A DNA stretch of 49,013 bases. Source: a virus. Of the stretch, positions 1 through 49,013 are shown in pieces. Positions within the stretch are counted from its first letter, which is position 1. The number at the start of each line of letters is the position of its first letter. The notes beneath the pieces were generated by a model that was not told where the DNA came from, ran no database searches, and saw only the letters and a program-made list of their open reading frames with translations. The stretch covers positions 1 to 49,013 of the IMG/VR virus record IMGVR_UViG_3300024505_000477. One strand, 5' to 3'. The position numbers were made by a program, and so were the translations under genes.

Positions 1-822
1 ATGACCTGGTTCTTTTGATTTGAAACCAGTTTTACCAGCGTTACCGCCTGGTACATTCACGTTGCCTTTAGCATCTGGATTGTCGCTTACCTTACCTTTT
101 TCAAGACCATTGCCTTTTAATGCGCCTTGGTTAGCGTAAGTAGCTGCATCTTCTTTAGAAGAAAGGATGTTAGCAGTTGTACCGCCCATATCATTCTTCA
201 TGTTGTCGATTGTAGACTTTGTGTTGTCAGATTTTTCAGCAGCACCTTTCTTTTCAGCACCGTGACCTGCTGGAACTTTTTCTACATATTCACGAACGGT
301 TTCTAAATCAAAACCTTCTTCTTCAGGCATATCGTCACTGCCTTCTTCGTCACCAAACTCGCCTTGGGCTTCTTCTTCGCCTTTTAGCTGCGCAAATTTA
401 GCTTGTAGTTCGTCAACAATAGACTCTAAATCTTGCATAATTTCTTCTTCAGATTGCTCGCCGCCTTCTTCGTCACCCATTTCTAGGTCACCTTCTAGGT
501 CGTCTGTTGGATCACCGCCCATTTCAGGCTCGTCGCCACCTTCAAAAGCAACATCTTCGAAGTTTTCATCTAGATCATCTTCGTCGCTATCTTCTTCGGA
601 AGCTTCGTCAACTTTGTCTTCTTCTGCATCATCATCTTGTGCAGCTTCGTCCATGTCTTCGTCTTCTTTATCTTCTTCTTCTGCGATTTCAGATTCAATT
701 AAATTTTCGTAGATTTCGCGTGATGCTTGTACTACGTATTCGTGGAAAAGCTCATCAGCTTTTGCTTGATCGTCGTTAACCAAATGCTCTAGCATTTGGC
801 TTAATAAATTCTTATCTGCCAT
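1..822 (-). CDS. Acidic prohead core / scaffold-like protein (partial, C-terminus off the left edge)
   Basis: 274 codons are open from an ATG at 822 to the window edge. A strong AGGAG ribosome site lies just upstream (GAAGGAGAATTTAAC before the ATG). The N-terminal 45 residues look helical (MADKNLLSQMLEHLVNDD...). They are followed by a very acidic stretch, roughly residues 45-185, dominated by Glu and Asp, and then a Gly/Asn/Lys-rich tail. In T4-like phages the small acidic core proteins (gp67, gp68) and the scaffold gp22 are encoded downstream of portal gene 20, and this gene lies three genes downstream of the portal on the same strand. I infer an internal prohead core or scaffold role from composition and position. 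I cannot decide between gp67-, gp68- and gp22-like. Confidence 0.6.
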   Translation of the reverse strand, partial: MADKNLLSQMLEHLVNDDQAKADELFHEYVVQASREIYENLIESEIAEEEDKEDEDMDEAAQDDDAEEDKVDEASEEDSDEDDLDENFEDVAFEGGDEPEMGGDPTDDLEGDLEMGDEEGGEQSEEEIMQDLESIVDELQAKFAQLKGEEEAQGEFGDEEGSDDMPEEEGFDLETVREYVEKVPAGHGAEKKGAAEKSDNTKSTIDNMKNDMGGTTANILSSKEDAATYANQGALKGNGLEKGKVSDNPDAKGNVNVPGGNAGKTGFKSKEPGH

Positions 823-860
823 GTTAAATTCTCCTTCAAGGTATGGTTAGGCTGTGTTTT

Positions 861-868
861 TATTTACT
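861..868 (-). promoter_or_regulatory. Weak late-promoter-like octamer AGTAAATA
   Basis: Read on the minus strand, AGTAAATA lies about 38 bases upstream of the acidic core protein start. It departs from the NATAAATA form seen at the better sites in this window (T to G at the third base of the octamer), so it is a weaker candidate. Confidence 0.3.
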
Positions 869-888
869 GCGTAGATTAAAAAAAGGGG

Positions 889-1530
889 TTAAATGACGTT
901 TTTTTGATTCGTTTGGTCAGAATATATAGTTCCGGGGAACTTTTTTTCAAATTCTTCAAAACTTATATGTTTTAAATTTGGTAATGTAGGGCCAAGTTTT
1001 TCTGGAATAAATGATCCCGATTCTACTACTCTGTAAAACTGATTACCTCTCCAATCTCTAATCGTTTTTTCTGTTTGACTTAGCCAATTACCGTGGTAAG
1101 TGGGCGGTTCAAAACTCTTTTTATAGTTATATGTATCGGCATAAACATTGTTAAATTTACCTTCTATGCCTTCATAATCAAATCCAAAAATATATATGTC
1201 TTTGTGGCCGCAATCGCAAGCAAAATAAAGAGCTGTTGGACCGCTACTCCATCCCCTATGCGGATGGAAAAAGTTAACTCCGGACTTAGTATTAACTCCT
1301 TTGTTTGGATTTGTCCATACAGAATGTGTTCTGTGATACCCGCTGGCTATAATTTCGTTGACCATTTTTACGTCAACTGCAATTAAAAAATCGGGTTCAA
1401 ATTCTCTGTAAAGTGCGTTACAACCAAATGTAGTGCCGTATTCTGGCAGGGCAGCATGATTTAATCTTAGTCTGCTACGCCCATTACCAAGTACGAAAGC
1501 TGGTTCATTCCGCGGGTTGCTGTGCTTCAA
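889..1530 (-). CDS. Conserved phage protein with FVLGNGxSR motif; start uncertain
   Basis: The reading frame is open from 1587 to a TAA at 889. The conserved body begins at NEPAFVLGNGRSRLRLN, close to position 1500, followed by CNALYREFEPDFLIAVDV and then HKDIYIFGFDYEG. This resembles phage proteins that start with a nucleotide- or sugar-binding-like G-N-G loop and are often compared with the DUF115/MptE or glycosyltransferase groups; function unknown. The in-frame ATG at 1587 would overlap the upstream 82-aa gene by 83 bases and has no ribosome site, so I give the TTG at 1530. An ATG overlapping the stop of the upstream gene (GGAATGAACC) would be the natural start but is out of frame by one base, so an indel is possible. 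It lies between portal and prohead-core genes. Confidence 0.55.
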   Translation of the reverse strand: MKHSNPRNEPAFVLGNGRSRLRLNHAALPEYGTTFGCNALYREFEPDFLIAVDVKMVNEIIASGYHRTHSVWTNPNKGVNTKSGVNFFHPHRGWSSGPTALYFACDCGHKDIYIFGFDYEGIEGKFNNVYADTYNYKKSFEPPTYHGNWLSQTEKTIRDWRGNQFYRVVESGSFIPEKLGPTLPNLKHISFEEFEKKFPGTIYSDQTNQKNVI

Positions 1531-1753
1531 CTGGAGTACCGTACATCTGTTGTATAAACGAACGCTCTGATTGTTCTTCCATTTCATGAGCTTCGCTTTG
1601 TTGGCGCAGTTGGTTGATTTGTCGTAAAGTTAATCGAATTTTACGAGTATCTGATTTTTTTAAGACAGAACTATCTCTGGAAGCGTCATATCTTTGATCG
1701 TTTCCAAAGTCGTTTGTATTGTCGTTAAAATAGAAAAATTCACGTAGAAGCAT
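1505..1753 (-). CDS. Small conserved protein downstream of the portal (gp67 position)
   Basis: 82 residues, starting MLLREFFYFNDNTND, with a basic middle (LKKSDTRKIRLTLRQINQL), a glutamine/glutamate-rich helix and the ending MYGTPVEAQQPAE. From memory, proteins of this form sit just after gene 20 in marine T4-like phages, at the place of the head-core genes of T4. No enzyme motif is visible. Ribosome site is AGG about ten bases before the ATG. The start is 17 bases beyond the portal stop, so the two are probably co-transcribed. Head-assembly function is inferred from position only. Confidence 0.6.
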   Translation of the reverse strand: MLLREFFYFNDNTNDFGNDQRYDASRDSSVLKKSDTRKIRLTLRQINQLRQQSEAHEMEEQSERSFIQQMYGTPVEAQQPAE

Positions 1754-1770
1754 AATAATATTTACCTAAG

Positions 1771-3468
1771 TTAGGCTGCTGGAGCAGCTTCAGGTTCAGC
1801 CCCTGGTTCAGCTGCTTGTGCTGCTAAATCGTCGGGTGCTTCTGCGTCTTGTCCACCCGCTTCTGCCGCCATACCTCCCGGTGTTACGCCAGCCGATCTT
1901 AAGTCTCCAGCAGCATCATCCGTAGGTGTTAGGTTAGAACCATTTTCTTCGCGCCATAATGATTCATTTTCTTTAATTTCTTCTTCAGTTAATCCTAAGA
2001 AGCGTTTTAGTGCAAAACGTTTGCTTAGATGAGGAATTTGTGAAACTTGTGAATATGTTGCTGCTCTTGCTGTGTCAAGTTCTGATTGACGATAAGCAGC
2101 AAAGTTTTGTGGAGTATTAAATTTTAATTCAAATAAACTATTGTCAATGTTTACGCCCTGCGCAGCCATCCAAAGTTTAAATTCAACATCAAATGTTTGC
2201 GCTATCATTGATTGTAAACGTTTGCAATATTCATTAAATCGTAATTCTTGAATATATGCCGTTCCAACTTTTCCGTCGGCAATAGTATTACTTGCTTCTT
2301 CAATACCTGTTGGCAAGTATGCTGCTGGTATTCTTAAAGCACGGAAAAGTTTGTTTGTAAAGAATCGTAAATCTGTAATTTCACCTAGATTAGTACCACC
2401 CGGTAGTGTTTCAACTTTAGAACCACGACCTTCAGCAGTTTGTGGGAAGAAGTAATCTTCGTTTACACTTAGTGGATTATAACTAGCGTCAACTAAATTA
2501 TTGCCACCACCGCTGGCGCTAGGAATACGTCTTTGTTGGATTTCGTTTTTAACACGTTCAACAAAGCTCATAGCCATGTGTGCTGGCATATTTCCAACGT
2601 CTACATAGAAAATACGTCTTTCTGGAGCACGTTGTATACGATAGATAATAATAGCATCTTCAAGCAATTCTTTTTGCTTGTAGACTTTGAATACAGATTC
2701 TAAAATTGAATTGCCAAAAGGATAATTGTTGTCTAATCCTTCGCTTAAACTAATATGCACAACATTTTTTGCATCAACCGTTATTTCGTTTACTTGATTG
2801 TGAAATCTAGTGCCAGGAGGTCTTGCTGCATCCCCAACAAATCCTCTACCAAATCCACCGCCCGATACGGTATAACTACCAGTACCACTAGGTTGTGTAT
2901 TTGATGTAGCATGAGGAGTTGTTGCAATTAGATTTGCAAAGTTAAAATTAATATCTTTTAAAACATATTGCTCGGGAATTTTTCCTTCGCTTTCGTTAAC
3001 GATAATTTTTGTAACCTTAGCAGGATCAACATACAACCATTTTTTAGTTTCTGGATCTCTAACAAAGAAACAATCTCCGTATTTGAAAGAATTTCGAACT
3101 ATACGAAAAATTCTTGTGTCAAATTGATTTTGTTTTGCCCACTTCTGTAGGCTTTCTTTAATTAACTTAACTTCGGTTCCGGTTGGTTTGCCTTTAAATG
3201 ATAGTTGAAACGCTGTTCCATTTTCTCTATCTTTTTGTGTACAAAATTCAGCTAAGATATCTAGAGCTGCGTTAACTTCGCTGTCCATATCCATAGTGTC
3301 ATATTGCATATATCGTTCGACACGATTTGGATTACCTGCATATACGTCAGGCAAGAATGATGAATAATTAGTTCTTGCAGGTCCTGGTCGCCCTCTACTG
3401 CCAATAGGACTCATTGTTCCTTGTTGGTTATCGATGTTGACAGGAGTAAAATATTTTTTCCAACTCAT
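1771..3468 (-). CDS. 20: Portal vertex protein, gp20-like
   Basis: 565 residues, against 524 in T4 gp20. The N-terminal part has the typical NRVERYMQYDTMDMDSEVN segment. The middle has GDCFFVRDPETKKWLYVDP and the strongly conserved RIQRAPERRIFYVDVGNM, followed by VETLPGGTNLGEITDLRFF and LFRALRIPAAYLP, all features of T4-type portals. The last 60 residues are rich in Ala, Gly and acidic residues and look disordered. The portal is the dodecameric ring at the special vertex that starts prohead assembly, binds the terminase and passes DNA. It starts 14 bases after the tape-measure-like gene and is followed by the head-core genes. Confidence 0.93.
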   Translation of the reverse strand: MSWKKYFTPVNIDNQQGTMSPIGSRGRPGPARTNYSSFLPDVYAGNPNRVERYMQYDTMDMDSEVNAALDILAEFCTQKDRENGTAFQLSFKGKPTGTEVKLIKESLQKWAKQNQFDTRIFRIVRNSFKYGDCFFVRDPETKKWLYVDPAKVTKIIVNESEGKIPEQYVLKDINFNFANLIATTPHATSNTQPSGTGSYTVSGGGFGRGFVGDAARPPGTRFHNQVNEITVDAKNVVHISLSEGLDNNYPFGNSILESVFKVYKQKELLEDAIIIYRIQRAPERRIFYVDVGNMPAHMAMSFVERVKNEIQQRRIPSASGGGNNLVDASYNPLSVNEDYFFPQTAEGRGSKVETLPGGTNLGEITDLRFFTNKLFRALRIPAAYLPTGIEEASNTIADGKVGTAYIQELRFNEYCKRLQSMIAQTFDVEFKLWMAAQGVNIDNSLFELKFNTPQNFAAYRQSELDTARAATYSQVSQIPHLSKRFALKRFLGLTEEEIKENESLWREENGSNLTPTDDAAGDLRSAGVTPGGMAAEAGGQDAEAPDDLAAQAAEPGAEPEAAPAA

Positions 3469-3482
3469 TTAATTAATGATCC

Positions 3483-6400
3483 TTAAGCAGAATATACATT
3501 GCCCGTCATAGACTTTTGTGTAGTAAGCTGCTTGTCGTTAACTTCTAATAATTTTCGATTTATCATAACTAATAGATCCATCTTAGTATTTAATAGCGAT
3601 AACTGCGATTCAGCTGTTTCTTGAGTTGCCTTAGCGGGTGTAGGTGTTGTTGCACCAGTTCTTGGTTGAGCAGTTGCTGCCGCTGGTGCTGGCGCTGCTG
3701 GTTGTTGTGATACACTAGTTTGAGCTGTTGAGGTCGATGGAGTTACGCTGCCACCTTTGGCAAATTGTCCAGAATAAGAATTTACTTTTCCTAAAATTTC
3801 TTCTCCAATTGCGCCTTTTCGTCTTATGTCTCCACCGGCAATTTGGCTTGTTGCTAACAAGTTTGCTTGTTCTTGAGATAATCCAGAAGTGCCCATACCA
3901 AGTTTGCTAGCCATTCCGGCTTGACCTTTTTTCATATACCAAGCACTAACTTCCGCAGCAACCTGTGGATCGTTAACTAAATCTGGATTTTTAACTAATC
4001 TATCATCACCGTAGATGGCTTTTGATGCAGCGGCATAATTATTTTTACCAGTTAACTGAATAAAACCTCTGCCTCTATATTTCCATCCATCTCCGGGTTC
4101 CGTATTCCCCATTTGACGACCCATTGCTGTGCCGGAACCATACATCATTTCGCCCATTTTTTGCTGGTCGCCTTTGATAGCATTTAGTTCTGCATCGGAT
4201 TTTCCAGCAGCCCTACTACCAAATATTTTTCTAATACGATCGTTAGATGTATTAGCATAATTCATATTTTCAGAAATACTCTTACCGCCAGTTTCTTTCA
4301 TTATGTTGCCTTTGACAGCAGCAACATAAGCAGGATCAGTAATTCCTTGTTTTTTAAGAGCTGCTTCAACTAGAGCCATGTTTTTCTGTTGATCTTGATT
4401 TAACGGTCCAGCAGCTCCTGGGGCCGGTCCTCCTGTTGGTGCAGCGGGTGCAGTAGCAGGTGTGGCAGGTGAAGGAGCTCCTCCTCCCATAGTTTTTCTT
4501 TCTTTAAAGGCTTTAAATGTTTCTTCAGGACTTGTGTAATTAATTTTCTTCTGTGCTTCTACTTGAGCTTCTGTTGTTTTAGTTGCCTCTTGAGCCGCAG
4601 CGGTAGCAGCTTGTGTTGTTTTAGTATGTTCTTGAGTAGCTTTCTTATCTTCCTCGTAAGTTCCACGTTCTATTGCTTTTTGTTTTCTCTTATCGTCTCT
4701 ATCTTTTTCTTTAGCGTCAAGTTCTTTACGTTGGTCATCCCTTAAGGCTCTACGTCTATCAGCTTCTGCTTTACTAATACCACCAATTGCATTTGGTATT
4801 TTCTCTAATAAAGAATCCATCCAATCTTGCAAAGTCATCCATAAACGTTGGAAATTATCTTTTAAAGCATCAATAATTGTTCCAAATGTCCAACCACTAT
4901 CATATAATTTCTTAAAGAGATAAACAACACCTGCAACCGCTGCCGCTACTGCAATAAATGGCGCTGCGGCCGCTAGTACAGGAGCTACGGTTGCCCATAC
5001 TGCTGATGCCAGTGCTGTTAAACCTAAAACATTAACTGCTTGAACTAAATTTGCAGCAGCAGTAATGGCGCTTGAAACTACTATAAGTCCACCTAGTATT
5101 CCCATTCCTATAGCTACTTCTTTTGCATGGTCTGCCACCCAAGTCAATCCTTCAATTAATATAGGAGTTAGTTCTTCTATGGCCGCTGTAAATGACTGCA
5201 ACATTTTATCTAACAACGGACTATTAGCCAATGCTGCCATAAATTTATTTGAAAGGTCAGCTAACTTTTCCATGTTACTTTTCATTTTAGCAGGATCAAG
5301 ACCTTTGGCGCCTTCTGTTAATTGTTTTTGTCTGTCTAATTCTTGTTGTGCCGCTTGTGCTCTTAGACTTCCGTTATCTTTTTCTGCCCTGTTGGCTCGA
5401 TCTAAATTAGAAACAATACCCTTGCCCCATTTTTCAGCATCATACGTGGCCAACGTTACTTGAGCAGCATTTTTTTGACTAGCAATAGCACCAGCATTGA
5501 ATGCTTCGTCAATCTTAAATGCTCCTTCTCTAGTCATTGTTCCTGATTGTCTAATATCACGAGAAGCCTGTAGCAATGCTTTTGCGGCCTGCGGATTTGT
5601 AATCATTAATTGCTGAGCTGCTTCGCTGTTTAATGATCCTGTGGCTAAAATAGTTTGTGCTGCTTGTTTTTCAGATTCACTCATGCTATCCATTAGCATG
5701 TTTAAATTTTTAGCACCTTCTTTTCCAACTTTAGCCTGTAATATTCTAAACTGCGCATCGGCTTGTCTTGCTTCTTGTTCTCTTTGAAGTATTTCTTTAT
5801 TCTTACCAGTAAGTTTTGAAACAGCATCTAAATTTCTTAGATAGTCACCCGTATCTTTAACTAACTCTTCGTTTGAAACTCTTACTCCGCCGGCGCTCTT
5901 TGTGACTATTGCTGAATATCTAGCAATGCCATTATTAATATCTTCAGTTGAATAACCCAATCTTGCAAGTTCGTCTCCAAGTTGACTATTTCTAATCTTC
6001 TGAGACATTTCACTTAAACGTTTTGCACCTTGAGTTACACTACCGCCAAATAATGCTAAGTTCTCGCTGTTATTTTTAATAATGCTTGTGTACTGGTCAA
6101 GTGTTAGCCCTGTTGCCGAAACTTGACGTTGCATTTCTTGAATGCTTCCTCCGAAGTTTGCACCAACACTTGCTGCTTTGTTAAACGATTCATAAGTTTT
6201 TGTAGCAGCGCCTGCTACAGCACCAAAGGCCGACCCAAGAACTCCACCAAAAATTGGAATCTTGCCAATAATGCCGCCAACAGCATTGATGTTGTTTCCC
6301 ATATTGGCAAGATCATTCATTAACCCAAAGAATGATGATCCTAATGCACTGGCACTACTAGCAACTTTTGTAAATCCAGAAGCAACTAATTTTGTCCCTT

Positions 6401-6716
6401 CAATAAATTTTTCCTGGGCTCTAAGTTCTTCTTGATATTGTTTTATCTTTTCTTTTTGAGCTTTGTTTTCTTCTTCGTCTTGTTTTATCTTTTCTTTTTG
6501 CAGTTTGGTTAATTTTTTAAATCCGTCCGATGATTCTTCAAGTTGCTTGTAGAATTTTTTCATCGACTCTGCAATTTGTTTTTCAGATTTGCCGTCTTTG
6601 CCTTGTTTAGCAGCCAACAGAGCAACAGCACGGACAAGTTCCTTGAGGGTGGCTTCGGTAGCCGCGTTGTTTAATTCAATTGGTTGACCGCCTAGATCAC
6701 CGGTTACTTCTGCCAT
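3483..6716 (-). CDS. Tape-measure-like tail protein with C-terminal GH19-like muralytic domain
   Basis: 1077 residues. A Lys/Glu/Gln coiled coil spans about residues 40-105. Gly/Ala-rich hydrophobic segments lie at about 108-170 and 535-610, separated by long helical regions, as in tail tape measures. After an Ala/Pro/Thr linker a GH19 chitinase/endolysin-like domain covers about residues 780-950: KETGG with the likely catalytic Glu near residue 805, SENMNYAN, and WKYRGRGFIQLTGKNNY near 873-892. The C-terminus returns to a Pro/Ala linker and a helix. The tape measure sets tail length and enters the cell envelope; a peptidoglycan-cutting domain would open the wall during injection. A GATAAATA late promoter lies 50 bases upstream. 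The T4 counterpart is gp29, but I infer tape-measure identity from architecture and from the neighbouring gp26/gp51-like genes, not from clear similarity. Confidence 0.75.
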   Translation of the reverse strand: MAEVTGDLGGQPIELNNAATEATLKELVRAVALLAAKQGKDGKSEKQIAESMKKFYKQLEESSDGFKKLTKLQKEKIKQDEEENKAQKEKIKQYQEELRAQEKFIEGTKLVASGFTKVASSASALGSSFFGLMNDLANMGNNINAVGGIIGKIPIFGGVLGSAFGAVAGAATKTYESFNKAASVGANFGGSIQEMQRQVSATGLTLDQYTSIIKNNSENLALFGGSVTQGAKRLSEMSQKIRNSQLGDELARLGYSTEDINNGIARYSAIVTKSAGGVRVSNEELVKDTGDYLRNLDAVSKLTGKNKEILQREQEARQADAQFRILQAKVGKEGAKNLNMLMDSMSESEKQAAQTILATGSLNSEAAQQLMITNPQAAKALLQASRDIRQSGTMTREGAFKIDEAFNAGAIASQKNAAQVTLATYDAEKWGKGIVSNLDRANRAEKDNGSLRAQAAQQELDRQKQLTEGAKGLDPAKMKSNMEKLADLSNKFMAALANSPLLDKMLQSFTAAIEELTPILIEGLTWVADHAKEVAIGMGILGGLIVVSSAITAAANLVQAVNVLGLTALASAVWATVAPVLAAAAPFIAVAAAVAGVVYLFKKLYDSGWTFGTIIDALKDNFQRLWMTLQDWMDSLLEKIPNAIGGISKAEADRRRALRDDQRKELDAKEKDRDDKRKQKAIERGTYEEDKKATQEHTKTTQAATAAAQEATKTTEAQVEAQKKINYTSPEETFKAFKERKTMGGGAPSPATPATAPAAPTGGPAPGAAGPLNQDQQKNMALVEAALKKQGITDPAYVAAVKGNIMKETGGKSISENMNYANTSNDRIRKIFGSRAAGKSDAELNAIKGDQQKMGEMMYGSGTAMGRQMGNTEPGDGWKYRGRGFIQLTGKNNYAAASKAIYGDDRLVKNPDLVNDPQVAAEVSAWYMKKGQAGMASKLGMGTSGLSQEQANLLATSQIAGGDIRRKGAIGEEILGKVNSYSGQFAKGGSVTPSTSTAQTSVSQQPAAPAPAAATAQPRTGATTPTPAKATQETAESQLSLLNTKMDLLVMINRKLLEVNDKQLTTQKSMTGNVYSA

Positions 6717-6742
6717 TATTCAAAATCCCAGAAAAGTGCGTA

Positions 6743-6750
6743 CATAAATA
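6743..6750 (+). promoter_or_regulatory. Late promoter, CATAAATA, for gp26
   Basis: CATAAATA differs by one base from the T4 late promoter TATAAATA and sits 34 bases before the gp26 start. It forms a divergent pair with the minus-strand GATAAATA at 6766-6773 that faces the tape-measure gene. Confidence 0.6.
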
Positions 6751-6765
6751 CGTATGATTACTTTT

Positions 6766-6773
6766 TATTTATC
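6766..6773 (-). promoter_or_regulatory. Late promoter, GATAAATA, for the tape-measure gene
   Basis: Read on the minus strand, GATAAATA lies about 50 bases upstream of the tape-measure ATG. It is identical to the octamers before gp6 and before the fibre paralogue at 45585, supporting a common late-promoter class recognised by gp55. Confidence 0.6.
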
Positions 6774-6784
6774 GGGGTTAAAAA

Positions 6785-7645
6785 ATGGTAGAAAATCCAT
6801 CAATTGCTAAACCAACAAATCCGTTGGCAGCGTTTTTTAGACAACCAAAGTTATATGTAACTTTACCAAGTCACGGCAAATATTATCCGCCGGGAGTATT
6901 GGATCAGAGTGAGAATGGCGAATACGCTGTCTATGCTATGACCGCTAAGGACGAACTTATGTTTAAAACTCCCGATGCGTTAATGAATGGTCAAGCAACC
7001 GTTGAACTAATAAAAAGCTGTGTGCCTGCTATTAAAGATCCTTGGAAAATGCCAAGTTTAGATTTAGATGCTGTTTTAATTGCTATTAGAACAGCAACCT
7101 ACGGTGAAATGATGGAAGTTGATGCGGATTGCCCTGAATGCAGTAATCGAAGTACATTTGAAATTAATCTTGTGAGTTATCTTGATAAACTTAATAATTT
7201 TAGATATGTAGATCAACTTGAAGTTCCACCGTTAACTATTACTATTAGACCTTATTCATATCAAGAAATTACTAAGGCTAGTATTAAAGCATTAGAACAA
7301 CAAAAAGTATTAAACGTTGTTACTAACGATTCATTGTCAGATGAAGAAAAATTAGAGCAATTTGGCGAAAGTTTTATTAAATTAACCGAATTAACCGTAG
7401 ATGTTATTGCAGGATGTATCACTAGTATTACTACGCCAGAAGCTACCGTAACTGATTCTGTTATGATTAAAGAATTTATTAACAATGCATCAACTGATGT
7501 GTTTAATACAATTAATAAACATGTAACAGAAATGAAAGGTAGAATTGATCTACAGACTCAAGAAGTCGAGTGTACAGAATGTCATCATCAATATACTATT
7601 AACTTAGTAATGGATCAATCAAATTTTTTCGCAGTAAGGTCTTAA
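6785..7645 (+). CDS. 26: Baseplate hub assembly protein, gp26-like (T4_baseplate family)
   Basis: 286 residues. The segment RQPKLYVTLPSHGKYYPPG and the following MTAKDELMFKTPDALMNGQ are typical of the T4 gp26-like baseplate/tail assembly family. Two CxxC pairs, C116/C119 (CPEC) and C263/C266 (CTEC), could bind a zinc ion. In T4, gp26 acts in hub assembly beside gp51. The 0-frame ends at a TAA at 7643-7645, thirteen bases after a TTTTTTC slippery heptamer (7624-7630). A -1 shift there would extend the protein to about 357 residues through the gp51-like frame. A CATAAATA promoter lies upstream; the ribosome site is weak (GGGG). Confidence 0.8.
   Translation: MVENPSIAKPTNPLAAFFRQPKLYVTLPSHGKYYPPGVLDQSENGEYAVYAMTAKDELMFKTPDALMNGQATVELIKSCVPAIKDPWKMPSLDLDAVLIAIRTATYGEMMEVDADCPECSNRSTFEINLVSYLDKLNNFRYVDQLEVPPLTITIRPYSYQEITKASIKALEQQKVLNVVTNDSLSDEEKLEQFGESFIKLTELTVDVIAGCITSITTPEATVTDSVMIKEFINNASTDVFNTINKHVTEMKGRIDLQTQEVECTECHHQYTINLVMDQSNFFAVRS
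7624..7630 (+). promoter_or_regulatory. Candidate -1 ribosomal frameshift slippery site TTTTTTC
   Basis: In the gp26 frame the heptamer reads T TTT TTC, which fits the X XXY YYZ pattern for -1 slippage (TTT stays TTT, TTC becomes TTT). It lies within the overlap of the gp26 frame and the gp51-like frame. Downstream, only short stems are visible: AGGT 7637-7640 with ACCT 7646-7649, or CTCC 7648-7651 with GGAG 7659-7662. A stimulatory structure is therefore possible but not convincing by eye. Confidence 0.6.
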
Positions 7646-7857
7646 ACCTCCCAAGGCCGGAGATCTTACATCTTGTTTCAAAATTAGAAAAAGAGGCTAG
7701 GGAGATTAAAAAGGATGTCCTCAAGGCTTGTTGGTATATGCGAGGACTTTCTTATAGTGAAGGTATGAATCTAAGTTATGAAGAGCGCCAAATTATTGGC
7801 GAGATTATCAAAGATAATTTAGAGACCACTAAGAAAAGCGGCCTCCCATTCTTTTAA
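7630..7857 (+). CDS. 51: gp51-like baseplate hub assembly protein, read as a -1 frameshift extension of gp26
   Basis: 75 codons in the -1 frame relative to gp26, ending at TAA 7855-7857. The frame is open back to a stop at 7600-7602 and contains no ATG, GTG, TTG or CTG before the ATG at 7738, which lies inside the conserved WYMRG motif. Readable protein features are a helical KLEKEAREIKKDVLKACWYM, then RGLSYSEGMNLSYEERQ, and the ending TTKKSGLPFF. This resembles small proteins annotated as hub assembly catalyst gp51 in T4-like marine phages (recalled, not searched). With no start codon of its own, the simplest expression route is a fusion to gp26 by -1 slippage at 7624-7630. The stop abuts the convergent minus-strand gene with no gap. 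Confidence 0.65.
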   Translation, partial: RSKVLNLPRPEILHLVSKLEKEAREIKKDVLKACWYMRGLSYSEGMNLSYEERQIIGEIIKDNLETTKKSGLPFF

Positions 7858-8967
7858 TTACTTTTTAAAAATACTTGTTGCACCTGATTTAACATTTTCG
7901 GTGAACAATTTCTTTTTGTGTTCTTCAATTTTTCTTTCAAGTGCTTCTGCCAAAGGATTACCTGTGTTAACTTTGCCAGCGGCTTGCACCGAAGGCTGAG
8001 CAGGAGCCTTAGCTCTTGATTTTCTCGGAGCACGTTTCTTTGTCTGCATTGTAGGTTCAACTGCGGGTTCTTGTGTTGCAGCTGGCTGTTCCGGTGCTGG
8101 TTGTTGTTGCATATTAGGATTGTTTGGATTTGCTGTATGGGTTGTTGTTCCACCAACCTTTGATGTTGTTCCACCAGTTGAGCTTGTTCCAGTGCTTACT
8201 GCCGGATTTGGTTCGCCGGCTAAGTTTGCTGCCATTTGTCCAAATGCACCTCCGCCTGCTGCTGGTTTTTCTTGTGCTGCTGGTTGTGCGCCTAATTCTT
8301 TTTGTAGTCCTGCAAGGATTCGTTGTTTACCTTTTTTATCTAGTTTAGCAATCTTAGCTTTAACCTGTGCATAAGGCGTGCCTTGTTGAGCTTGATCTTG
8401 TCCTTGACCACCTGCTGCTTGACCTTGTGCGGGTTCCATAGTTGGTTCAATTCTTCCAGATGCATCAGGTTGTGCTGCTCCGCCTGCTGCTGGTTTTCCT
8501 TTTGCAGGTGCTGGTTGTCCGCTAGCGGCCGGTTGTTGGCCTCCTGCTTGACCTTGTGCGGGTTCTTCTTGATCTGTATCTTGCATTCCTGCTTTCTTGG
8601 CTGCATTAAGGAAAGGATTATTTTGACCAATCTTTCCTTTTTTCCACATATCTTGAGCAACTTGACGTTTAGTTATGCCTCCTTGACCACCTGCTGCTTG
8701 TTGACCACCGGCACCACCTGCTGCTTGTTGACCACCTGCTGCTTGACCTTGTGCGGGCTCTTCGTCATCTCCTGCACCTGCTACCGTACTTTTACCTGCG
8801 GCAAATCCTTTTTTAGCGGCTGCACCAAGTCCAGCTATACCACCTGCAACTGCGCCAACGCCTTTGGCAGCAGTTCCTACAGCTTTGCCAACTGCACTAC
8901 CAATTTTATTCATCAATGGGCCTTCGGCAAGTTCTTTATCTTCGGTTATGAATTCATTTAATCTCAT
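7858..8967 (-). CDS. Low-complexity Ala/Gly/Gln-rich probable virion protein
   Basis: 369 residues beginning MRLNEFITEDKELAEGPL, followed by a Gly/Ala helix-prone stretch (about 20-65) that could insert in a membrane. Next come repeats of EEPAQGQAGGQQ and similar segments, a KRQVAQDMWKKGKIGQNNPF segment, and near residues 197-226 the motif YAQVKAKIAKLDKKGKQRI. A closely related motif ends the neighbouring 505-aa protein. The C-terminus is basic and Pro/Ala-rich (KKRAPRKSRAKAPAQP), then a short helix. No enzyme motif is visible. It starts one base after the 505-aa gene, so the two are probably translated together. A structural or injected role is inferred; the exact function is unknown. Confidence 0.65.
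   Translation of the reverse strand: MRLNEFITEDKELAEGPLMNKIGSAVGKAVGTAAKGVGAVAGGIAGLGAAAKKGFAAGKSTVAGAGDDEEPAQGQAAGGQQAAGGAGGQQAAGGQGGITKRQVAQDMWKKGKIGQNNPFLNAAKKAGMQDTDQEEPAQGQAGGQQPAASGQPAPAKGKPAAGGAAQPDASGRIEPTMEPAQGQAAGGQGQDQAQQGTPYAQVKAKIAKLDKKGKQRILAGLQKELGAQPAAQEKPAAGGGAFGQMAANLAGEPNPAVSTGTSSTGGTTSKVGGTTTHTANPNNPNMQQQPAPEQPAATQEPAVEPTMQTKKRAPRKSRAKAPAQPSVQAAGKVNTGNPLAEALERKIEEHKKKLFTENVKSGATSIFKK
8683..8765 (-). repeat. Tandem in-gene repeat coding Gly/Gln/Ala
   Basis: Near-identical units of about 20 bases built on CACCTGCTGCTTGTTGACCA (plus strand) follow one another here. A related GCTTGACCTTGTGCGGG unit recurs at about 8410-8440, 8549-8566 and 8742-8758. They encode GGQQAAGG and EEPAQGQA. 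Such repeats can change length by slippage. Confidence 0.7.
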
Positions 8968-8968
8968 T

Positions 8969-10486
8969 TTAAGCAGTTCCTAATTGTTTTTGTAAGAAGC
9001 CCATGATACGCTTTTTACTTTTCTTATCTAACTTAGCTAACTCTGATTTAACTTCTGCATATAGTGTAGCTGTTTTTTTACCATTGGCGCCACCTTGGCC
9101 ACCTTGATCGGCACCGCCCTGACCGGGTGGTGGTAGTTTCATTTGACTATAAACTTGTGTAACAATACCTGCATCAATGCCCTGATCTTGTAAAAACTTT
9201 GCTAGTTCTTCTGAATCTGTAGGAGCACCTGCTTTTTGCCAAGCAGAATTTAACTTGTCTGCCGTGACCTGTGTGGTCATGTTATGACCTTTTGTCTTGG
9301 CCCAATCAACTGCTTTGCCTGCTCCAGCTTTAACCTTGTCCATAAAGCCAGCTTCTGATAACACACGATTAAACACTAGATATACTTGACCTTCACTTAA
9401 AGGTCTAGTTTGAATATAATAACTTTCTTGTTTTGGTTGTTTGCTGCCTGTACCAGCTGCAACTGCGCCTTGCGCAGCCGCGCCTAAGAATTTAAACACT
9501 TCTTTAGCACCTTCGGCAGCAGATTTTAACATTGCTCGCTTGTCTGCTGTGGCAGCAATCTGAGCAATATACTCTGGATTATTAAATTTATCATCAATCA
9601 TGCCCTGAAGAACTTGCCATACCTTGTCGCTTTGAGCATAATCTCCTGCTTGCCAAGCAGAAGTAGCATCCATGAATAACTCTTTAGCATCTGCAATATC
9701 TGCTGGTTGTCCTACTAGTCCTTTAATTTCAAAGTTAGCAGAACGTGATCCTAACTCTCCCCCAACTTCATCAAAGATTTGAGTCATGTTTAATCTTCTA
9801 GCACCAGGGAATAGATTATCTTTGATAATATCAACTCCGCCACTGAGTGCATCGCCAATAAGTTCAAAGGTCTTACCAGCAATAAAACCATAGGCTGCTG
9901 TTTTAATACCTTTGCCAATGGTAGTTGAAAGTTTTTCGCCTTTGATTAGTTCAGACGAATTACGAATAATAGCACCTGCAATAGCGCCACCTACTGGGCC
10001 ACCTGCAAGAGCTGCTAGAGTGGTAAGCACACCAATAATCGCTGCTGACTTACCTGGATTTTCTTTCATCCAAGTTCCCCATCCAGTTAGAGTTTTATCT
10101 AGCTCAGGAAACTTAGCACCAACTTTAGCCTTTAAATCTTCAAACTTTTGGTCCATGTTCTTAACAGGCGTAGTATCCTGTAGCCATTTACCAACTTTAT
10201 TAACTACTTCATCTGCTTTTTTAGCAACATCGATGCCTTTGCCCAGCATTGTTCTATTACCACCACCTGCACTTACACTTTGCTCTACAGATCCAAATAC
10301 CTGTTTAACCTGTTCAGGGCTTAGACTAGCTTCGATAAGAGGTAGCATTTCATTATAAATGCCTTCAACAATTCTGCGTTGTTCCTTATTAAGACCGTCA
10401 CAGCTTTCCTCTAATATTAATCGTGAGTTGTGCATATGTCTTTCGACAAGTAACTGATGATTTTCTAATAATGTTGATATTTTCAT
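8969..10486 (-). CDS. Probable virion protein with glycine-zipper segment and AWQKAG domain
   Basis: 505 residues. The N-terminal 110 residues are helical (MKISTLLENHQLLVERHMHN). A hydrophobic Gly/Ala segment (IIGVLTTLAALAGGPVGGAI and on, about 150-215) looks able to enter a membrane. A helical domain near 400-450 contains AWQKAGAPTDSEELAKFLQD. After a Gly/Gln linker the last 30 residues (YAEVKSELAKLDKKSKKRIM) match the motif in the middle of the adjacent 369-aa protein. I recall similar AWxKAG domains in structural proteins of marine T4-like phages but cannot name a function. An AATAAATA late-promoter-like box lies 26 bases upstream, consistent with late expression. Injection or structural role is inferred. 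Confidence 0.6.
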   Translation of the reverse strand: MKISTLLENHQLLVERHMHNSRLILEESCDGLNKEQRRIVEGIYNEMLPLIEASLSPEQVKQVFGSVEQSVSAGGGNRTMLGKGIDVAKKADEVVNKVGKWLQDTTPVKNMDQKFEDLKAKVGAKFPELDKTLTGWGTWMKENPGKSAAIIGVLTTLAALAGGPVGGAIAGAIIRNSSELIKGEKLSTTIGKGIKTAAYGFIAGKTFELIGDALSGGVDIIKDNLFPGARRLNMTQIFDEVGGELGSRSANFEIKGLVGQPADIADAKELFMDATSAWQAGDYAQSDKVWQVLQGMIDDKFNNPEYIAQIAATADKRAMLKSAAEGAKEVFKFLGAAAQGAVAAGTGSKQPKQESYYIQTRPLSEGQVYLVFNRVLSEAGFMDKVKAGAGKAVDWAKTKGHNMTTQVTADKLNSAWQKAGAPTDSEELAKFLQDQGIDAGIVTQVYSQMKLPPPGQGGADQGGQGGANGKKTATLYAEVKSELAKLDKKSKKRIMGFLQKQLGTA

Positions 10487-10512
10487 AAAAGACTCAAAAT
10501 TGATATACTACT

Positions 10513-10520
10513 TATTTATT
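10513..10520 (-). promoter_or_regulatory. Late promoter, AATAAATA, for the 505-aa protein gene
   Basis: The minus-strand octamer AATAAATA is 26 bases from the ATG at 10486. It is the same octamer as before 15951 and 38816. It follows directly after the hairpin at 10524-10543. Confidence 0.5.
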
Positions 10521-10523
10521 GAA

Positions 10524-10543
10524 AAGCGAGCTAACGCTCGCTT
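10524..10543 (-). terminator. Perfect 8-bp hairpin with short T-run, possible terminator of the upstream operon
   Basis: AAGCGAGC and GCTCGCTT flank a four-base loop, and on the minus strand the right arm runs into TTTTC. It lies downstream of the gp55-gp47-gp46-GIY-YIG operon and just before a late promoter, a sensible place for termination. The T-run is short, so this is tentative. Confidence 0.35.
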
Positions 10544-10580
10544 GCTTTATCGCTTCGCTCAAAGCACTTTTCTTTTTTTT
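10543..10580 (+). terminator. Possible plus-strand terminator (TGCTTT/AAAGCA stem and T-tract)
   Basis: TGCTTT 10543-10548 pairs with AAAGCA 10561-10566, with an inner GC-TTC-GC mini-stem, and the plus strand continues CTTTTCTTTTTTTT to 10580. The nearest plus-strand gene ends at 7857, so the transcript it would stop is unclear. Confidence 0.3.
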
Positions 10581-10610
10581 AATTATTTCAAAGATGCAGT
10601 TGAAATATAT

Positions 10611-10712
10611 TTTGCGCGAAGCGCAAATTTAGCATTATCCAGATCGTTTCAGTCACACTTTGCCCGTTGCCGGGCAAAGAAAAAACATTATCCGAGTCGA
10701 ACCATGTCACAC
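10611..10712 (-). repeat. Two tandem 'box plus hairpin' units
   Basis: Read on the minus strand, unit A has a box of form GTGTGAC-N12-GGATAATG (10712-10686), a T-rich spacer, then a perfect 9-bp hairpin CTTTGCCCG/CGGGCAAAG (10679-10658). Unit B has GTGTGAC-N11-GGATAATG (10658-10633), a short spacer, then a perfect 7-bp hairpin TTTGCGC/GCGCAAA (10627-10611). Box ends and hairpin outer arms (TTTGC...GCAAA) are conserved while loop and inner bases differ with pairing kept. Confidence 0.7.
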
Positions 10713-10997
10713 AGCAGTAGAGCGTTACAGAGGCGGTTGTCCGGTACCTCGAGCTCCGTCTTTACACAACGGCGGTATACATTAATCTGCTATCACTAAT
10801 GTACACGTGGGGTTTTTCTCCCCTCATTTTACCTTTACATATCCTTTTCAAACAACTAAATCGCAGGTTTTAAGCGATCTTCATCCATAAATGGGTAGTA
10901 GTTGAGTACCATTGCGGCATGGAATTCCGTCCCTGCGACCACGATTGACCAGGTTTAGAGCGCATGAAGTTAAGGCCTGCGCTAGCCAAAAACCGCT

Positions 10998-11432
10998 TTA
11001 TTTTGCCTTTTTATGTTCTTCTAGGCGTTGCCTTAGTATGTTTGAACCGCCTACTCTGACGTTTATAATGCCATTATAATATTCGTCAGTTTCTAAAACT
11101 CTGCGTTCAAACTGCTCTCTTGCCTCTAAATAGGACATTTCTGCCTTGGATTTGCAAAGATAAAGTATTTCTCTAGTGAAGTTTCCGGGACCTAATGCTT
11201 GGACGTCTGCGTTTAACCTATCAGAAGAACCCCAGTAATCGCGCCAATCGCTTTCAACTACGGATCTACGTTTAAGTTTTTTGCCTTTGAGTGGTGGTTT
11301 AGTACGTTTAAATTGTGCTAATTTCTTGCCTATGTACTTCTGCCCGGTTTGTGTGTTCGTGATGAGATAAACAAAGCCAATATAGCCTTCTGGTATTTCG
11401 TTTATTGGTTGATTTTGATACGTCCATTGCAC
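10998..11432 (-). CDS. GIY-YIG nuclease-like protein
   Basis: 144 residues. The GIY-YIG signature is read as GFVYLITNTQTGQKYIGKK at residues 19-37, followed by a basic stretch (KRTKPPLKGKKLKRRSV), DWRDYWGSS, and a later EAREQFERRVL helix holding the likely metal-binding Glu. GIY-YIG proteins cut DNA; T4-like phages carry both homing endonucleases of this type and unplaced relatives. The start is GTG at 11432, directly after the TGA of the upstream 76-aa gene; the ATG at 11427 is out of frame. It is the last gene of the gp55-gp46 operon and borders the hairpin-rich region. Whether it is a homing enzyme or a phage repair or defence nuclease cannot be told. Confidence 0.75.
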   Translation of the reverse strand: MQWTYQNQPINEIPEGYIGFVYLITNTQTGQKYIGKKLAQFKRTKPPLKGKKLKRRSVVESDWRDYWGSSDRLNADVQALGPGNFTREILYLCKSKAEMSYLEAREQFERRVLETDEYYNGIINVRVGGSNILRQRLEEHKKAK

Positions 11433-11663
11433 TCACTTAGTTATTTTAGGCGGTCTTCCAACCATGCCTTTTCTGGCTAACTTTCGTTGTTCGCGTTTTT
11501 CTTGTATCTCAACTCGCCTTTTTGATGCCTCGTTGCGTATTTCTGATAGCCAATATCGTGCCTTAATGCCTGCTTCATCTGAGCCTTTGTATTCAAATCG
11601 TTCTTGCCACTTAAAATATTCCTGAAAAGCAGCAATCATACGATCGTGCGATTCTGTTGTCAT
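11433..11663 (-). CDS. Small basic conserved protein with GRPPK tail
   Basis: 76 residues: an N-terminal helix (MTTESHDRMIAAFQEYFKWQ), a second helix (EAGIKARYWLSEIRNEASKR) and a strongly basic C-terminus (QRKLARKGMVGRPPKITK) with an AT-hook-like GRPPK. This suggests nucleic-acid binding; I do not recognise a named family. Start ATG overlaps the stop of the 2OG oxygenase gene (ATGA), so translation is probably coupled. Confidence 0.65.
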   Translation of the reverse strand: MTTESHDRMIAAFQEYFKWQERFEYKGSDEAGIKARYWLSEIRNEASKRRVEIQEKREQRKLARKGMVGRPPKITK

Positions 11664-12214
11664 AACAAAGGAGGGCCTTCAAAGAATTGAATAAGTGTTT
11701 TTCTAGTGCCTTTGGTTACTGGATCAACTTTATGAGGAACCCAGCTAGGAAAAACTAACAATGTTCCTGGCAATCTAAATTCTTCAATTACATGAGGACC
11801 GTTGAAAAATAAACTTATATCACCGCCCTCATACGGTTCGTCAGATAAGTTTAGTAATGCTGTTAATTTAATATCCTTAATACCATCTCTTCTCCCGTCG
11901 GTGTGCCAATCATATTCGCCGTTGGTTTTAGAATCGTAGGTATTGTAACTTAATATTGACTCGTACCCAATTGCGTCAAGATGAAATCTAAAAGCAAGGT
12001 TGTTAATAACACCAATTGATTCATAAAATTTTTCTAATTCGGGGGATATAAATTTTCTGTTGATAAATTTTACATCGGCAGTTTTAGTTGCTCCATCTGC
12101 AGGAACATCTTTTACAGAATCGTCTCTATTATAATGTAATAGAATTAAAGTCCTGAGTTCTTCACACATTTCTGGTGTATAAAGTTCTTTAACATAATAA
12201 AAGTCATAAATCAT
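11660..12214 (-). CDS. 2-oxoglutarate/Fe(II)-dependent oxygenase (prolyl-4-hydroxylase-like)
   Basis: 184 residues. The iron-binding triad is visible as H104 and D106 in DWHTDGR and H161 in PSWVPHKVDP, with R171 (TRKTL) placed to bind 2-oxoglutarate. The sequence around GTLLVFPSWVPHKV is the usual core strand of this family. These enzymes hydroxylate proteins or nucleotides with O2 and 2-oxoglutarate, and relatives are common in marine T4-like phages; the substrate is not predictable here. It overlaps gp46 by four bases (ATGA) upstream and the 76-aa gene downstream, so it is co-expressed with the recombination nuclease. Confidence 0.85.
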   Translation of the reverse strand: MIYDFYYVKELYTPEMCEELRTLILLHYNRDDSVKDVPADGATKTADVKFINRKFISPELEKFYESIGVINNLAFRFHLDAIGYESILSYNTYDSKTNGEYDWHTDGRRDGIKDIKLTALLNLSDEPYEGGDISLFFNGPHVIEEFRLPGTLLVFPSWVPHKVDPVTKGTRKTLIQFFEGPPLL

Positions 12215-13989
12215 TCTATAATCTCCACATCGTTGCTGTAACTGGTAAATCCGTTTTCTTTAATAACTTTTAACACATGATTTACTCGATTTGTTAGATC
12301 ATCTCTGTGAGAAATTAAGAAAACATTTTTATTTCTTTCTCTAGTCATCTTCTTAAGTACCGCAATACTTGATTCTACTCCGCTGGCATCCATGCCGCTG
12401 TCTACAAGCTCATCAATAAACAACAGGTTGATAGGATGATAAAGATTTTCCCACACATCTCGGAACGCCCAAGATAGAGATAAAATCAATCTGTTGCGTT
12501 CACCTCGACTTAAATTATCAAAATCTAGGTCCTGGCCTAATTGAGTAATAATAACACTAAGATCATTTTGAAATTCTACAATATGAGGCAATCCTATTCT
12601 ATCTAGATAATGAGTTAATCGTTGATTTAAGAATGCTAAGTTTTGATCGATAATACGTTTACGTACAAAACTATCTTTATTTGTTAAAAGTTTATGTAAA
12701 AACTCCTGATGATCTTTAACTCTTACAAGTTCGTTTAGGTTATTCCAGTCAATTTCTTGAACAGCAGTATTTTTTAATTCTAAGATTTGATCATCATAAG
12801 GGTTTTCTTCTGCTTCTTTAATAGTAGCATCTCTTTCTAACCCATCTAATGTGTTTTTATGATTAAGTGCTTCTTCTAAATTGTCATAAGTTACTTTTGG
12901 ACAAGCAGTTAGCTCACCTAATAATGCCATTGCTTCGTTAAGAGTTGATAGTTCTTCTAAGTGTTCGTTAATAGAACCTTTACTTTCTTCAACTTGTTGA
13001 GCTTTTGCTACAAGCATTTCTTCATGTTTGTCATCATGTAACTCTTGACCACAAGCATGGCATTTATGATCTGCAAGACTAATAAGCTCTTTTTCTAATT
13101 TAGAAAGGACTTTTTGTTCTTTTTCTAATGCCGCTGTTTGTTTAGCAATTAAAGAATTAAGGTTATCTTTTTCTTTTTTGTTTTTATTCCATTCAACTAA
13201 TGCTCGTTGATTTGATATTTCTTCTTCAATGTCAATTTGCATTAAACGATCAATACTTTTAAGTATATTTTCAAGAGAGGACTCTTTTTGATCGTTCCAC
13301 ATTTTTTGTTTACGCTCTAACGCTTCAATGCTTTGTTGAATGCGTTCATTACTAGCTTTAATTGTTTCTATTTTAGTATTTTCTGAAGTAATAGCATCTT
13401 TTGTTTGTTTGATTTGTTCTTTTAAATTTTCTGCTTTTTCTGATAAAAGTGTAATACCTAGTAATTGTTCAATAACGCTTCTTTGATCAGCAGCCTTCAT
13501 TGATAAGAACGGTTCAGTATAAGTGTTCAACGCTAAAATGTGTTTAAACATTTCGTGACTCATACCAAATACATCTTCAATTGCTTTTTGTGTTTCTCGA
13601 CTATCGCCTTGAGATTCGTCAAGGTCCTGTAATTCTTGTTCTTGACCGTTAATGCTAAATTTTAACAAGTTTGGTTTTCTACCACGTTCAATGTGATATT
13701 CAACGCCGTGTTTTTCAAAACTAATTGTGACTAACATTCCCTTTTGATTAATCTTGTTGATAAGGTTGTCACGTTTAATATTAGTCAGGGCTTGACCGTA
13801 GATCGCATAACTCAAGCCATTGATGATAGTTGTTTTGCCCGTACCGTTGCGAGCCCCAGAATCATCACCTCCTAGATCTAGATTTTCACCTAAGACTAGA
13901 GTTAATTGACCACGGTCAAAATCGATGGCTTGAGTTTGATTACCCACGCTCATGAAATTTCTTACGGTTAGATTCTTAATTTTAATCAT
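12211..13989 (-). CDS. 46: Recombination endonuclease subunit gp46 (Rad50/SbcC-like ATPase)
   Basis: 592 residues; T4 gp46 is about 560. The N-terminus has Walker A GARNGTGKTT near residue 50. A long coiled coil (about 180-430) is broken by a CHAC zinc hook near residues 310-315. The C-terminal lobe has the ABC signature NLSRGERNRLILSLSWAF (about 487-505) and Walker B LLFIDEL near 521, then an LISHRDD H-loop. With gp47 it forms the Mre11/Rad50-type complex that resects DNA ends for recombination-dependent replication. Its start overlaps the gp47 stop by four bases. Confidence 0.95.
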   Translation of the reverse strand: MIKIKNLTVRNFMSVGNQTQAIDFDRGQLTLVLGENLDLGGDDSGARNGTGKTTIINGLSYAIYGQALTNIKRDNLINKINQKGMLVTISFEKHGVEYHIERGRKPNLLKFSINGQEQELQDLDESQGDSRETQKAIEDVFGMSHEMFKHILALNTYTEPFLSMKAADQRSVIEQLLGITLLSEKAENLKEQIKQTKDAITSENTKIETIKASNERIQQSIEALERKQKMWNDQKESSLENILKSIDRLMQIDIEEEISNQRALVEWNKNKKEKDNLNSLIAKQTAALEKEQKVLSKLEKELISLADHKCHACGQELHDDKHEEMLVAKAQQVEESKGSINEHLEELSTLNEAMALLGELTACPKVTYDNLEEALNHKNTLDGLERDATIKEAEENPYDDQILELKNTAVQEIDWNNLNELVRVKDHQEFLHKLLTNKDSFVRKRIIDQNLAFLNQRLTHYLDRIGLPHIVEFQNDLSVIITQLGQDLDFDNLSRGERNRLILSLSWAFRDVWENLYHPINLLFIDELVDSGMDASGVESSIAVLKKMTRERNKNVFLISHRDDLTNRVNHVLKVIKENGFTSYSNDVEIIE

Positions 13990-14996
13990 AGTTCTTTATA
14001 AATCTCTAATAGGAGTCCTTTATCGTATGTGTCGCTTTCAATAGCATTGATTTGATTGATAACAATGGTATCAACACTTTCAAATTCAATATCGATAGGC
14101 GAAGCACTCGATTCAACTTCTACCTTTTCTGGAATAAGCATTAATTCTCGCAAATCGTATTGCGGCATGAATTGCTCTTTAATGAAATTTGCTTCTTCAA
14201 ATGTAATAGGTAAGTCAATAGTAACACGACAATGCATTTTTGGTCTTAACAATGCGTCGGGAGTATCAATTATTTGACTTAGCTTGTAGGTACGATATAC
14301 TGGTTGATTAGCCCAAGTTTTGTATTGGGGTTTGCCTCCCCACTCTAATAACATCATACCTCGATCGTCATCACCTGCATCGGCGTAATTGTGCGGAAAT
14401 GCATTACCAATATACACTATGTTTCCTGTAGCTTGGCGTTTGTGAAAATGCCCGCTAAACACATAATCTTGATTTACAAAATGGTTTCTTTGCAACTGGC
14501 CATGATCGGGCATTTGAATCATAGCATTCATGTAGAAGCTTGGTAATTCTAAATGTCCAAAAATATATTTGCTTTTAATTTTTGGAATATCTTTCCATTC
14601 GTCTCCTACTAACCAAGGGAGTATTGTTACATTTCCATCTGTAAAGGGTTCTTTAATAGGAGTTACATTTGGAAACAATCGCATAAATTCAATTGAATTG
14701 ATTTCTCGTTTGTCTTTATAAAACAAATCGTGATTGCCTAAAATAAAATAGACTTTTTCAAAAGATGCGTTTAATCGTTCTAGGTTAGACACCGTATAAT
14801 TCATAGTGCTAACATCTGTAGTTGATCGATTGTGATGCCAGTCGCCTAAGAAGATGCAAGTTTCTGCACCTTCTTCTTTAGCAGTATCACAAAACCATTT
14901 AACAAATTCTTCACAATCAATGTTGTGAGTTCTGCTTCCTGATTTTAATCCAAAGTGTATATCCGTAAAACATGCGGCTTTTTTAAATAGATTCAT
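13986..14996 (-). CDS. 47: Recombination endonuclease subunit gp47 (Mre11/SbcD-like nuclease)
   Basis: 336 residues, the same size class as T4 gp47. The calcineurin-type metallophosphoesterase motifs appear in order: CFTDIHFG (D and H near residues 11-14), IFLGDWHHNR, ILGNHDLFY, then IFGHLEL and VFSGHFHKRQ. These ligate two metals, usually Mn. It is the nuclease partner of gp46, whose start overlaps its stop. The upstream gene is gp55, 31 bases away. Confidence 0.95.
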   Translation of the reverse strand: MNLFKKAACFTDIHFGLKSGSRTHNIDCEEFVKWFCDTAKEEGAETCIFLGDWHHNRSTTDVSTMNYTVSNLERLNASFEKVYFILGNHDLFYKDKREINSIEFMRLFPNVTPIKEPFTDGNVTILPWLVGDEWKDIPKIKSKYIFGHLELPSFYMNAMIQMPDHGQLQRNHFVNQDYVFSGHFHKRQATGNIVYIGNAFPHNYADAGDDDRGMMLLEWGGKPQYKTWANQPVYRTYKLSQIIDTPDALLRPKMHCRVTIDLPITFEEANFIKEQFMPQYDLRELMLIPEKVEVESSASPIDIEFESVDTIVINQINAIESDTYDKGLLLEIYKEL

Positions 14997-15027
14997 ATGA
15001 CGAGTTTAATATAATTTTTATTAAAGG

Positions 15028-15876
15028 TCAATCCCAATCATTACCATTATCGATAGTAACAGGAGCGGTAGCAGGACCACTACCACTACCCCATTGACGA
15101 GTCCAACTTGGATTCATACCGTTCATTTCCAGTATGTCGTCTCTGATGTTCTGGTTACGTTTTTCAATGTTAATGATCCGCACGAATGAATTAGTGACAG
15201 CAGCAGTATAATAAGCAAAAGGATTATCGGATTTGCTTTCATCAAATTGTAGTCCTATCTGTGTTAGCTGTAAAATAGCCTGCCCTTTCATTTCGTCATT
15301 ATAGGTATATCCTCTAACGTTGCCTCTAGTCGCATATCGGTCACATAATTTTAAAAACATTCGAGCTAGATTACTAGTCATTTGGCCGTGGTCTTTGCTA
15401 AATGCTCCGGTGTTAATATCACCTTTCCAGTGGCTTTTTACAACACATATTAGATTACCGTTGGTATCAAATTTCCAATGTTGAAAGGGCGGAAAATTTA
15501 CTTTTTCATGACCGTCGCTGGTATTTTTAACGGTCTTTTTTCTTCCTGGAGCAAGAGGAATATGTTCAAAGGTCATAACTCTAAAGACTACATCATTCTT
15601 GTCAATTTTTTTATAGTCTATTTCAAATTCTTTTGCGGGAATTTTTTTACCTTGCGCTAACATTGCTGCTTCGTGGTTAATTTTTGCTAACCTAGAAGCT
15701 CTGTTTCTTTTTGCTTCGGCAATTGTCCTGATATTAATTTTGGACAAGTTTGGTACAATCATATCATACTCTAAAAATGCTTTATCTGTGCATGAGCAGT
15801 ATGTATTTTTGCTTAAATGTATCTCTCTTAGTAAGTCTTTGTTTGTTAGGTACTTAATTTTAGGTACGGTATTCAT
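15028..15876 (-). CDS. 55: Late-transcription sigma factor gp55-like
   Basis: 282 residues; T4 gp55 has 185. The C-terminal half carries the sigma region 2-like core as seen in marine T4-like gp55: KLCDRYATRGNVRGYTYNDE, then LQFDESKSDNPFAYYTAAVT and SFVRIINIEKRNQNIRDDIL. The N-terminal 130 residues (SCTDKAFLEYDMIVPNLSK and basic stretches) have no T4 counterpart I can recognise. gp55 replaces the host sigma factor on RNA polymerase and recognises the short late promoter TATAAATA; the NATAAATA boxes in this window fit that. Ribosome site GGGAG lies about 11 bases upstream. It is divergent from the tail block, with a 74-base shared control region. Confidence 0.88.
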   Translation of the reverse strand: MNTVPKIKYLTNKDLLREIHLSKNTYCSCTDKAFLEYDMIVPNLSKINIRTIAEAKRNRASRLAKINHEAAMLAQGKKIPAKEFEIDYKKIDKNDVVFRVMTFEHIPLAPGRKKTVKNTSDGHEKVNFPPFQHWKFDTNGNLICVVKSHWKGDINTGAFSKDHGQMTSNLARMFLKLCDRYATRGNVRGYTYNDEMKGQAILQLTQIGLQFDESKSDNPFAYYTAAVTNSFVRIINIEKRNQNIRDDILEMNGMNPSWTRQWGSGSGPATAPVTIDNGNDWD

Positions 15877-15923
15877 TCAGTATATATCTCCCTTTTATTA
15901 ATATAATAGCACATTTTGACAAG

Positions 15924-15931
15924 AATAAATA
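15924..15931 (+). promoter_or_regulatory. Late promoter, AATAAATA, for the tail/baseplate block
   Basis: AATAAATA lies 19 bases before the first gene of the long plus-strand block. It is followed by a CGGAG ribosome site seven bases from the ATG. The same 74-base gap must hold the promoter of the divergent gp55 operon, for which I see only AT-rich sequence. Confidence 0.6.
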
Positions 15932-15950
15932 GACTAAACGGAGTCTTTTT

Positions 15951-17084
15951 ATGCCATTATCGCTTAATCCATTAGCCCAATTAGTTAACAATGTTTCTCA
16001 AAGTATTAGCGGAGCCGCTAACCAAGCAGGAGCCGGCTTAAACAACATGACCGCTTCTTTATCTAAAACAAATTTAGATTCTGTAACTTCTCGTCTTTCC
16101 GGCGGATTAGGCAGCGGATTAAATGGAGTTACAGCGGGTGTTGGTAATGCAATTGACCAAGGAATGGCAGGCGTTAAAGGATTAACAGGCTCAATTGGAG
16201 GCGCCGGCCTTCCAGCATTAGGCGGCATAACAGGACAAGCACAAAACTTAGTATCTAAAGTTGGTACGGGTGTTGGTGCTATTAGTAACGTTACTTCTGA
16301 CATTGCTACCTCTCTTAATAAATTAGGCGGTGGAAATATTGCTGGCGGACTACTTGGTGTTGCAGGTGCTATTTCCAAAGCCGCTGGACAATTAAACAAT
16401 ATTCTAAGTCTTGCTAGAGGAATAAACTTACCGTCAAATGCAGAGTTATTTCAAACACGAGGCGCGGTAGTATCAATGACACCAGTGCCAGGAAATGATT
16501 GGCGTGTTAGAATCAACTGCAATTGGGAATTGTTTAACTCTCCTTTGTTTGACGCAACTCTTAAGGAAACCGGCGGACTCGCTTGGCCATACTTGCCAAA
16601 CATCACGGTATCTTCAAAGGCAAACTACAGCCAATTAGATCCTGTGCATAATATATATCCATTCCAGGCCTATAAGAGTAGTGCTATTGAAGACATTCAA
16701 ATTAGTGGAGAGTTTTCAGTTGAAACTGAAAAAGATGCTTACTACTGGATAGCTGCCACCACTTGGTTAAGAACCGTTACTAAAATGTTTTATGGTACAG
16801 GACCAAACGTTGGTAATCCGCCTATTATTTGTCAACTAACCGGCTATGGAAGTAATGTATTCAACACCGTTCCTGTAGTAATCAAAGCAACAAGTTTTGA
16901 TTTTAAAGAAGATGTTCAATACATTAAATGTCAAACAGATACAATGTCGCAACCAACATGGGTACCGACACTAAGTACTATCTCGGTGACGGTATCGCCA
17001 ATTTATAACAGAGCAAGACTACGTCAATTTAGTTTAGAAGATTTTGCTTCTGGCAATACAGCAAACACAACAGGATTCCTATAA
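15951..17084 (+). CDS. Baseplate tail-tube cap / initiator, gp48- or gp54-like
   Basis: 377 residues, near T4 gp48 (364) and gp54 (320). The first 150 residues are Gly/Ala/Ser/Asn-rich and repetitive (GGLGSGLNGVTAGVGNAID). The rest looks like a tail-tube-type beta domain: DWRVRINCNWELFNSPLFDA, PFQAYKSSAIEDIQISGEFS, YYWIAATTWLRTVTKMFYG, and a final SVTVSPIYNRARLRQFSLED. These proteins cap the baseplate dome and nucleate the tail tube. First gene of the block, with a late promoter and a good ribosome site. gp48 and gp54 cannot be told apart here. Confidence 0.72.
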   Translation: MPLSLNPLAQLVNNVSQSISGAANQAGAGLNNMTASLSKTNLDSVTSRLSGGLGSGLNGVTAGVGNAIDQGMAGVKGLTGSIGGAGLPALGGITGQAQNLVSKVGTGVGAISNVTSDIATSLNKLGGGNIAGGLLGVAGAISKAAGQLNNILSLARGINLPSNAELFQTRGAVVSMTPVPGNDWRVRINCNWELFNSPLFDATLKETGGLAWPYLPNITVSSKANYSQLDPVHNIYPFQAYKSSAIEDIQISGEFSVETEKDAYYWIAATTWLRTVTKMFYGTGPNVGNPPIICQLTGYGSNVFNTVPVVIKATSFDFKEDVQYIKCQTDTMSQPTWVPTLSTISVTVSPIYNRARLRQFSLEDFASGNTANTTGFL

Positions 17085-17085
17085 C

Positions 17086-17385
17086 ATGGCAAAGTATAGA
17101 CAAAGTTCACCTTATTTTCTTACTAAACAAAACAATTTGTATCTTGAATTGTTGTCTATCAGACCCATTCCTGCAGAGACTGATGATTTCAAATACAAAA
17201 TAGAAAATCAATACAAACACAGACCGGATTTATTGTCCTATGATTTGTATGGAACACCAAAACTATGGTGGGTTTTTGTTCAAAGAAATATGGATGTTAT
17301 TAAAGATCCAATATATGATTTTGAACCCGGAACAGAAATTTATCTTCCAAAAAAAAGCAATCTAGAAAGATTTTTAGGAATATAA
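17086..17385 (+). CDS. 53: Baseplate wedge protein, gp53-like
   Basis: 99 residues from an ATG at 17086, one base after the stop of the previous gene; a longer frame from 17044 would overlap that gene and lacks support. The sequence YKHRPDLLSYDLYGTPKLWW, VFVQRNMDVIKDPIYDF and PGTEIYLP matches the gp53/LysM-like baseplate wedge pattern (short-lived domain with LLxxxxYGxPxLWW and a closing GTxIxLP). It is half the length of T4 gp53 (196). gp53 joins neighbouring wedges to the hub in T4. It lies between tube initiator and hub genes, as expected for a baseplate part. Confidence 0.7.
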   Translation: MAKYRQSSPYFLTKQNNLYLELLSIRPIPAETDDFKYKIENQYKHRPDLLSYDLYGTPKLWWVFVQRNMDVIKDPIYDFEPGTEIYLPKKSNLERFLGI

Positions 17386-17386
17386 T

Positions 17387-19696
17387 ATGGCTTTAGGATT
17401 ACGAGACATTGGTCAAGTATTTGGTGCAGCATTAACTAAACCAGACGGTACAGGAATCGATCCAACTGCAACAGCATCAAACCTTGGACTTGGTTTTGCA
17501 AAAACTTCATCAGACATAAAGTTAAGTTTATTGCAGGGAAAAACACCTGCAGGAACTGATGCCAGAGCAACTATTAGTGCAGGTAGCAAAGAAAATATTA
17601 AACCTAAACAACGAGGGTTTGCTAATCAGTTAGAACAATTTGCATCATATAATGTTTTATGGACGTTGGCATGTTTAAAACCCGAGGAAGCAAATAATCC
17701 TTACCTATACAGAAATTCTGCATTCGTTGAAAAACAAGTTGTATTTTCGTCTGGCGGAAGATATGATCAGGAAAGAGCAGCAACAGCCTACGGAGCCCCT
17801 GAATACTTTATTCAAAACTTTTCTATGGATACCTTAATGACAGGTACTCCTGCTACAGGCTCTTCAAATGCTATTAACTTTACCTTTGAAATTATAGAAC
17901 CTTACAGCATGGGATTGTTTTTACAGAGTCTTCAGGTTGCGGCTCTGGCAGCAGGATATCCAAGTTATCTTGAAGAAGCAGTATATTGTTTAAAAATGGA
18001 ATTTGTAGGATTTGATCAAGATATGAAATCCTATGCTTCTATAAAACCAAAATTCTTTTTAATGTTGTTAAAGAAAACAACTTTTAATGTTACAGAATCT
18101 GGAAGCACTTATAAATTTGAAGCCATTGTTTATAATCAAGAAGGATTTTCTGAAACCTACACAGCATTAAAAACTGATATAGCAATCACAGGAAGTACCG
18201 TAAAAGAATTATTAGCAGGCAGAGAAAGAAGTTTAACAACGGTTCTTAATGAGCACGAACAAAAATCTGTTCCTGAATTAAAAACGTACCCAGACAAGTA
18301 CGAAATACATTTTCCAGAAAATTCATTTGATCCAATCCCTGGAGTTGGACCAGACGATGCAGACAACAGAGCAGTAATAAACACATCAAATGAACGAGTA
18401 ATTTCAAAAAGTGCATCTTATGCTAATCCAGAGGACGATCCGGCATTTTTTATTTCAAACGCTATAGGCAATGCAAGTTTTAATTTCCAGGCAGACTCAG
18501 GAGGAAACTATGTTGCCCCAAAAGCAGAAGATGCATATGACGAAAGCACAGGAAAAGTTAATAGAGATAAAGTTTCAATAAATGCAAAAGAAAGAACATT
18601 TAACTATGCTCAAAAACAATCAATATTAGAAGTTATTACACAAGCCATTGAAGAATCCGATTATGCAGCTAAGGCATTAAAAGAATCTAATATTGATCCA
18701 ACTGGTATGATTAATTGGTTTAGAATTGATGTTCAAACACAGCTTTTGAATTGGGATCCTAAATTTAAAAAATATTCAAAACGTATTATTTTTAGAGTAA
18801 TGCCATACAAAATTCATAATTCGGTTTTTACAAATCCTAATGCAGTCCCTTTAGGATATGACCAGTTAGAAGAACAAATAGTTAAACAATACAATTACAT
18901 CTATACAGGTACAAATAATGATTTATTAAGATTTGATATACAAATTAATAATTCTTTTTATACCGCAGTTGCATCAAATAGAATTGAAGATGCAGGCCGC
19001 CTTGCAAATAAAGATTTACAAACATCAGGCGATCCGCAACAAAACAAAGCAGAAGTTGAAAAAGGATCGGGAGGAGTAACAGCAGCTAAGAGTCCTACAG
19101 GAAGTAGGCCGGTTGCACAGGATGTAAATGCTATTAAACTACCGTTTGGCGGTTCTGGAAATTTAACTGATGAACAAGTAGTTGCTAATAATTTTCACAA
19201 AGCATTCCTTGAAAGTTCTCAAGCTGAAATGGTAAAAATTTCAGCAGAAATTATTGGAGATCCTTACTGGATGGTAGATAGCGGCATGGGCGGATATTTT
19301 GCAGGCCCAGGAGCCACAGATCAAATTACCGAAGACGGGACAGCAAACTATGAAGCAGGTGATACATTCATCTATATGAGATTTAGAACACCGATTGAAC
19401 CAATGGAAGAAAAAGGAACTTATTTGTTTGTTGGAGAATCAGATAGTCCCTTTAGCGGCATTTATAAAGTTATTAAATGTCAAAATAATTTTTCTGAAGG
19501 ATTGTTTAAACAAACACTAGAGTGTATTAGAATGCCTCTACAACCTAACGATCTTGATGACAAAGTTGATCCAGATAAACAAAGTACTCTTATGTACAAT
19601 ACAGATAAAGTTAAACCAGAATCGTCATCTCCTGTTGACACTGATGATGCCGGTGATGAGGGTGAACCGTCAGATCCACCTACATATTTTGCTTGA
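17387..19696 (+). CDS. Baseplate hub protein, putative gp27-like
   Basis: 769 residues, about twice T4 gp27 (391). Beta-rich hub-type segments can be seen: INFTFEIIEPYSMGLFLQSL near 165-185, KPKFFLMLLKKTTFNVTESG, TGMINWFRIDVQTQLLNWD near 445, and VKISAEIIGDPYWMVDSG near 620, which resembles the 'GDPxW' turn of hub domains. The C-terminus is acidic and Pro-rich. No enzyme motif seen. It is directly upstream of the gp5-like needle, its expected partner. Assignment rests on position and fold-like features, so moderate. Confidence 0.55.
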   Translation: MALGLRDIGQVFGAALTKPDGTGIDPTATASNLGLGFAKTSSDIKLSLLQGKTPAGTDARATISAGSKENIKPKQRGFANQLEQFASYNVLWTLACLKPEEANNPYLYRNSAFVEKQVVFSSGGRYDQERAATAYGAPEYFIQNFSMDTLMTGTPATGSSNAINFTFEIIEPYSMGLFLQSLQVAALAAGYPSYLEEAVYCLKMEFVGFDQDMKSYASIKPKFFLMLLKKTTFNVTESGSTYKFEAIVYNQEGFSETYTALKTDIAITGSTVKELLAGRERSLTTVLNEHEQKSVPELKTYPDKYEIHFPENSFDPIPGVGPDDADNRAVINTSNERVISKSASYANPEDDPAFFISNAIGNASFNFQADSGGNYVAPKAEDAYDESTGKVNRDKVSINAKERTFNYAQKQSILEVITQAIEESDYAAKALKESNIDPTGMINWFRIDVQTQLLNWDPKFKKYSKRIIFRVMPYKIHNSVFTNPNAVPLGYDQLEEQIVKQYNYIYTGTNNDLLRFDIQINNSFYTAVASNRIEDAGRLANKDLQTSGDPQQNKAEVEKGSGGVTAAKSPTGSRPVAQDVNAIKLPFGGSGNLTDEQVVANNFHKAFLESSQAEMVKISAEIIGDPYWMVDSGMGGYFAGPGATDQITEDGTANYEAGDTFIYMRFRTPIEPMEEKGTYLFVGESDSPFSGIYKVIKCQNNFSEGLFKQTLECIRMPLQPNDLDDKVDPDKQSTLMYNTDKVKPESSSPVDTDDAGDEGEPSDPPTYFA

Positions 19697-19704
19697 GGTA
19701 ATAA

Positions 19705-21207
19705 ATGGCAGAGTCAGTTAGAAAACCGCAGAATCAAAAATCTAGTCAAGGCATAGGCAACGGCCCTTATCTTGCTAAGGTGGTAAGCCATCTTGATCCT
19801 TCTTTTATGTCGGGATTAGAAGTTACACTACTTAGAGATTCTGCAAACGAAATTGGTGACGAAAGCCAAACATATCCTGTAAAATACTTAACACCATTTT
19901 ATGGAAGTACTGCCTACGAATTTATGGGCAAAAACACCGGCAATGCAGATGCCTATCACGATACACAAAAATCCTACGGCATGTGGTTTACCCCACCGGA
20001 TATTGGCGTAACCGTAATGGTTATATTTGTAGATGGCAATCCTTCTGAAGGATATTTTATTGGTTGTGTTCCTAGCCGTTTTGCCAATAACATGATTCCA
20101 GCAATCGGCGGTACTGATGTGGTAGATATTTCGTCTACAGATAAATCTAAGTATTCAACTAGTATGCCGTTACCAGTTGCAGAAGTCAATAGAAAAGCCA
20201 ACGATCTAACTAAAAGTACTGCGGTAGACAAGATTAAAAAACCAGTGCATCCTATGGCAGATAGATTTTTAGAACAAGGGTTAATTGAAGATGATGCACG
20301 AGGAGTAACTACATCTACCGTAAGACGAAATGTACCAAATATGGTTTTTGGTATTTTAACTCCAGGTCCATTAGATCAAAGAGACGGTGCTAAAAAATCA
20401 AATATTGGTAGAAAAGATTCTGCAACAATATCTCCGGTTCCGGTAGGCCGACTAGGAGGAACACAATTAGTATTTGACGACGGCGATGACAGATATTACC
20501 GAAAAACTTCTGCAGGTGAAGGAGGAGTTGAATATCTCGAAGGAAATAAGGGAGATAAAAATATTCCTTATAACGAATACTTTAGGGTACGTACAAGAAC
20601 AGGCCATCAGTTGTTGATGCACAATTCCGAAGATTTGATTTATATTGGTAATGCTAGAGGAACAGCCTGGGTTGAATTAACCAGCAATGGAAAAATAGAT
20701 ATCTATGCTCAAGATAGCATTAGTATTCACTCTGAACAAGATTTAAACATTCGTGCTGATAGAGATATTAATTTAGAAGCAGGAAGAAACTTTAATGTTA
20801 GAAGTGTATTAGGAGCAGTTCATATTGATGCAACTACTAATTTAGAATTAGTTGTTGGAGCTAACGGATATCTAACAACAGCAGGAAGTATTCATTTAAA
20901 TGCAACCGGCGATGCAAACATTACAGCAGCAGGAAACAGCAATATAAAAAGTGCTCACCACTTTGAAACTGCAAGTGCTATTGACATGAACGGTCCAGCT
21001 GCAACACCTGCTACAAAAGCATTGCCGTTAACTTTAAATGACAATTTAGTAACAGACGGAACACTTGATTGGGCTAAAACAAAATATATTAAACCTGATC
21101 CTGTTAAAAGTATTATGAAACGTATACCAATGCACGAACCGTGGCCTTTGCATGAAAATCAAGCGCCACAATTTGTTACTCCGGATAACACGGATAGGGA
21201 TGCTTAA
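19705..21207 (+). CDS. 5: Baseplate hub needle, gp5-like, without a visible lysozyme domain
   Basis: 500 residues; T4 gp5 has 575. Residues about 18-145 form the OB-type domain (NGPYLAKVVSHLDPSFMSGL, then SYGMWFTPPDIGVTVMVIFV and SEGYFIGCVPSRFANNMIP). Residues about 325-430 are a needle-like beta-helix with short repeats (NGKIDIYAQDSISIHSEQDL, INLEAGRNFNV, SIHLNATGDANITAAG). Between them (about 150-320), where T4 gp5 holds its lysozyme, I see only linker and beta segments and no phage-lysozyme catalytic pattern. The needle pierces the outer membrane. It lies between hub and gp25 genes. Confidence 0.85.
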   Translation: MAESVRKPQNQKSSQGIGNGPYLAKVVSHLDPSFMSGLEVTLLRDSANEIGDESQTYPVKYLTPFYGSTAYEFMGKNTGNADAYHDTQKSYGMWFTPPDIGVTVMVIFVDGNPSEGYFIGCVPSRFANNMIPAIGGTDVVDISSTDKSKYSTSMPLPVAEVNRKANDLTKSTAVDKIKKPVHPMADRFLEQGLIEDDARGVTTSTVRRNVPNMVFGILTPGPLDQRDGAKKSNIGRKDSATISPVPVGRLGGTQLVFDDGDDRYYRKTSAGEGGVEYLEGNKGDKNIPYNEYFRVRTRTGHQLLMHNSEDLIYIGNARGTAWVELTSNGKIDIYAQDSISIHSEQDLNIRADRDINLEAGRNFNVRSVLGAVHIDATTNLELVVGANGYLTTAGSIHLNATGDANITAAGNSNIKSAHHFETASAIDMNGPAATPATKALPLTLNDNLVTDGTLDWAKTKYIKPDPVKSIMKRIPMHEPWPLHENQAPQFVTPDNTDRDA

Positions 21208-21209
21208 TT

Positions 21210-21647
21210 ATGGCAAAATTATATAATCAAAAAACGGTTGCAAGTAATATAGCATCTGTTGGAAATCAAAATATTACAGAATTTACCTATAAAGGTTTTT
21301 GTTCAGCAGAAACAAAAAAAGGATATAAACTCTATGACATCGATCTTGTTAAACAAGATCTAATTAATCATTTTTACATTCGTAAGGGCGAAAAGTTAGA
21401 AAACCCAGAATTTGGTACGGTCATTTGGGATTTATTATTTGAACAATTTACAGAAGAAGTAAAAAAATTAATTGCTAAAGACGTTGAAGAAATTATTAAC
21501 TACGACCCTAGAATTGCTGTTAATTCAGTAATTGTCGATAGCACAGATCAAGGAATTCGAATAGAAGCAGAGTTAGTATATCTGCCTTTTAATGTTAGCG
21601 AGCGTATGACTTTTGACTTTGACAAGTTAAATTACTCAGTTAACTGA
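21210..21647 (+). CDS. 25: Baseplate wedge protein gp25
   Basis: 145 residues, like T4 gp25 (132). The GPW/gp25 family pattern is clear: DIDLVKQDLINHFYIRKGEK, NPEFGTVIWDLLFEQFTEEV, and INYDPRIAVNSVIVD, the place of the conserved E-P-R triad, here D-P-R near residue 98. gp25 docks the sheath onto wedge gp6. It starts two bases after the gp5-like gene. Confidence 0.93.
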   Translation: MAKLYNQKTVASNIASVGNQNITEFTYKGFCSAETKKGYKLYDIDLVKQDLINHFYIRKGEKLENPEFGTVIWDLLFEQFTEEVKKLIAKDVEEIINYDPRIAVNSVIVDSTDQGIRIEAELVYLPFNVSERMTFDFDKLNYSVN

Positions 21648-21663
21648 CCAGTTTATTTTCCGC

Positions 21664-21671
21664 GATAAATA
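21664..21671 (+). promoter_or_regulatory. Late promoter, GATAAATA, for gp6/gp7
   Basis: GATAAATA lies in the 41-base gap between gp25 and gp6, 17 bases from the gp6 ATG, with an AGGA ribosome site in between. It would give separate late transcription to gp6 and the giant gp7-like gene. Confidence 0.6.
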
Positions 21672-21688
21672 TTGAATAGGACTATAAA

Positions 21689-24600
21689 ATGACAGCTACA
21701 TCAAGACAAAATAACTTAATTCTCAACGAAGACTGGACTAGAATTTATCAGACATTTAAAAATGCTGACTTCAAATCCTACGACTTTGAAAATCTTCGCA
21801 GGGTCATTATTGAATATATTCGCGAAAATTATCCTGAAGATTTTAATGATTATATTGAATCAAGCGAATACTTAGCTTTAATTGACGCCATTGCATTTTT
21901 AGGACAGAGTTTAAGTTTCCGTATTGACTTAGCTAGTCGTGAAAATTTTATTGAACTAGCAGAGCGTAAAGAAAGTGTTTTAAAACTTGCTAGGATGTTG
22001 AGTTATACTCCTAAAAGAAATATTCCGTCAAAGGGATTGTTAAAATTTGACACCATATCAACAACTGAAGATATTGTTGATAGTAACGGAAAAAATTTAT
22101 CTAAACAAATTATCATCTGGAACGATCCTACTAATTCAAATTGGAGCGAGCAATTCCTATTGGTCCTTAATGCAGCTATGGCAGACAATACAGAGTTTGG
22201 CCGAAGCCAAGGATCTGGTACTATTGACGGTATTAGAACAGAACAATATAGATTAAGAACATCTAACAGAGATATTCCATTATACACATTTAGTAAAAAT
22301 GTTGCAGGAAGAAGAATGTCTTTCGAGCTTGTTAGCACAACCTTTAAAGGCAAAGAAGAAATTTATGAAGAAGCACCTACGCCTGCTAATCAACTAGGAT
22401 TTATATATAAAAATGACAATAAAGGACCAGCAAGTTTAAACAATGGTTTCTTCTTAATGTTTAAACAAGGTAGTTTAGAATTAGCAGATTTCTCAATCGC
22501 AGTTCCTACGACAAATGAAAAAGTTTCTATTGACGCCGAAGGAATTAATAACAACGATATTTGGTTATATTCTTTAAACTCTGTTGGAGCACAAACAACA
22601 GAATGGTTGCAAGTTCCAAATTTAATTGGAAACAATATTGCTTATAATAGTTTGGTCAATCAGGTCAAGAACATTTATTCTGTTGTAACTAAAGACAAAG
22701 ACAAAGTTGATTTATTATTCTCAGACGGAGTATACGGAAACTTACCTCAAGGTAATTTTAGAATTTATTATCGTGTTTCAAATGGTTTGAGTTACTCTAT
22801 AACTCCTAGCGACATGCGAGGAATCAGCATATCTATACCTTATGTTAATAAATTAGGATCAGCTCATACATTAACAATTAGTATGAGTTTAAAATATACC
22901 GTATCGTCCTCAACTCCAAGTGAAAGTATTGATAGTATTCGTGCAAATGCACCAGCATCTTATTATACACAAAACAGAATGATCACAGGCGAAGATTATA
23001 ATCTTGCGCCTTTAACCAGCAGTCAAGATATTCTTAAAGTTAAAGCAATTAATAGAACATCGAGCGGTATTAGCAGAAATTTTGATATTATTGATGCCAG
23101 CGGAAAATATTCAAGTATTGATGTATTCGCTGACGACGGTTTAATTTATAAAAACGAAGTTGAGACAACATTAGGGTTTAAATTTACAAATAAGATTGAA
23201 ATTTATAACTTTATTAGAAATACTATTGAGCCATTAATTGACAGCACTGATGTTTTTAATTTTTATATAACAAAATATACAAAAATTTTGTTTACGGATC
23301 CAACATCGGTTTGGAATTCAGTAACCACATCAACTAATAGTTCAACAGGATATTTTATTAGTGGAGTTGACTCGTCATTATTAAAAACAGGTGTTTATAC
23401 AAATAATACTTTGAAATATCTTTTACCTGATTCAATAGTTAAATTTGTTCCGCCCGCCGGCAAAGCATTTAAAAACGGAAAACTTGTTACTCAAGATTTA
23501 ACAGATCCTTTACAAAAATCATATATTTGGTCTAAGGTTGTTAGAGTTGTTGGTGACGGTACAAATGCGGGCCGTGGAGTATTAAGTACAGGCCTAGGCC
23601 CAATTACATTTAGTGATAATATTCCTTCGGGTTCGGTAGCTTTTCAAATAGTACCAAAGTGGGTTTCAAATTTACCTAATGCATTTGAAACTGAAATGGC
23701 AAACCTTGCATTTTCAAATTTAAACTTTGGTTTGCGATACGATATTGAATCTGCCGCCTGGAAAATTATTACAGCCGCAAATCTAGATTTAATCAATAGT
23801 TTTAGTCTTGGTAAAGCAGGCGACACATCAAACTCTGGAATTGATTCTTCATGGATCATAGCGTTTGTTAAAGAACCAGACAAGTATGTTGTCCACGTTA
23901 GAAGCATGGAATATATTTTTGCTAGTATTAGAAAAAATCGTTTCTATTTTGATTCAAATCAAAAAATCTACGATAGCAAAACAAACAAGGTTGTTAAAGA
24001 TCAAATCAAGGTATTAGGAATTAATACCGACAACGGTCTTTTAGATTATCTAAAACAAGATCTTGTTTTTGAAATTAGTGATAGTATTCGTTTTGAAGAT
24101 GGATATCAAAGCACCGATGCAATTAAAATTGCGTTTGCTGATTCTGACGACGACGGAGTTATTGATGACCCAGACGAGTTTATTAGAATTGTTGGAGAAG
24201 ATTCAGCAAATAAATTTTTGTTTTTCCAAGAAACGGTCGACGACACCGGAGCAAAAATATTTCAATATTTCGATAATACAAACAATGACATTGTATTAGC
24301 GGCTAAAGAAATTGACGTCAAGGTTACAGATTATACCGATGGCCAACTTGTATATTTTTATGACATTGCTGAAGATGTTGTAAAAATGGTTGATAGAACA
24401 ACAAATACATTTGTTCTTCAAAGTAATTTTAGAGCAAACATTGGTAGGGCTGGAATTAAATTCCAATATCTGCACCATGCAAATGTTGACCGCCGTATCG
24501 ATCCAAGCGTAAGTAATATTATTGATGTGTATCTATTAACACGTTCTTATGACACAGATTTTAGAAATTACTTGCAAGGTGTGTTAACAAAAATGCCCGA

Positions 24601-25096
24601 ACCGCCAACAACAGAAAGTTTAAGAATTGCATTTGGCGGAAACTTGAGTGCAATTAAATCTATAAGCGATGATATTGTATATCATCCAGTTTCATATAAA
24701 GTGTTATTCGGAAAAACCGCAGATGAAAAATTACAAGCAATATTTAAAATTGTTAAAAACTCATCAAAGACAATCAACGATAACGATTTAAAGGTTAGAA
24801 TTATTGCAGCGATCAATGAATTTTTTGATTCGGCAAATTGGGACTTTGGAGATAAATTTTATCTTTCAGAATTAATAACCTATGTGATTAATTCAACAGC
24901 GCCTGACATTACTAACATGGTTATTGTACCAAGACAACAATCTCAGGTGTTTGGTAGTCTGTTTGAAATTCAAAGTAGAGCAGATGAAATTTTTGTAAGC
25001 GGTGCTACCGTAGATGATATAGAAATAGTAACATCTATTAATGCAGCAGAAATTGGTGCAATTTCTGGAACAATTATTACTTCAACGAGTACTTAA
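21689..25096 (+). CDS. 6: Baseplate wedge protein gp6-like
   Basis: 1135 residues, much longer than T4 gp6 (660). The N-terminus (NEDWTRIYQTFKNADFKSYD, then LIDAIAFLGQSLSFRIDLAS and LARMLSYTPKRNIPSKGLLK) and the middle (ITGEDYNLAPLTSSQDILKV near 430) are typical of gp6/J-like wedge proteins. The C-terminal part (about 985-1085, with HPVSYKVLFGKTADEKLQAI and PDITNMVIVPRQ) matches the end domain. The extra length lies in the middle, about 500-950, rich in beta segments and Asp-rich loops (FADSDDDGVIDDPDEF, like a calcium-binding turn). gp6 forms the iris that links the six wedges. Confidence 0.88.
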   Translation: MTATSRQNNLILNEDWTRIYQTFKNADFKSYDFENLRRVIIEYIRENYPEDFNDYIESSEYLALIDAIAFLGQSLSFRIDLASRENFIELAERKESVLKLARMLSYTPKRNIPSKGLLKFDTISTTEDIVDSNGKNLSKQIIIWNDPTNSNWSEQFLLVLNAAMADNTEFGRSQGSGTIDGIRTEQYRLRTSNRDIPLYTFSKNVAGRRMSFELVSTTFKGKEEIYEEAPTPANQLGFIYKNDNKGPASLNNGFFLMFKQGSLELADFSIAVPTTNEKVSIDAEGINNNDIWLYSLNSVGAQTTEWLQVPNLIGNNIAYNSLVNQVKNIYSVVTKDKDKVDLLFSDGVYGNLPQGNFRIYYRVSNGLSYSITPSDMRGISISIPYVNKLGSAHTLTISMSLKYTVSSSTPSESIDSIRANAPASYYTQNRMITGEDYNLAPLTSSQDILKVKAINRTSSGISRNFDIIDASGKYSSIDVFADDGLIYKNEVETTLGFKFTNKIEIYNFIRNTIEPLIDSTDVFNFYITKYTKILFTDPTSVWNSVTTSTNSSTGYFISGVDSSLLKTGVYTNNTLKYLLPDSIVKFVPPAGKAFKNGKLVTQDLTDPLQKSYIWSKVVRVVGDGTNAGRGVLSTGLGPITFSDNIPSGSVAFQIVPKWVSNLPNAFETEMANLAFSNLNFGLRYDIESAAWKIITAANLDLINSFSLGKAGDTSNSGIDSSWIIAFVKEPDKYVVHVRSMEYIFASIRKNRFYFDSNQKIYDSKTNKVVKDQIKVLGINTDNGLLDYLKQDLVFEISDSIRFEDGYQSTDAIKIAFADSDDDGVIDDPDEFIRIVGEDSANKFLFFQETVDDTGAKIFQYFDNTNNDIVLAAKEIDVKVTDYTDGQLVYFYDIAEDVVKMVDRTTNTFVLQSNFRANIGRAGIKFQYLHHANVDRRIDPSVSNIIDVYLLTRSYDTDFRNYLQGVLTKMPEPPTTESLRIAFGGNLSAIKSISDDIVYHPVSYKVLFGKTADEKLQAIFKIVKNSSKTINDNDLKVRIIAAINEFFDSANWDFGDKFYLSELITYVINSTAPDITNMVIVPRQQSQVFGSLFEIQSRADEIFVSGATVDDIEIVTSINAAEIGAISGTIITSTST

Positions 25097-25098
25097 GA

Positions 25099-28000
25099 AT
25101 GGCAAAGTTTTTTCCAAAAAGTCAATTACCTATTAGAAAGTCATCTGATTTATTACCAAAGGTATTTCAAACAGATGCTAATGATAAATTTTTATCCGGC
25201 GTTTTAGATCCGTTACTGCAACCTGGTACACTAGAGAAGAACGTAGGATATGTTGGGCGTAGATACGGTAAAACATACAACGGCTCAGACATTTATTTAG
25301 ATACCGACGCTACTCTTAGAAGTAGATATCAGTTGGAGCCTGGCGTTGTTCTTAAAAAAGATGGTAAGACACAAAATTTTTATGACTTCATTGACTTTAA
25401 AAATATTTTAAAATATTTTGGAAATAATGAAGATAGAGATGATCTAATTGATCAACACCAGCACTATAGTTGGAACCCTCCTGTTGACTGGGATAAGTTT
25501 ATTAATTATAGAGAATATTTTTGGATGCCAAGCGGTCCTCCACCAATTAGAATTTTAGGCCAAAGTTCTTCTGTAATAAGCACATATAGAGTTAAGCTCG
25601 GAGAAGCGTCTTCTTTTATTTTTTCTCCAGACGGCTATACAAACAATCCTAGAATAACATTATATAGAGGACAAAAATACAAATTTATTGTAAATGTTCC
25701 GGGTAACGGATTTGTTATTAGAACATCATATGATACTGGTTCATTGACATTTAATCCTGATTTATTCTATCCTCAAGGATCTATTGTTGTATTCAATGGT
25801 TCTGTATGGAAAGCAAAAGTTCCAGTATCTCCGGCCGACGGTAGCACAATAACAACAGAATCTCAAGACTGGGAATTTGTTGAAATTGTAAATGCAAATT
25901 CAGCAGCACTTGACTACACTAAAGGAATTACAAATTTTGGCATTGAGAATGGAACACTAACATTTGATGTGCCTTACGATGCGCCGGATATTCTTTATTA
26001 TCAAAGTATTACTGATCCAAATAAATTTGGTCAGTTTATTATTTCCGACATTGAAGAAAATTCAAAAATTAATATTAACGATGATATTATTGGAAAGACA
26101 ACATATACAAGTAGCAACGGAATTGAACTAAGCAATGGTATGATTGTTAATTTTGGCGGTGTTGTTACCCCAGAGAAATATTCAAAAGGAAATTGGTTAG
26201 TTGAAGGTGTTGGTAAAGCAATCTCATTGACCAACTTTGATGATTTAGTTGTTCCTGTATTAACATCAGATGTTCCAGAAGTATTATTTGATAATGAAGG
26301 TTTTGACACAGCACCTTTTGATGATGCAAGCTCGTATCCGGGAACAAAAGATTATATCACAATAGCTAAAAGTAGTAAAGATTTAAATCCTTGGTCACGA
26401 TATAATCGTTGGTTTCATAGAAGTGTATTGGAACTTTCTTTTAAATTATCAGGAGAAGATTTTTACCACGACGAAGCAGCTAGAGCAAAACGTCCTATTA
26501 TAGAATTTTTACCAAATTTAAAATTATACGAACACGGAGTATTTGCTAAGGAAACCGTAGATTACATTGACACATTTACGTCAGACGTATTTTCTAAAAT
26601 TGAAGGAAGTACTGGTTATAGTATTGACGGTGAGCCGTTGTTTAACGGAGCAAGAATTCTTGTAACGGCCGACACTGATAGTTTAGCTAATAATAAAATT
26701 TATCAAGTTAAATTCTTCACTCAAAACGGTCAAAATCAAATCACCTTAATAAAAGTTGATGATACTGAATCCATCATTGGAGAAACCTTATTAGTTCGCC
26801 GTGGAAAGAAAAATAAAGGAACAATGTTCTACTATGATGGAACCGCTTGGTTAAGTAGCCAAGAAAAAACTAAAGTTAATCAAGCACCTTTATTTGATGC
26901 ATTTGATGAAAATGGTGTAAGTTTTTCTGATAAAGATACGTATCCAGTTTCAACATTCCGCGGTACTAAAATTTTAGCATACAAAGAAAGCACAGGAGTT
27001 GTTGACCTAGAACTTGGATTTCCAATTAGCTATCTTAATATCAGCAACGTTGGAGATATAAGTTTTGAATTTGTATGGGATATAGAATCCTTTACCTATG
27101 AAGTTTTAAGAAAATCATATTCAAAAAATATTAATACTGGTTTCTGTAAATTTAACCTAACAGACGAATATGTTAATCATTGGATTGAAACTGAACAAAA
27201 ATATCTACAACCAATCATTGATTCGCAGGTAATTACCACAGCAACTGACACGGTTTATTTTAATACCGTTGATTGGTTTAAAGTAACTGATCAAGACGAA
27301 ATTTATTTTTATAAGAACGGAGAGCGTTATACAGAATCATATACAAGACAAGGTGGAAATTTTATTTTTGCTACACCGTTTGCTGTAAAAGATGTTCTTG
27401 TAATAAAAATATTTTGTAATTTAATTCCAGAAGAAGGATATTATGAAATTCCTGTAGGTTTGGAAAAAAATCCGTTAAACAACGAACTAACAGATTTTAC
27501 GTTTGGACAAGCAGTTGATCATATTTCGTCTGGATTAGAATTTTACAATGGATTCTCTGGACTTGTTGTAGGAAATAATTCTTTAAGAGACATTCATGGA
27601 TTCCAGGCATATACTAAGAGATTTTTAAAACATGAAAGTGTGGCACCTGTTGCATTAACATTGCTAGTTGATAAGCAGGTTAATTTAATTAAAGCTCTCC
27701 GATATGCTAAAAAGTCTTATACTGATTTTAAACATAATTTTATTAAAATTTCTGGAGAATTAGATTTTGATGGAGATATTCCAAAGCTAGTTGACAATAT
27801 TATTAATGAATTAACAAGAGGTAAAAATCCTTCAAGCCCGTTTGTAAATTCTGATATGATCGGTAGCGGAGCATATACAAATTTAATTTACGAAGTTGAA
27901 GATCCAGATATTAACACATTTGTTATTTCAGATAAATTTGATTTAAAAACTTTAAGTAATCGAGCTGTCTACCTATACATTAATAATCAACAATTAATTA

Positions 28001-31000
28001 ATGGATTTGATTACGAATTTAATAGTGACTTTTCTTTTGTTAATATTTTAAAAACACTTAATGTTGGAGACATACTTGAAATTAGAGAATATGTTTCTTC
28101 AGGATTTAATCATATCCCTCAAACACCGACAAAGATTGGATTGTTTAAAAAGTTTGTACCTGAAAAATTCTTAGATGACACCTTTGTTGAACCAAAATAT
28201 ATGATTCAAGGACACGACGGTAGCCTTACAACAGCATTTAATGACTATCGAGACGATGCGCTTCTTGAATTAGAATTAAGAATTTTTAATAACATCAAAA
28301 AAGAATATGATGAAAATATATTTGATATTGATGCAACCGCTGGCGGATATTATAAGACTGGAATATTTGAATACAATCAAATTATACAAATAAACACACA
28401 AGAATTTTTAAAATGGATTGCAGATACAAATATCGATTATGTAAGTAATAGCTATTTTGACAGCGAAAATTCTTTCACTTATACATATTCTAATATGTCT
28501 GACCCAGCCGGATTAGAAAATTTACCAGGTTGGTGGAGAGGAGTCTACAAGTATTTTTACGATACAGATCGTCCACATCGCTGCCCATGGGAAATGTTAG
28601 GATTTTCTATTAAACCGACATGGTGGGAAAGTGAATACGGACCTGCACCATACACTAGAAACAATTTACTTTTATGGGAAGACCTGGCTGCCGGCCTAAT
28701 TAGACAAGGTCCAAGAGCAGGTGTTCATAAACGATATGTAAGATCTACTTTGTTAACACACATTCCTGTAGATGGAGATGGTAAACTATTAAGCCCTCTA
28801 GATTCAAATCTAGCACAAAATTTTTCTTTGATTAATAATCAAGGGGATTTTAACTTTGGCGATATTTCCCCTGCAGAACATGCATGGTATAGCAGTAGTG
28901 AATATCCATTTGCAACAATTATTGGAATGGCATTGTTAAGACCTTTTGAATTTGTAGGCAAAAATTTTGACAATTCAAAAATTGTAAGAAACAAATTAAA
29001 TCAATTAGTACATACCGATACAGGTATCTTTGTTAAAGTTGAAGATTTAGTTGGATCAAGTTCTGGCGGATATTTAACCAGCGGATTAGTTTCTTATATT
29101 GTAGATTATTTAAAGAGCCATAATATTAATGAAAATGTGTTGCAGGAAAAATTAGATGAAATCGATGTTTACCTAACACATAGATTATCTGGATTTGTTG
29201 ATCAAACACAACAACGATTTATTTTAGATTCAAAAAATCCTAATTCTACTTCGGCAAATATTTTTGTTCCGGTAGAAAATCAGGAAATTTATTATAATGT
29301 TAGTGCTCCAATTGCAAGTATAATTTATAGCGCGGTCATTGTTGAAAAAATGACCAACGGTTGGAAAATTAGCGGCTATGACTTTTTAGATCCGCATTTT
29401 ACATATTTTGCTCCGGTGATTAGTCAAATAGATCCTCTTATTTCAGTTGGCGGAGTTTCTGAAAATTTTGTTAATTGGACAGAAGATAAATTTTATGGAA
29501 ATGGTGTAGTAGCAAGATATAATAATGAATATTATAGAAGTGTTAAAAGCCATCAAAGCGGATCCACATTTGATTTAACCCTGTGGAAAAAACTTCCAGA
29601 CCTTCCTAAGAAAGACGACGTTCAAGCATTTAAGAGAAGAACATTTAACACCATAAGAGAACAAAAAATAAGTTATGGAACTACCATCGGCACAATCCAA
29701 GGAGTAGTTGATTTCTTATTAGGTTATGAACAATATCTAATTTCTAAAGGATTTAAATTTGATAGATACGATACAGACAGCAAGGTAACTCAAGATTGGT
29801 TCACTAGTGCTAAAGAATTTATGTACTGGACACAGCATAATTGGGCTCCTGGATCTTTATTAACTTTAAGTCCTGCTGCTGAAAAAATGGATGTATCTTA
29901 TCCAATTGGTGTTCCTGATAATCTATTAGATAGCTTTTATGAATATCAAGTGTTTAGAGGTGACGGTCAGCCATTGACTCCTAATTTCTTAAACATAAAA
30001 AGAGATTTTCAAAATATAACTATTGAAACTACAAACACAGCAGAAGGAATTTATTTCTTTAAAGCTCACTTAGTGTTAAAAGAACACGTTGCTATTTTCG
30101 ATGACCGAACCGTTTTCAATGATGTTATCTATGATAAAACAACAGGCTATCGTCAAGAAAGAGTTAAGGCAAGAGGTTTTAGAACCGTTGACTGGGACGG
30201 TGATTATACAAGTCCCGGATTCTTATTTGATAATGTTAATATTATAGCATGGCAACCTTATACTGATTACAGATTGGGTGATATAGTTAATTACAAAAGT
30301 TATAACTGGGTAACAAAATCTAATCACACATCTACCGATCAATTTGTAAATGCATTCTGGACTAAACTTGATTCAACACCGAACAAGAGATTAGTTCCAA
30401 ACTTTGATTATAGAATTAATCAATTTGAAGATTATTATAATCTTGATGCAGATGGTCTTGGGTCAAGCCAACGAGATCTTGGTCGACACGCCATCGGTTA
30501 TCAAACTAGAGAATACTTACAAAATCTTGCAGAAGATGACGTAACACAATTTCAGTTATATCAAGGTTTTATTAGAGAAAAAGGTACATTAAATGCCGCT
30601 GTTAAAATATTTGATAAACTAAGCAAAACAACAGAAGATAGTATTGTTTTAAACGAAGAATGGGCGTTTAATGTTGGTACCTTAGGCGGAGTAGACGAGT
30701 TAAATGAAGTTGAATTTGCATTTAATAAAGACTCCTTACAAGTAAATCCTCAGCCAATGATATTTGTGTCATCGGCTTATACAGGAGTAATACTTGATCA
30801 ATATCTAAGAATCCCTGCATCGGACTTTACAAATGCTCCGTCGCCTTTTACAACTTCGATTATTCCTAAAACAGATTTTGATCAATTTCAGTCTGCGGGT
30901 TACGTAAAACTTGACCAAGTTGATTTTGTTATTAAGAATAGATCAGATTTAGAAACATTAGATATTACACAAGTAAAAGACGGCGACCATTTTTGGATTA

Positions 31001-34000
31001 CATTCGATAATTCAGCATGGACGGTTTTAAGATTTACTAGAAAGCCATTATTAACTTTAATTTCAGCAATTAAAACAGGTACAACAATTGAAATTACATT
31101 TAATCGTAGACACGCTTTTATTGTTGACGATTACATTGGCATTAACGATGTTCCTAACCTAACCGGCTTTTATAAAATTAATGAAGTAACTCTTACTTCT
31201 GTTATCATTGCCTGCGCATCTGATGCTAAAGATCCATTAGTTGATACAAGTACATTAATTCGTGTTTACGGATTAGACAATGTTAGATTTTCTTCTGGAT
31301 CGGATATAGATCAAGAATATGTTGCATTATTGCCTAACAATTCAAAATTGTGGTTTGATTCTAATGATAACGGACTATGGGAAGTTGTACAAAAAAATAA
31401 AGTCTTTAGCTATAAATCCTTAACTGATTATGGAACTACCGTGCCCGAAGGAACAGGACATGCAGTTTGTTATGTTGAAAGATTACAACAAACTATTACA
31501 AGCATGCCTTCAAATTCAATGGTTCTTGTTTATGTTGAGGGACCTACAGGTTTAAAAATTAAACAGACATTTGCCCCTGAGCCTGAACTATATTTGTTGC
31601 TTTCTAATTCTTTTGGAGAAGAACTTGCAGTAAGTCCTGACGGACATTTCTTAGCAGTTGGATGTCCTAGAGCATCGGGCGTGCCTTCAGCATATATTGG
31701 TGTTTTTGATCCTACAGCAAATTATGAAATAGGTGATGTTGTTGAATATGCTGGAAAATTGTGGAAGGCTACAACAGCAGTAGTAGGAGACGGCAGTACA
31801 ATTGATATTCAAAGTAATGATTGGGAGCCTACATCTTTATTAACTTATGATCCAAATTTTGGCCGTGGCGAAGGATTTAGAAATCAAGGAGCTGTTTCGA
31901 TTTATGTTTGGAATAATCAAAACTGGTCATTAACAACTACACTAGTAAGTCCAAGACCTGCGTTTGATGAAAATTTTGGATCTAATATTTCTATTTCAAA
32001 ATCTGGTTCAGATTATTGGATGGCTGTTTCAGCTCCTGGTTCGTTAGATAGCAGGGGTAGAATTTATCTTTACAGGTATAATAGTGAAACTTTGGCCTGG
32101 GAACAACACGAAAATAACAATTATATTGGAGTATATGTTTCAGATCCTGCTAGACAATATCCAAAAGGATCAATTGTATGGTGGAATAATTCCTACTGGA
32201 AAGCGGTTGAGGATACCAACGGTGACGGTAGTACCATTAGTATCAGTTCACCCGACTGGATAAAAATTGATGACATATCTAGTCAATCATCTTTACCAAC
32301 AAACGTTTCTATTGAAGATGACGGATCAACAATTTCGTCTGGATTATTAAGTGAAAGTGATCTAGCAGAACTTACAAAACAAGGTGATATGTTTGGTTCT
32401 GCAATGGCAATGAATAAAGATGGATCTATATTAGTTGTCGGTGTTGCTGATAGTGATGGTATTTACTTTGCAAATTATAAAGGAATCTGGTCAGCCACCC
32501 AAGAATATATTGCAGGAGATGTTGTAAAATATCAAGGTTACTATCATAGACTAACAAATGTTCGTCCTGAAGATCCTGTAGATTCAGCAACCTATAGAAG
32601 TTTTGGAGAATACCCAGACGATGGATTGCCATGGACTAACGTGGGCGACAGCACTATTCCGTATTCAACAGGTAAAGTTTATATCTACCAAAGAGATAGT
32701 AATAGTGTTTACAAACTAAAACAAACAATAACTGCTGGATCAATTGGATTATTTGATGATACTGGCAATAACGAATCTATCACCGTTGGTGATAAATTTG
32801 GATTCTCTGTTGATGTTGATGCAACAGGTCAACACATTGTTATTAGTGCTCCTCAGGCAGATATTAATTTACAAAATCAAGGTGCAGTATATTATTTCTC
32901 TGCAACTAGTTTAACAAATCCAGAATGGAGATTAAAACAAAAATTAGAAAGTTTTGAAGAATATAATAATTTGTTGTTTGGTTCTGATGTATCTATTAGT
33001 TCTGGAACAGAAAGAATAGTTGTTGGCGCAAAAAATGCTCCATACAAATCTTATGCATATTTTGAAACAGGAACTACATTTGATAAAAATTCAACAATAT
33101 TTTCAACATTTAACGGTTATTCGGGACAGGTATATTCTTTTGAAAGAGTTAGTGGAAAATATTTCTTAACAGAAAAATTAGAAGCAGACGTAACCAATAA
33201 TGAATCTTTTGGTTATGCCATTGATGCAACATCCGATGTTATTGTAGTTGGTTCTCCTAACTACAATAACGGTGACGGTTTAGTTAGAACATTTAGAAAA
33301 GATACTTCTGTTAAATCTTTAAAAACATTAGCCGTTCAAGAACAATTAATTGATATTTCTAAAATTAAAAATATTTCTTTAATTGATGCAGATAAAAATG
33401 TTAAGATAAGCGACATTGATTTTATTGATCCAATTAAATTAAAAATATTAGGACTTGCAGAACAGGAACTTAATTTTAAAACACCGTACGATCCAGCAAT
33501 TTATACCAACGGAACAGAAGAAACCGTAGTAGATCCTGACGCAGCTTGGTTTACAAAGAACGTTGGAAAACTATGGTGGAATTTAAACACAGCTAAGTGG
33601 TTGTACTATGAGCAAGGCGATATTGCTTATAGAAACGGTAATTGGGGACAATTAGCTAAAGGATCTACTATTGATGTTTATGAATGGGTTGAAACTACTC
33701 TATTACCTAGCGAATGGAGTGCCCTTGCTGACACCACTGCAGGATTAACTGAAGGAATCTCTGGACAGCCATTATATCCTAATGATGATGTATATTCTGT
33801 AAAACAATTTTATAATGAAATTACACAACAGGTAACAGAAATAAAATATTATTATTGGGTTAAGGGCAGCACCGTTGTCCCACAAAAAGTTAATAGAAAA
33901 TTGTCAGCAGGAGAAGTTGCAGCGTTGATTGAGACGCCAATTTCAAGCGGATATCCAATATTAGCATTGTTAGATAGTGATAAAATTTTAGCATACAATT

Positions 34001-37000
34001 TTAATAAATTTGTAACTTCTGGAAGAGCATTATTAAACATTGAATTCTACACAAATGAATCTTCAGTTAATCCTGTGCATAGAGAATATGTATTATTAGC
34101 TGAAGGCGTTGCAGACAACCTTCCTCCAGAAACTTTAGAGACTAAATGGATCGATAGTTTAGTTGGATTTGATCAAGCAGGTAATACCGTGCCTGATCCT
34201 AAACTTTCTACTAAAGAAAAATACGGATTATCATTCAGACCTCGTCAGAGTATGTTTGTAAATCGTTCTGAAATTTTAAAAATTGTTATTACTAATATTA
34301 ATTCATTATTACTAACAAATCCATATTCTGAAATTTTAAATTTTGATAATTTAAATTCAACAGATTTAGAACCAGATGAAAAATTAAACGAATATGATGT
34401 AGCAGTAGATACAATAACTGACTTAGAACAAATTGGTGCAATTCGTGTTCGCCAAGCAGTATTACAAGCAAATATTGTTAACGGCGAAGTTGATACAATT
34501 GATATTGTAGATTCTGGATTTGGTTATAAAAATGCTCCGTACATTGAAATACAAGGTGACGGAACAGGAGCCAGGGCTTATATTACAATTGATAATCAAG
34601 GTAGAGTAAGTAGTGTTAAAATTCAAACAACCGGAAGAAAATATACAACCGCCACCGTTAAAATTCGAGAGTATTCAGTATTAGTTAGAACTGATGAAAC
34701 AATTAATAATTTCTGGAGTATCTATTCTTGGGATCAACAAAGAAGAATTTTCTATAAGAGTAAGTCTCAAGGTTATGATGTAAGAAACTATTGGTCATAT
34801 ATCGATTGGTGGAAACCAGGATACTCAACCTCAACTAGAATATTATATGAAGTTCCAAGTTTGTATTTAGAACCAACAATATATACTGAGCCAGGAGATT
34901 TAATTAGAGTTAAAGAATATGCTAACGGCGGATGGGCAGTACTTGAAAGAACAGCAGACGGCTCTGGTGAAATTTTAGGAAAATATCTGTTAGTTGCTAG
35001 ACAAAACGGAACAATTGAATTTAAAGATTCTCTTTATAATACTAAAACAACCGCTATTGGTTTTGATAATGTTGGATATTATGATACAGCATTATATGAC
35101 TTAGAACCTTCAAGAGAATTAAGGATTATTTTAAATTCTATTAAAACTGATTTATTTGTTGGAGATCTTAAAGTTGAGTGGAATAAATTATTCTTCACTT
35201 GTGTAAGATATGCTTTCTCAGAAAATCAGCCAATTTTCTGGGCATTTAAAACAAGTTTTATTAATGCATTACATAATGTTGGATCGTTAGAACATAAAGT
35301 TTCTTACAAGAACGATAACCTTCCTGCGTATCAAAAATATCTTGAAGAAATTAAACCATACAAAACTTCTATTAGAGAATATACAAGTCGTTATGTAAAT
35401 CAAGAATCAACAAATACAGATATTTTAGATTTTGATTTACCTCCCGTATATTCCACACGCGATAATAAAATTGTTCCAGTGAATAATGGATACAATTTAT
35501 TTGATCAGTATCCATGGAAGTGGTGGTATGACAACAAAGGATTCTCAGTAGTATCTATTGAAGTTTCATATGCAGGTGCAGATTATACATCTGTTCCTAC
35601 CGTTCTTATTGAGGGCAACGGAACAGGAGCAAAAGCTAAAGCATATATTTCAAATGGTAAAGTTTCTGGTATCACAATGGTTGATATTGGAGAAGGGTAT
35701 ACTGAAACACCAACAATTACGTTAGTTGGTGGCAACGGTTCGTCTTTATTAAAAGCAAAAGCAATTGCAATTTTAGGTCAAACAAAAGCAAGAACATTTA
35801 ATCTTGGAATTAAGTTTGACAGAATTTCTAAAGAAGGCATTTATAACGCATTTACGCATTCTCAAACATTTACTGCATCAGGACGTACTGCGGTTTTTGA
35901 TTTAGCATTTGCGCCAACAAGAGATAAATCGAAAATTACTATTGTTAAAAACAAACAATTAATATTGAATAATGAATATAGTTTATCATTGTTCAAAACA
36001 TCTACCGATGATTATAAGATCCTAAAAGGTAGATTGATTTTTGTTGACCCGCCAGCTAAAGATGATGTTATTACAATAACATATGAAAAGAATGATGAAT
36101 TGTTAGATGCTGTTAACAGAATTAACAAGTATTATTCACCAACTAGCGGAATGATTGGAAATGAAGTTGGACAATTAATGACCGGTATTGATTTTGGCGG
36201 AGTTCAAGTTCAAGGAACAACATTTGATGTAACTGGCGGATGGGACGCTCTTCCGTGGTTTACTGATAGCTGGGACAGCGTTGACTCTAACGACGATTAT
36301 TATGTAATTGTTGACGGTAGTACCTCTGGGATTGAACTACCAGAAGCTCCTGTAGAAAATCAAATAATTACAATTTATCTACAAAGAGCAGGAACATCTA
36401 AACCGATTAGAATTGACGATCCACACTTTGATCATGCCGGCGACTCGGCATTAGTAACAAATTCTAATGCTCTTATGCCAACGTTTGTTGGAGATGGTTC
36501 TACAAAAATTGTTTCTATTGAAAATTATTTCCAAACATATGCAGGCGATGTATTAATTTTCCGTCCTGCAGAAAGCGACGGATCTGTTAATATTACAGAT
36601 ACAAACCTTCTCGATTCTAAGATTAGTGGCGGAACATTAGCATCAATGAGCGGTGCATATTCAACTGCTACAGGAATGACAGCAGAAGAAATTGTAATTA
36701 GCGGTGGCGCATTTAATACGCCAGATCATACACCTGCTCCTGAAGAAAATGTACCGGGACAAATACTTGATAGTGTTTCTATTAAGGTGTTCCAAACTAC
36801 AATCAGTGGTGCTGCAACTATTCAAAATAAAGTTGTTATTTCAGATGGAATTACTTCTCGATATGCCATTGATTTAACTATAATAGAAGAAGCATCAATA
36901 TTGGTCTATGTAGATAAAATTTCCTATGTTTCATTTGGAGATAGCACAACCAGTTATAGCATAGATTTTACAACCAACGAAATTGTGTTTAATACTCCAC

Positions 37001-38784
37001 CTGCGCTAGGCTCTACAATTGAGATCATTGCAATTGGTCGTGGGGGTATTGCATTATTAGATTTCCAAGAGTTTGTTGCAGATGGCAATACAAGATTGTT
37101 CTTAACAAAAGCAGATTATTCTTTAACACAAAATATTTTAGTAACCGTTGACGGTCATCAAGTCGACACAGGATTTACTAATAGTACTATTGTTGCTGAA
37201 GATACAGGAACAACTATTGAACCTGGAAAAACAATGGTAGAATTTGGATTAACACCAGATGCAAATTCAATTATTAAAATCATTTGTTTGGGTTCAACAT
37301 CAAATGTTGATAGTTCTGGATTGTCTGTAATTCGTGTTAATAAACAAATTTTAACATATGAGGGATCAACACGATCTTTTATGCTAGACAAATTTGTAGA
37401 TCCATCTAGAAGTTCAGCAATTGCGTCTATGGTTGTTTTGTTAAACAATAAAAAATTAAAAGGCCCAGATACTTATTATAGAATATACGACGGATCAAAT
37501 AACGAAGTTGAAGTAGGTGTAGATCCAACATCTGTGGTAACATCAGTTGATGTTAGAGTTTATATTAATAATATATTACAGCCATTTGTTACGGCATATA
37601 TCTATGACGGCACTACCGGAACCGTGGTTGTTAATACAGAATATCTAGAATTGCAAGATGTTATTAGAATAGAAATTATTAATAATGCAGAATATTCTGT
37701 TACAGATAACATTTTACAAATTTCTGATTTAGTAACCTTAGTAGACGAAGATCAAATAGAAGTAACTTGGTTTAGCGAATATCCAACGTTTGACATTGTT
37801 TCTGACGTTCATTCAGGAGGAAAAGTTCAATATCAATTGAATAGAGCCCCATTAGATTCTCATTATGTATGGGTTTATAAGAATGGCGAGAGACTAGTTC
37901 AAGGAAAAGAATTTGTTGTTTCAACACCAAGGAATGTTGTATATCTGAATATTCCTTCTTTGTTAACTGACAAAATTGAAATTATGGAATTTGGTAATAA
38001 TGTTTATAAAACTCCAAGAGCTTTTGAAATGTATAAAGACATGTTTAACGTAACTCATTATAAGCGTTATGCTATTAATGATGTTCAGTTATCAAAAGAA
38101 TTAAATTATTACGATACTACTATTGAAGTTAATGATGCTTCGGCTCTTGACGAACCTAATATGTCTAAAAATATTCCTGGAGTGGTAACAATCAACAAAG
38201 AACGCATCGAGTTCTTAACTAAATCCGGAAACGTGTTAGGACAATTAAGAAGAGGAACGTTAGGATCTTCAATCGGTCAAACTTATCCTGCAGGAACCCC
38301 AGTAATCAGTGCAGGTGTTGATGACATTATTCCTTATATTGATTCTCAAGAAAAAGAAGAGTTTGTTAGCGACGGAAGTACATTGTTGATTGGACCATTA
38401 TCTTTTGTTCCAACAAAATCAACAAGATCTAGCTTTACCAGAAAAACAATTCCAGAAGATTTTGGAGCCTGCGATCAAGTAGAAATATTTGTTGCAGGCA
38501 AAAGATTAAGAAAAGATCAGTTATCTGTTTATAACGAATCTTTAGGATCAGTAAGTCCATCGGCAGATGAAATTTTAGAAGCAGAATTTTCTGTAGACGG
38601 AGCAACACCTTATATAAGATTAACTAAGCCAGCAACTGAAGGTACACGAATTTTAATAATTAGAAAAGTTGGTAGATTATGGTACGAGAGAGCTGAAACT
38701 ACAGCAAGTAGAGGTATTACGCTGCTTGATAACAATACAGCTATTGCTCGTTTCATTGATCAAAAGCCAACGGAATTGCCATAA
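25099..38784 (+). CDS. 7: Giant baseplate wedge protein, gp7-like, with propeller and carbohydrate-binding-like modules
   Basis: 4561 residues in one uninterrupted frame; T4 gp7 has about 1032. The N-terminus (MAKFFPKSQLPIRKSSDLLP; NREYFWMPSGP-type segment) follows marine gp7-like proteins and the gene follows gp6 directly. Six FG-GAP-like repeats begin near residues 2172, 2293, 2432, 2567, 2628 and 2704 (for example FGFSVDVDATGQHIVISAPQ). Six short modules of the form YxxGDxVxYxGxxWxA, like carbohydrate-binding families 5/12, lie near 223, 1463, 1720, 2207, 2350 and 2466. Two 'GYTxxPTVTIxGxGTGA' modules lie near 3138 and 3492. The C-terminus (from about 4337) has beta segments ending GRLWYERAETTASRGITLLD. 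Role inferred: wedge scaffold plus receptor or polysaccharide binding. No protease motif was recognised. Confidence 0.78.
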   Translation: MAKFFPKSQLPIRKSSDLLPKVFQTDANDKFLSGVLDPLLQPGTLEKNVGYVGRRYGKTYNGSDIYLDTDATLRSRYQLEPGVVLKKDGKTQNFYDFIDFKNILKYFGNNEDRDDLIDQHQHYSWNPPVDWDKFINYREYFWMPSGPPPIRILGQSSSVISTYRVKLGEASSFIFSPDGYTNNPRITLYRGQKYKFIVNVPGNGFVIRTSYDTGSLTFNPDLFYPQGSIVVFNGSVWKAKVPVSPADGSTITTESQDWEFVEIVNANSAALDYTKGITNFGIENGTLTFDVPYDAPDILYYQSITDPNKFGQFIISDIEENSKININDDIIGKTTYTSSNGIELSNGMIVNFGGVVTPEKYSKGNWLVEGVGKAISLTNFDDLVVPVLTSDVPEVLFDNEGFDTAPFDDASSYPGTKDYITIAKSSKDLNPWSRYNRWFHRSVLELSFKLSGEDFYHDEAARAKRPIIEFLPNLKLYEHGVFAKETVDYIDTFTSDVFSKIEGSTGYSIDGEPLFNGARILVTADTDSLANNKIYQVKFFTQNGQNQITLIKVDDTESIIGETLLVRRGKKNKGTMFYYDGTAWLSSQEKTKVNQAPLFDAFDENGVSFSDKDTYPVSTFRGTKILAYKESTGVVDLELGFPISYLNISNVGDISFEFVWDIESFTYEVLRKSYSKNINTGFCKFNLTDEYVNHWIETEQKYLQPIIDSQVITTATDTVYFNTVDWFKVTDQDEIYFYKNGERYTESYTRQGGNFIFATPFAVKDVLVIKIFCNLIPEEGYYEIPVGLEKNPLNNELTDFTFGQAVDHISSGLEFYNGFSGLVVGNNSLRDIHGFQAYTKRFLKHESVAPVALTLLVDKQVNLIKALRYAKKSYTDFKHNFIKISGELDFDGDIPKLVDNIINELTRGKNPSSPFVNSDMIGSGAYTNLIYEVEDPDINTFVISDKFDLKTLSNRAVYLYINNQQLINGFDYEFNSDFSFVNILKTLNVGDILEIREYVSSGFNHIPQTPTKIGLFKKFVPEKFLDDTFVEPKYMIQGHDGSLTTAFNDYRDDALLELELRIFNNIKKEYDENIFDIDATAGGYYKTGIFEYNQIIQINTQEFLKWIADTNIDYVSNSYFDSENSFTYTYSNMSDPAGLENLPGWWRGVYKYFYDTDRPHRCPWEMLGFSIKPTWWESEYGPAPYTRNNLLLWEDLAAGLIRQGPRAGVHKRYVRSTLLTHIPVDGDGKLLSPLDSNLAQNFSLINNQGDFNFGDISPAEHAWYSSSEYPFATIIGMALLRPFEFVGKNFDNSKIVRNKLNQLVHTDTGIFVKVEDLVGSSSGGYLTSGLVSYIVDYLKSHNINENVLQEKLDEIDVYLTHRLSGFVDQTQQRFILDSKNPNSTSANIFVPVENQEIYYNVSAPIASIIYSAVIVEKMTNGWKISGYDFLDPHFTYFAPVISQIDPLISVGGVSENFVNWTEDKFYGNGVVARYNNEYYRSVKSHQSGSTFDLTLWKKLPDLPKKDDVQAFKRRTFNTIREQKISYGTTIGTIQGVVDFLLGYEQYLISKGFKFDRYDTDSKVTQDWFTSAKEFMYWTQHNWAPGSLLTLSPAAEKMDVSYPIGVPDNLLDSFYEYQVFRGDGQPLTPNFLNIKRDFQNITIETTNTAEGIYFFKAHLVLKEHVAIFDDRTVFNDVIYDKTTGYRQERVKARGFRTVDWDGDYTSPGFLFDNVNIIAWQPYTDYRLGDIVNYKSYNWVTKSNHTSTDQFVNAFWTKLDSTPNKRLVPNFDYRINQFEDYYNLDADGLGSSQRDLGRHAIGYQTREYLQNLAEDDVTQFQLYQGFIREKGTLNAAVKIFDKLSKTTEDSIVLNEEWAFNVGTLGGVDELNEVEFAFNKDSLQVNPQPMIFVSSAYTGVILDQYLRIPASDFTNAPSPFTTSIIPKTDFDQFQSAGYVKLDQVDFVIKNRSDLETLDITQVKDGDHFWITFDNSAWTVLRFTRKPLLTLISAIKTGTTIEITFNRRHAFIVDDYIGINDVPNLTGFYKINEVTLTSVIIACASDAKDPLVDTSTLIRVYGLDNVRFSSGSDIDQEYVALLPNNSKLWFDSNDNGLWEVVQKNKVFSYKSLTDYGTTVPEGTGHAVCYVERLQQTITSMPSNSMVLVYVEGPTGLKIKQTFAPEPELYLLLSNSFGEELAVSPDGHFLAVGCPRASGVPSAYIGVFDPTANYEIGDVVEYAGKLWKATTAVVGDGSTIDIQSNDWEPTSLLTYDPNFGRGEGFRNQGAVSIYVWNNQNWSLTTTLVSPRPAFDENFGSNISISKSGSDYWMAVSAPGSLDSRGRIYLYRYNSETLAWEQHENNNYIGVYVSDPARQYPKGSIVWWNNSYWKAVEDTNGDGSTISISSPDWIKIDDISSQSSLPTNVSIEDDGSTISSGLLSESDLAELTKQGDMFGSAMAMNKDGSILVVGVADSDGIYFANYKGIWSATQEYIAGDVVKYQGYYHRLTNVRPEDPVDSATYRSFGEYPDDGLPWTNVGDSTIPYSTGKVYIYQRDSNSVYKLKQTITAGSIGLFDDTGNNESITVGDKFGFSVDVDATGQHIVISAPQADINLQNQGAVYYFSATSLTNPEWRLKQKLESFEEYNNLLFGSDVSISSGTERIVVGAKNAPYKSYAYFETGTTFDKNSTIFSTFNGYSGQVYSFERVSGKYFLTEKLEADVTNNESFGYAIDATSDVIVVGSPNYNNGDGLVRTFRKDTSVKSLKTLAVQEQLIDISKIKNISLIDADKNVKISDIDFIDPIKLKILGLAEQELNFKTPYDPAIYTNGTEETVVDPDAAWFTKNVGKLWWNLNTAKWLYYEQGDIAYRNGNWGQLAKGSTIDVYEWVETTLLPSEWSALADTTAGLTEGISGQPLYPNDDVYSVKQFYNEITQQVTEIKYYYWVKGSTVVPQKVNRKLSAGEVAALIETPISSGYPILALLDSDKILAYNFNKFVTSGRALLNIEFYTNESSVNPVHREYVLLAEGVADNLPPETLETKWIDSLVGFDQAGNTVPDPKLSTKEKYGLSFRPRQSMFVNRSEILKIVITNINSLLLTNPYSEILNFDNLNSTDLEPDEKLNEYDVAVDTITDLEQIGAIRVRQAVLQANIVNGEVDTIDIVDSGFGYKNAPYIEIQGDGTGARAYITIDNQGRVSSVKIQTTGRKYTTATVKIREYSVLVRTDETINNFWSIYSWDQQRRIFYKSKSQGYDVRNYWSYIDWWKPGYSTSTRILYEVPSLYLEPTIYTEPGDLIRVKEYANGGWAVLERTADGSGEILGKYLLVARQNGTIEFKDSLYNTKTTAIGFDNVGYYDTALYDLEPSRELRIILNSIKTDLFVGDLKVEWNKLFFTCVRYAFSENQPIFWAFKTSFINALHNVGSLEHKVSYKNDNLPAYQKYLEEIKPYKTSIREYTSRYVNQESTNTDILDFDLPPVYSTRDNKIVPVNNGYNLFDQYPWKWWYDNKGFSVVSIEVSYAGADYTSVPTVLIEGNGTGAKAKAYISNGKVSGITMVDIGEGYTETPTITLVGGNGSSLLKAKAIAILGQTKARTFNLGIKFDRISKEGIYNAFTHSQTFTASGRTAVFDLAFAPTRDKSKITIVKNKQLILNNEYSLSLFKTSTDDYKILKGRLIFVDPPAKDDVITITYEKNDELLDAVNRINKYYSPTSGMIGNEVGQLMTGIDFGGVQVQGTTFDVTGGWDALPWFTDSWDSVDSNDDYYVIVDGSTSGIELPEAPVENQIITIYLQRAGTSKPIRIDDPHFDHAGDSALVTNSNALMPTFVGDGSTKIVSIENYFQTYAGDVLIFRPAESDGSVNITDTNLLDSKISGGTLASMSGAYSTATGMTAEEIVISGGAFNTPDHTPAPEENVPGQILDSVSIKVFQTTISGAATIQNKVVISDGITSRYAIDLTIIEEASILVYVDKISYVSFGDSTTSYSIDFTTNEIVFNTPPALGSTIEIIAIGRGGIALLDFQEFVADGNTRLFLTKADYSLTQNILVTVDGHQVDTGFTNSTIVAEDTGTTIEPGKTMVEFGLTPDANSIIKIICLGSTSNVDSSGLSVIRVNKQILTYEGSTRSFMLDKFVDPSRSSAIASMVVLLNNKKLKGPDTYYRIYDGSNNEVEVGVDPTSVVTSVDVRVYINNILQPFVTAYIYDGTTGTVVVNTEYLELQDVIRIEIINNAEYSVTDNILQISDLVTLVDEDQIEVTWFSEYPTFDIVSDVHSGGKVQYQLNRAPLDSHYVWVYKNGERLVQGKEFVVSTPRNVVYLNIPSLLTDKIEIMEFGNNVYKTPRAFEMYKDMFNVTHYKRYAINDVQLSKELNYYDTTIEVNDASALDEPNMSKNIPGVVTINKERIEFLTKSGNVLGQLRRGTLGSSIGQTYPAGTPVISAGVDDIIPYIDSQEKEEFVSDGSTLLIGPLSFVPTKSTRSSFTRKTIPEDFGACDQVEIFVAGKRLRKDQLSVYNESLGSVSPSADEILEAEFSVDGATPYIRLTKPATEGTRILIIRKVGRLWYERAETTASRGITLLDNNTAIARFIDQKPTELP

Positions 38785-38790
38785 TAAATA
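38783..38790 (+). promoter_or_regulatory. Late promoter, AATAAATA, overlapping the giant gene's stop
   Basis: AATAAATA overlaps the TAA of the giant gene and lies 25 bases before the ATG at 38816. Its position argues against the in-frame ATG at 38795, which would be at or before the expected transcript start. Confidence 0.55.
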
Positions 38791-38815
38791 ACATATGGAG
38801 ATAAAAGAGTCTAAA

Positions 38816-39463
38816 ATGCCACAAGATCAAAACACAAATAGCAAGGTAACCGAACAAAAACCCAACGAAACGGGCGGGTTTCACTTCGAAGGTCATATTA
38901 AAATATTTGATCCGCAGACCAAAGAGGTTTTTGTGGATAAGAGAAACGCCATTCACTATGAAAATATGTCAGTAGCAATGGTAAACAGCCTTTCAAATCA
39001 AGGGCTAGGAACAATATATCAAATGGCTTTTGGAACAGGAGGAACAATTGTTGATCCTACAGGGCTTATTTCGTATTTGACCCCAAATACCGTTGGTGTT
39101 AATTCTAGCTTGTATAATCAAACTTATCAGAAAATTGTTGACCAAAACGCTTCTGAAAACACCGACCCTGTTCGAAATAAAATGGAAATTCGACATGTAA
39201 GCGGAGCAACATATTCAGATATTGTTGTTAGTTGTTTACTTGATTACGGAGAGCCCGACGGTCAAGAAGCATTTGATAATAGTCAAGATATGAGCGGAAA
39301 TTTTGTGTTTGACGAGCTTGGGCTAAAAAGTTATGATCCAAACGGTAACGGAAAACTATTAACTCATGTAATTTTCCACCCAGTGCAAAAATCATTGAAT
39401 AGATTATTGCAAGTTGATTATACAATTCGAGTTCAAAGTTTAACTGGATATAATGAGGTTTAA
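38816..39463 (+). CDS. Small baseplate protein in the gp8 position
   Basis: 215 residues from the ATG at 38816 (a frame-mate ATG at 38795 is too close to the promoter and has no ribosome site). The sequence GGFHFEGHIKIFDPQTKEVF, RNAIHYENMSVAMVNSL and GTIYQMAFGTGGTIVDP is followed by SGATYSDIVVSCLLDYGEPD and FVFDELGLKSYDPNGNG, with the ending LLQVDYTIRVQSLT. It looks beta-rich. Proteins of this form appear beside gp7 in marine T4-like phages. Position suggests a wedge component equivalent to gp8 or a fibre-joining protein, but I do not see clear similarity to T4 gp8 (334 residues). Confidence 0.5.
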   Translation: MPQDQNTNSKVTEQKPNETGGFHFEGHIKIFDPQTKEVFVDKRNAIHYENMSVAMVNSLSNQGLGTIYQMAFGTGGTIVDPTGLISYLTPNTVGVNSSLYNQTYQKIVDQNASENTDPVRNKMEIRHVSGATYSDIVVSCLLDYGEPDGQEAFDNSQDMSGNFVFDELGLKSYDPNGNGKLLTHVIFHPVQKSLNRLLQVDYTIRVQSLTGYNEV

Positions 39464-39465
39464 TC

Positions 39466-41553
39466 ATGCCGTATAGCGTAAATTACACAGATAAAAATAC
39501 AAAATCGCCAATTACGGTATATGACAATACTTCAAGTACCGATACAACATTAACATTTCCCGGACGAAATGTTACAGGCTACGGCCAGATTATTGCAGAA
39601 AATTTTCTCCACCTATTAGAAAATTTTGCTAGCCCCACCGAACCAGTTAATCCAGTTGAAGGGCAATTGTGGTATGAAAGTGAAACTGGTACACTGATGA
39701 TCTTTGACAACACCAGTTGGAAAGCAGCAGGCAGTATTCAGAAAAGCCCAACACAACCATCTGTTAGTGCAGACAAGGTTGGAGAGATCTGGGTCGACAC
39801 CGTTAAACAACAATTATATGTTTGGTCAGGTGAAACATGGGTGTTGGTTGGTCCTCAATTCAGTACAACTAGCGGTTTAAGAACTGGACCAATTGTTGAC
39901 ATTATTGACGACTCGGACAACACAGCTCGTAAAATTATTAAATTTTTAGTAGATGAAACGCCAATTGCTATTATTAGCGAAGATAGTTTTACTCCTAAAA
40001 TTAGTATTCCTGGTTTTATCGATATTAAATCAGGAATTAATTTAACAACCGTTGCATCGGGCGACGGTAATTATGCTCCAAAATTGTACGGAACTGCTCA
40101 AGCAGCAGATGCATTGATTGTTAATGATGTAGAAGTTGTTGCTTCAAAGTTTTTAAGATCTGATATTACTAATACAACTGAATATGGAATTAACGTTAAA
40201 AGTAATAGCGGTATTACATTAGGAGTTGACAGCGGATTTAGAATTTCATCTTCTGCAACATCGGCAAAAATTTATAATGCCAATCCTGGAAGTAGTATTG
40301 ATTTACAAGTTAATAGAAACGGTAGTCAATCAACAATTTTAAGAGTTATTGATAATAAGATTGGTATTAATATTGAAACTCCTCAGCGTGAACTTGACGT
40401 AGGTGGCGATATTGGTGTTAGCGGTGATGTTATTATCACAAGCACAGATCCAAGTACAAATTTTAATAACGGATCTTTGAGAACAGCAGGCGGAGCCGCA
40501 GTTACAAAAAATTTAATTGTTGGAACAGAATTAGAAGTTGGCGGAACAACTACTATTAAAAATCTTCTTCCAAAGACAACTGAAACATATAGTTTAGGTG
40601 CAGATCCTACAACCGGCGGAAAACGTTGGGATACGGTTTACGCTAAAACTATCAAAGCAGATTTCTTAAAGGGTGTGTTAGACGGTGACGTTGCAGGTAA
40701 TGCTAGAACAGCCACTAATTTAAGAACGGTTACTAGTTTTCAAATTAAAGGCGACGTAACATCTCAGGTTATTAATTTTGACGGTTCTGTTGGCGGAAGT
40801 ATTAAAGAGTTTACAACAACATTAACTTCAAACATTATTGAAGGAAAAGAATTTCCTTTTCCAAATGTATCAAAATCAGACGATTTGGTTTTAGTTTTTA
40901 GATCTGGTACAGGTCTAATAAAAGAATCAAGGGATGTATTTGTTGGTGACCTTGGAATTCCAATTGGCGGAATTTTACCGTACGCAGGCATCGATATTCC
41001 AGACGGATTTTTATTATGTGACGGATCAGAGGTTGAAAAATCAAAATATAGTAAACTATACGATGCTATTGGTAACACATATGGTTTGCCAACTAGGGGT
41101 GTAAACACTTTTGTATTGCCGGATCTACGTGGTAGATTCCCCCTAGGTCGAGATAATATGGATAATTATGGCACCGTTCCTGAAGAAAACGGCGGCTTCA
41201 TTGACGCAGGTGGCGGCAACATTGATCGTGTTGCAGGTACAGAAGCAGATACATTAGGTGCCGGTGCAGGAGATGCTGAAAGCGTATTAGAAGTTAGAAA
41301 TCTGCCTGAACATGAACATAATTTAAAACCGCCTGGAGTTGATAGACAATTTGCTGTTGTTAGAGTTGATTCGGCGGTCGTTCCGGGAACTTCTCCTGGT
41401 TCAGGACTAGGACCAACAGCAGCTGGTCAAGCTCAGTATCTTAATACATCCGGAGGTATCAAAACAAGTGCTACTTTAGCAACCCCGTTTAGTATTATGA
41501 ATCCGTTCTTGACTATTAACTATATCATAAGATCTGGTCCACCAGCATTCTAA
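39466..41553 (+). CDS. Fibre paralogue 1 with C-terminal tail-collar domain
   Basis: 695 residues. The N-terminal 130 residues carry the module shared by the next three genes: GYGQIIAENFLHLLENFASP, GQLWYESETGTLMIFD and a second copy GEIWVDTVKQQLYVWSGETW. The middle is made of beta repeats (for example LDVGGDIGVSGDVIITSTDP). The C-terminus is a phage tail collar domain: IPIGGILPYAGIDIPDGFLL CDGS near 497, DLRGRFPLGRD near 553, and NLPEHEHN with a final NPFLTINYIIR. Collar domains occur in short tail fibres such as T4 gp12, which bind the cell surface. First of four paralogues; the ribosome site GAGG is inside the end of the previous gene. Confidence 0.8.
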   Translation: MPYSVNYTDKNTKSPITVYDNTSSTDTTLTFPGRNVTGYGQIIAENFLHLLENFASPTEPVNPVEGQLWYESETGTLMIFDNTSWKAAGSIQKSPTQPSVSADKVGEIWVDTVKQQLYVWSGETWVLVGPQFSTTSGLRTGPIVDIIDDSDNTARKIIKFLVDETPIAIISEDSFTPKISIPGFIDIKSGINLTTVASGDGNYAPKLYGTAQAADALIVNDVEVVASKFLRSDITNTTEYGINVKSNSGITLGVDSGFRISSSATSAKIYNANPGSSIDLQVNRNGSQSTILRVIDNKIGINIETPQRELDVGGDIGVSGDVIITSTDPSTNFNNGSLRTAGGAAVTKNLIVGTELEVGGTTTIKNLLPKTTETYSLGADPTTGGKRWDTVYAKTIKADFLKGVLDGDVAGNARTATNLRTVTSFQIKGDVTSQVINFDGSVGGSIKEFTTTLTSNIIEGKEFPFPNVSKSDDLVLVFRSGTGLIKESRDVFVGDLGIPIGGILPYAGIDIPDGFLLCDGSEVEKSKYSKLYDAIGNTYGLPTRGVNTFVLPDLRGRFPLGRDNMDNYGTVPEENGGFIDAGGGNIDRVAGTEADTLGAGAGDAESVLEVRNLPEHEHNLKPPGVDRQFAVVRVDSAVVPGTSPGSGLGPTAAGQAQYLNTSGGIKTSATLATPFSIMNPFLTINYIIRSGPPAF

Positions 41554-41568
41554 TATTGGAAATAAGAC

Positions 41569-43398
41569 ATGTCATACACAATAAACAAAACTGATGGAAG
41601 TATTTTAGCAACGGTTGCCGACGGTCAAGTCGATCAACTATCTTCTGATATTACATTAATTGGAAAAAACTACAGCGGATTTGGCGAAGCATTAAACGAA
41701 AACTTTGTTAAGATGCTAGAAAATTTTGCTGATACAGGTGAACCAGAAAGACCTATCCGAGGACAAATATGGTTTGATGTAAGCGAATTAAAATTAAAAG
41801 TTTACAACGGGACTCAATTTCAACCAGTAAGTTCGGCAACAATATCAAACACACAACCTTCAACATTAGGTACAGGCGATTTATGGTTTAATGACACTGA
41901 CAAACAATTATTTTTCTATGATGGAACAAATACAATATTGTTAGGACCGTCATACTCTCAAAGTCAAGGTCTTAGCGGACTTAAAGTAGCAAGTATACTT
42001 GATTCATTAAATCAAACTCGTGTTATAACATATCTATACACCAACGGTGTGTTGTTAGGAATATTTTCAAAAGATAGTTTTACTCCTAAAATTGCTATTC
42101 CGGGGTTTTCCGGAGACATTGGTCCAGGATTTAATGCTGGTACATTAACAAATTTAAAATTTAATGTTACATCTAGTAACGCCGATAAACTTGGAAACCA
42201 ACCAGCTTCGAAATATTTAAGACAAGATACTGATAACATTATTGACGGACAATTAACAATTACCTCAAATAGAGGTTTGTTAGTTGGTGATGCACAGCAA
42301 GGACAATTTGTTGTTGTAGATGGTGATGTTGAGTTTCGTAACGATGCAGAAAATAAAAACATTTCTGTAAAAGTAAAACGAGGTGCTGCGGTTGATAGTG
42401 TTTTATCTGTAGACACAATTAATCAAACACTAAACATTTATAAAGATAATCCCGGCAGTGAAACATTCATTGGTGGAAATTTAGTAGTTGCTGGCGATTT
42501 TACAATTCAAGGCGATACTACAACAATTAATACTTCAACAATTAATGTTGAAGATAAAAATATTGAATTAGCAAAAACAGATACTCCAACAGACGCTTAT
42601 GCAGATGGCGGCGGTATTATTTTAAAAGGCGCTAGCGATCATGAATTTTTATGGACACAGGCAAGCACAGCATGGAATAGTACCGAACATATAAATTTAG
42701 CCACAGGAAAAGCATTTAAGATTAACGGTGTTGAAGTTATTACAGCAACATCATTAGGTCCTGGAATTACTAGTATCCCTGGTGTTACATCTTTTGGTAC
42801 ACAAACTTTATTAACGGTTGGTCCAGAACTTCCGCCTGGTTCAGGTAATCCTCCAACACCTTACCTACGCCTTGAAGATAATAGAATTGCAACCGTTCAG
42901 ACTAATCAGGATCTTGAATTAGCCCCAGACGGAACAGGAAATGTTAGTTTAATTAACTATCCTAGAATTACAGGATTGAACGATCCTATCGATCAACAAG
43001 ATGCAGCAACAAAAGAATATGTTGATAATACAATAGAAACAAGAAGTTTAGTTTTTAGCATGGATATTTCAGATGCTATTTCTAATTCTGGTATTGCAGC
43101 ATACTTAACGTTAGTTGCGCCACCGGCAGATTTTAGAGACGGCACGGTAGCACGAATTTTATGTACATCGTTATCAAACGGTTCATCAAGTTTAAACATT
43201 AATACATACTTAAATTCACTTCCAACAACTGAATTTATTACACCAGATGCTCCAAGTTCTTTAGTTCCAGGCGGAACAGCGTTTGGAGTTACAGGCGTTT
43301 CTTTTTCAACAGCAACGGTTCCTGCTCCTGTAGTGTCGGTATTTAGAATTGTAAAAACATTCCAGCTAGTTGCTGGCAACTGGACGTTTGTATCATAA
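41569..43398 (+). CDS. Fibre paralogue 2
   Basis: 609 residues. It has the shared N-terminal module (NYSGFGEALNENFVKMLENF, GQIWFDVSELKLKVYNGTQF, then GDLWFNDTDKQLFFYDGT). The middle contains the INVEDKNIELAKTDTPTDAY segment near residue 326 with ADGGGIILKGASDHEFLW, found in many phage fibres and related to a segment in paralogue 3. The C-terminus (from about 480, DQQDAATKEYVDNT and on) is a beta domain with no collar or ADLAE motif. Probably a trimeric fibre or baseplate decoration. Ribosome site GGA nine bases before the ATG. Confidence 0.7.
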   Translation: MSYTINKTDGSILATVADGQVDQLSSDITLIGKNYSGFGEALNENFVKMLENFADTGEPERPIRGQIWFDVSELKLKVYNGTQFQPVSSATISNTQPSTLGTGDLWFNDTDKQLFFYDGTNTILLGPSYSQSQGLSGLKVASILDSLNQTRVITYLYTNGVLLGIFSKDSFTPKIAIPGFSGDIGPGFNAGTLTNLKFNVTSSNADKLGNQPASKYLRQDTDNIIDGQLTITSNRGLLVGDAQQGQFVVVDGDVEFRNDAENKNISVKVKRGAAVDSVLSVDTINQTLNIYKDNPGSETFIGGNLVVAGDFTIQGDTTTINTSTINVEDKNIELAKTDTPTDAYADGGGIILKGASDHEFLWTQASTAWNSTEHINLATGKAFKINGVEVITATSLGPGITSIPGVTSFGTQTLLTVGPELPPGSGNPPTPYLRLEDNRIATVQTNQDLELAPDGTGNVSLINYPRITGLNDPIDQQDAATKEYVDNTIETRSLVFSMDISDAISNSGIAAYLTLVAPPADFRDGTVARILCTSLSNGSSSLNINTYLNSLPTTEFITPDAPSSLVPGGTAFGVTGVSFSTATVPAPVVSVFRIVKTFQLVAGNWTFVS

Positions 43399-43418
43399 TG
43401 AATAAGGAGCGAAATTAA

Positions 43419-45542
43419 ATGCCATACGTTATAAACCGATACAACGGTACACAATTAGTTGTCTTAGAAGACGGCACATTAGATACAACAACTAGTTTAG
43501 GTTTACTAGGTAGAAATTACTCCGGCTACGGTGAAGTTCAAAATGAAAACTTTCTATTTTTATTAGAAAATTTTGCAAATGGTGCTGCACCAATTAGACC
43601 TCTTAGCGGGCAATTATGGTACAATAGTACAACCAGCACTTTAAACATTTATGATGGTGCATCGTGGAAGTCGGCTTCAGCCGCTGATGTAAGCACATCA
43701 GAACCTCCAACAGGAACAGGTTCTTTTTGGTTCAATCCAGACACAAATCAACTTTTTGTGTATGACGGAGCAGAATGGAAATTAGTTGGCCCAGAAGCTG
43801 TTGACGGATTCCCTGGCACCAAAATGGAATCTACAACCTTATATGATACAAGTAATTTGGCCCATGCTGTAATTTTAATGAAAGTAAACAACATTGTTCA
43901 AGGTATTGTATCAAAGACATTTTTTACTATTCGTTCGTCAGATTCTATTTCTGGATTTTCAACTATAGTTCCAGGATTAAACATTTCTTCTCTAGTAGTT
44001 ATTAAAGGAAATGTTGAAGGAAATTCAACAACTGCTTCTAGGTTGCAAACATCAAGAACAATTAATGGTGTAGTATTTGATGGCGGATCTGATGTAACAA
44101 TTAAATCTGCAACCACTAACAAATTAATTAAAGGTACATATCTTACAGGTGCCGATTTTGATGGTAGCGTAACAAGAACATGGGCCGTTGATGCATCGTC
44201 AACTAATGATATTGGAAAAGTTGTTGCTAGAGATAGTTCTGGAAACTTCTCAGCAGGAACAATCACAGCTAATTTAATAGGAAATGTGGTAGGTAATGTT
44301 AGTGTTGCTACCGGATCAAGCTCATTTAATAGAGTAATTGCTAATGAATTTATTGGTGCATCGTTGTCTGGAAATGCATTTTCAGCCACACAATTAGAAA
44401 CAACAAGAAAAATTAACGGCGTTAATTTTAACGGTACATCTGATATTACAATAACATCTGCGGCAAGCACGTTAACCGGTGATACATTAGCATCAAACGT
44501 AGTAACTTCATTTTTAACCAGCGTTGGAACATTAAATTCATTAGAAGTTAGTGATGCCGGTATTACACTTGGCAGCAACACTTTAAAATTATATTATGAT
44601 GCTGATGTTACATTACCAGTAATCTCAGCAACTAGTTACGGTGAATTAGTTTTTAGAGTTAACGACACAAGCGTTCCGTCAGAATTAGCTGAAGTTTCGT
44701 TAGTATCCGGACAGGTTGCCGCTGGACTAGGAGCCGATACCAAAGCAATGCTTGCTCCAAGAGTAACTGGCGGTGCAAATTTAGGATCTAGTGCTTATAG
44801 ATATAATAAAGTATATTCAAATTATATTAATGCACCAATAGTTAATACAGAAACAATTAATACAACAGCCGAAACAAACAGCGTAACCGTATCAAGTGAC
44901 CTTATAATTCAAGGCAATTTAGTTGTAAACGGCATTACAACAACAATTAATTCAACTGATGTTATGGTCCATGACCTAACATTTACGGTTGCAAAAGACG
45001 TAGAAAGTCCTATCAATGCAGACGGTGCAGGATTTATAGTTGGTGGAGCAAATGCTAGATTAGTTTATAGCGCCACTGGAGATAAGTGGACTATTAATAA
45101 ACGTTTAGATGCAGGAACTAACGATATTATTACCACTGGATTATTCCAAGGAACAGCTACTTCTGCTAGATATGCTGACTTAGCTGAAAATTACATTGCT
45201 GATGCGGCATACGAACCTGGTACCGTATTAGAATTTGGTGGTTCTGCAGAAGTTAGAATAGCTGAAGATGCAACTACTCGTGTAGCAGGAGTTGTATCTA
45301 CAGATCCTGCTTATTTGATGAATTCTCATTGTACTGGGCAATATGTAGTTGCCCTAGCATTACAGGGTCGAGTTCCGTGTAAAGTACGAGGCAAAATTTC
45401 TAAGGGCGATATGCTAATCAGCGGTGGTAGCGGGTATGCAAGACCGTGTACAACCCCGCAAATTGGTACTATTATTGGTAAAGCCTTAGAAGATTTTGAA
45501 GGGATTGAGGGCATTATTGAAGTTGCTGTGGGCAGGATCTAA
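43419..45542 (+). CDS. Fibre paralogue 3 with C-terminal ADLAE-type domain
   Basis: 707 residues. Shared N-terminal module: NYSGYGEVQNENFLFLLENF, GQLWYNSTTSTLNIYDGASW and GSFWFNPDTNQLFVYDGAEW. Repeated short segments (TSRTINGVVFDGGSDVTIKS and TTRKINGVNFNGTSDITITS) are typical of beta-stranded fibre shafts. Near 514 there is VMVHDLTFTVAKD with GAGFIVGGANARLVYSATGD, and from about 579 the SARYADLAENYIADAAYEPG domain that recurs in paralogue 4. Good AAGGAG ribosome site. Likely a fibre or adhesin; receptor unknown. Confidence 0.72.
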   Translation: MPYVINRYNGTQLVVLEDGTLDTTTSLGLLGRNYSGYGEVQNENFLFLLENFANGAAPIRPLSGQLWYNSTTSTLNIYDGASWKSASAADVSTSEPPTGTGSFWFNPDTNQLFVYDGAEWKLVGPEAVDGFPGTKMESTTLYDTSNLAHAVILMKVNNIVQGIVSKTFFTIRSSDSISGFSTIVPGLNISSLVVIKGNVEGNSTTASRLQTSRTINGVVFDGGSDVTIKSATTNKLIKGTYLTGADFDGSVTRTWAVDASSTNDIGKVVARDSSGNFSAGTITANLIGNVVGNVSVATGSSSFNRVIANEFIGASLSGNAFSATQLETTRKINGVNFNGTSDITITSAASTLTGDTLASNVVTSFLTSVGTLNSLEVSDAGITLGSNTLKLYYDADVTLPVISATSYGELVFRVNDTSVPSELAEVSLVSGQVAAGLGADTKAMLAPRVTGGANLGSSAYRYNKVYSNYINAPIVNTETINTTAETNSVTVSSDLIIQGNLVVNGITTTINSTDVMVHDLTFTVAKDVESPINADGAGFIVGGANARLVYSATGDKWTINKRLDAGTNDIITTGLFQGTATSARYADLAENYIADAAYEPGTVLEFGGSAEVRIAEDATTRVAGVVSTDPAYLMNSHCTGQYVVALALQGRVPCKVRGKISKGDMLISGGSGYARPCTTPQIGTIIGKALEDFEGIEGIIEVAVGRI

Positions 45543-45553
45543 AAAAGGGTTCA

Positions 45554-45561
45554 GATAAATA
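45554..45561 (+). promoter_or_regulatory. Late promoter, GATAAATA, for fibre paralogue 4
   Basis: GATAAATA lies in the 42-base gap before the paralogue-4 gene, 23 bases from its ATG, followed by GGAGCAGGG as ribosome site. Same octamer as before gp6. Confidence 0.6.
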
Positions 45562-45584
45562 ATAATAGTTTATGGAGCAGGGTA

Positions 45585-47411
45585 ATGGCATACCAAGTTG
45601 ATAATTTTAACGGAACGTTTTTAGTATCTGTAGAAGATGGTACGATTGATACAACTACGGATTTACGTTTCGTAGGTAAGAACTACGCCGGTTATGGCGA
45701 AGTACAAAACGAGAATTTTTTACATCTTTTACAGAATTTTTCTAATACATCGGCTCCGCCCAAGGCAATCACCGGACAAATTTGGTATGATAGCTCTACT
45801 AAAAAGTTAAAATTTTACGACGGCTCTCGATTTAAAGTTGCCAGCGGTGCTGAAGTTAGCGCAAGTGCTCCAACTGGATTAGCTAAGGGTGATTTTTGGT
45901 TTGACGAAAGTGCAAATCAACTATACACATGGAGCGGAACAGAGTATGTTTTAATTGGACCAGCAGCCGCTCCGGAATTTGGTACTTCAGCAGCAGTAGG
46001 TCAAGTAGTACAAGACAACACCGGCGGCCCACAAACTATTGTTAAATTAGTTTCAGGTGGCGACACAATTGCTATTGCAAGTAAAACAGATTTTGTTTTA
46101 GGATCAGTTAATCCTATTACCGGATTTAGCAGAATTAAAAAGGGTATTACTTTAGTCAACACTGATAGTTTAACTGGAGTAACTACTGCATCATCGCAAT
46201 ATTACTTCTGGGGTACAGCAAGTAACTCGTTAAAATTAAACGGAATTGCAGCAGATCAGTTTTTAACCAAAGGTGATTTAAGATTTACAGAACAAATTGC
46301 TTTTCCTGATGCAGGAATTACCGTAGGCGATAGCGATGACTTACTAGTATTTGTTGAAACACAAGATCCTTTTTACAATGAAGTTGGTGGTAATCCGTTA
46401 AGAGACGAAGATCAAGTTGTTATTGAACAAGCTATTGCAGGACAACCAATTACTTTTAGAATTCGTGTAAACGAAACAACTAAATCAAACGTATTAAAAG
46501 TTAAATCTAGCGGAGTATATCCAGGCTCAGATGGTAATTTATATCTTGGATCAGCATCAAAACGTTGGGGACAAATTTATTCTACAGATATTTACGGTGC
46601 ATTAACTGGTAACGTTACAGGAAATACAACAGGTACACACATCGGTGCAGTATATGCCAGTGACGAAACTGAAGCCTTTGACCCAGAAACTAAAACATTT
46701 TATGGAACATTAGGTACTCCAAGTCAGCGTAGTTTAGTTTACGGAGATTTAGTAGGTGAAGTAACAGGATCAGCCCAAACTGCAAGTAAATTGGGATCTT
46801 ATAGTCCAAGTATTTCAACATCTCCTGATACCGTAGTAGTTAGAGATTCCGAAGGAAATATTTACGGTACAACCTTTCAAGGAACTGCTTTACTTGCAGA
46901 CCGTTTAAAAATTGATAATTTAGCAGTTGATACAGATGCAACTTATAGAACAGCTAAAACTACAGCGGTTGCAAATTCAATTGCAGCACGTGATGGTAGC
47001 GGAAACTTATCAGCAGTTTTATTTGATGGTACAGCAACCGCAGCTCGATATGCTGACCTAGCAGAAAAATACTTAACAGATAAAGAATACGAGCCTGGCA
47101 CGGTTGTTTCTGTTTGCGAACATGGCGACCACGAAGTAGAAGCCTGTCAGTGGGGACAACGTGCTATTGGTGTAGTAAGTACAAATCCAGCGTTTATGAT
47201 GAATAAAGATCTAGAAGGCGGAACATATATTGCTCTTAAAGGTCGCGTTCCAGTTAAAGTAACAGGCGCAGTTAAAAAAGGACAACGCCTAATAGCAGGA
47301 AATGATGGAACAGCAGTAGCTGGAGTCCCACATGCAAATGATGTATTTGCTATTGCATTAGAAACAAACAACGAAACTTCTGTTAAATTAATAGAAGCGG
47401 TTATATTATAA
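45585..47411 (+). CDS. Fibre paralogue 4 with C-terminal ADLAE-type domain
   Basis: 608 residues. Shared N-terminal module: NYAGYGEVQNENFLHLLQNF, GQIWYDSSTKKLKFYDGSRF and GDFWFDESANQLYTWSGTEY. The middle has LYLGSASKRWGQIYSTDIYG, a common fibre segment, and the C-terminus from about residue 482 is AARYADLAEKYLTDKEYEPG, then GVVSTNPAFMMNKDLEGGTY and YIALKGRVPVKVTGAVKKGQ, closely matching paralogue 3. No late promoter separates it from the following 300-aa gene. Confidence 0.72.
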   Translation: MAYQVDNFNGTFLVSVEDGTIDTTTDLRFVGKNYAGYGEVQNENFLHLLQNFSNTSAPPKAITGQIWYDSSTKKLKFYDGSRFKVASGAEVSASAPTGLAKGDFWFDESANQLYTWSGTEYVLIGPAAAPEFGTSAAVGQVVQDNTGGPQTIVKLVSGGDTIAIASKTDFVLGSVNPITGFSRIKKGITLVNTDSLTGVTTASSQYYFWGTASNSLKLNGIAADQFLTKGDLRFTEQIAFPDAGITVGDSDDLLVFVETQDPFYNEVGGNPLRDEDQVVIEQAIAGQPITFRIRVNETTKSNVLKVKSSGVYPGSDGNLYLGSASKRWGQIYSTDIYGALTGNVTGNTTGTHIGAVYASDETEAFDPETKTFYGTLGTPSQRSLVYGDLVGEVTGSAQTASKLGSYSPSISTSPDTVVVRDSEGNIYGTTFQGTALLADRLKIDNLAVDTDATYRTAKTTAVANSIAARDGSGNLSAVLFDGTATAARYADLAEKYLTDKEYEPGTVVSVCEHGDHEVEACQWGQRAIGVVSTNPAFMMNKDLEGGTYIALKGRVPVKVTGAVKKGQRLIAGNDGTAVAGVPHANDVFAIALETNNETSVKLIEAVIL

Positions 47412-47420
47412 GGATTAAAA

Positions 47421-48323
47421 ATGGCAGGCGTTGGAACACAGATTCTTGCATCAGATTATAATAATATTCGAGACAAGATAATTGAGGTAATGGGTACCGG
47501 TGCCGGAACTTACGGGTACGGACAAGTAATTGCTAGCACAGCAGTAGTTCAAGAAAAAGTAACCAAAGCTCAGTGGGATTATCTTCGATTTGATATTGTT
47601 AACGCTAGATTACATCAAACTGGCACACTCCCAACAATTAGAGAAATTCAAACAACTGATCCAATACGTTACGATGCTGATCATCCAAATTATCAGTATA
47701 ATACTATTGCTGAACAAGCAAGAACTGATAGATTTTCAATTGGAGCAGGACAATTTCATACATTAGCAGCAGGGGATGTTTCTAGATCCTCGGCATGGGC
47801 TAATAGCGTGTCGTCAAATGTAGTTGTTGATTTTGGAACGGTTGACCAGTGTAGGTTCTTTTTTAATTCTGGCGGAAAAATTCGATTATATTCTTCAAGA
47901 ACTGGCGGATCCTCTACTGCTCAAAATGCTGCCTGGACTAGCCTACTTAGCGCAGTAGGTTCACGAGATTTTTCAGTAAGTTCGTCCGGAGTGTCTTTTT
48001 ATCAATTGACAAATAGTTACCAAACATTCTATACATCTACATCGTCATCACCGTATGCATCAAATAGATATACAATTGATGTAAAGTGTAATGTTGCTGA
48101 TAATTCTGGCGGAACAACTAATCAATTAACATTTAGAATTACTTGGCTTGATTCATATACTGATCCAAGTCCTGGAAATCCTCCTCCACCGGGCGATAGT
48201 GTTGACGGAACATTAACATTAACTATCGAAGAAATTAAAGCTTCGGGAACCCTGTTACCTTCTGGTTCTTTTACAATCACAAGTCCAACAAGTTATTCAA
48301 TATCTGCAATTGCAGGCTCGTAA
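47421..48323 (+). CDS. Structural protein of unknown role, paralogue A
   Basis: 300 residues. The N-terminus reads GTQILASDYNNIRDKIIEVM and the next part YGYGQVIASTAVVQEKVTKA with QWDYLRFDIVNARLHQTG. A beta-rich second half contains FFFNSGGKIRLYSSRTGG, LTNSYQTFYTSTSSSPYASN and a Pro-rich linker. The next gene, cut by the window edge, is a clear paralogue. Position after the fibre genes suggests a tail-tip or fibre-associated protein; I do not recognise a named family. Ribosome site AAGGA eight bases before the ATG. Confidence 0.65.
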   Translation: MAGVGTQILASDYNNIRDKIIEVMGTGAGTYGYGQVIASTAVVQEKVTKAQWDYLRFDIVNARLHQTGTLPTIREIQTTDPIRYDADHPNYQYNTIAEQARTDRFSIGAGQFHTLAAGDVSRSSAWANSVSSNVVVDFGTVDQCRFFFNSGGKIRLYSSRTGGSSTAQNAAWTSLLSAVGSRDFSVSSSGVSFYQLTNSYQTFYTSTSSSPYASNRYTIDVKCNVADNSGGTTNQLTFRITWLDSYTDPSPGNPPPPGDSVDGTLTLTIEEIKASGTLLPSGSFTITSPTSYSISAIAGS

Positions 48324-48326
48324 TTG

Positions 48327-48334
48327 TTTAAATA
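48327..48334 (+). promoter_or_regulatory. Possible late promoter TTTAAATA
   Basis: TTTAAATA lies 17 bases before the last gene, ahead of a strong GGAGG ribosome site (48341-48345). The second base of the octamer differs from the consensus of the other sites, so confidence is low. Confidence 0.3.
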
Positions 48335-48351
48335 CCTAACGGAGGAATTTA

Positions 48352-49013
48352 ATGGCGGCCTATGATTATATTAGCGTACCGGATTATAACAATATTAGAA
48401 ATAAAATTTCTGGAGTAATGTCTACCGGGTCAGCCACACTTGGATACGGGCAGGCCTTACAATCTTCGTTGGTTGCAACTGGCGATGCTGTTACAAAGAC
48501 ACAATGGGATAATTTAAGATTTGATGTAGTTAATGCAATAGTGCATCAATCAGGTTCAGTTCCAACAATAACTACAATTAACGAAGGCGAATTACTTAGA
48601 TATGCAGCTGATCAGCCAAATTATCAATATAGCACATTAGCATCGTTAGCAGAAACAAATCGTTTTGATTTAGGAACAGGTCAGTATGTTACTGAAGCAG
48701 GAACATCAAGATCTAACTCTGTTTCTTTTAGTGGCGAGGTAGCAAGTACCTGTACAATATCATTTACAAGTGCTGATCAAGCAAGATATTTTTTTAATTC
48801 TGGCGGAAAAATAAGATTTACTTCAGCATTTACTCAAGGTGCTTCTCCTACACAACAAGATAATTCTTGGAACACTACTTTATCTGCAACATCTGCAAGT
48901 CCTGCTGTGTTTGGGGGTAATTCTCCCGCAGTTAATTTTTATACTTTAACCAATTCTTATCAAACATTTTATCAACTTTCATCATCATCTCCATATTCAT
49001 CTAATAGATGGCA
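48352..49013 (+). CDS. Structural protein of unknown role, paralogue B (partial, cut by right edge)
   Basis: 220 codons are open from an ATG with an ideal GGAGG ribosome site six bases upstream. It matches paralogue A along its length: PDYNNIRNKISGVMSTG, GYGQALQSS, QWDNLRFDVVNAIVHQSGS, FFNSGGKIRF and LTNSYQTFYQLSSSSPYSSN. Even at DNA level, segments such as the FFNSGGKI codons are nearly identical to those of paralogue A, pointing to recent duplication or recombination. The C-terminal part lies outside the window. Confidence 0.75.
   Translation, partial: MAAYDYISVPDYNNIRNKISGVMSTGSATLGYGQALQSSLVATGDAVTKTQWDNLRFDVVNAIVHQSGSVPTITTINEGELLRYAADQPNYQYSTLASLAETNRFDLGTGQYVTEAGTSRSNSVSFSGEVASTCTISFTSADQARYFFNSGGKIRFTSAFTQGASPTQQDNSWNTTLSATSASPAVFGGNSPAVNFYTLTNSYQTFYQLSSSSPYSSNRW

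Follow-up and report, generated by a model that had tools for sequence, protein, structure and literature searches.

We find that the gp26 locus of the window (the whole 49,013-nucleotide stretch of IMG/VR virus record IMGVR_UViG_3300024505_000477 analysed here) very probably constitutes a single tail assembly chaperone gene translated with a programmed −1 ribosomal frameshift, judging from its sequence and that of its relatives. This supports the original prediction, in which gp26 and a gp51-like frame overlapping its end were proposed to be a frameshifted chaperone pair. At the sequence level, the reading is carried by a conserved slippery site, a −1 frame that is coding and under selection, a predicted hairpin with compensating changes, and the kinship of gp26 to the paralogous gp26 and gp51 of T4.

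In lambda, the short form gpG sits on the tape measure protein and the long form gpGT brings the tail tube subunits. In the window phage, we propose that most ribosomes would end at the gp26 stop, yielding a 286-residue TAC-N, and that a fraction would be held at T_TTT_TTC by a hairpin 3 nt downstream. Both Phe-tRNAs would then slip back by one base and translation would resume in the −1 frame, giving a minor 357-residue gp26-C fusion (TAC-NC). By analogy with gpG and gpGT, TAC-N, the plentiful product, would cover the tape measure protein, and the scarcer TAC-NC would use its C-terminal domain to bring in the subunits of the tail tube. Slippage itself, its efficiency and the chaperone role in the window phage are what we infer. 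By its family matches gp26 belongs to the T4-like chaperones, and the short and long forms sharing their N-terminal part are a potential encoded in the genes.

The gp26 locus of the window

The 286-residue gp26-like protein, which would be the short chaperone form, is encoded on the plus strand at 6785–7645 and matches PF12322 (T4_baseplate, 1.7e-20) and phrog_150 (1.5e-23). The heptamer T_TTT_TTC occupies positions 7624–7630, beginning 19 nt ahead of the gp26 stop (7643–7645), and reading of the codons (AAT at 7622, TTT at 7625, TTC at 7628) confirms that it lies in the gp26 frame, as originally noted. The −1 frame is open for 84 codons (7603–7857), from after a stop at 7600–7602, and indeed offers no ATG, GTG, TTG or CTG ahead of its conserved body; the earliest of these codons is an ATG at 7738, already within the conserved WYMRG body, and a rarer ATC codon occurs in frame at 7618. 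Slippage would produce 282 residues from 6785 followed by a 75-residue extension (7630–7857), with base 7630 read twice, so that the expected fusion of 357 residues beside the 286-residue protein is borne out. The −1 frame of the window gave no significant family match in Pfam and PHROG profile searches.

AlphaFold modelled gp26 with a pLDDT of 81.9, and the 77 codons from 7624 as four helices with a pLDDT of 89.3. At a threshold of E 0.001, Foldseek returned nothing for either the gp26 model or the tail model. With VIA-align, the gp26 model scored best against 2ob9_A, the tail assembly chaperone of HK97 (Z 6.3, 98 of 107 residues); a Z of this size is in the common range and may be due to chance.

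A large gene on the minus strand (3483–6716) neighbours gp26 and is divergent from it, as predicted; its tape-measure-like identity follows from its position only. Its family matches are of the endolysin/GH19 type (PF00182, 1.1e-6; phrog_181, 1.7e-30), with the GH19 chitinase-like region near the C terminus. In RaK2, the gene in the equivalent neighbouring place is noted in the record as similar to tape measure protein, and we consider the divergent gene the likely client of the chaperone. Directly behind the chaperone gene, on the opposite strand (7858–8967), lies a gene for a 369-residue protein rich in Ala, Gly, Gln and Pro, for which no Pfam or PHROG family match was found. Farther on, the start of a 144-residue minus-strand ORF (10998–11432) resembles what we take to be a GIY-YIG nuclease motif.

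Conservation of the slippery site and of the −1 frame

Three sets of relatives were compared. The set of the window's clade comprised 37 IMG/VR loci, of which one (L037) was dropped as it ends ahead of the junction. Nineteen isolate loci (L039–L057) were hand-picked, and are therefore non-random, from phage matches (84 at E 1 and 132 at E 10). The in-frame heptamer is TTTTTTC in 15 of the 19 and TTTTTTT in RAS14; L052, L056 and L057 have none in frame. These three, LR756508, SP-15 and BRock, have their downstream frame at +1 and stand outside the three counted sets, and S-CAM1 and P-SSM4 were counted as cyanophage-type, which leaves 14 jumbo isolates. For the cyanophage-type set, the best 80 of at least 600 candidates that matched gp26 of P-SSM4 were kept, and S-CAM1 and P-SSM4 were added, which gives 82 loci with 78 distinct junctions; it is referred to below as the best-80 set.

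The heptamer TTTTTTC is present in frame in all 26 distinct junctions of the window's clade (the window plus 36 IMG/VR loci). An in-frame heptamer was likewise found in 14 of the 14 chosen jumbo isolates, that of RAS14 being TTTTTTT, and in 77 of the 78 distinct cyanophage-type junctions, a set drawn from the best 80 of at least 600 candidates plus S-CAM1 and P-SSM4. Pooling the three sets, in-frame TTTTTT[CT] occurs in 117 of 118 distinct junctions. We also observe that in one cyanophage-type locus, L110, the heptamer is lost and gp26 is fused in frame to the C-terminal part around 3190–3230, apparently through a two-base deletion, either real or a sequencing error. By comparison, only five of 683 other ORFs of at least 100 residues, taken from both strands of the retrieved loci with duplicates still included, have in-frame TTTTTT[CT] in their last 45 nt, and a single one of the 35 such ORFs of the window does, which is gp26 itself. 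Heptamers of any X XXY YYZ type are commoner in the last 45 nt (6 of 35 window ORFs, 67 of 683 others).

Six other IMG/VR contigs (L001–L006), perhaps from related samples, encode a gp26 100% identical to that of the window, with the same junction. This bears on the reading that a sequencing or assembly error in the poly-T run has split one gene, which we reject as having next to no likelihood: homopolymers are prone to error, but the same junction recurs in these contigs, and isolates whose genomes were sequenced independently share the site. This recurrence argues against the one-base error in the T run that the original prediction had set against itself.

In each of the 117 junctions, the stop that precedes the −1 frame is found 0–57 nt ahead of the heptamer, as slippage requires, whereas an upstream start would not need such a stop. 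In seven junctions this stop abuts the heptamer, so that the −1 frame cannot be entered upstream there.

RNA polymerase slippage, adding one U to some transcripts, would give the same fusion, and the site is indeed a homopolymer run within an AT-rich gene. Transcriptional slippage would favour longer runs, but of 117 distinct junctions 116 have precisely six T and then a C, and the one other has seven T. Given this constancy, and because the downstream hairpin and the SD-like element of the cyanophage-type loci described below fit stimulators of the ribosome, we hold polymerase slippage to be very improbable and favour ribosomal slippage.

The −1 frame evolves as a protein, under purifying selection. 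Past the gp26 stop, its pN/pS in the window's clade is 0.28, compared with 1.46 and 1.74 in the other frames (120 pairs among the 17 of 26 distinct members of equal length), and the corresponding values for 73 cyanophage-type sequences of the set built from the best 80 of at least 600 candidates are 0.29 versus 1.21 and 2.10. The C-terminal piece is treated differently in the records of relatives, being unannotated in RaK2 and PA5oct, shortened in Atu_ph07 and a hypothetical gene in CBB. No joined gene is marked in the isolate feature tables examined, and LR756508 bears no annotation. The present reading would explain this C-terminal chaperone piece of jumbo phages, and suggests a rule for annotators, namely to join the frames at TTTTTTC.

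RNA elements and start codons around the site

We predict a hairpin with compensating changes just downstream of the site (7634–7669), from folding and from sequence comparison. It starts 3 nt past the heptamer, and its 5′ arm extends into the gp26 stop at 7643–7645. Folding of the 75 nt starting 3 nt past the heptamer was compared with synonymous shuffles of the −1 ORF, giving z = −1.43 for the window and a mean of −1.89 for its clade, with 22 of 26 below −1. Jumbo isolates average −0.89, eight of the 14 lying below −1 and six above, the hairpin being weak or absent in some. The mean for the cyanophage-type set (best 80 plus two) is −2.04, with 83.8% of 74 below −1.

In 19 of 25 clade sequences (L026, L027 and L029–L032 were excluded as more diverged), the stem formed by 7634–7643 with 7660–7669 is 90.5% paired, compared with 32–51% for slid controls. 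Covariation was counted in the same 19, and 16 double-changed cells were found versus 5.4 in shuffles, a value reached by 0 of 500, with the caveat that relatedness alone may raise such counts above shuffles without structure. Pairs with a double change (4 versus 2.7, 51 of 500) and pair types (9 versus 9.2) were near the shuffles, and RNAalifold recovered nine of the stem pairs from the clade sequences. In 69 of 72 cyanophage-type sequences (68 distinct; L088, L105 and L124 excluded; best-80 set plus two), the stem is 78.9% paired, with 44 double-changed cells versus 15.8, reached by 0 of 500 shuffles and subject to the same inflation; pairs with a double change (4 versus 3.7) and pair types (16 versus 13.9, 66 of 500) again lay near the shuffles. 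On these 69 sequences RNAalifold proposed zero pairs, and P-SSM4-like members are visibly without the stem. In this set, a silent third base (column 21) tracks an amino-acid-changing base (column 35), with the combinations UA 28, GC 14 and AU 13. Overall, two of the five covariation measures are at shuffle level in both alignments.

Cyanophage-type loci show a further element: an SD-like 4-mer lies at −20 to −5 in 67 of 75 loci (best-80 set plus two). The Glu codon within it is GAG in 65 cases and GAA in 10, compared with 513 and 1178 in the rest of gp26. The element was found in 0 of the 26 junctions of the window's clade and 0 of the 14 jumbo isolates.

Start codons of the −1 frame (ATG, GTG or TTG) were counted between the point where this frame opens and 8 nt beyond the first base of the gp26 stop. 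A start is present in four of the 26 distinct clade junctions, in seven of the 14 jumbo isolates and in 57 of the 77 cyanophage-type junctions (49 ATG at +5, two ATG at +8 and six GTG at −1; best-80 set plus two). The missing start is therefore a trait of the window's clade, where it is kept in 22 of 26 junctions including the window, and of half of the jumbo isolates, unlike the cyanophage-type phages. Of the two features that the original prediction would have followed into relatives, TTTTTTC is conserved in nearly all junctions of the three sets, and the missing start varies.

These counts speak for a different reading, in which the −1 frame is a small gene of its own: ribosomes ending at the gp26 stop would re-initiate, or be coupled, at a start codon that is nearby, rare or hidden. 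In addition to the numerous starts near the stop in cyanophage-type and jumbo junctions, ATGA overlaps occur in L024, Phosso and Atu_ph07, an ATG is found at +2 in XbC2, Kaldavass and 121Q, and gp51 of P-SSM4 is annotated from a downstream ATG. Nevertheless, 22 of 26 clade junctions have no ATG, GTG or TTG, yet the coding signal runs on from the heptamer. The +5 ATG of the cyanophages sits inside the 5′ arm of the hairpin, their SD-like element ends about 9 nt ahead of the heptamer, and a gene with its own start would have no need for the heptamer to be invariant. We regard this reading as unlikely overall, disfavoured for the window's clade and less so for cyanophage-type members. At the cyanophage-type loci, slippage is favoured by the heptamer together with the hairpin and the SD-like element; re-initiation, or both, may occur there. 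For the window, we retain programmed −1 frameshifting.

Kinship with T4, distant relatives and known systems

T4 gp26 and gp51 both match PF12322 (8.8e-64 and 3.9e-52, respectively) and phrog_150, and gp51 additionally carries phrog_634 at its end. The −1 product of P-SSM4 matches phrog_634 (3.4e-30), and 13 cyanophage-type products, aligned with one another, match the C terminus of T4 gp51 (hhalign probability 87.5, E 3.6e-6). T4 gp51 is, as far as these matches indicate, a gp26 paralogue with an extra C-terminal domain, which suggests that the two paralogous genes of T4 correspond to what the window's lineage and the cyanophages apparently encode by slippage.

The C-terminal domain of the window matches its counterparts in Phosso (5e-8) and Atu_ph07 (4e-6), but gave no match to phrog_634 up to E 1, and hhalign probabilities of only 2.5 and 0.7 against the T4 and cyanophage gp51 domain. 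It is too diverged to reveal the T4 gp51 link and corresponds by position. The description of this frame as gp51-like needs correcting: it occupies the place of the extra C-terminal domain of T4 gp51 without resembling it significantly in sequence, and it is not a whole gp51. When the gp26 alignment was compared as a profile with individual T4 sequences, the probabilities were also low, despite the shared Pfam and PHROG models.

Regarding the virion, the available text of a review of the T4 tail (PMC3004832) lists gp26 and gp51 as hub assembly chaperones, with gp51 required yet absent from the particle, and states that genetic studies favour gp26 being in the hub. For CBB, the main text of PMC5259590 reports 29 virion peptides for CBB_251 and has CBB_251 and CBB_247 in its virion list; CBB_249 appears nowhere in that main text, and CBB_250 only beside a gp5-like protein, probably a slip for CBB_240. 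Here, the assignment of CBB_249 and CBB_250 to the gp26 locus follows from numbering relative to CBB_252, the portal. The CBB database record labels gp26 a structural protein. In the PA5oct record, ESI-MS/MS marks are found on the portal and the structural genes 334 and 335, and none on gp26 (336).

More distant gp26 relatives show other arrangements. In one group (L142–L156, L140, L056 and L139; Streptomyces BRock-like phages, SP-15 and GXN1), a downstream chaperone-like ORF lies in the +1 frame. The BRock set has TTT_C in 12 of 12 distinct junctions (16 loci), and SP-15 and GXN1 have TTT_CAC and TTT_CGT, respectively. The +1-frame pN/pS of the BRock set is 0.33 versus 1.02 and 1.82 (seven sequences, 14 pairs, nine of 16 loci). 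The LR756508 set has 14 distinct junctions (19 loci), of which 11 carry TTT_TGG, 10 of those with an open +1 frame of at least 45 codons; the remainder comprises one junction with TTT_CTA and two in which a separate ORF, in the −1 frame, begins with an ordinary ATG. Here the +1-frame pN/pS is 0.16 versus 1.5 and 3.0 (nine sequences, 33 pairs, nine of 19 loci). Loci of the LR type with a +1 frame are L158–L168, L170–L172, L174 and L175, the last of which ends ahead of an open 45-codon frame. L141 (SP-15 again), L157, L176 and L177 (cut) were excluded from these counts.

Some +1 loci also have possible start codons, which makes +1 slippage a proposal. The +1 products gave no significant match to phrog_634, so that their status as the same domain rests on position and pattern. 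We note weak DUF6760 matches, under the cut-off, for the +1 products of L158 (2692–2889; 0.029) and L142 (3357–3581; 0.17). The two loci with a separate downstream ORF, L169 (3214–3531) and L173 (from 3214), combine an ordinary ATG and a longer N-terminal part with the absence of the heptamer. A normal start together with no heptamer is the pattern that the original prediction had set against itself, and both loci are far from the window's lineage; gp26 of L169 has no PF12322 match at E 1.

The conserved UUU_C and UUU_UGG suggest, from sequence, that the direction of frameshifting differs among lineages. We see an even chance that gp26 relatives have arrived at five or more solutions for the chaperone junction, namely a −1 shift at U_UUU_UUC (jumbo and cyanophage-type phages), a +1 shift at UUU_C (BRock-like phages, SP-15 and GXN1), a +1 shift at UUU_UGG (LR756508-like phages), a separate ATG gene (L169 and L173) and two paralogues (T4), and that the direction of the shift changed between lineages around a UUU Phe codon close to the gp26 terminus. 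The locus backs the view that the two-paralogue layout of T4 is one among several ways to two chaperone forms, and the relatives provide a natural series in which the setting of the ratio between these forms could be tested.

T4-like tail assembly chaperone genes were reportedly the subject of work by Vladimirov et al. in 2022. In the available text, the PRFect paper (PMC10885494) states that in some T4-like phages a short gene is instead accompanied by a longer fusion gene, and the Adele paper (PMC12846349) cites Vladimirov et al. 2022 for polyT slippery sequences in T4-like TAC-N genes. Given these statements, the family assignment is already known, and the type of site probably is too. The supposition that a gp26/gp51 frameshift had gone undescribed therefore stands only in part: the polyT sites of T4-like TAC-N genes are already published, and the jumbo-phage extension was not found in print, our literature search, thin on subscription papers, yielding no paper on such a frameshift in RaK2-type jumbo phages. 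The RNA elements, and the distant relatives with a seeming +1 shift or a separate gene, were likewise not found in print by this search.

The lambda slippery heptamer is G GGA AAG. Like lambda G/GT, the window locus would make a short chaperone and a minor −1 fusion carrying a C-terminal domain; unlike lambda, it has T TTT TTC, a predicted hairpin, a protein of the T4 gp26 family and a tape-measure-like gene on the opposite strand. The available text of PMC5009743 describes lambda G and GT as tail assembly chaperones, neither product being in the mature virion. The GTTTTT-type frameshift proposed for the TAC genes of Vandenendeviridae and Andersonviridae phages, in the available text of PMC12846349, resembles the window locus in its proposed −1 shift, in its T-rich site close to the TAC-N terminus and in that the ORF behind it is usually annotated separately; it differs in phage family and in motif, the window having an X XXY YYZ heptamer for tandem slippage. 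T4 gp26 and gp51 belong to the same family as the window gp26 (PF12322, phrog_150), but T4 has two paralogous genes on opposite strands, whereas the window has one gene that is apparently read in two ways.
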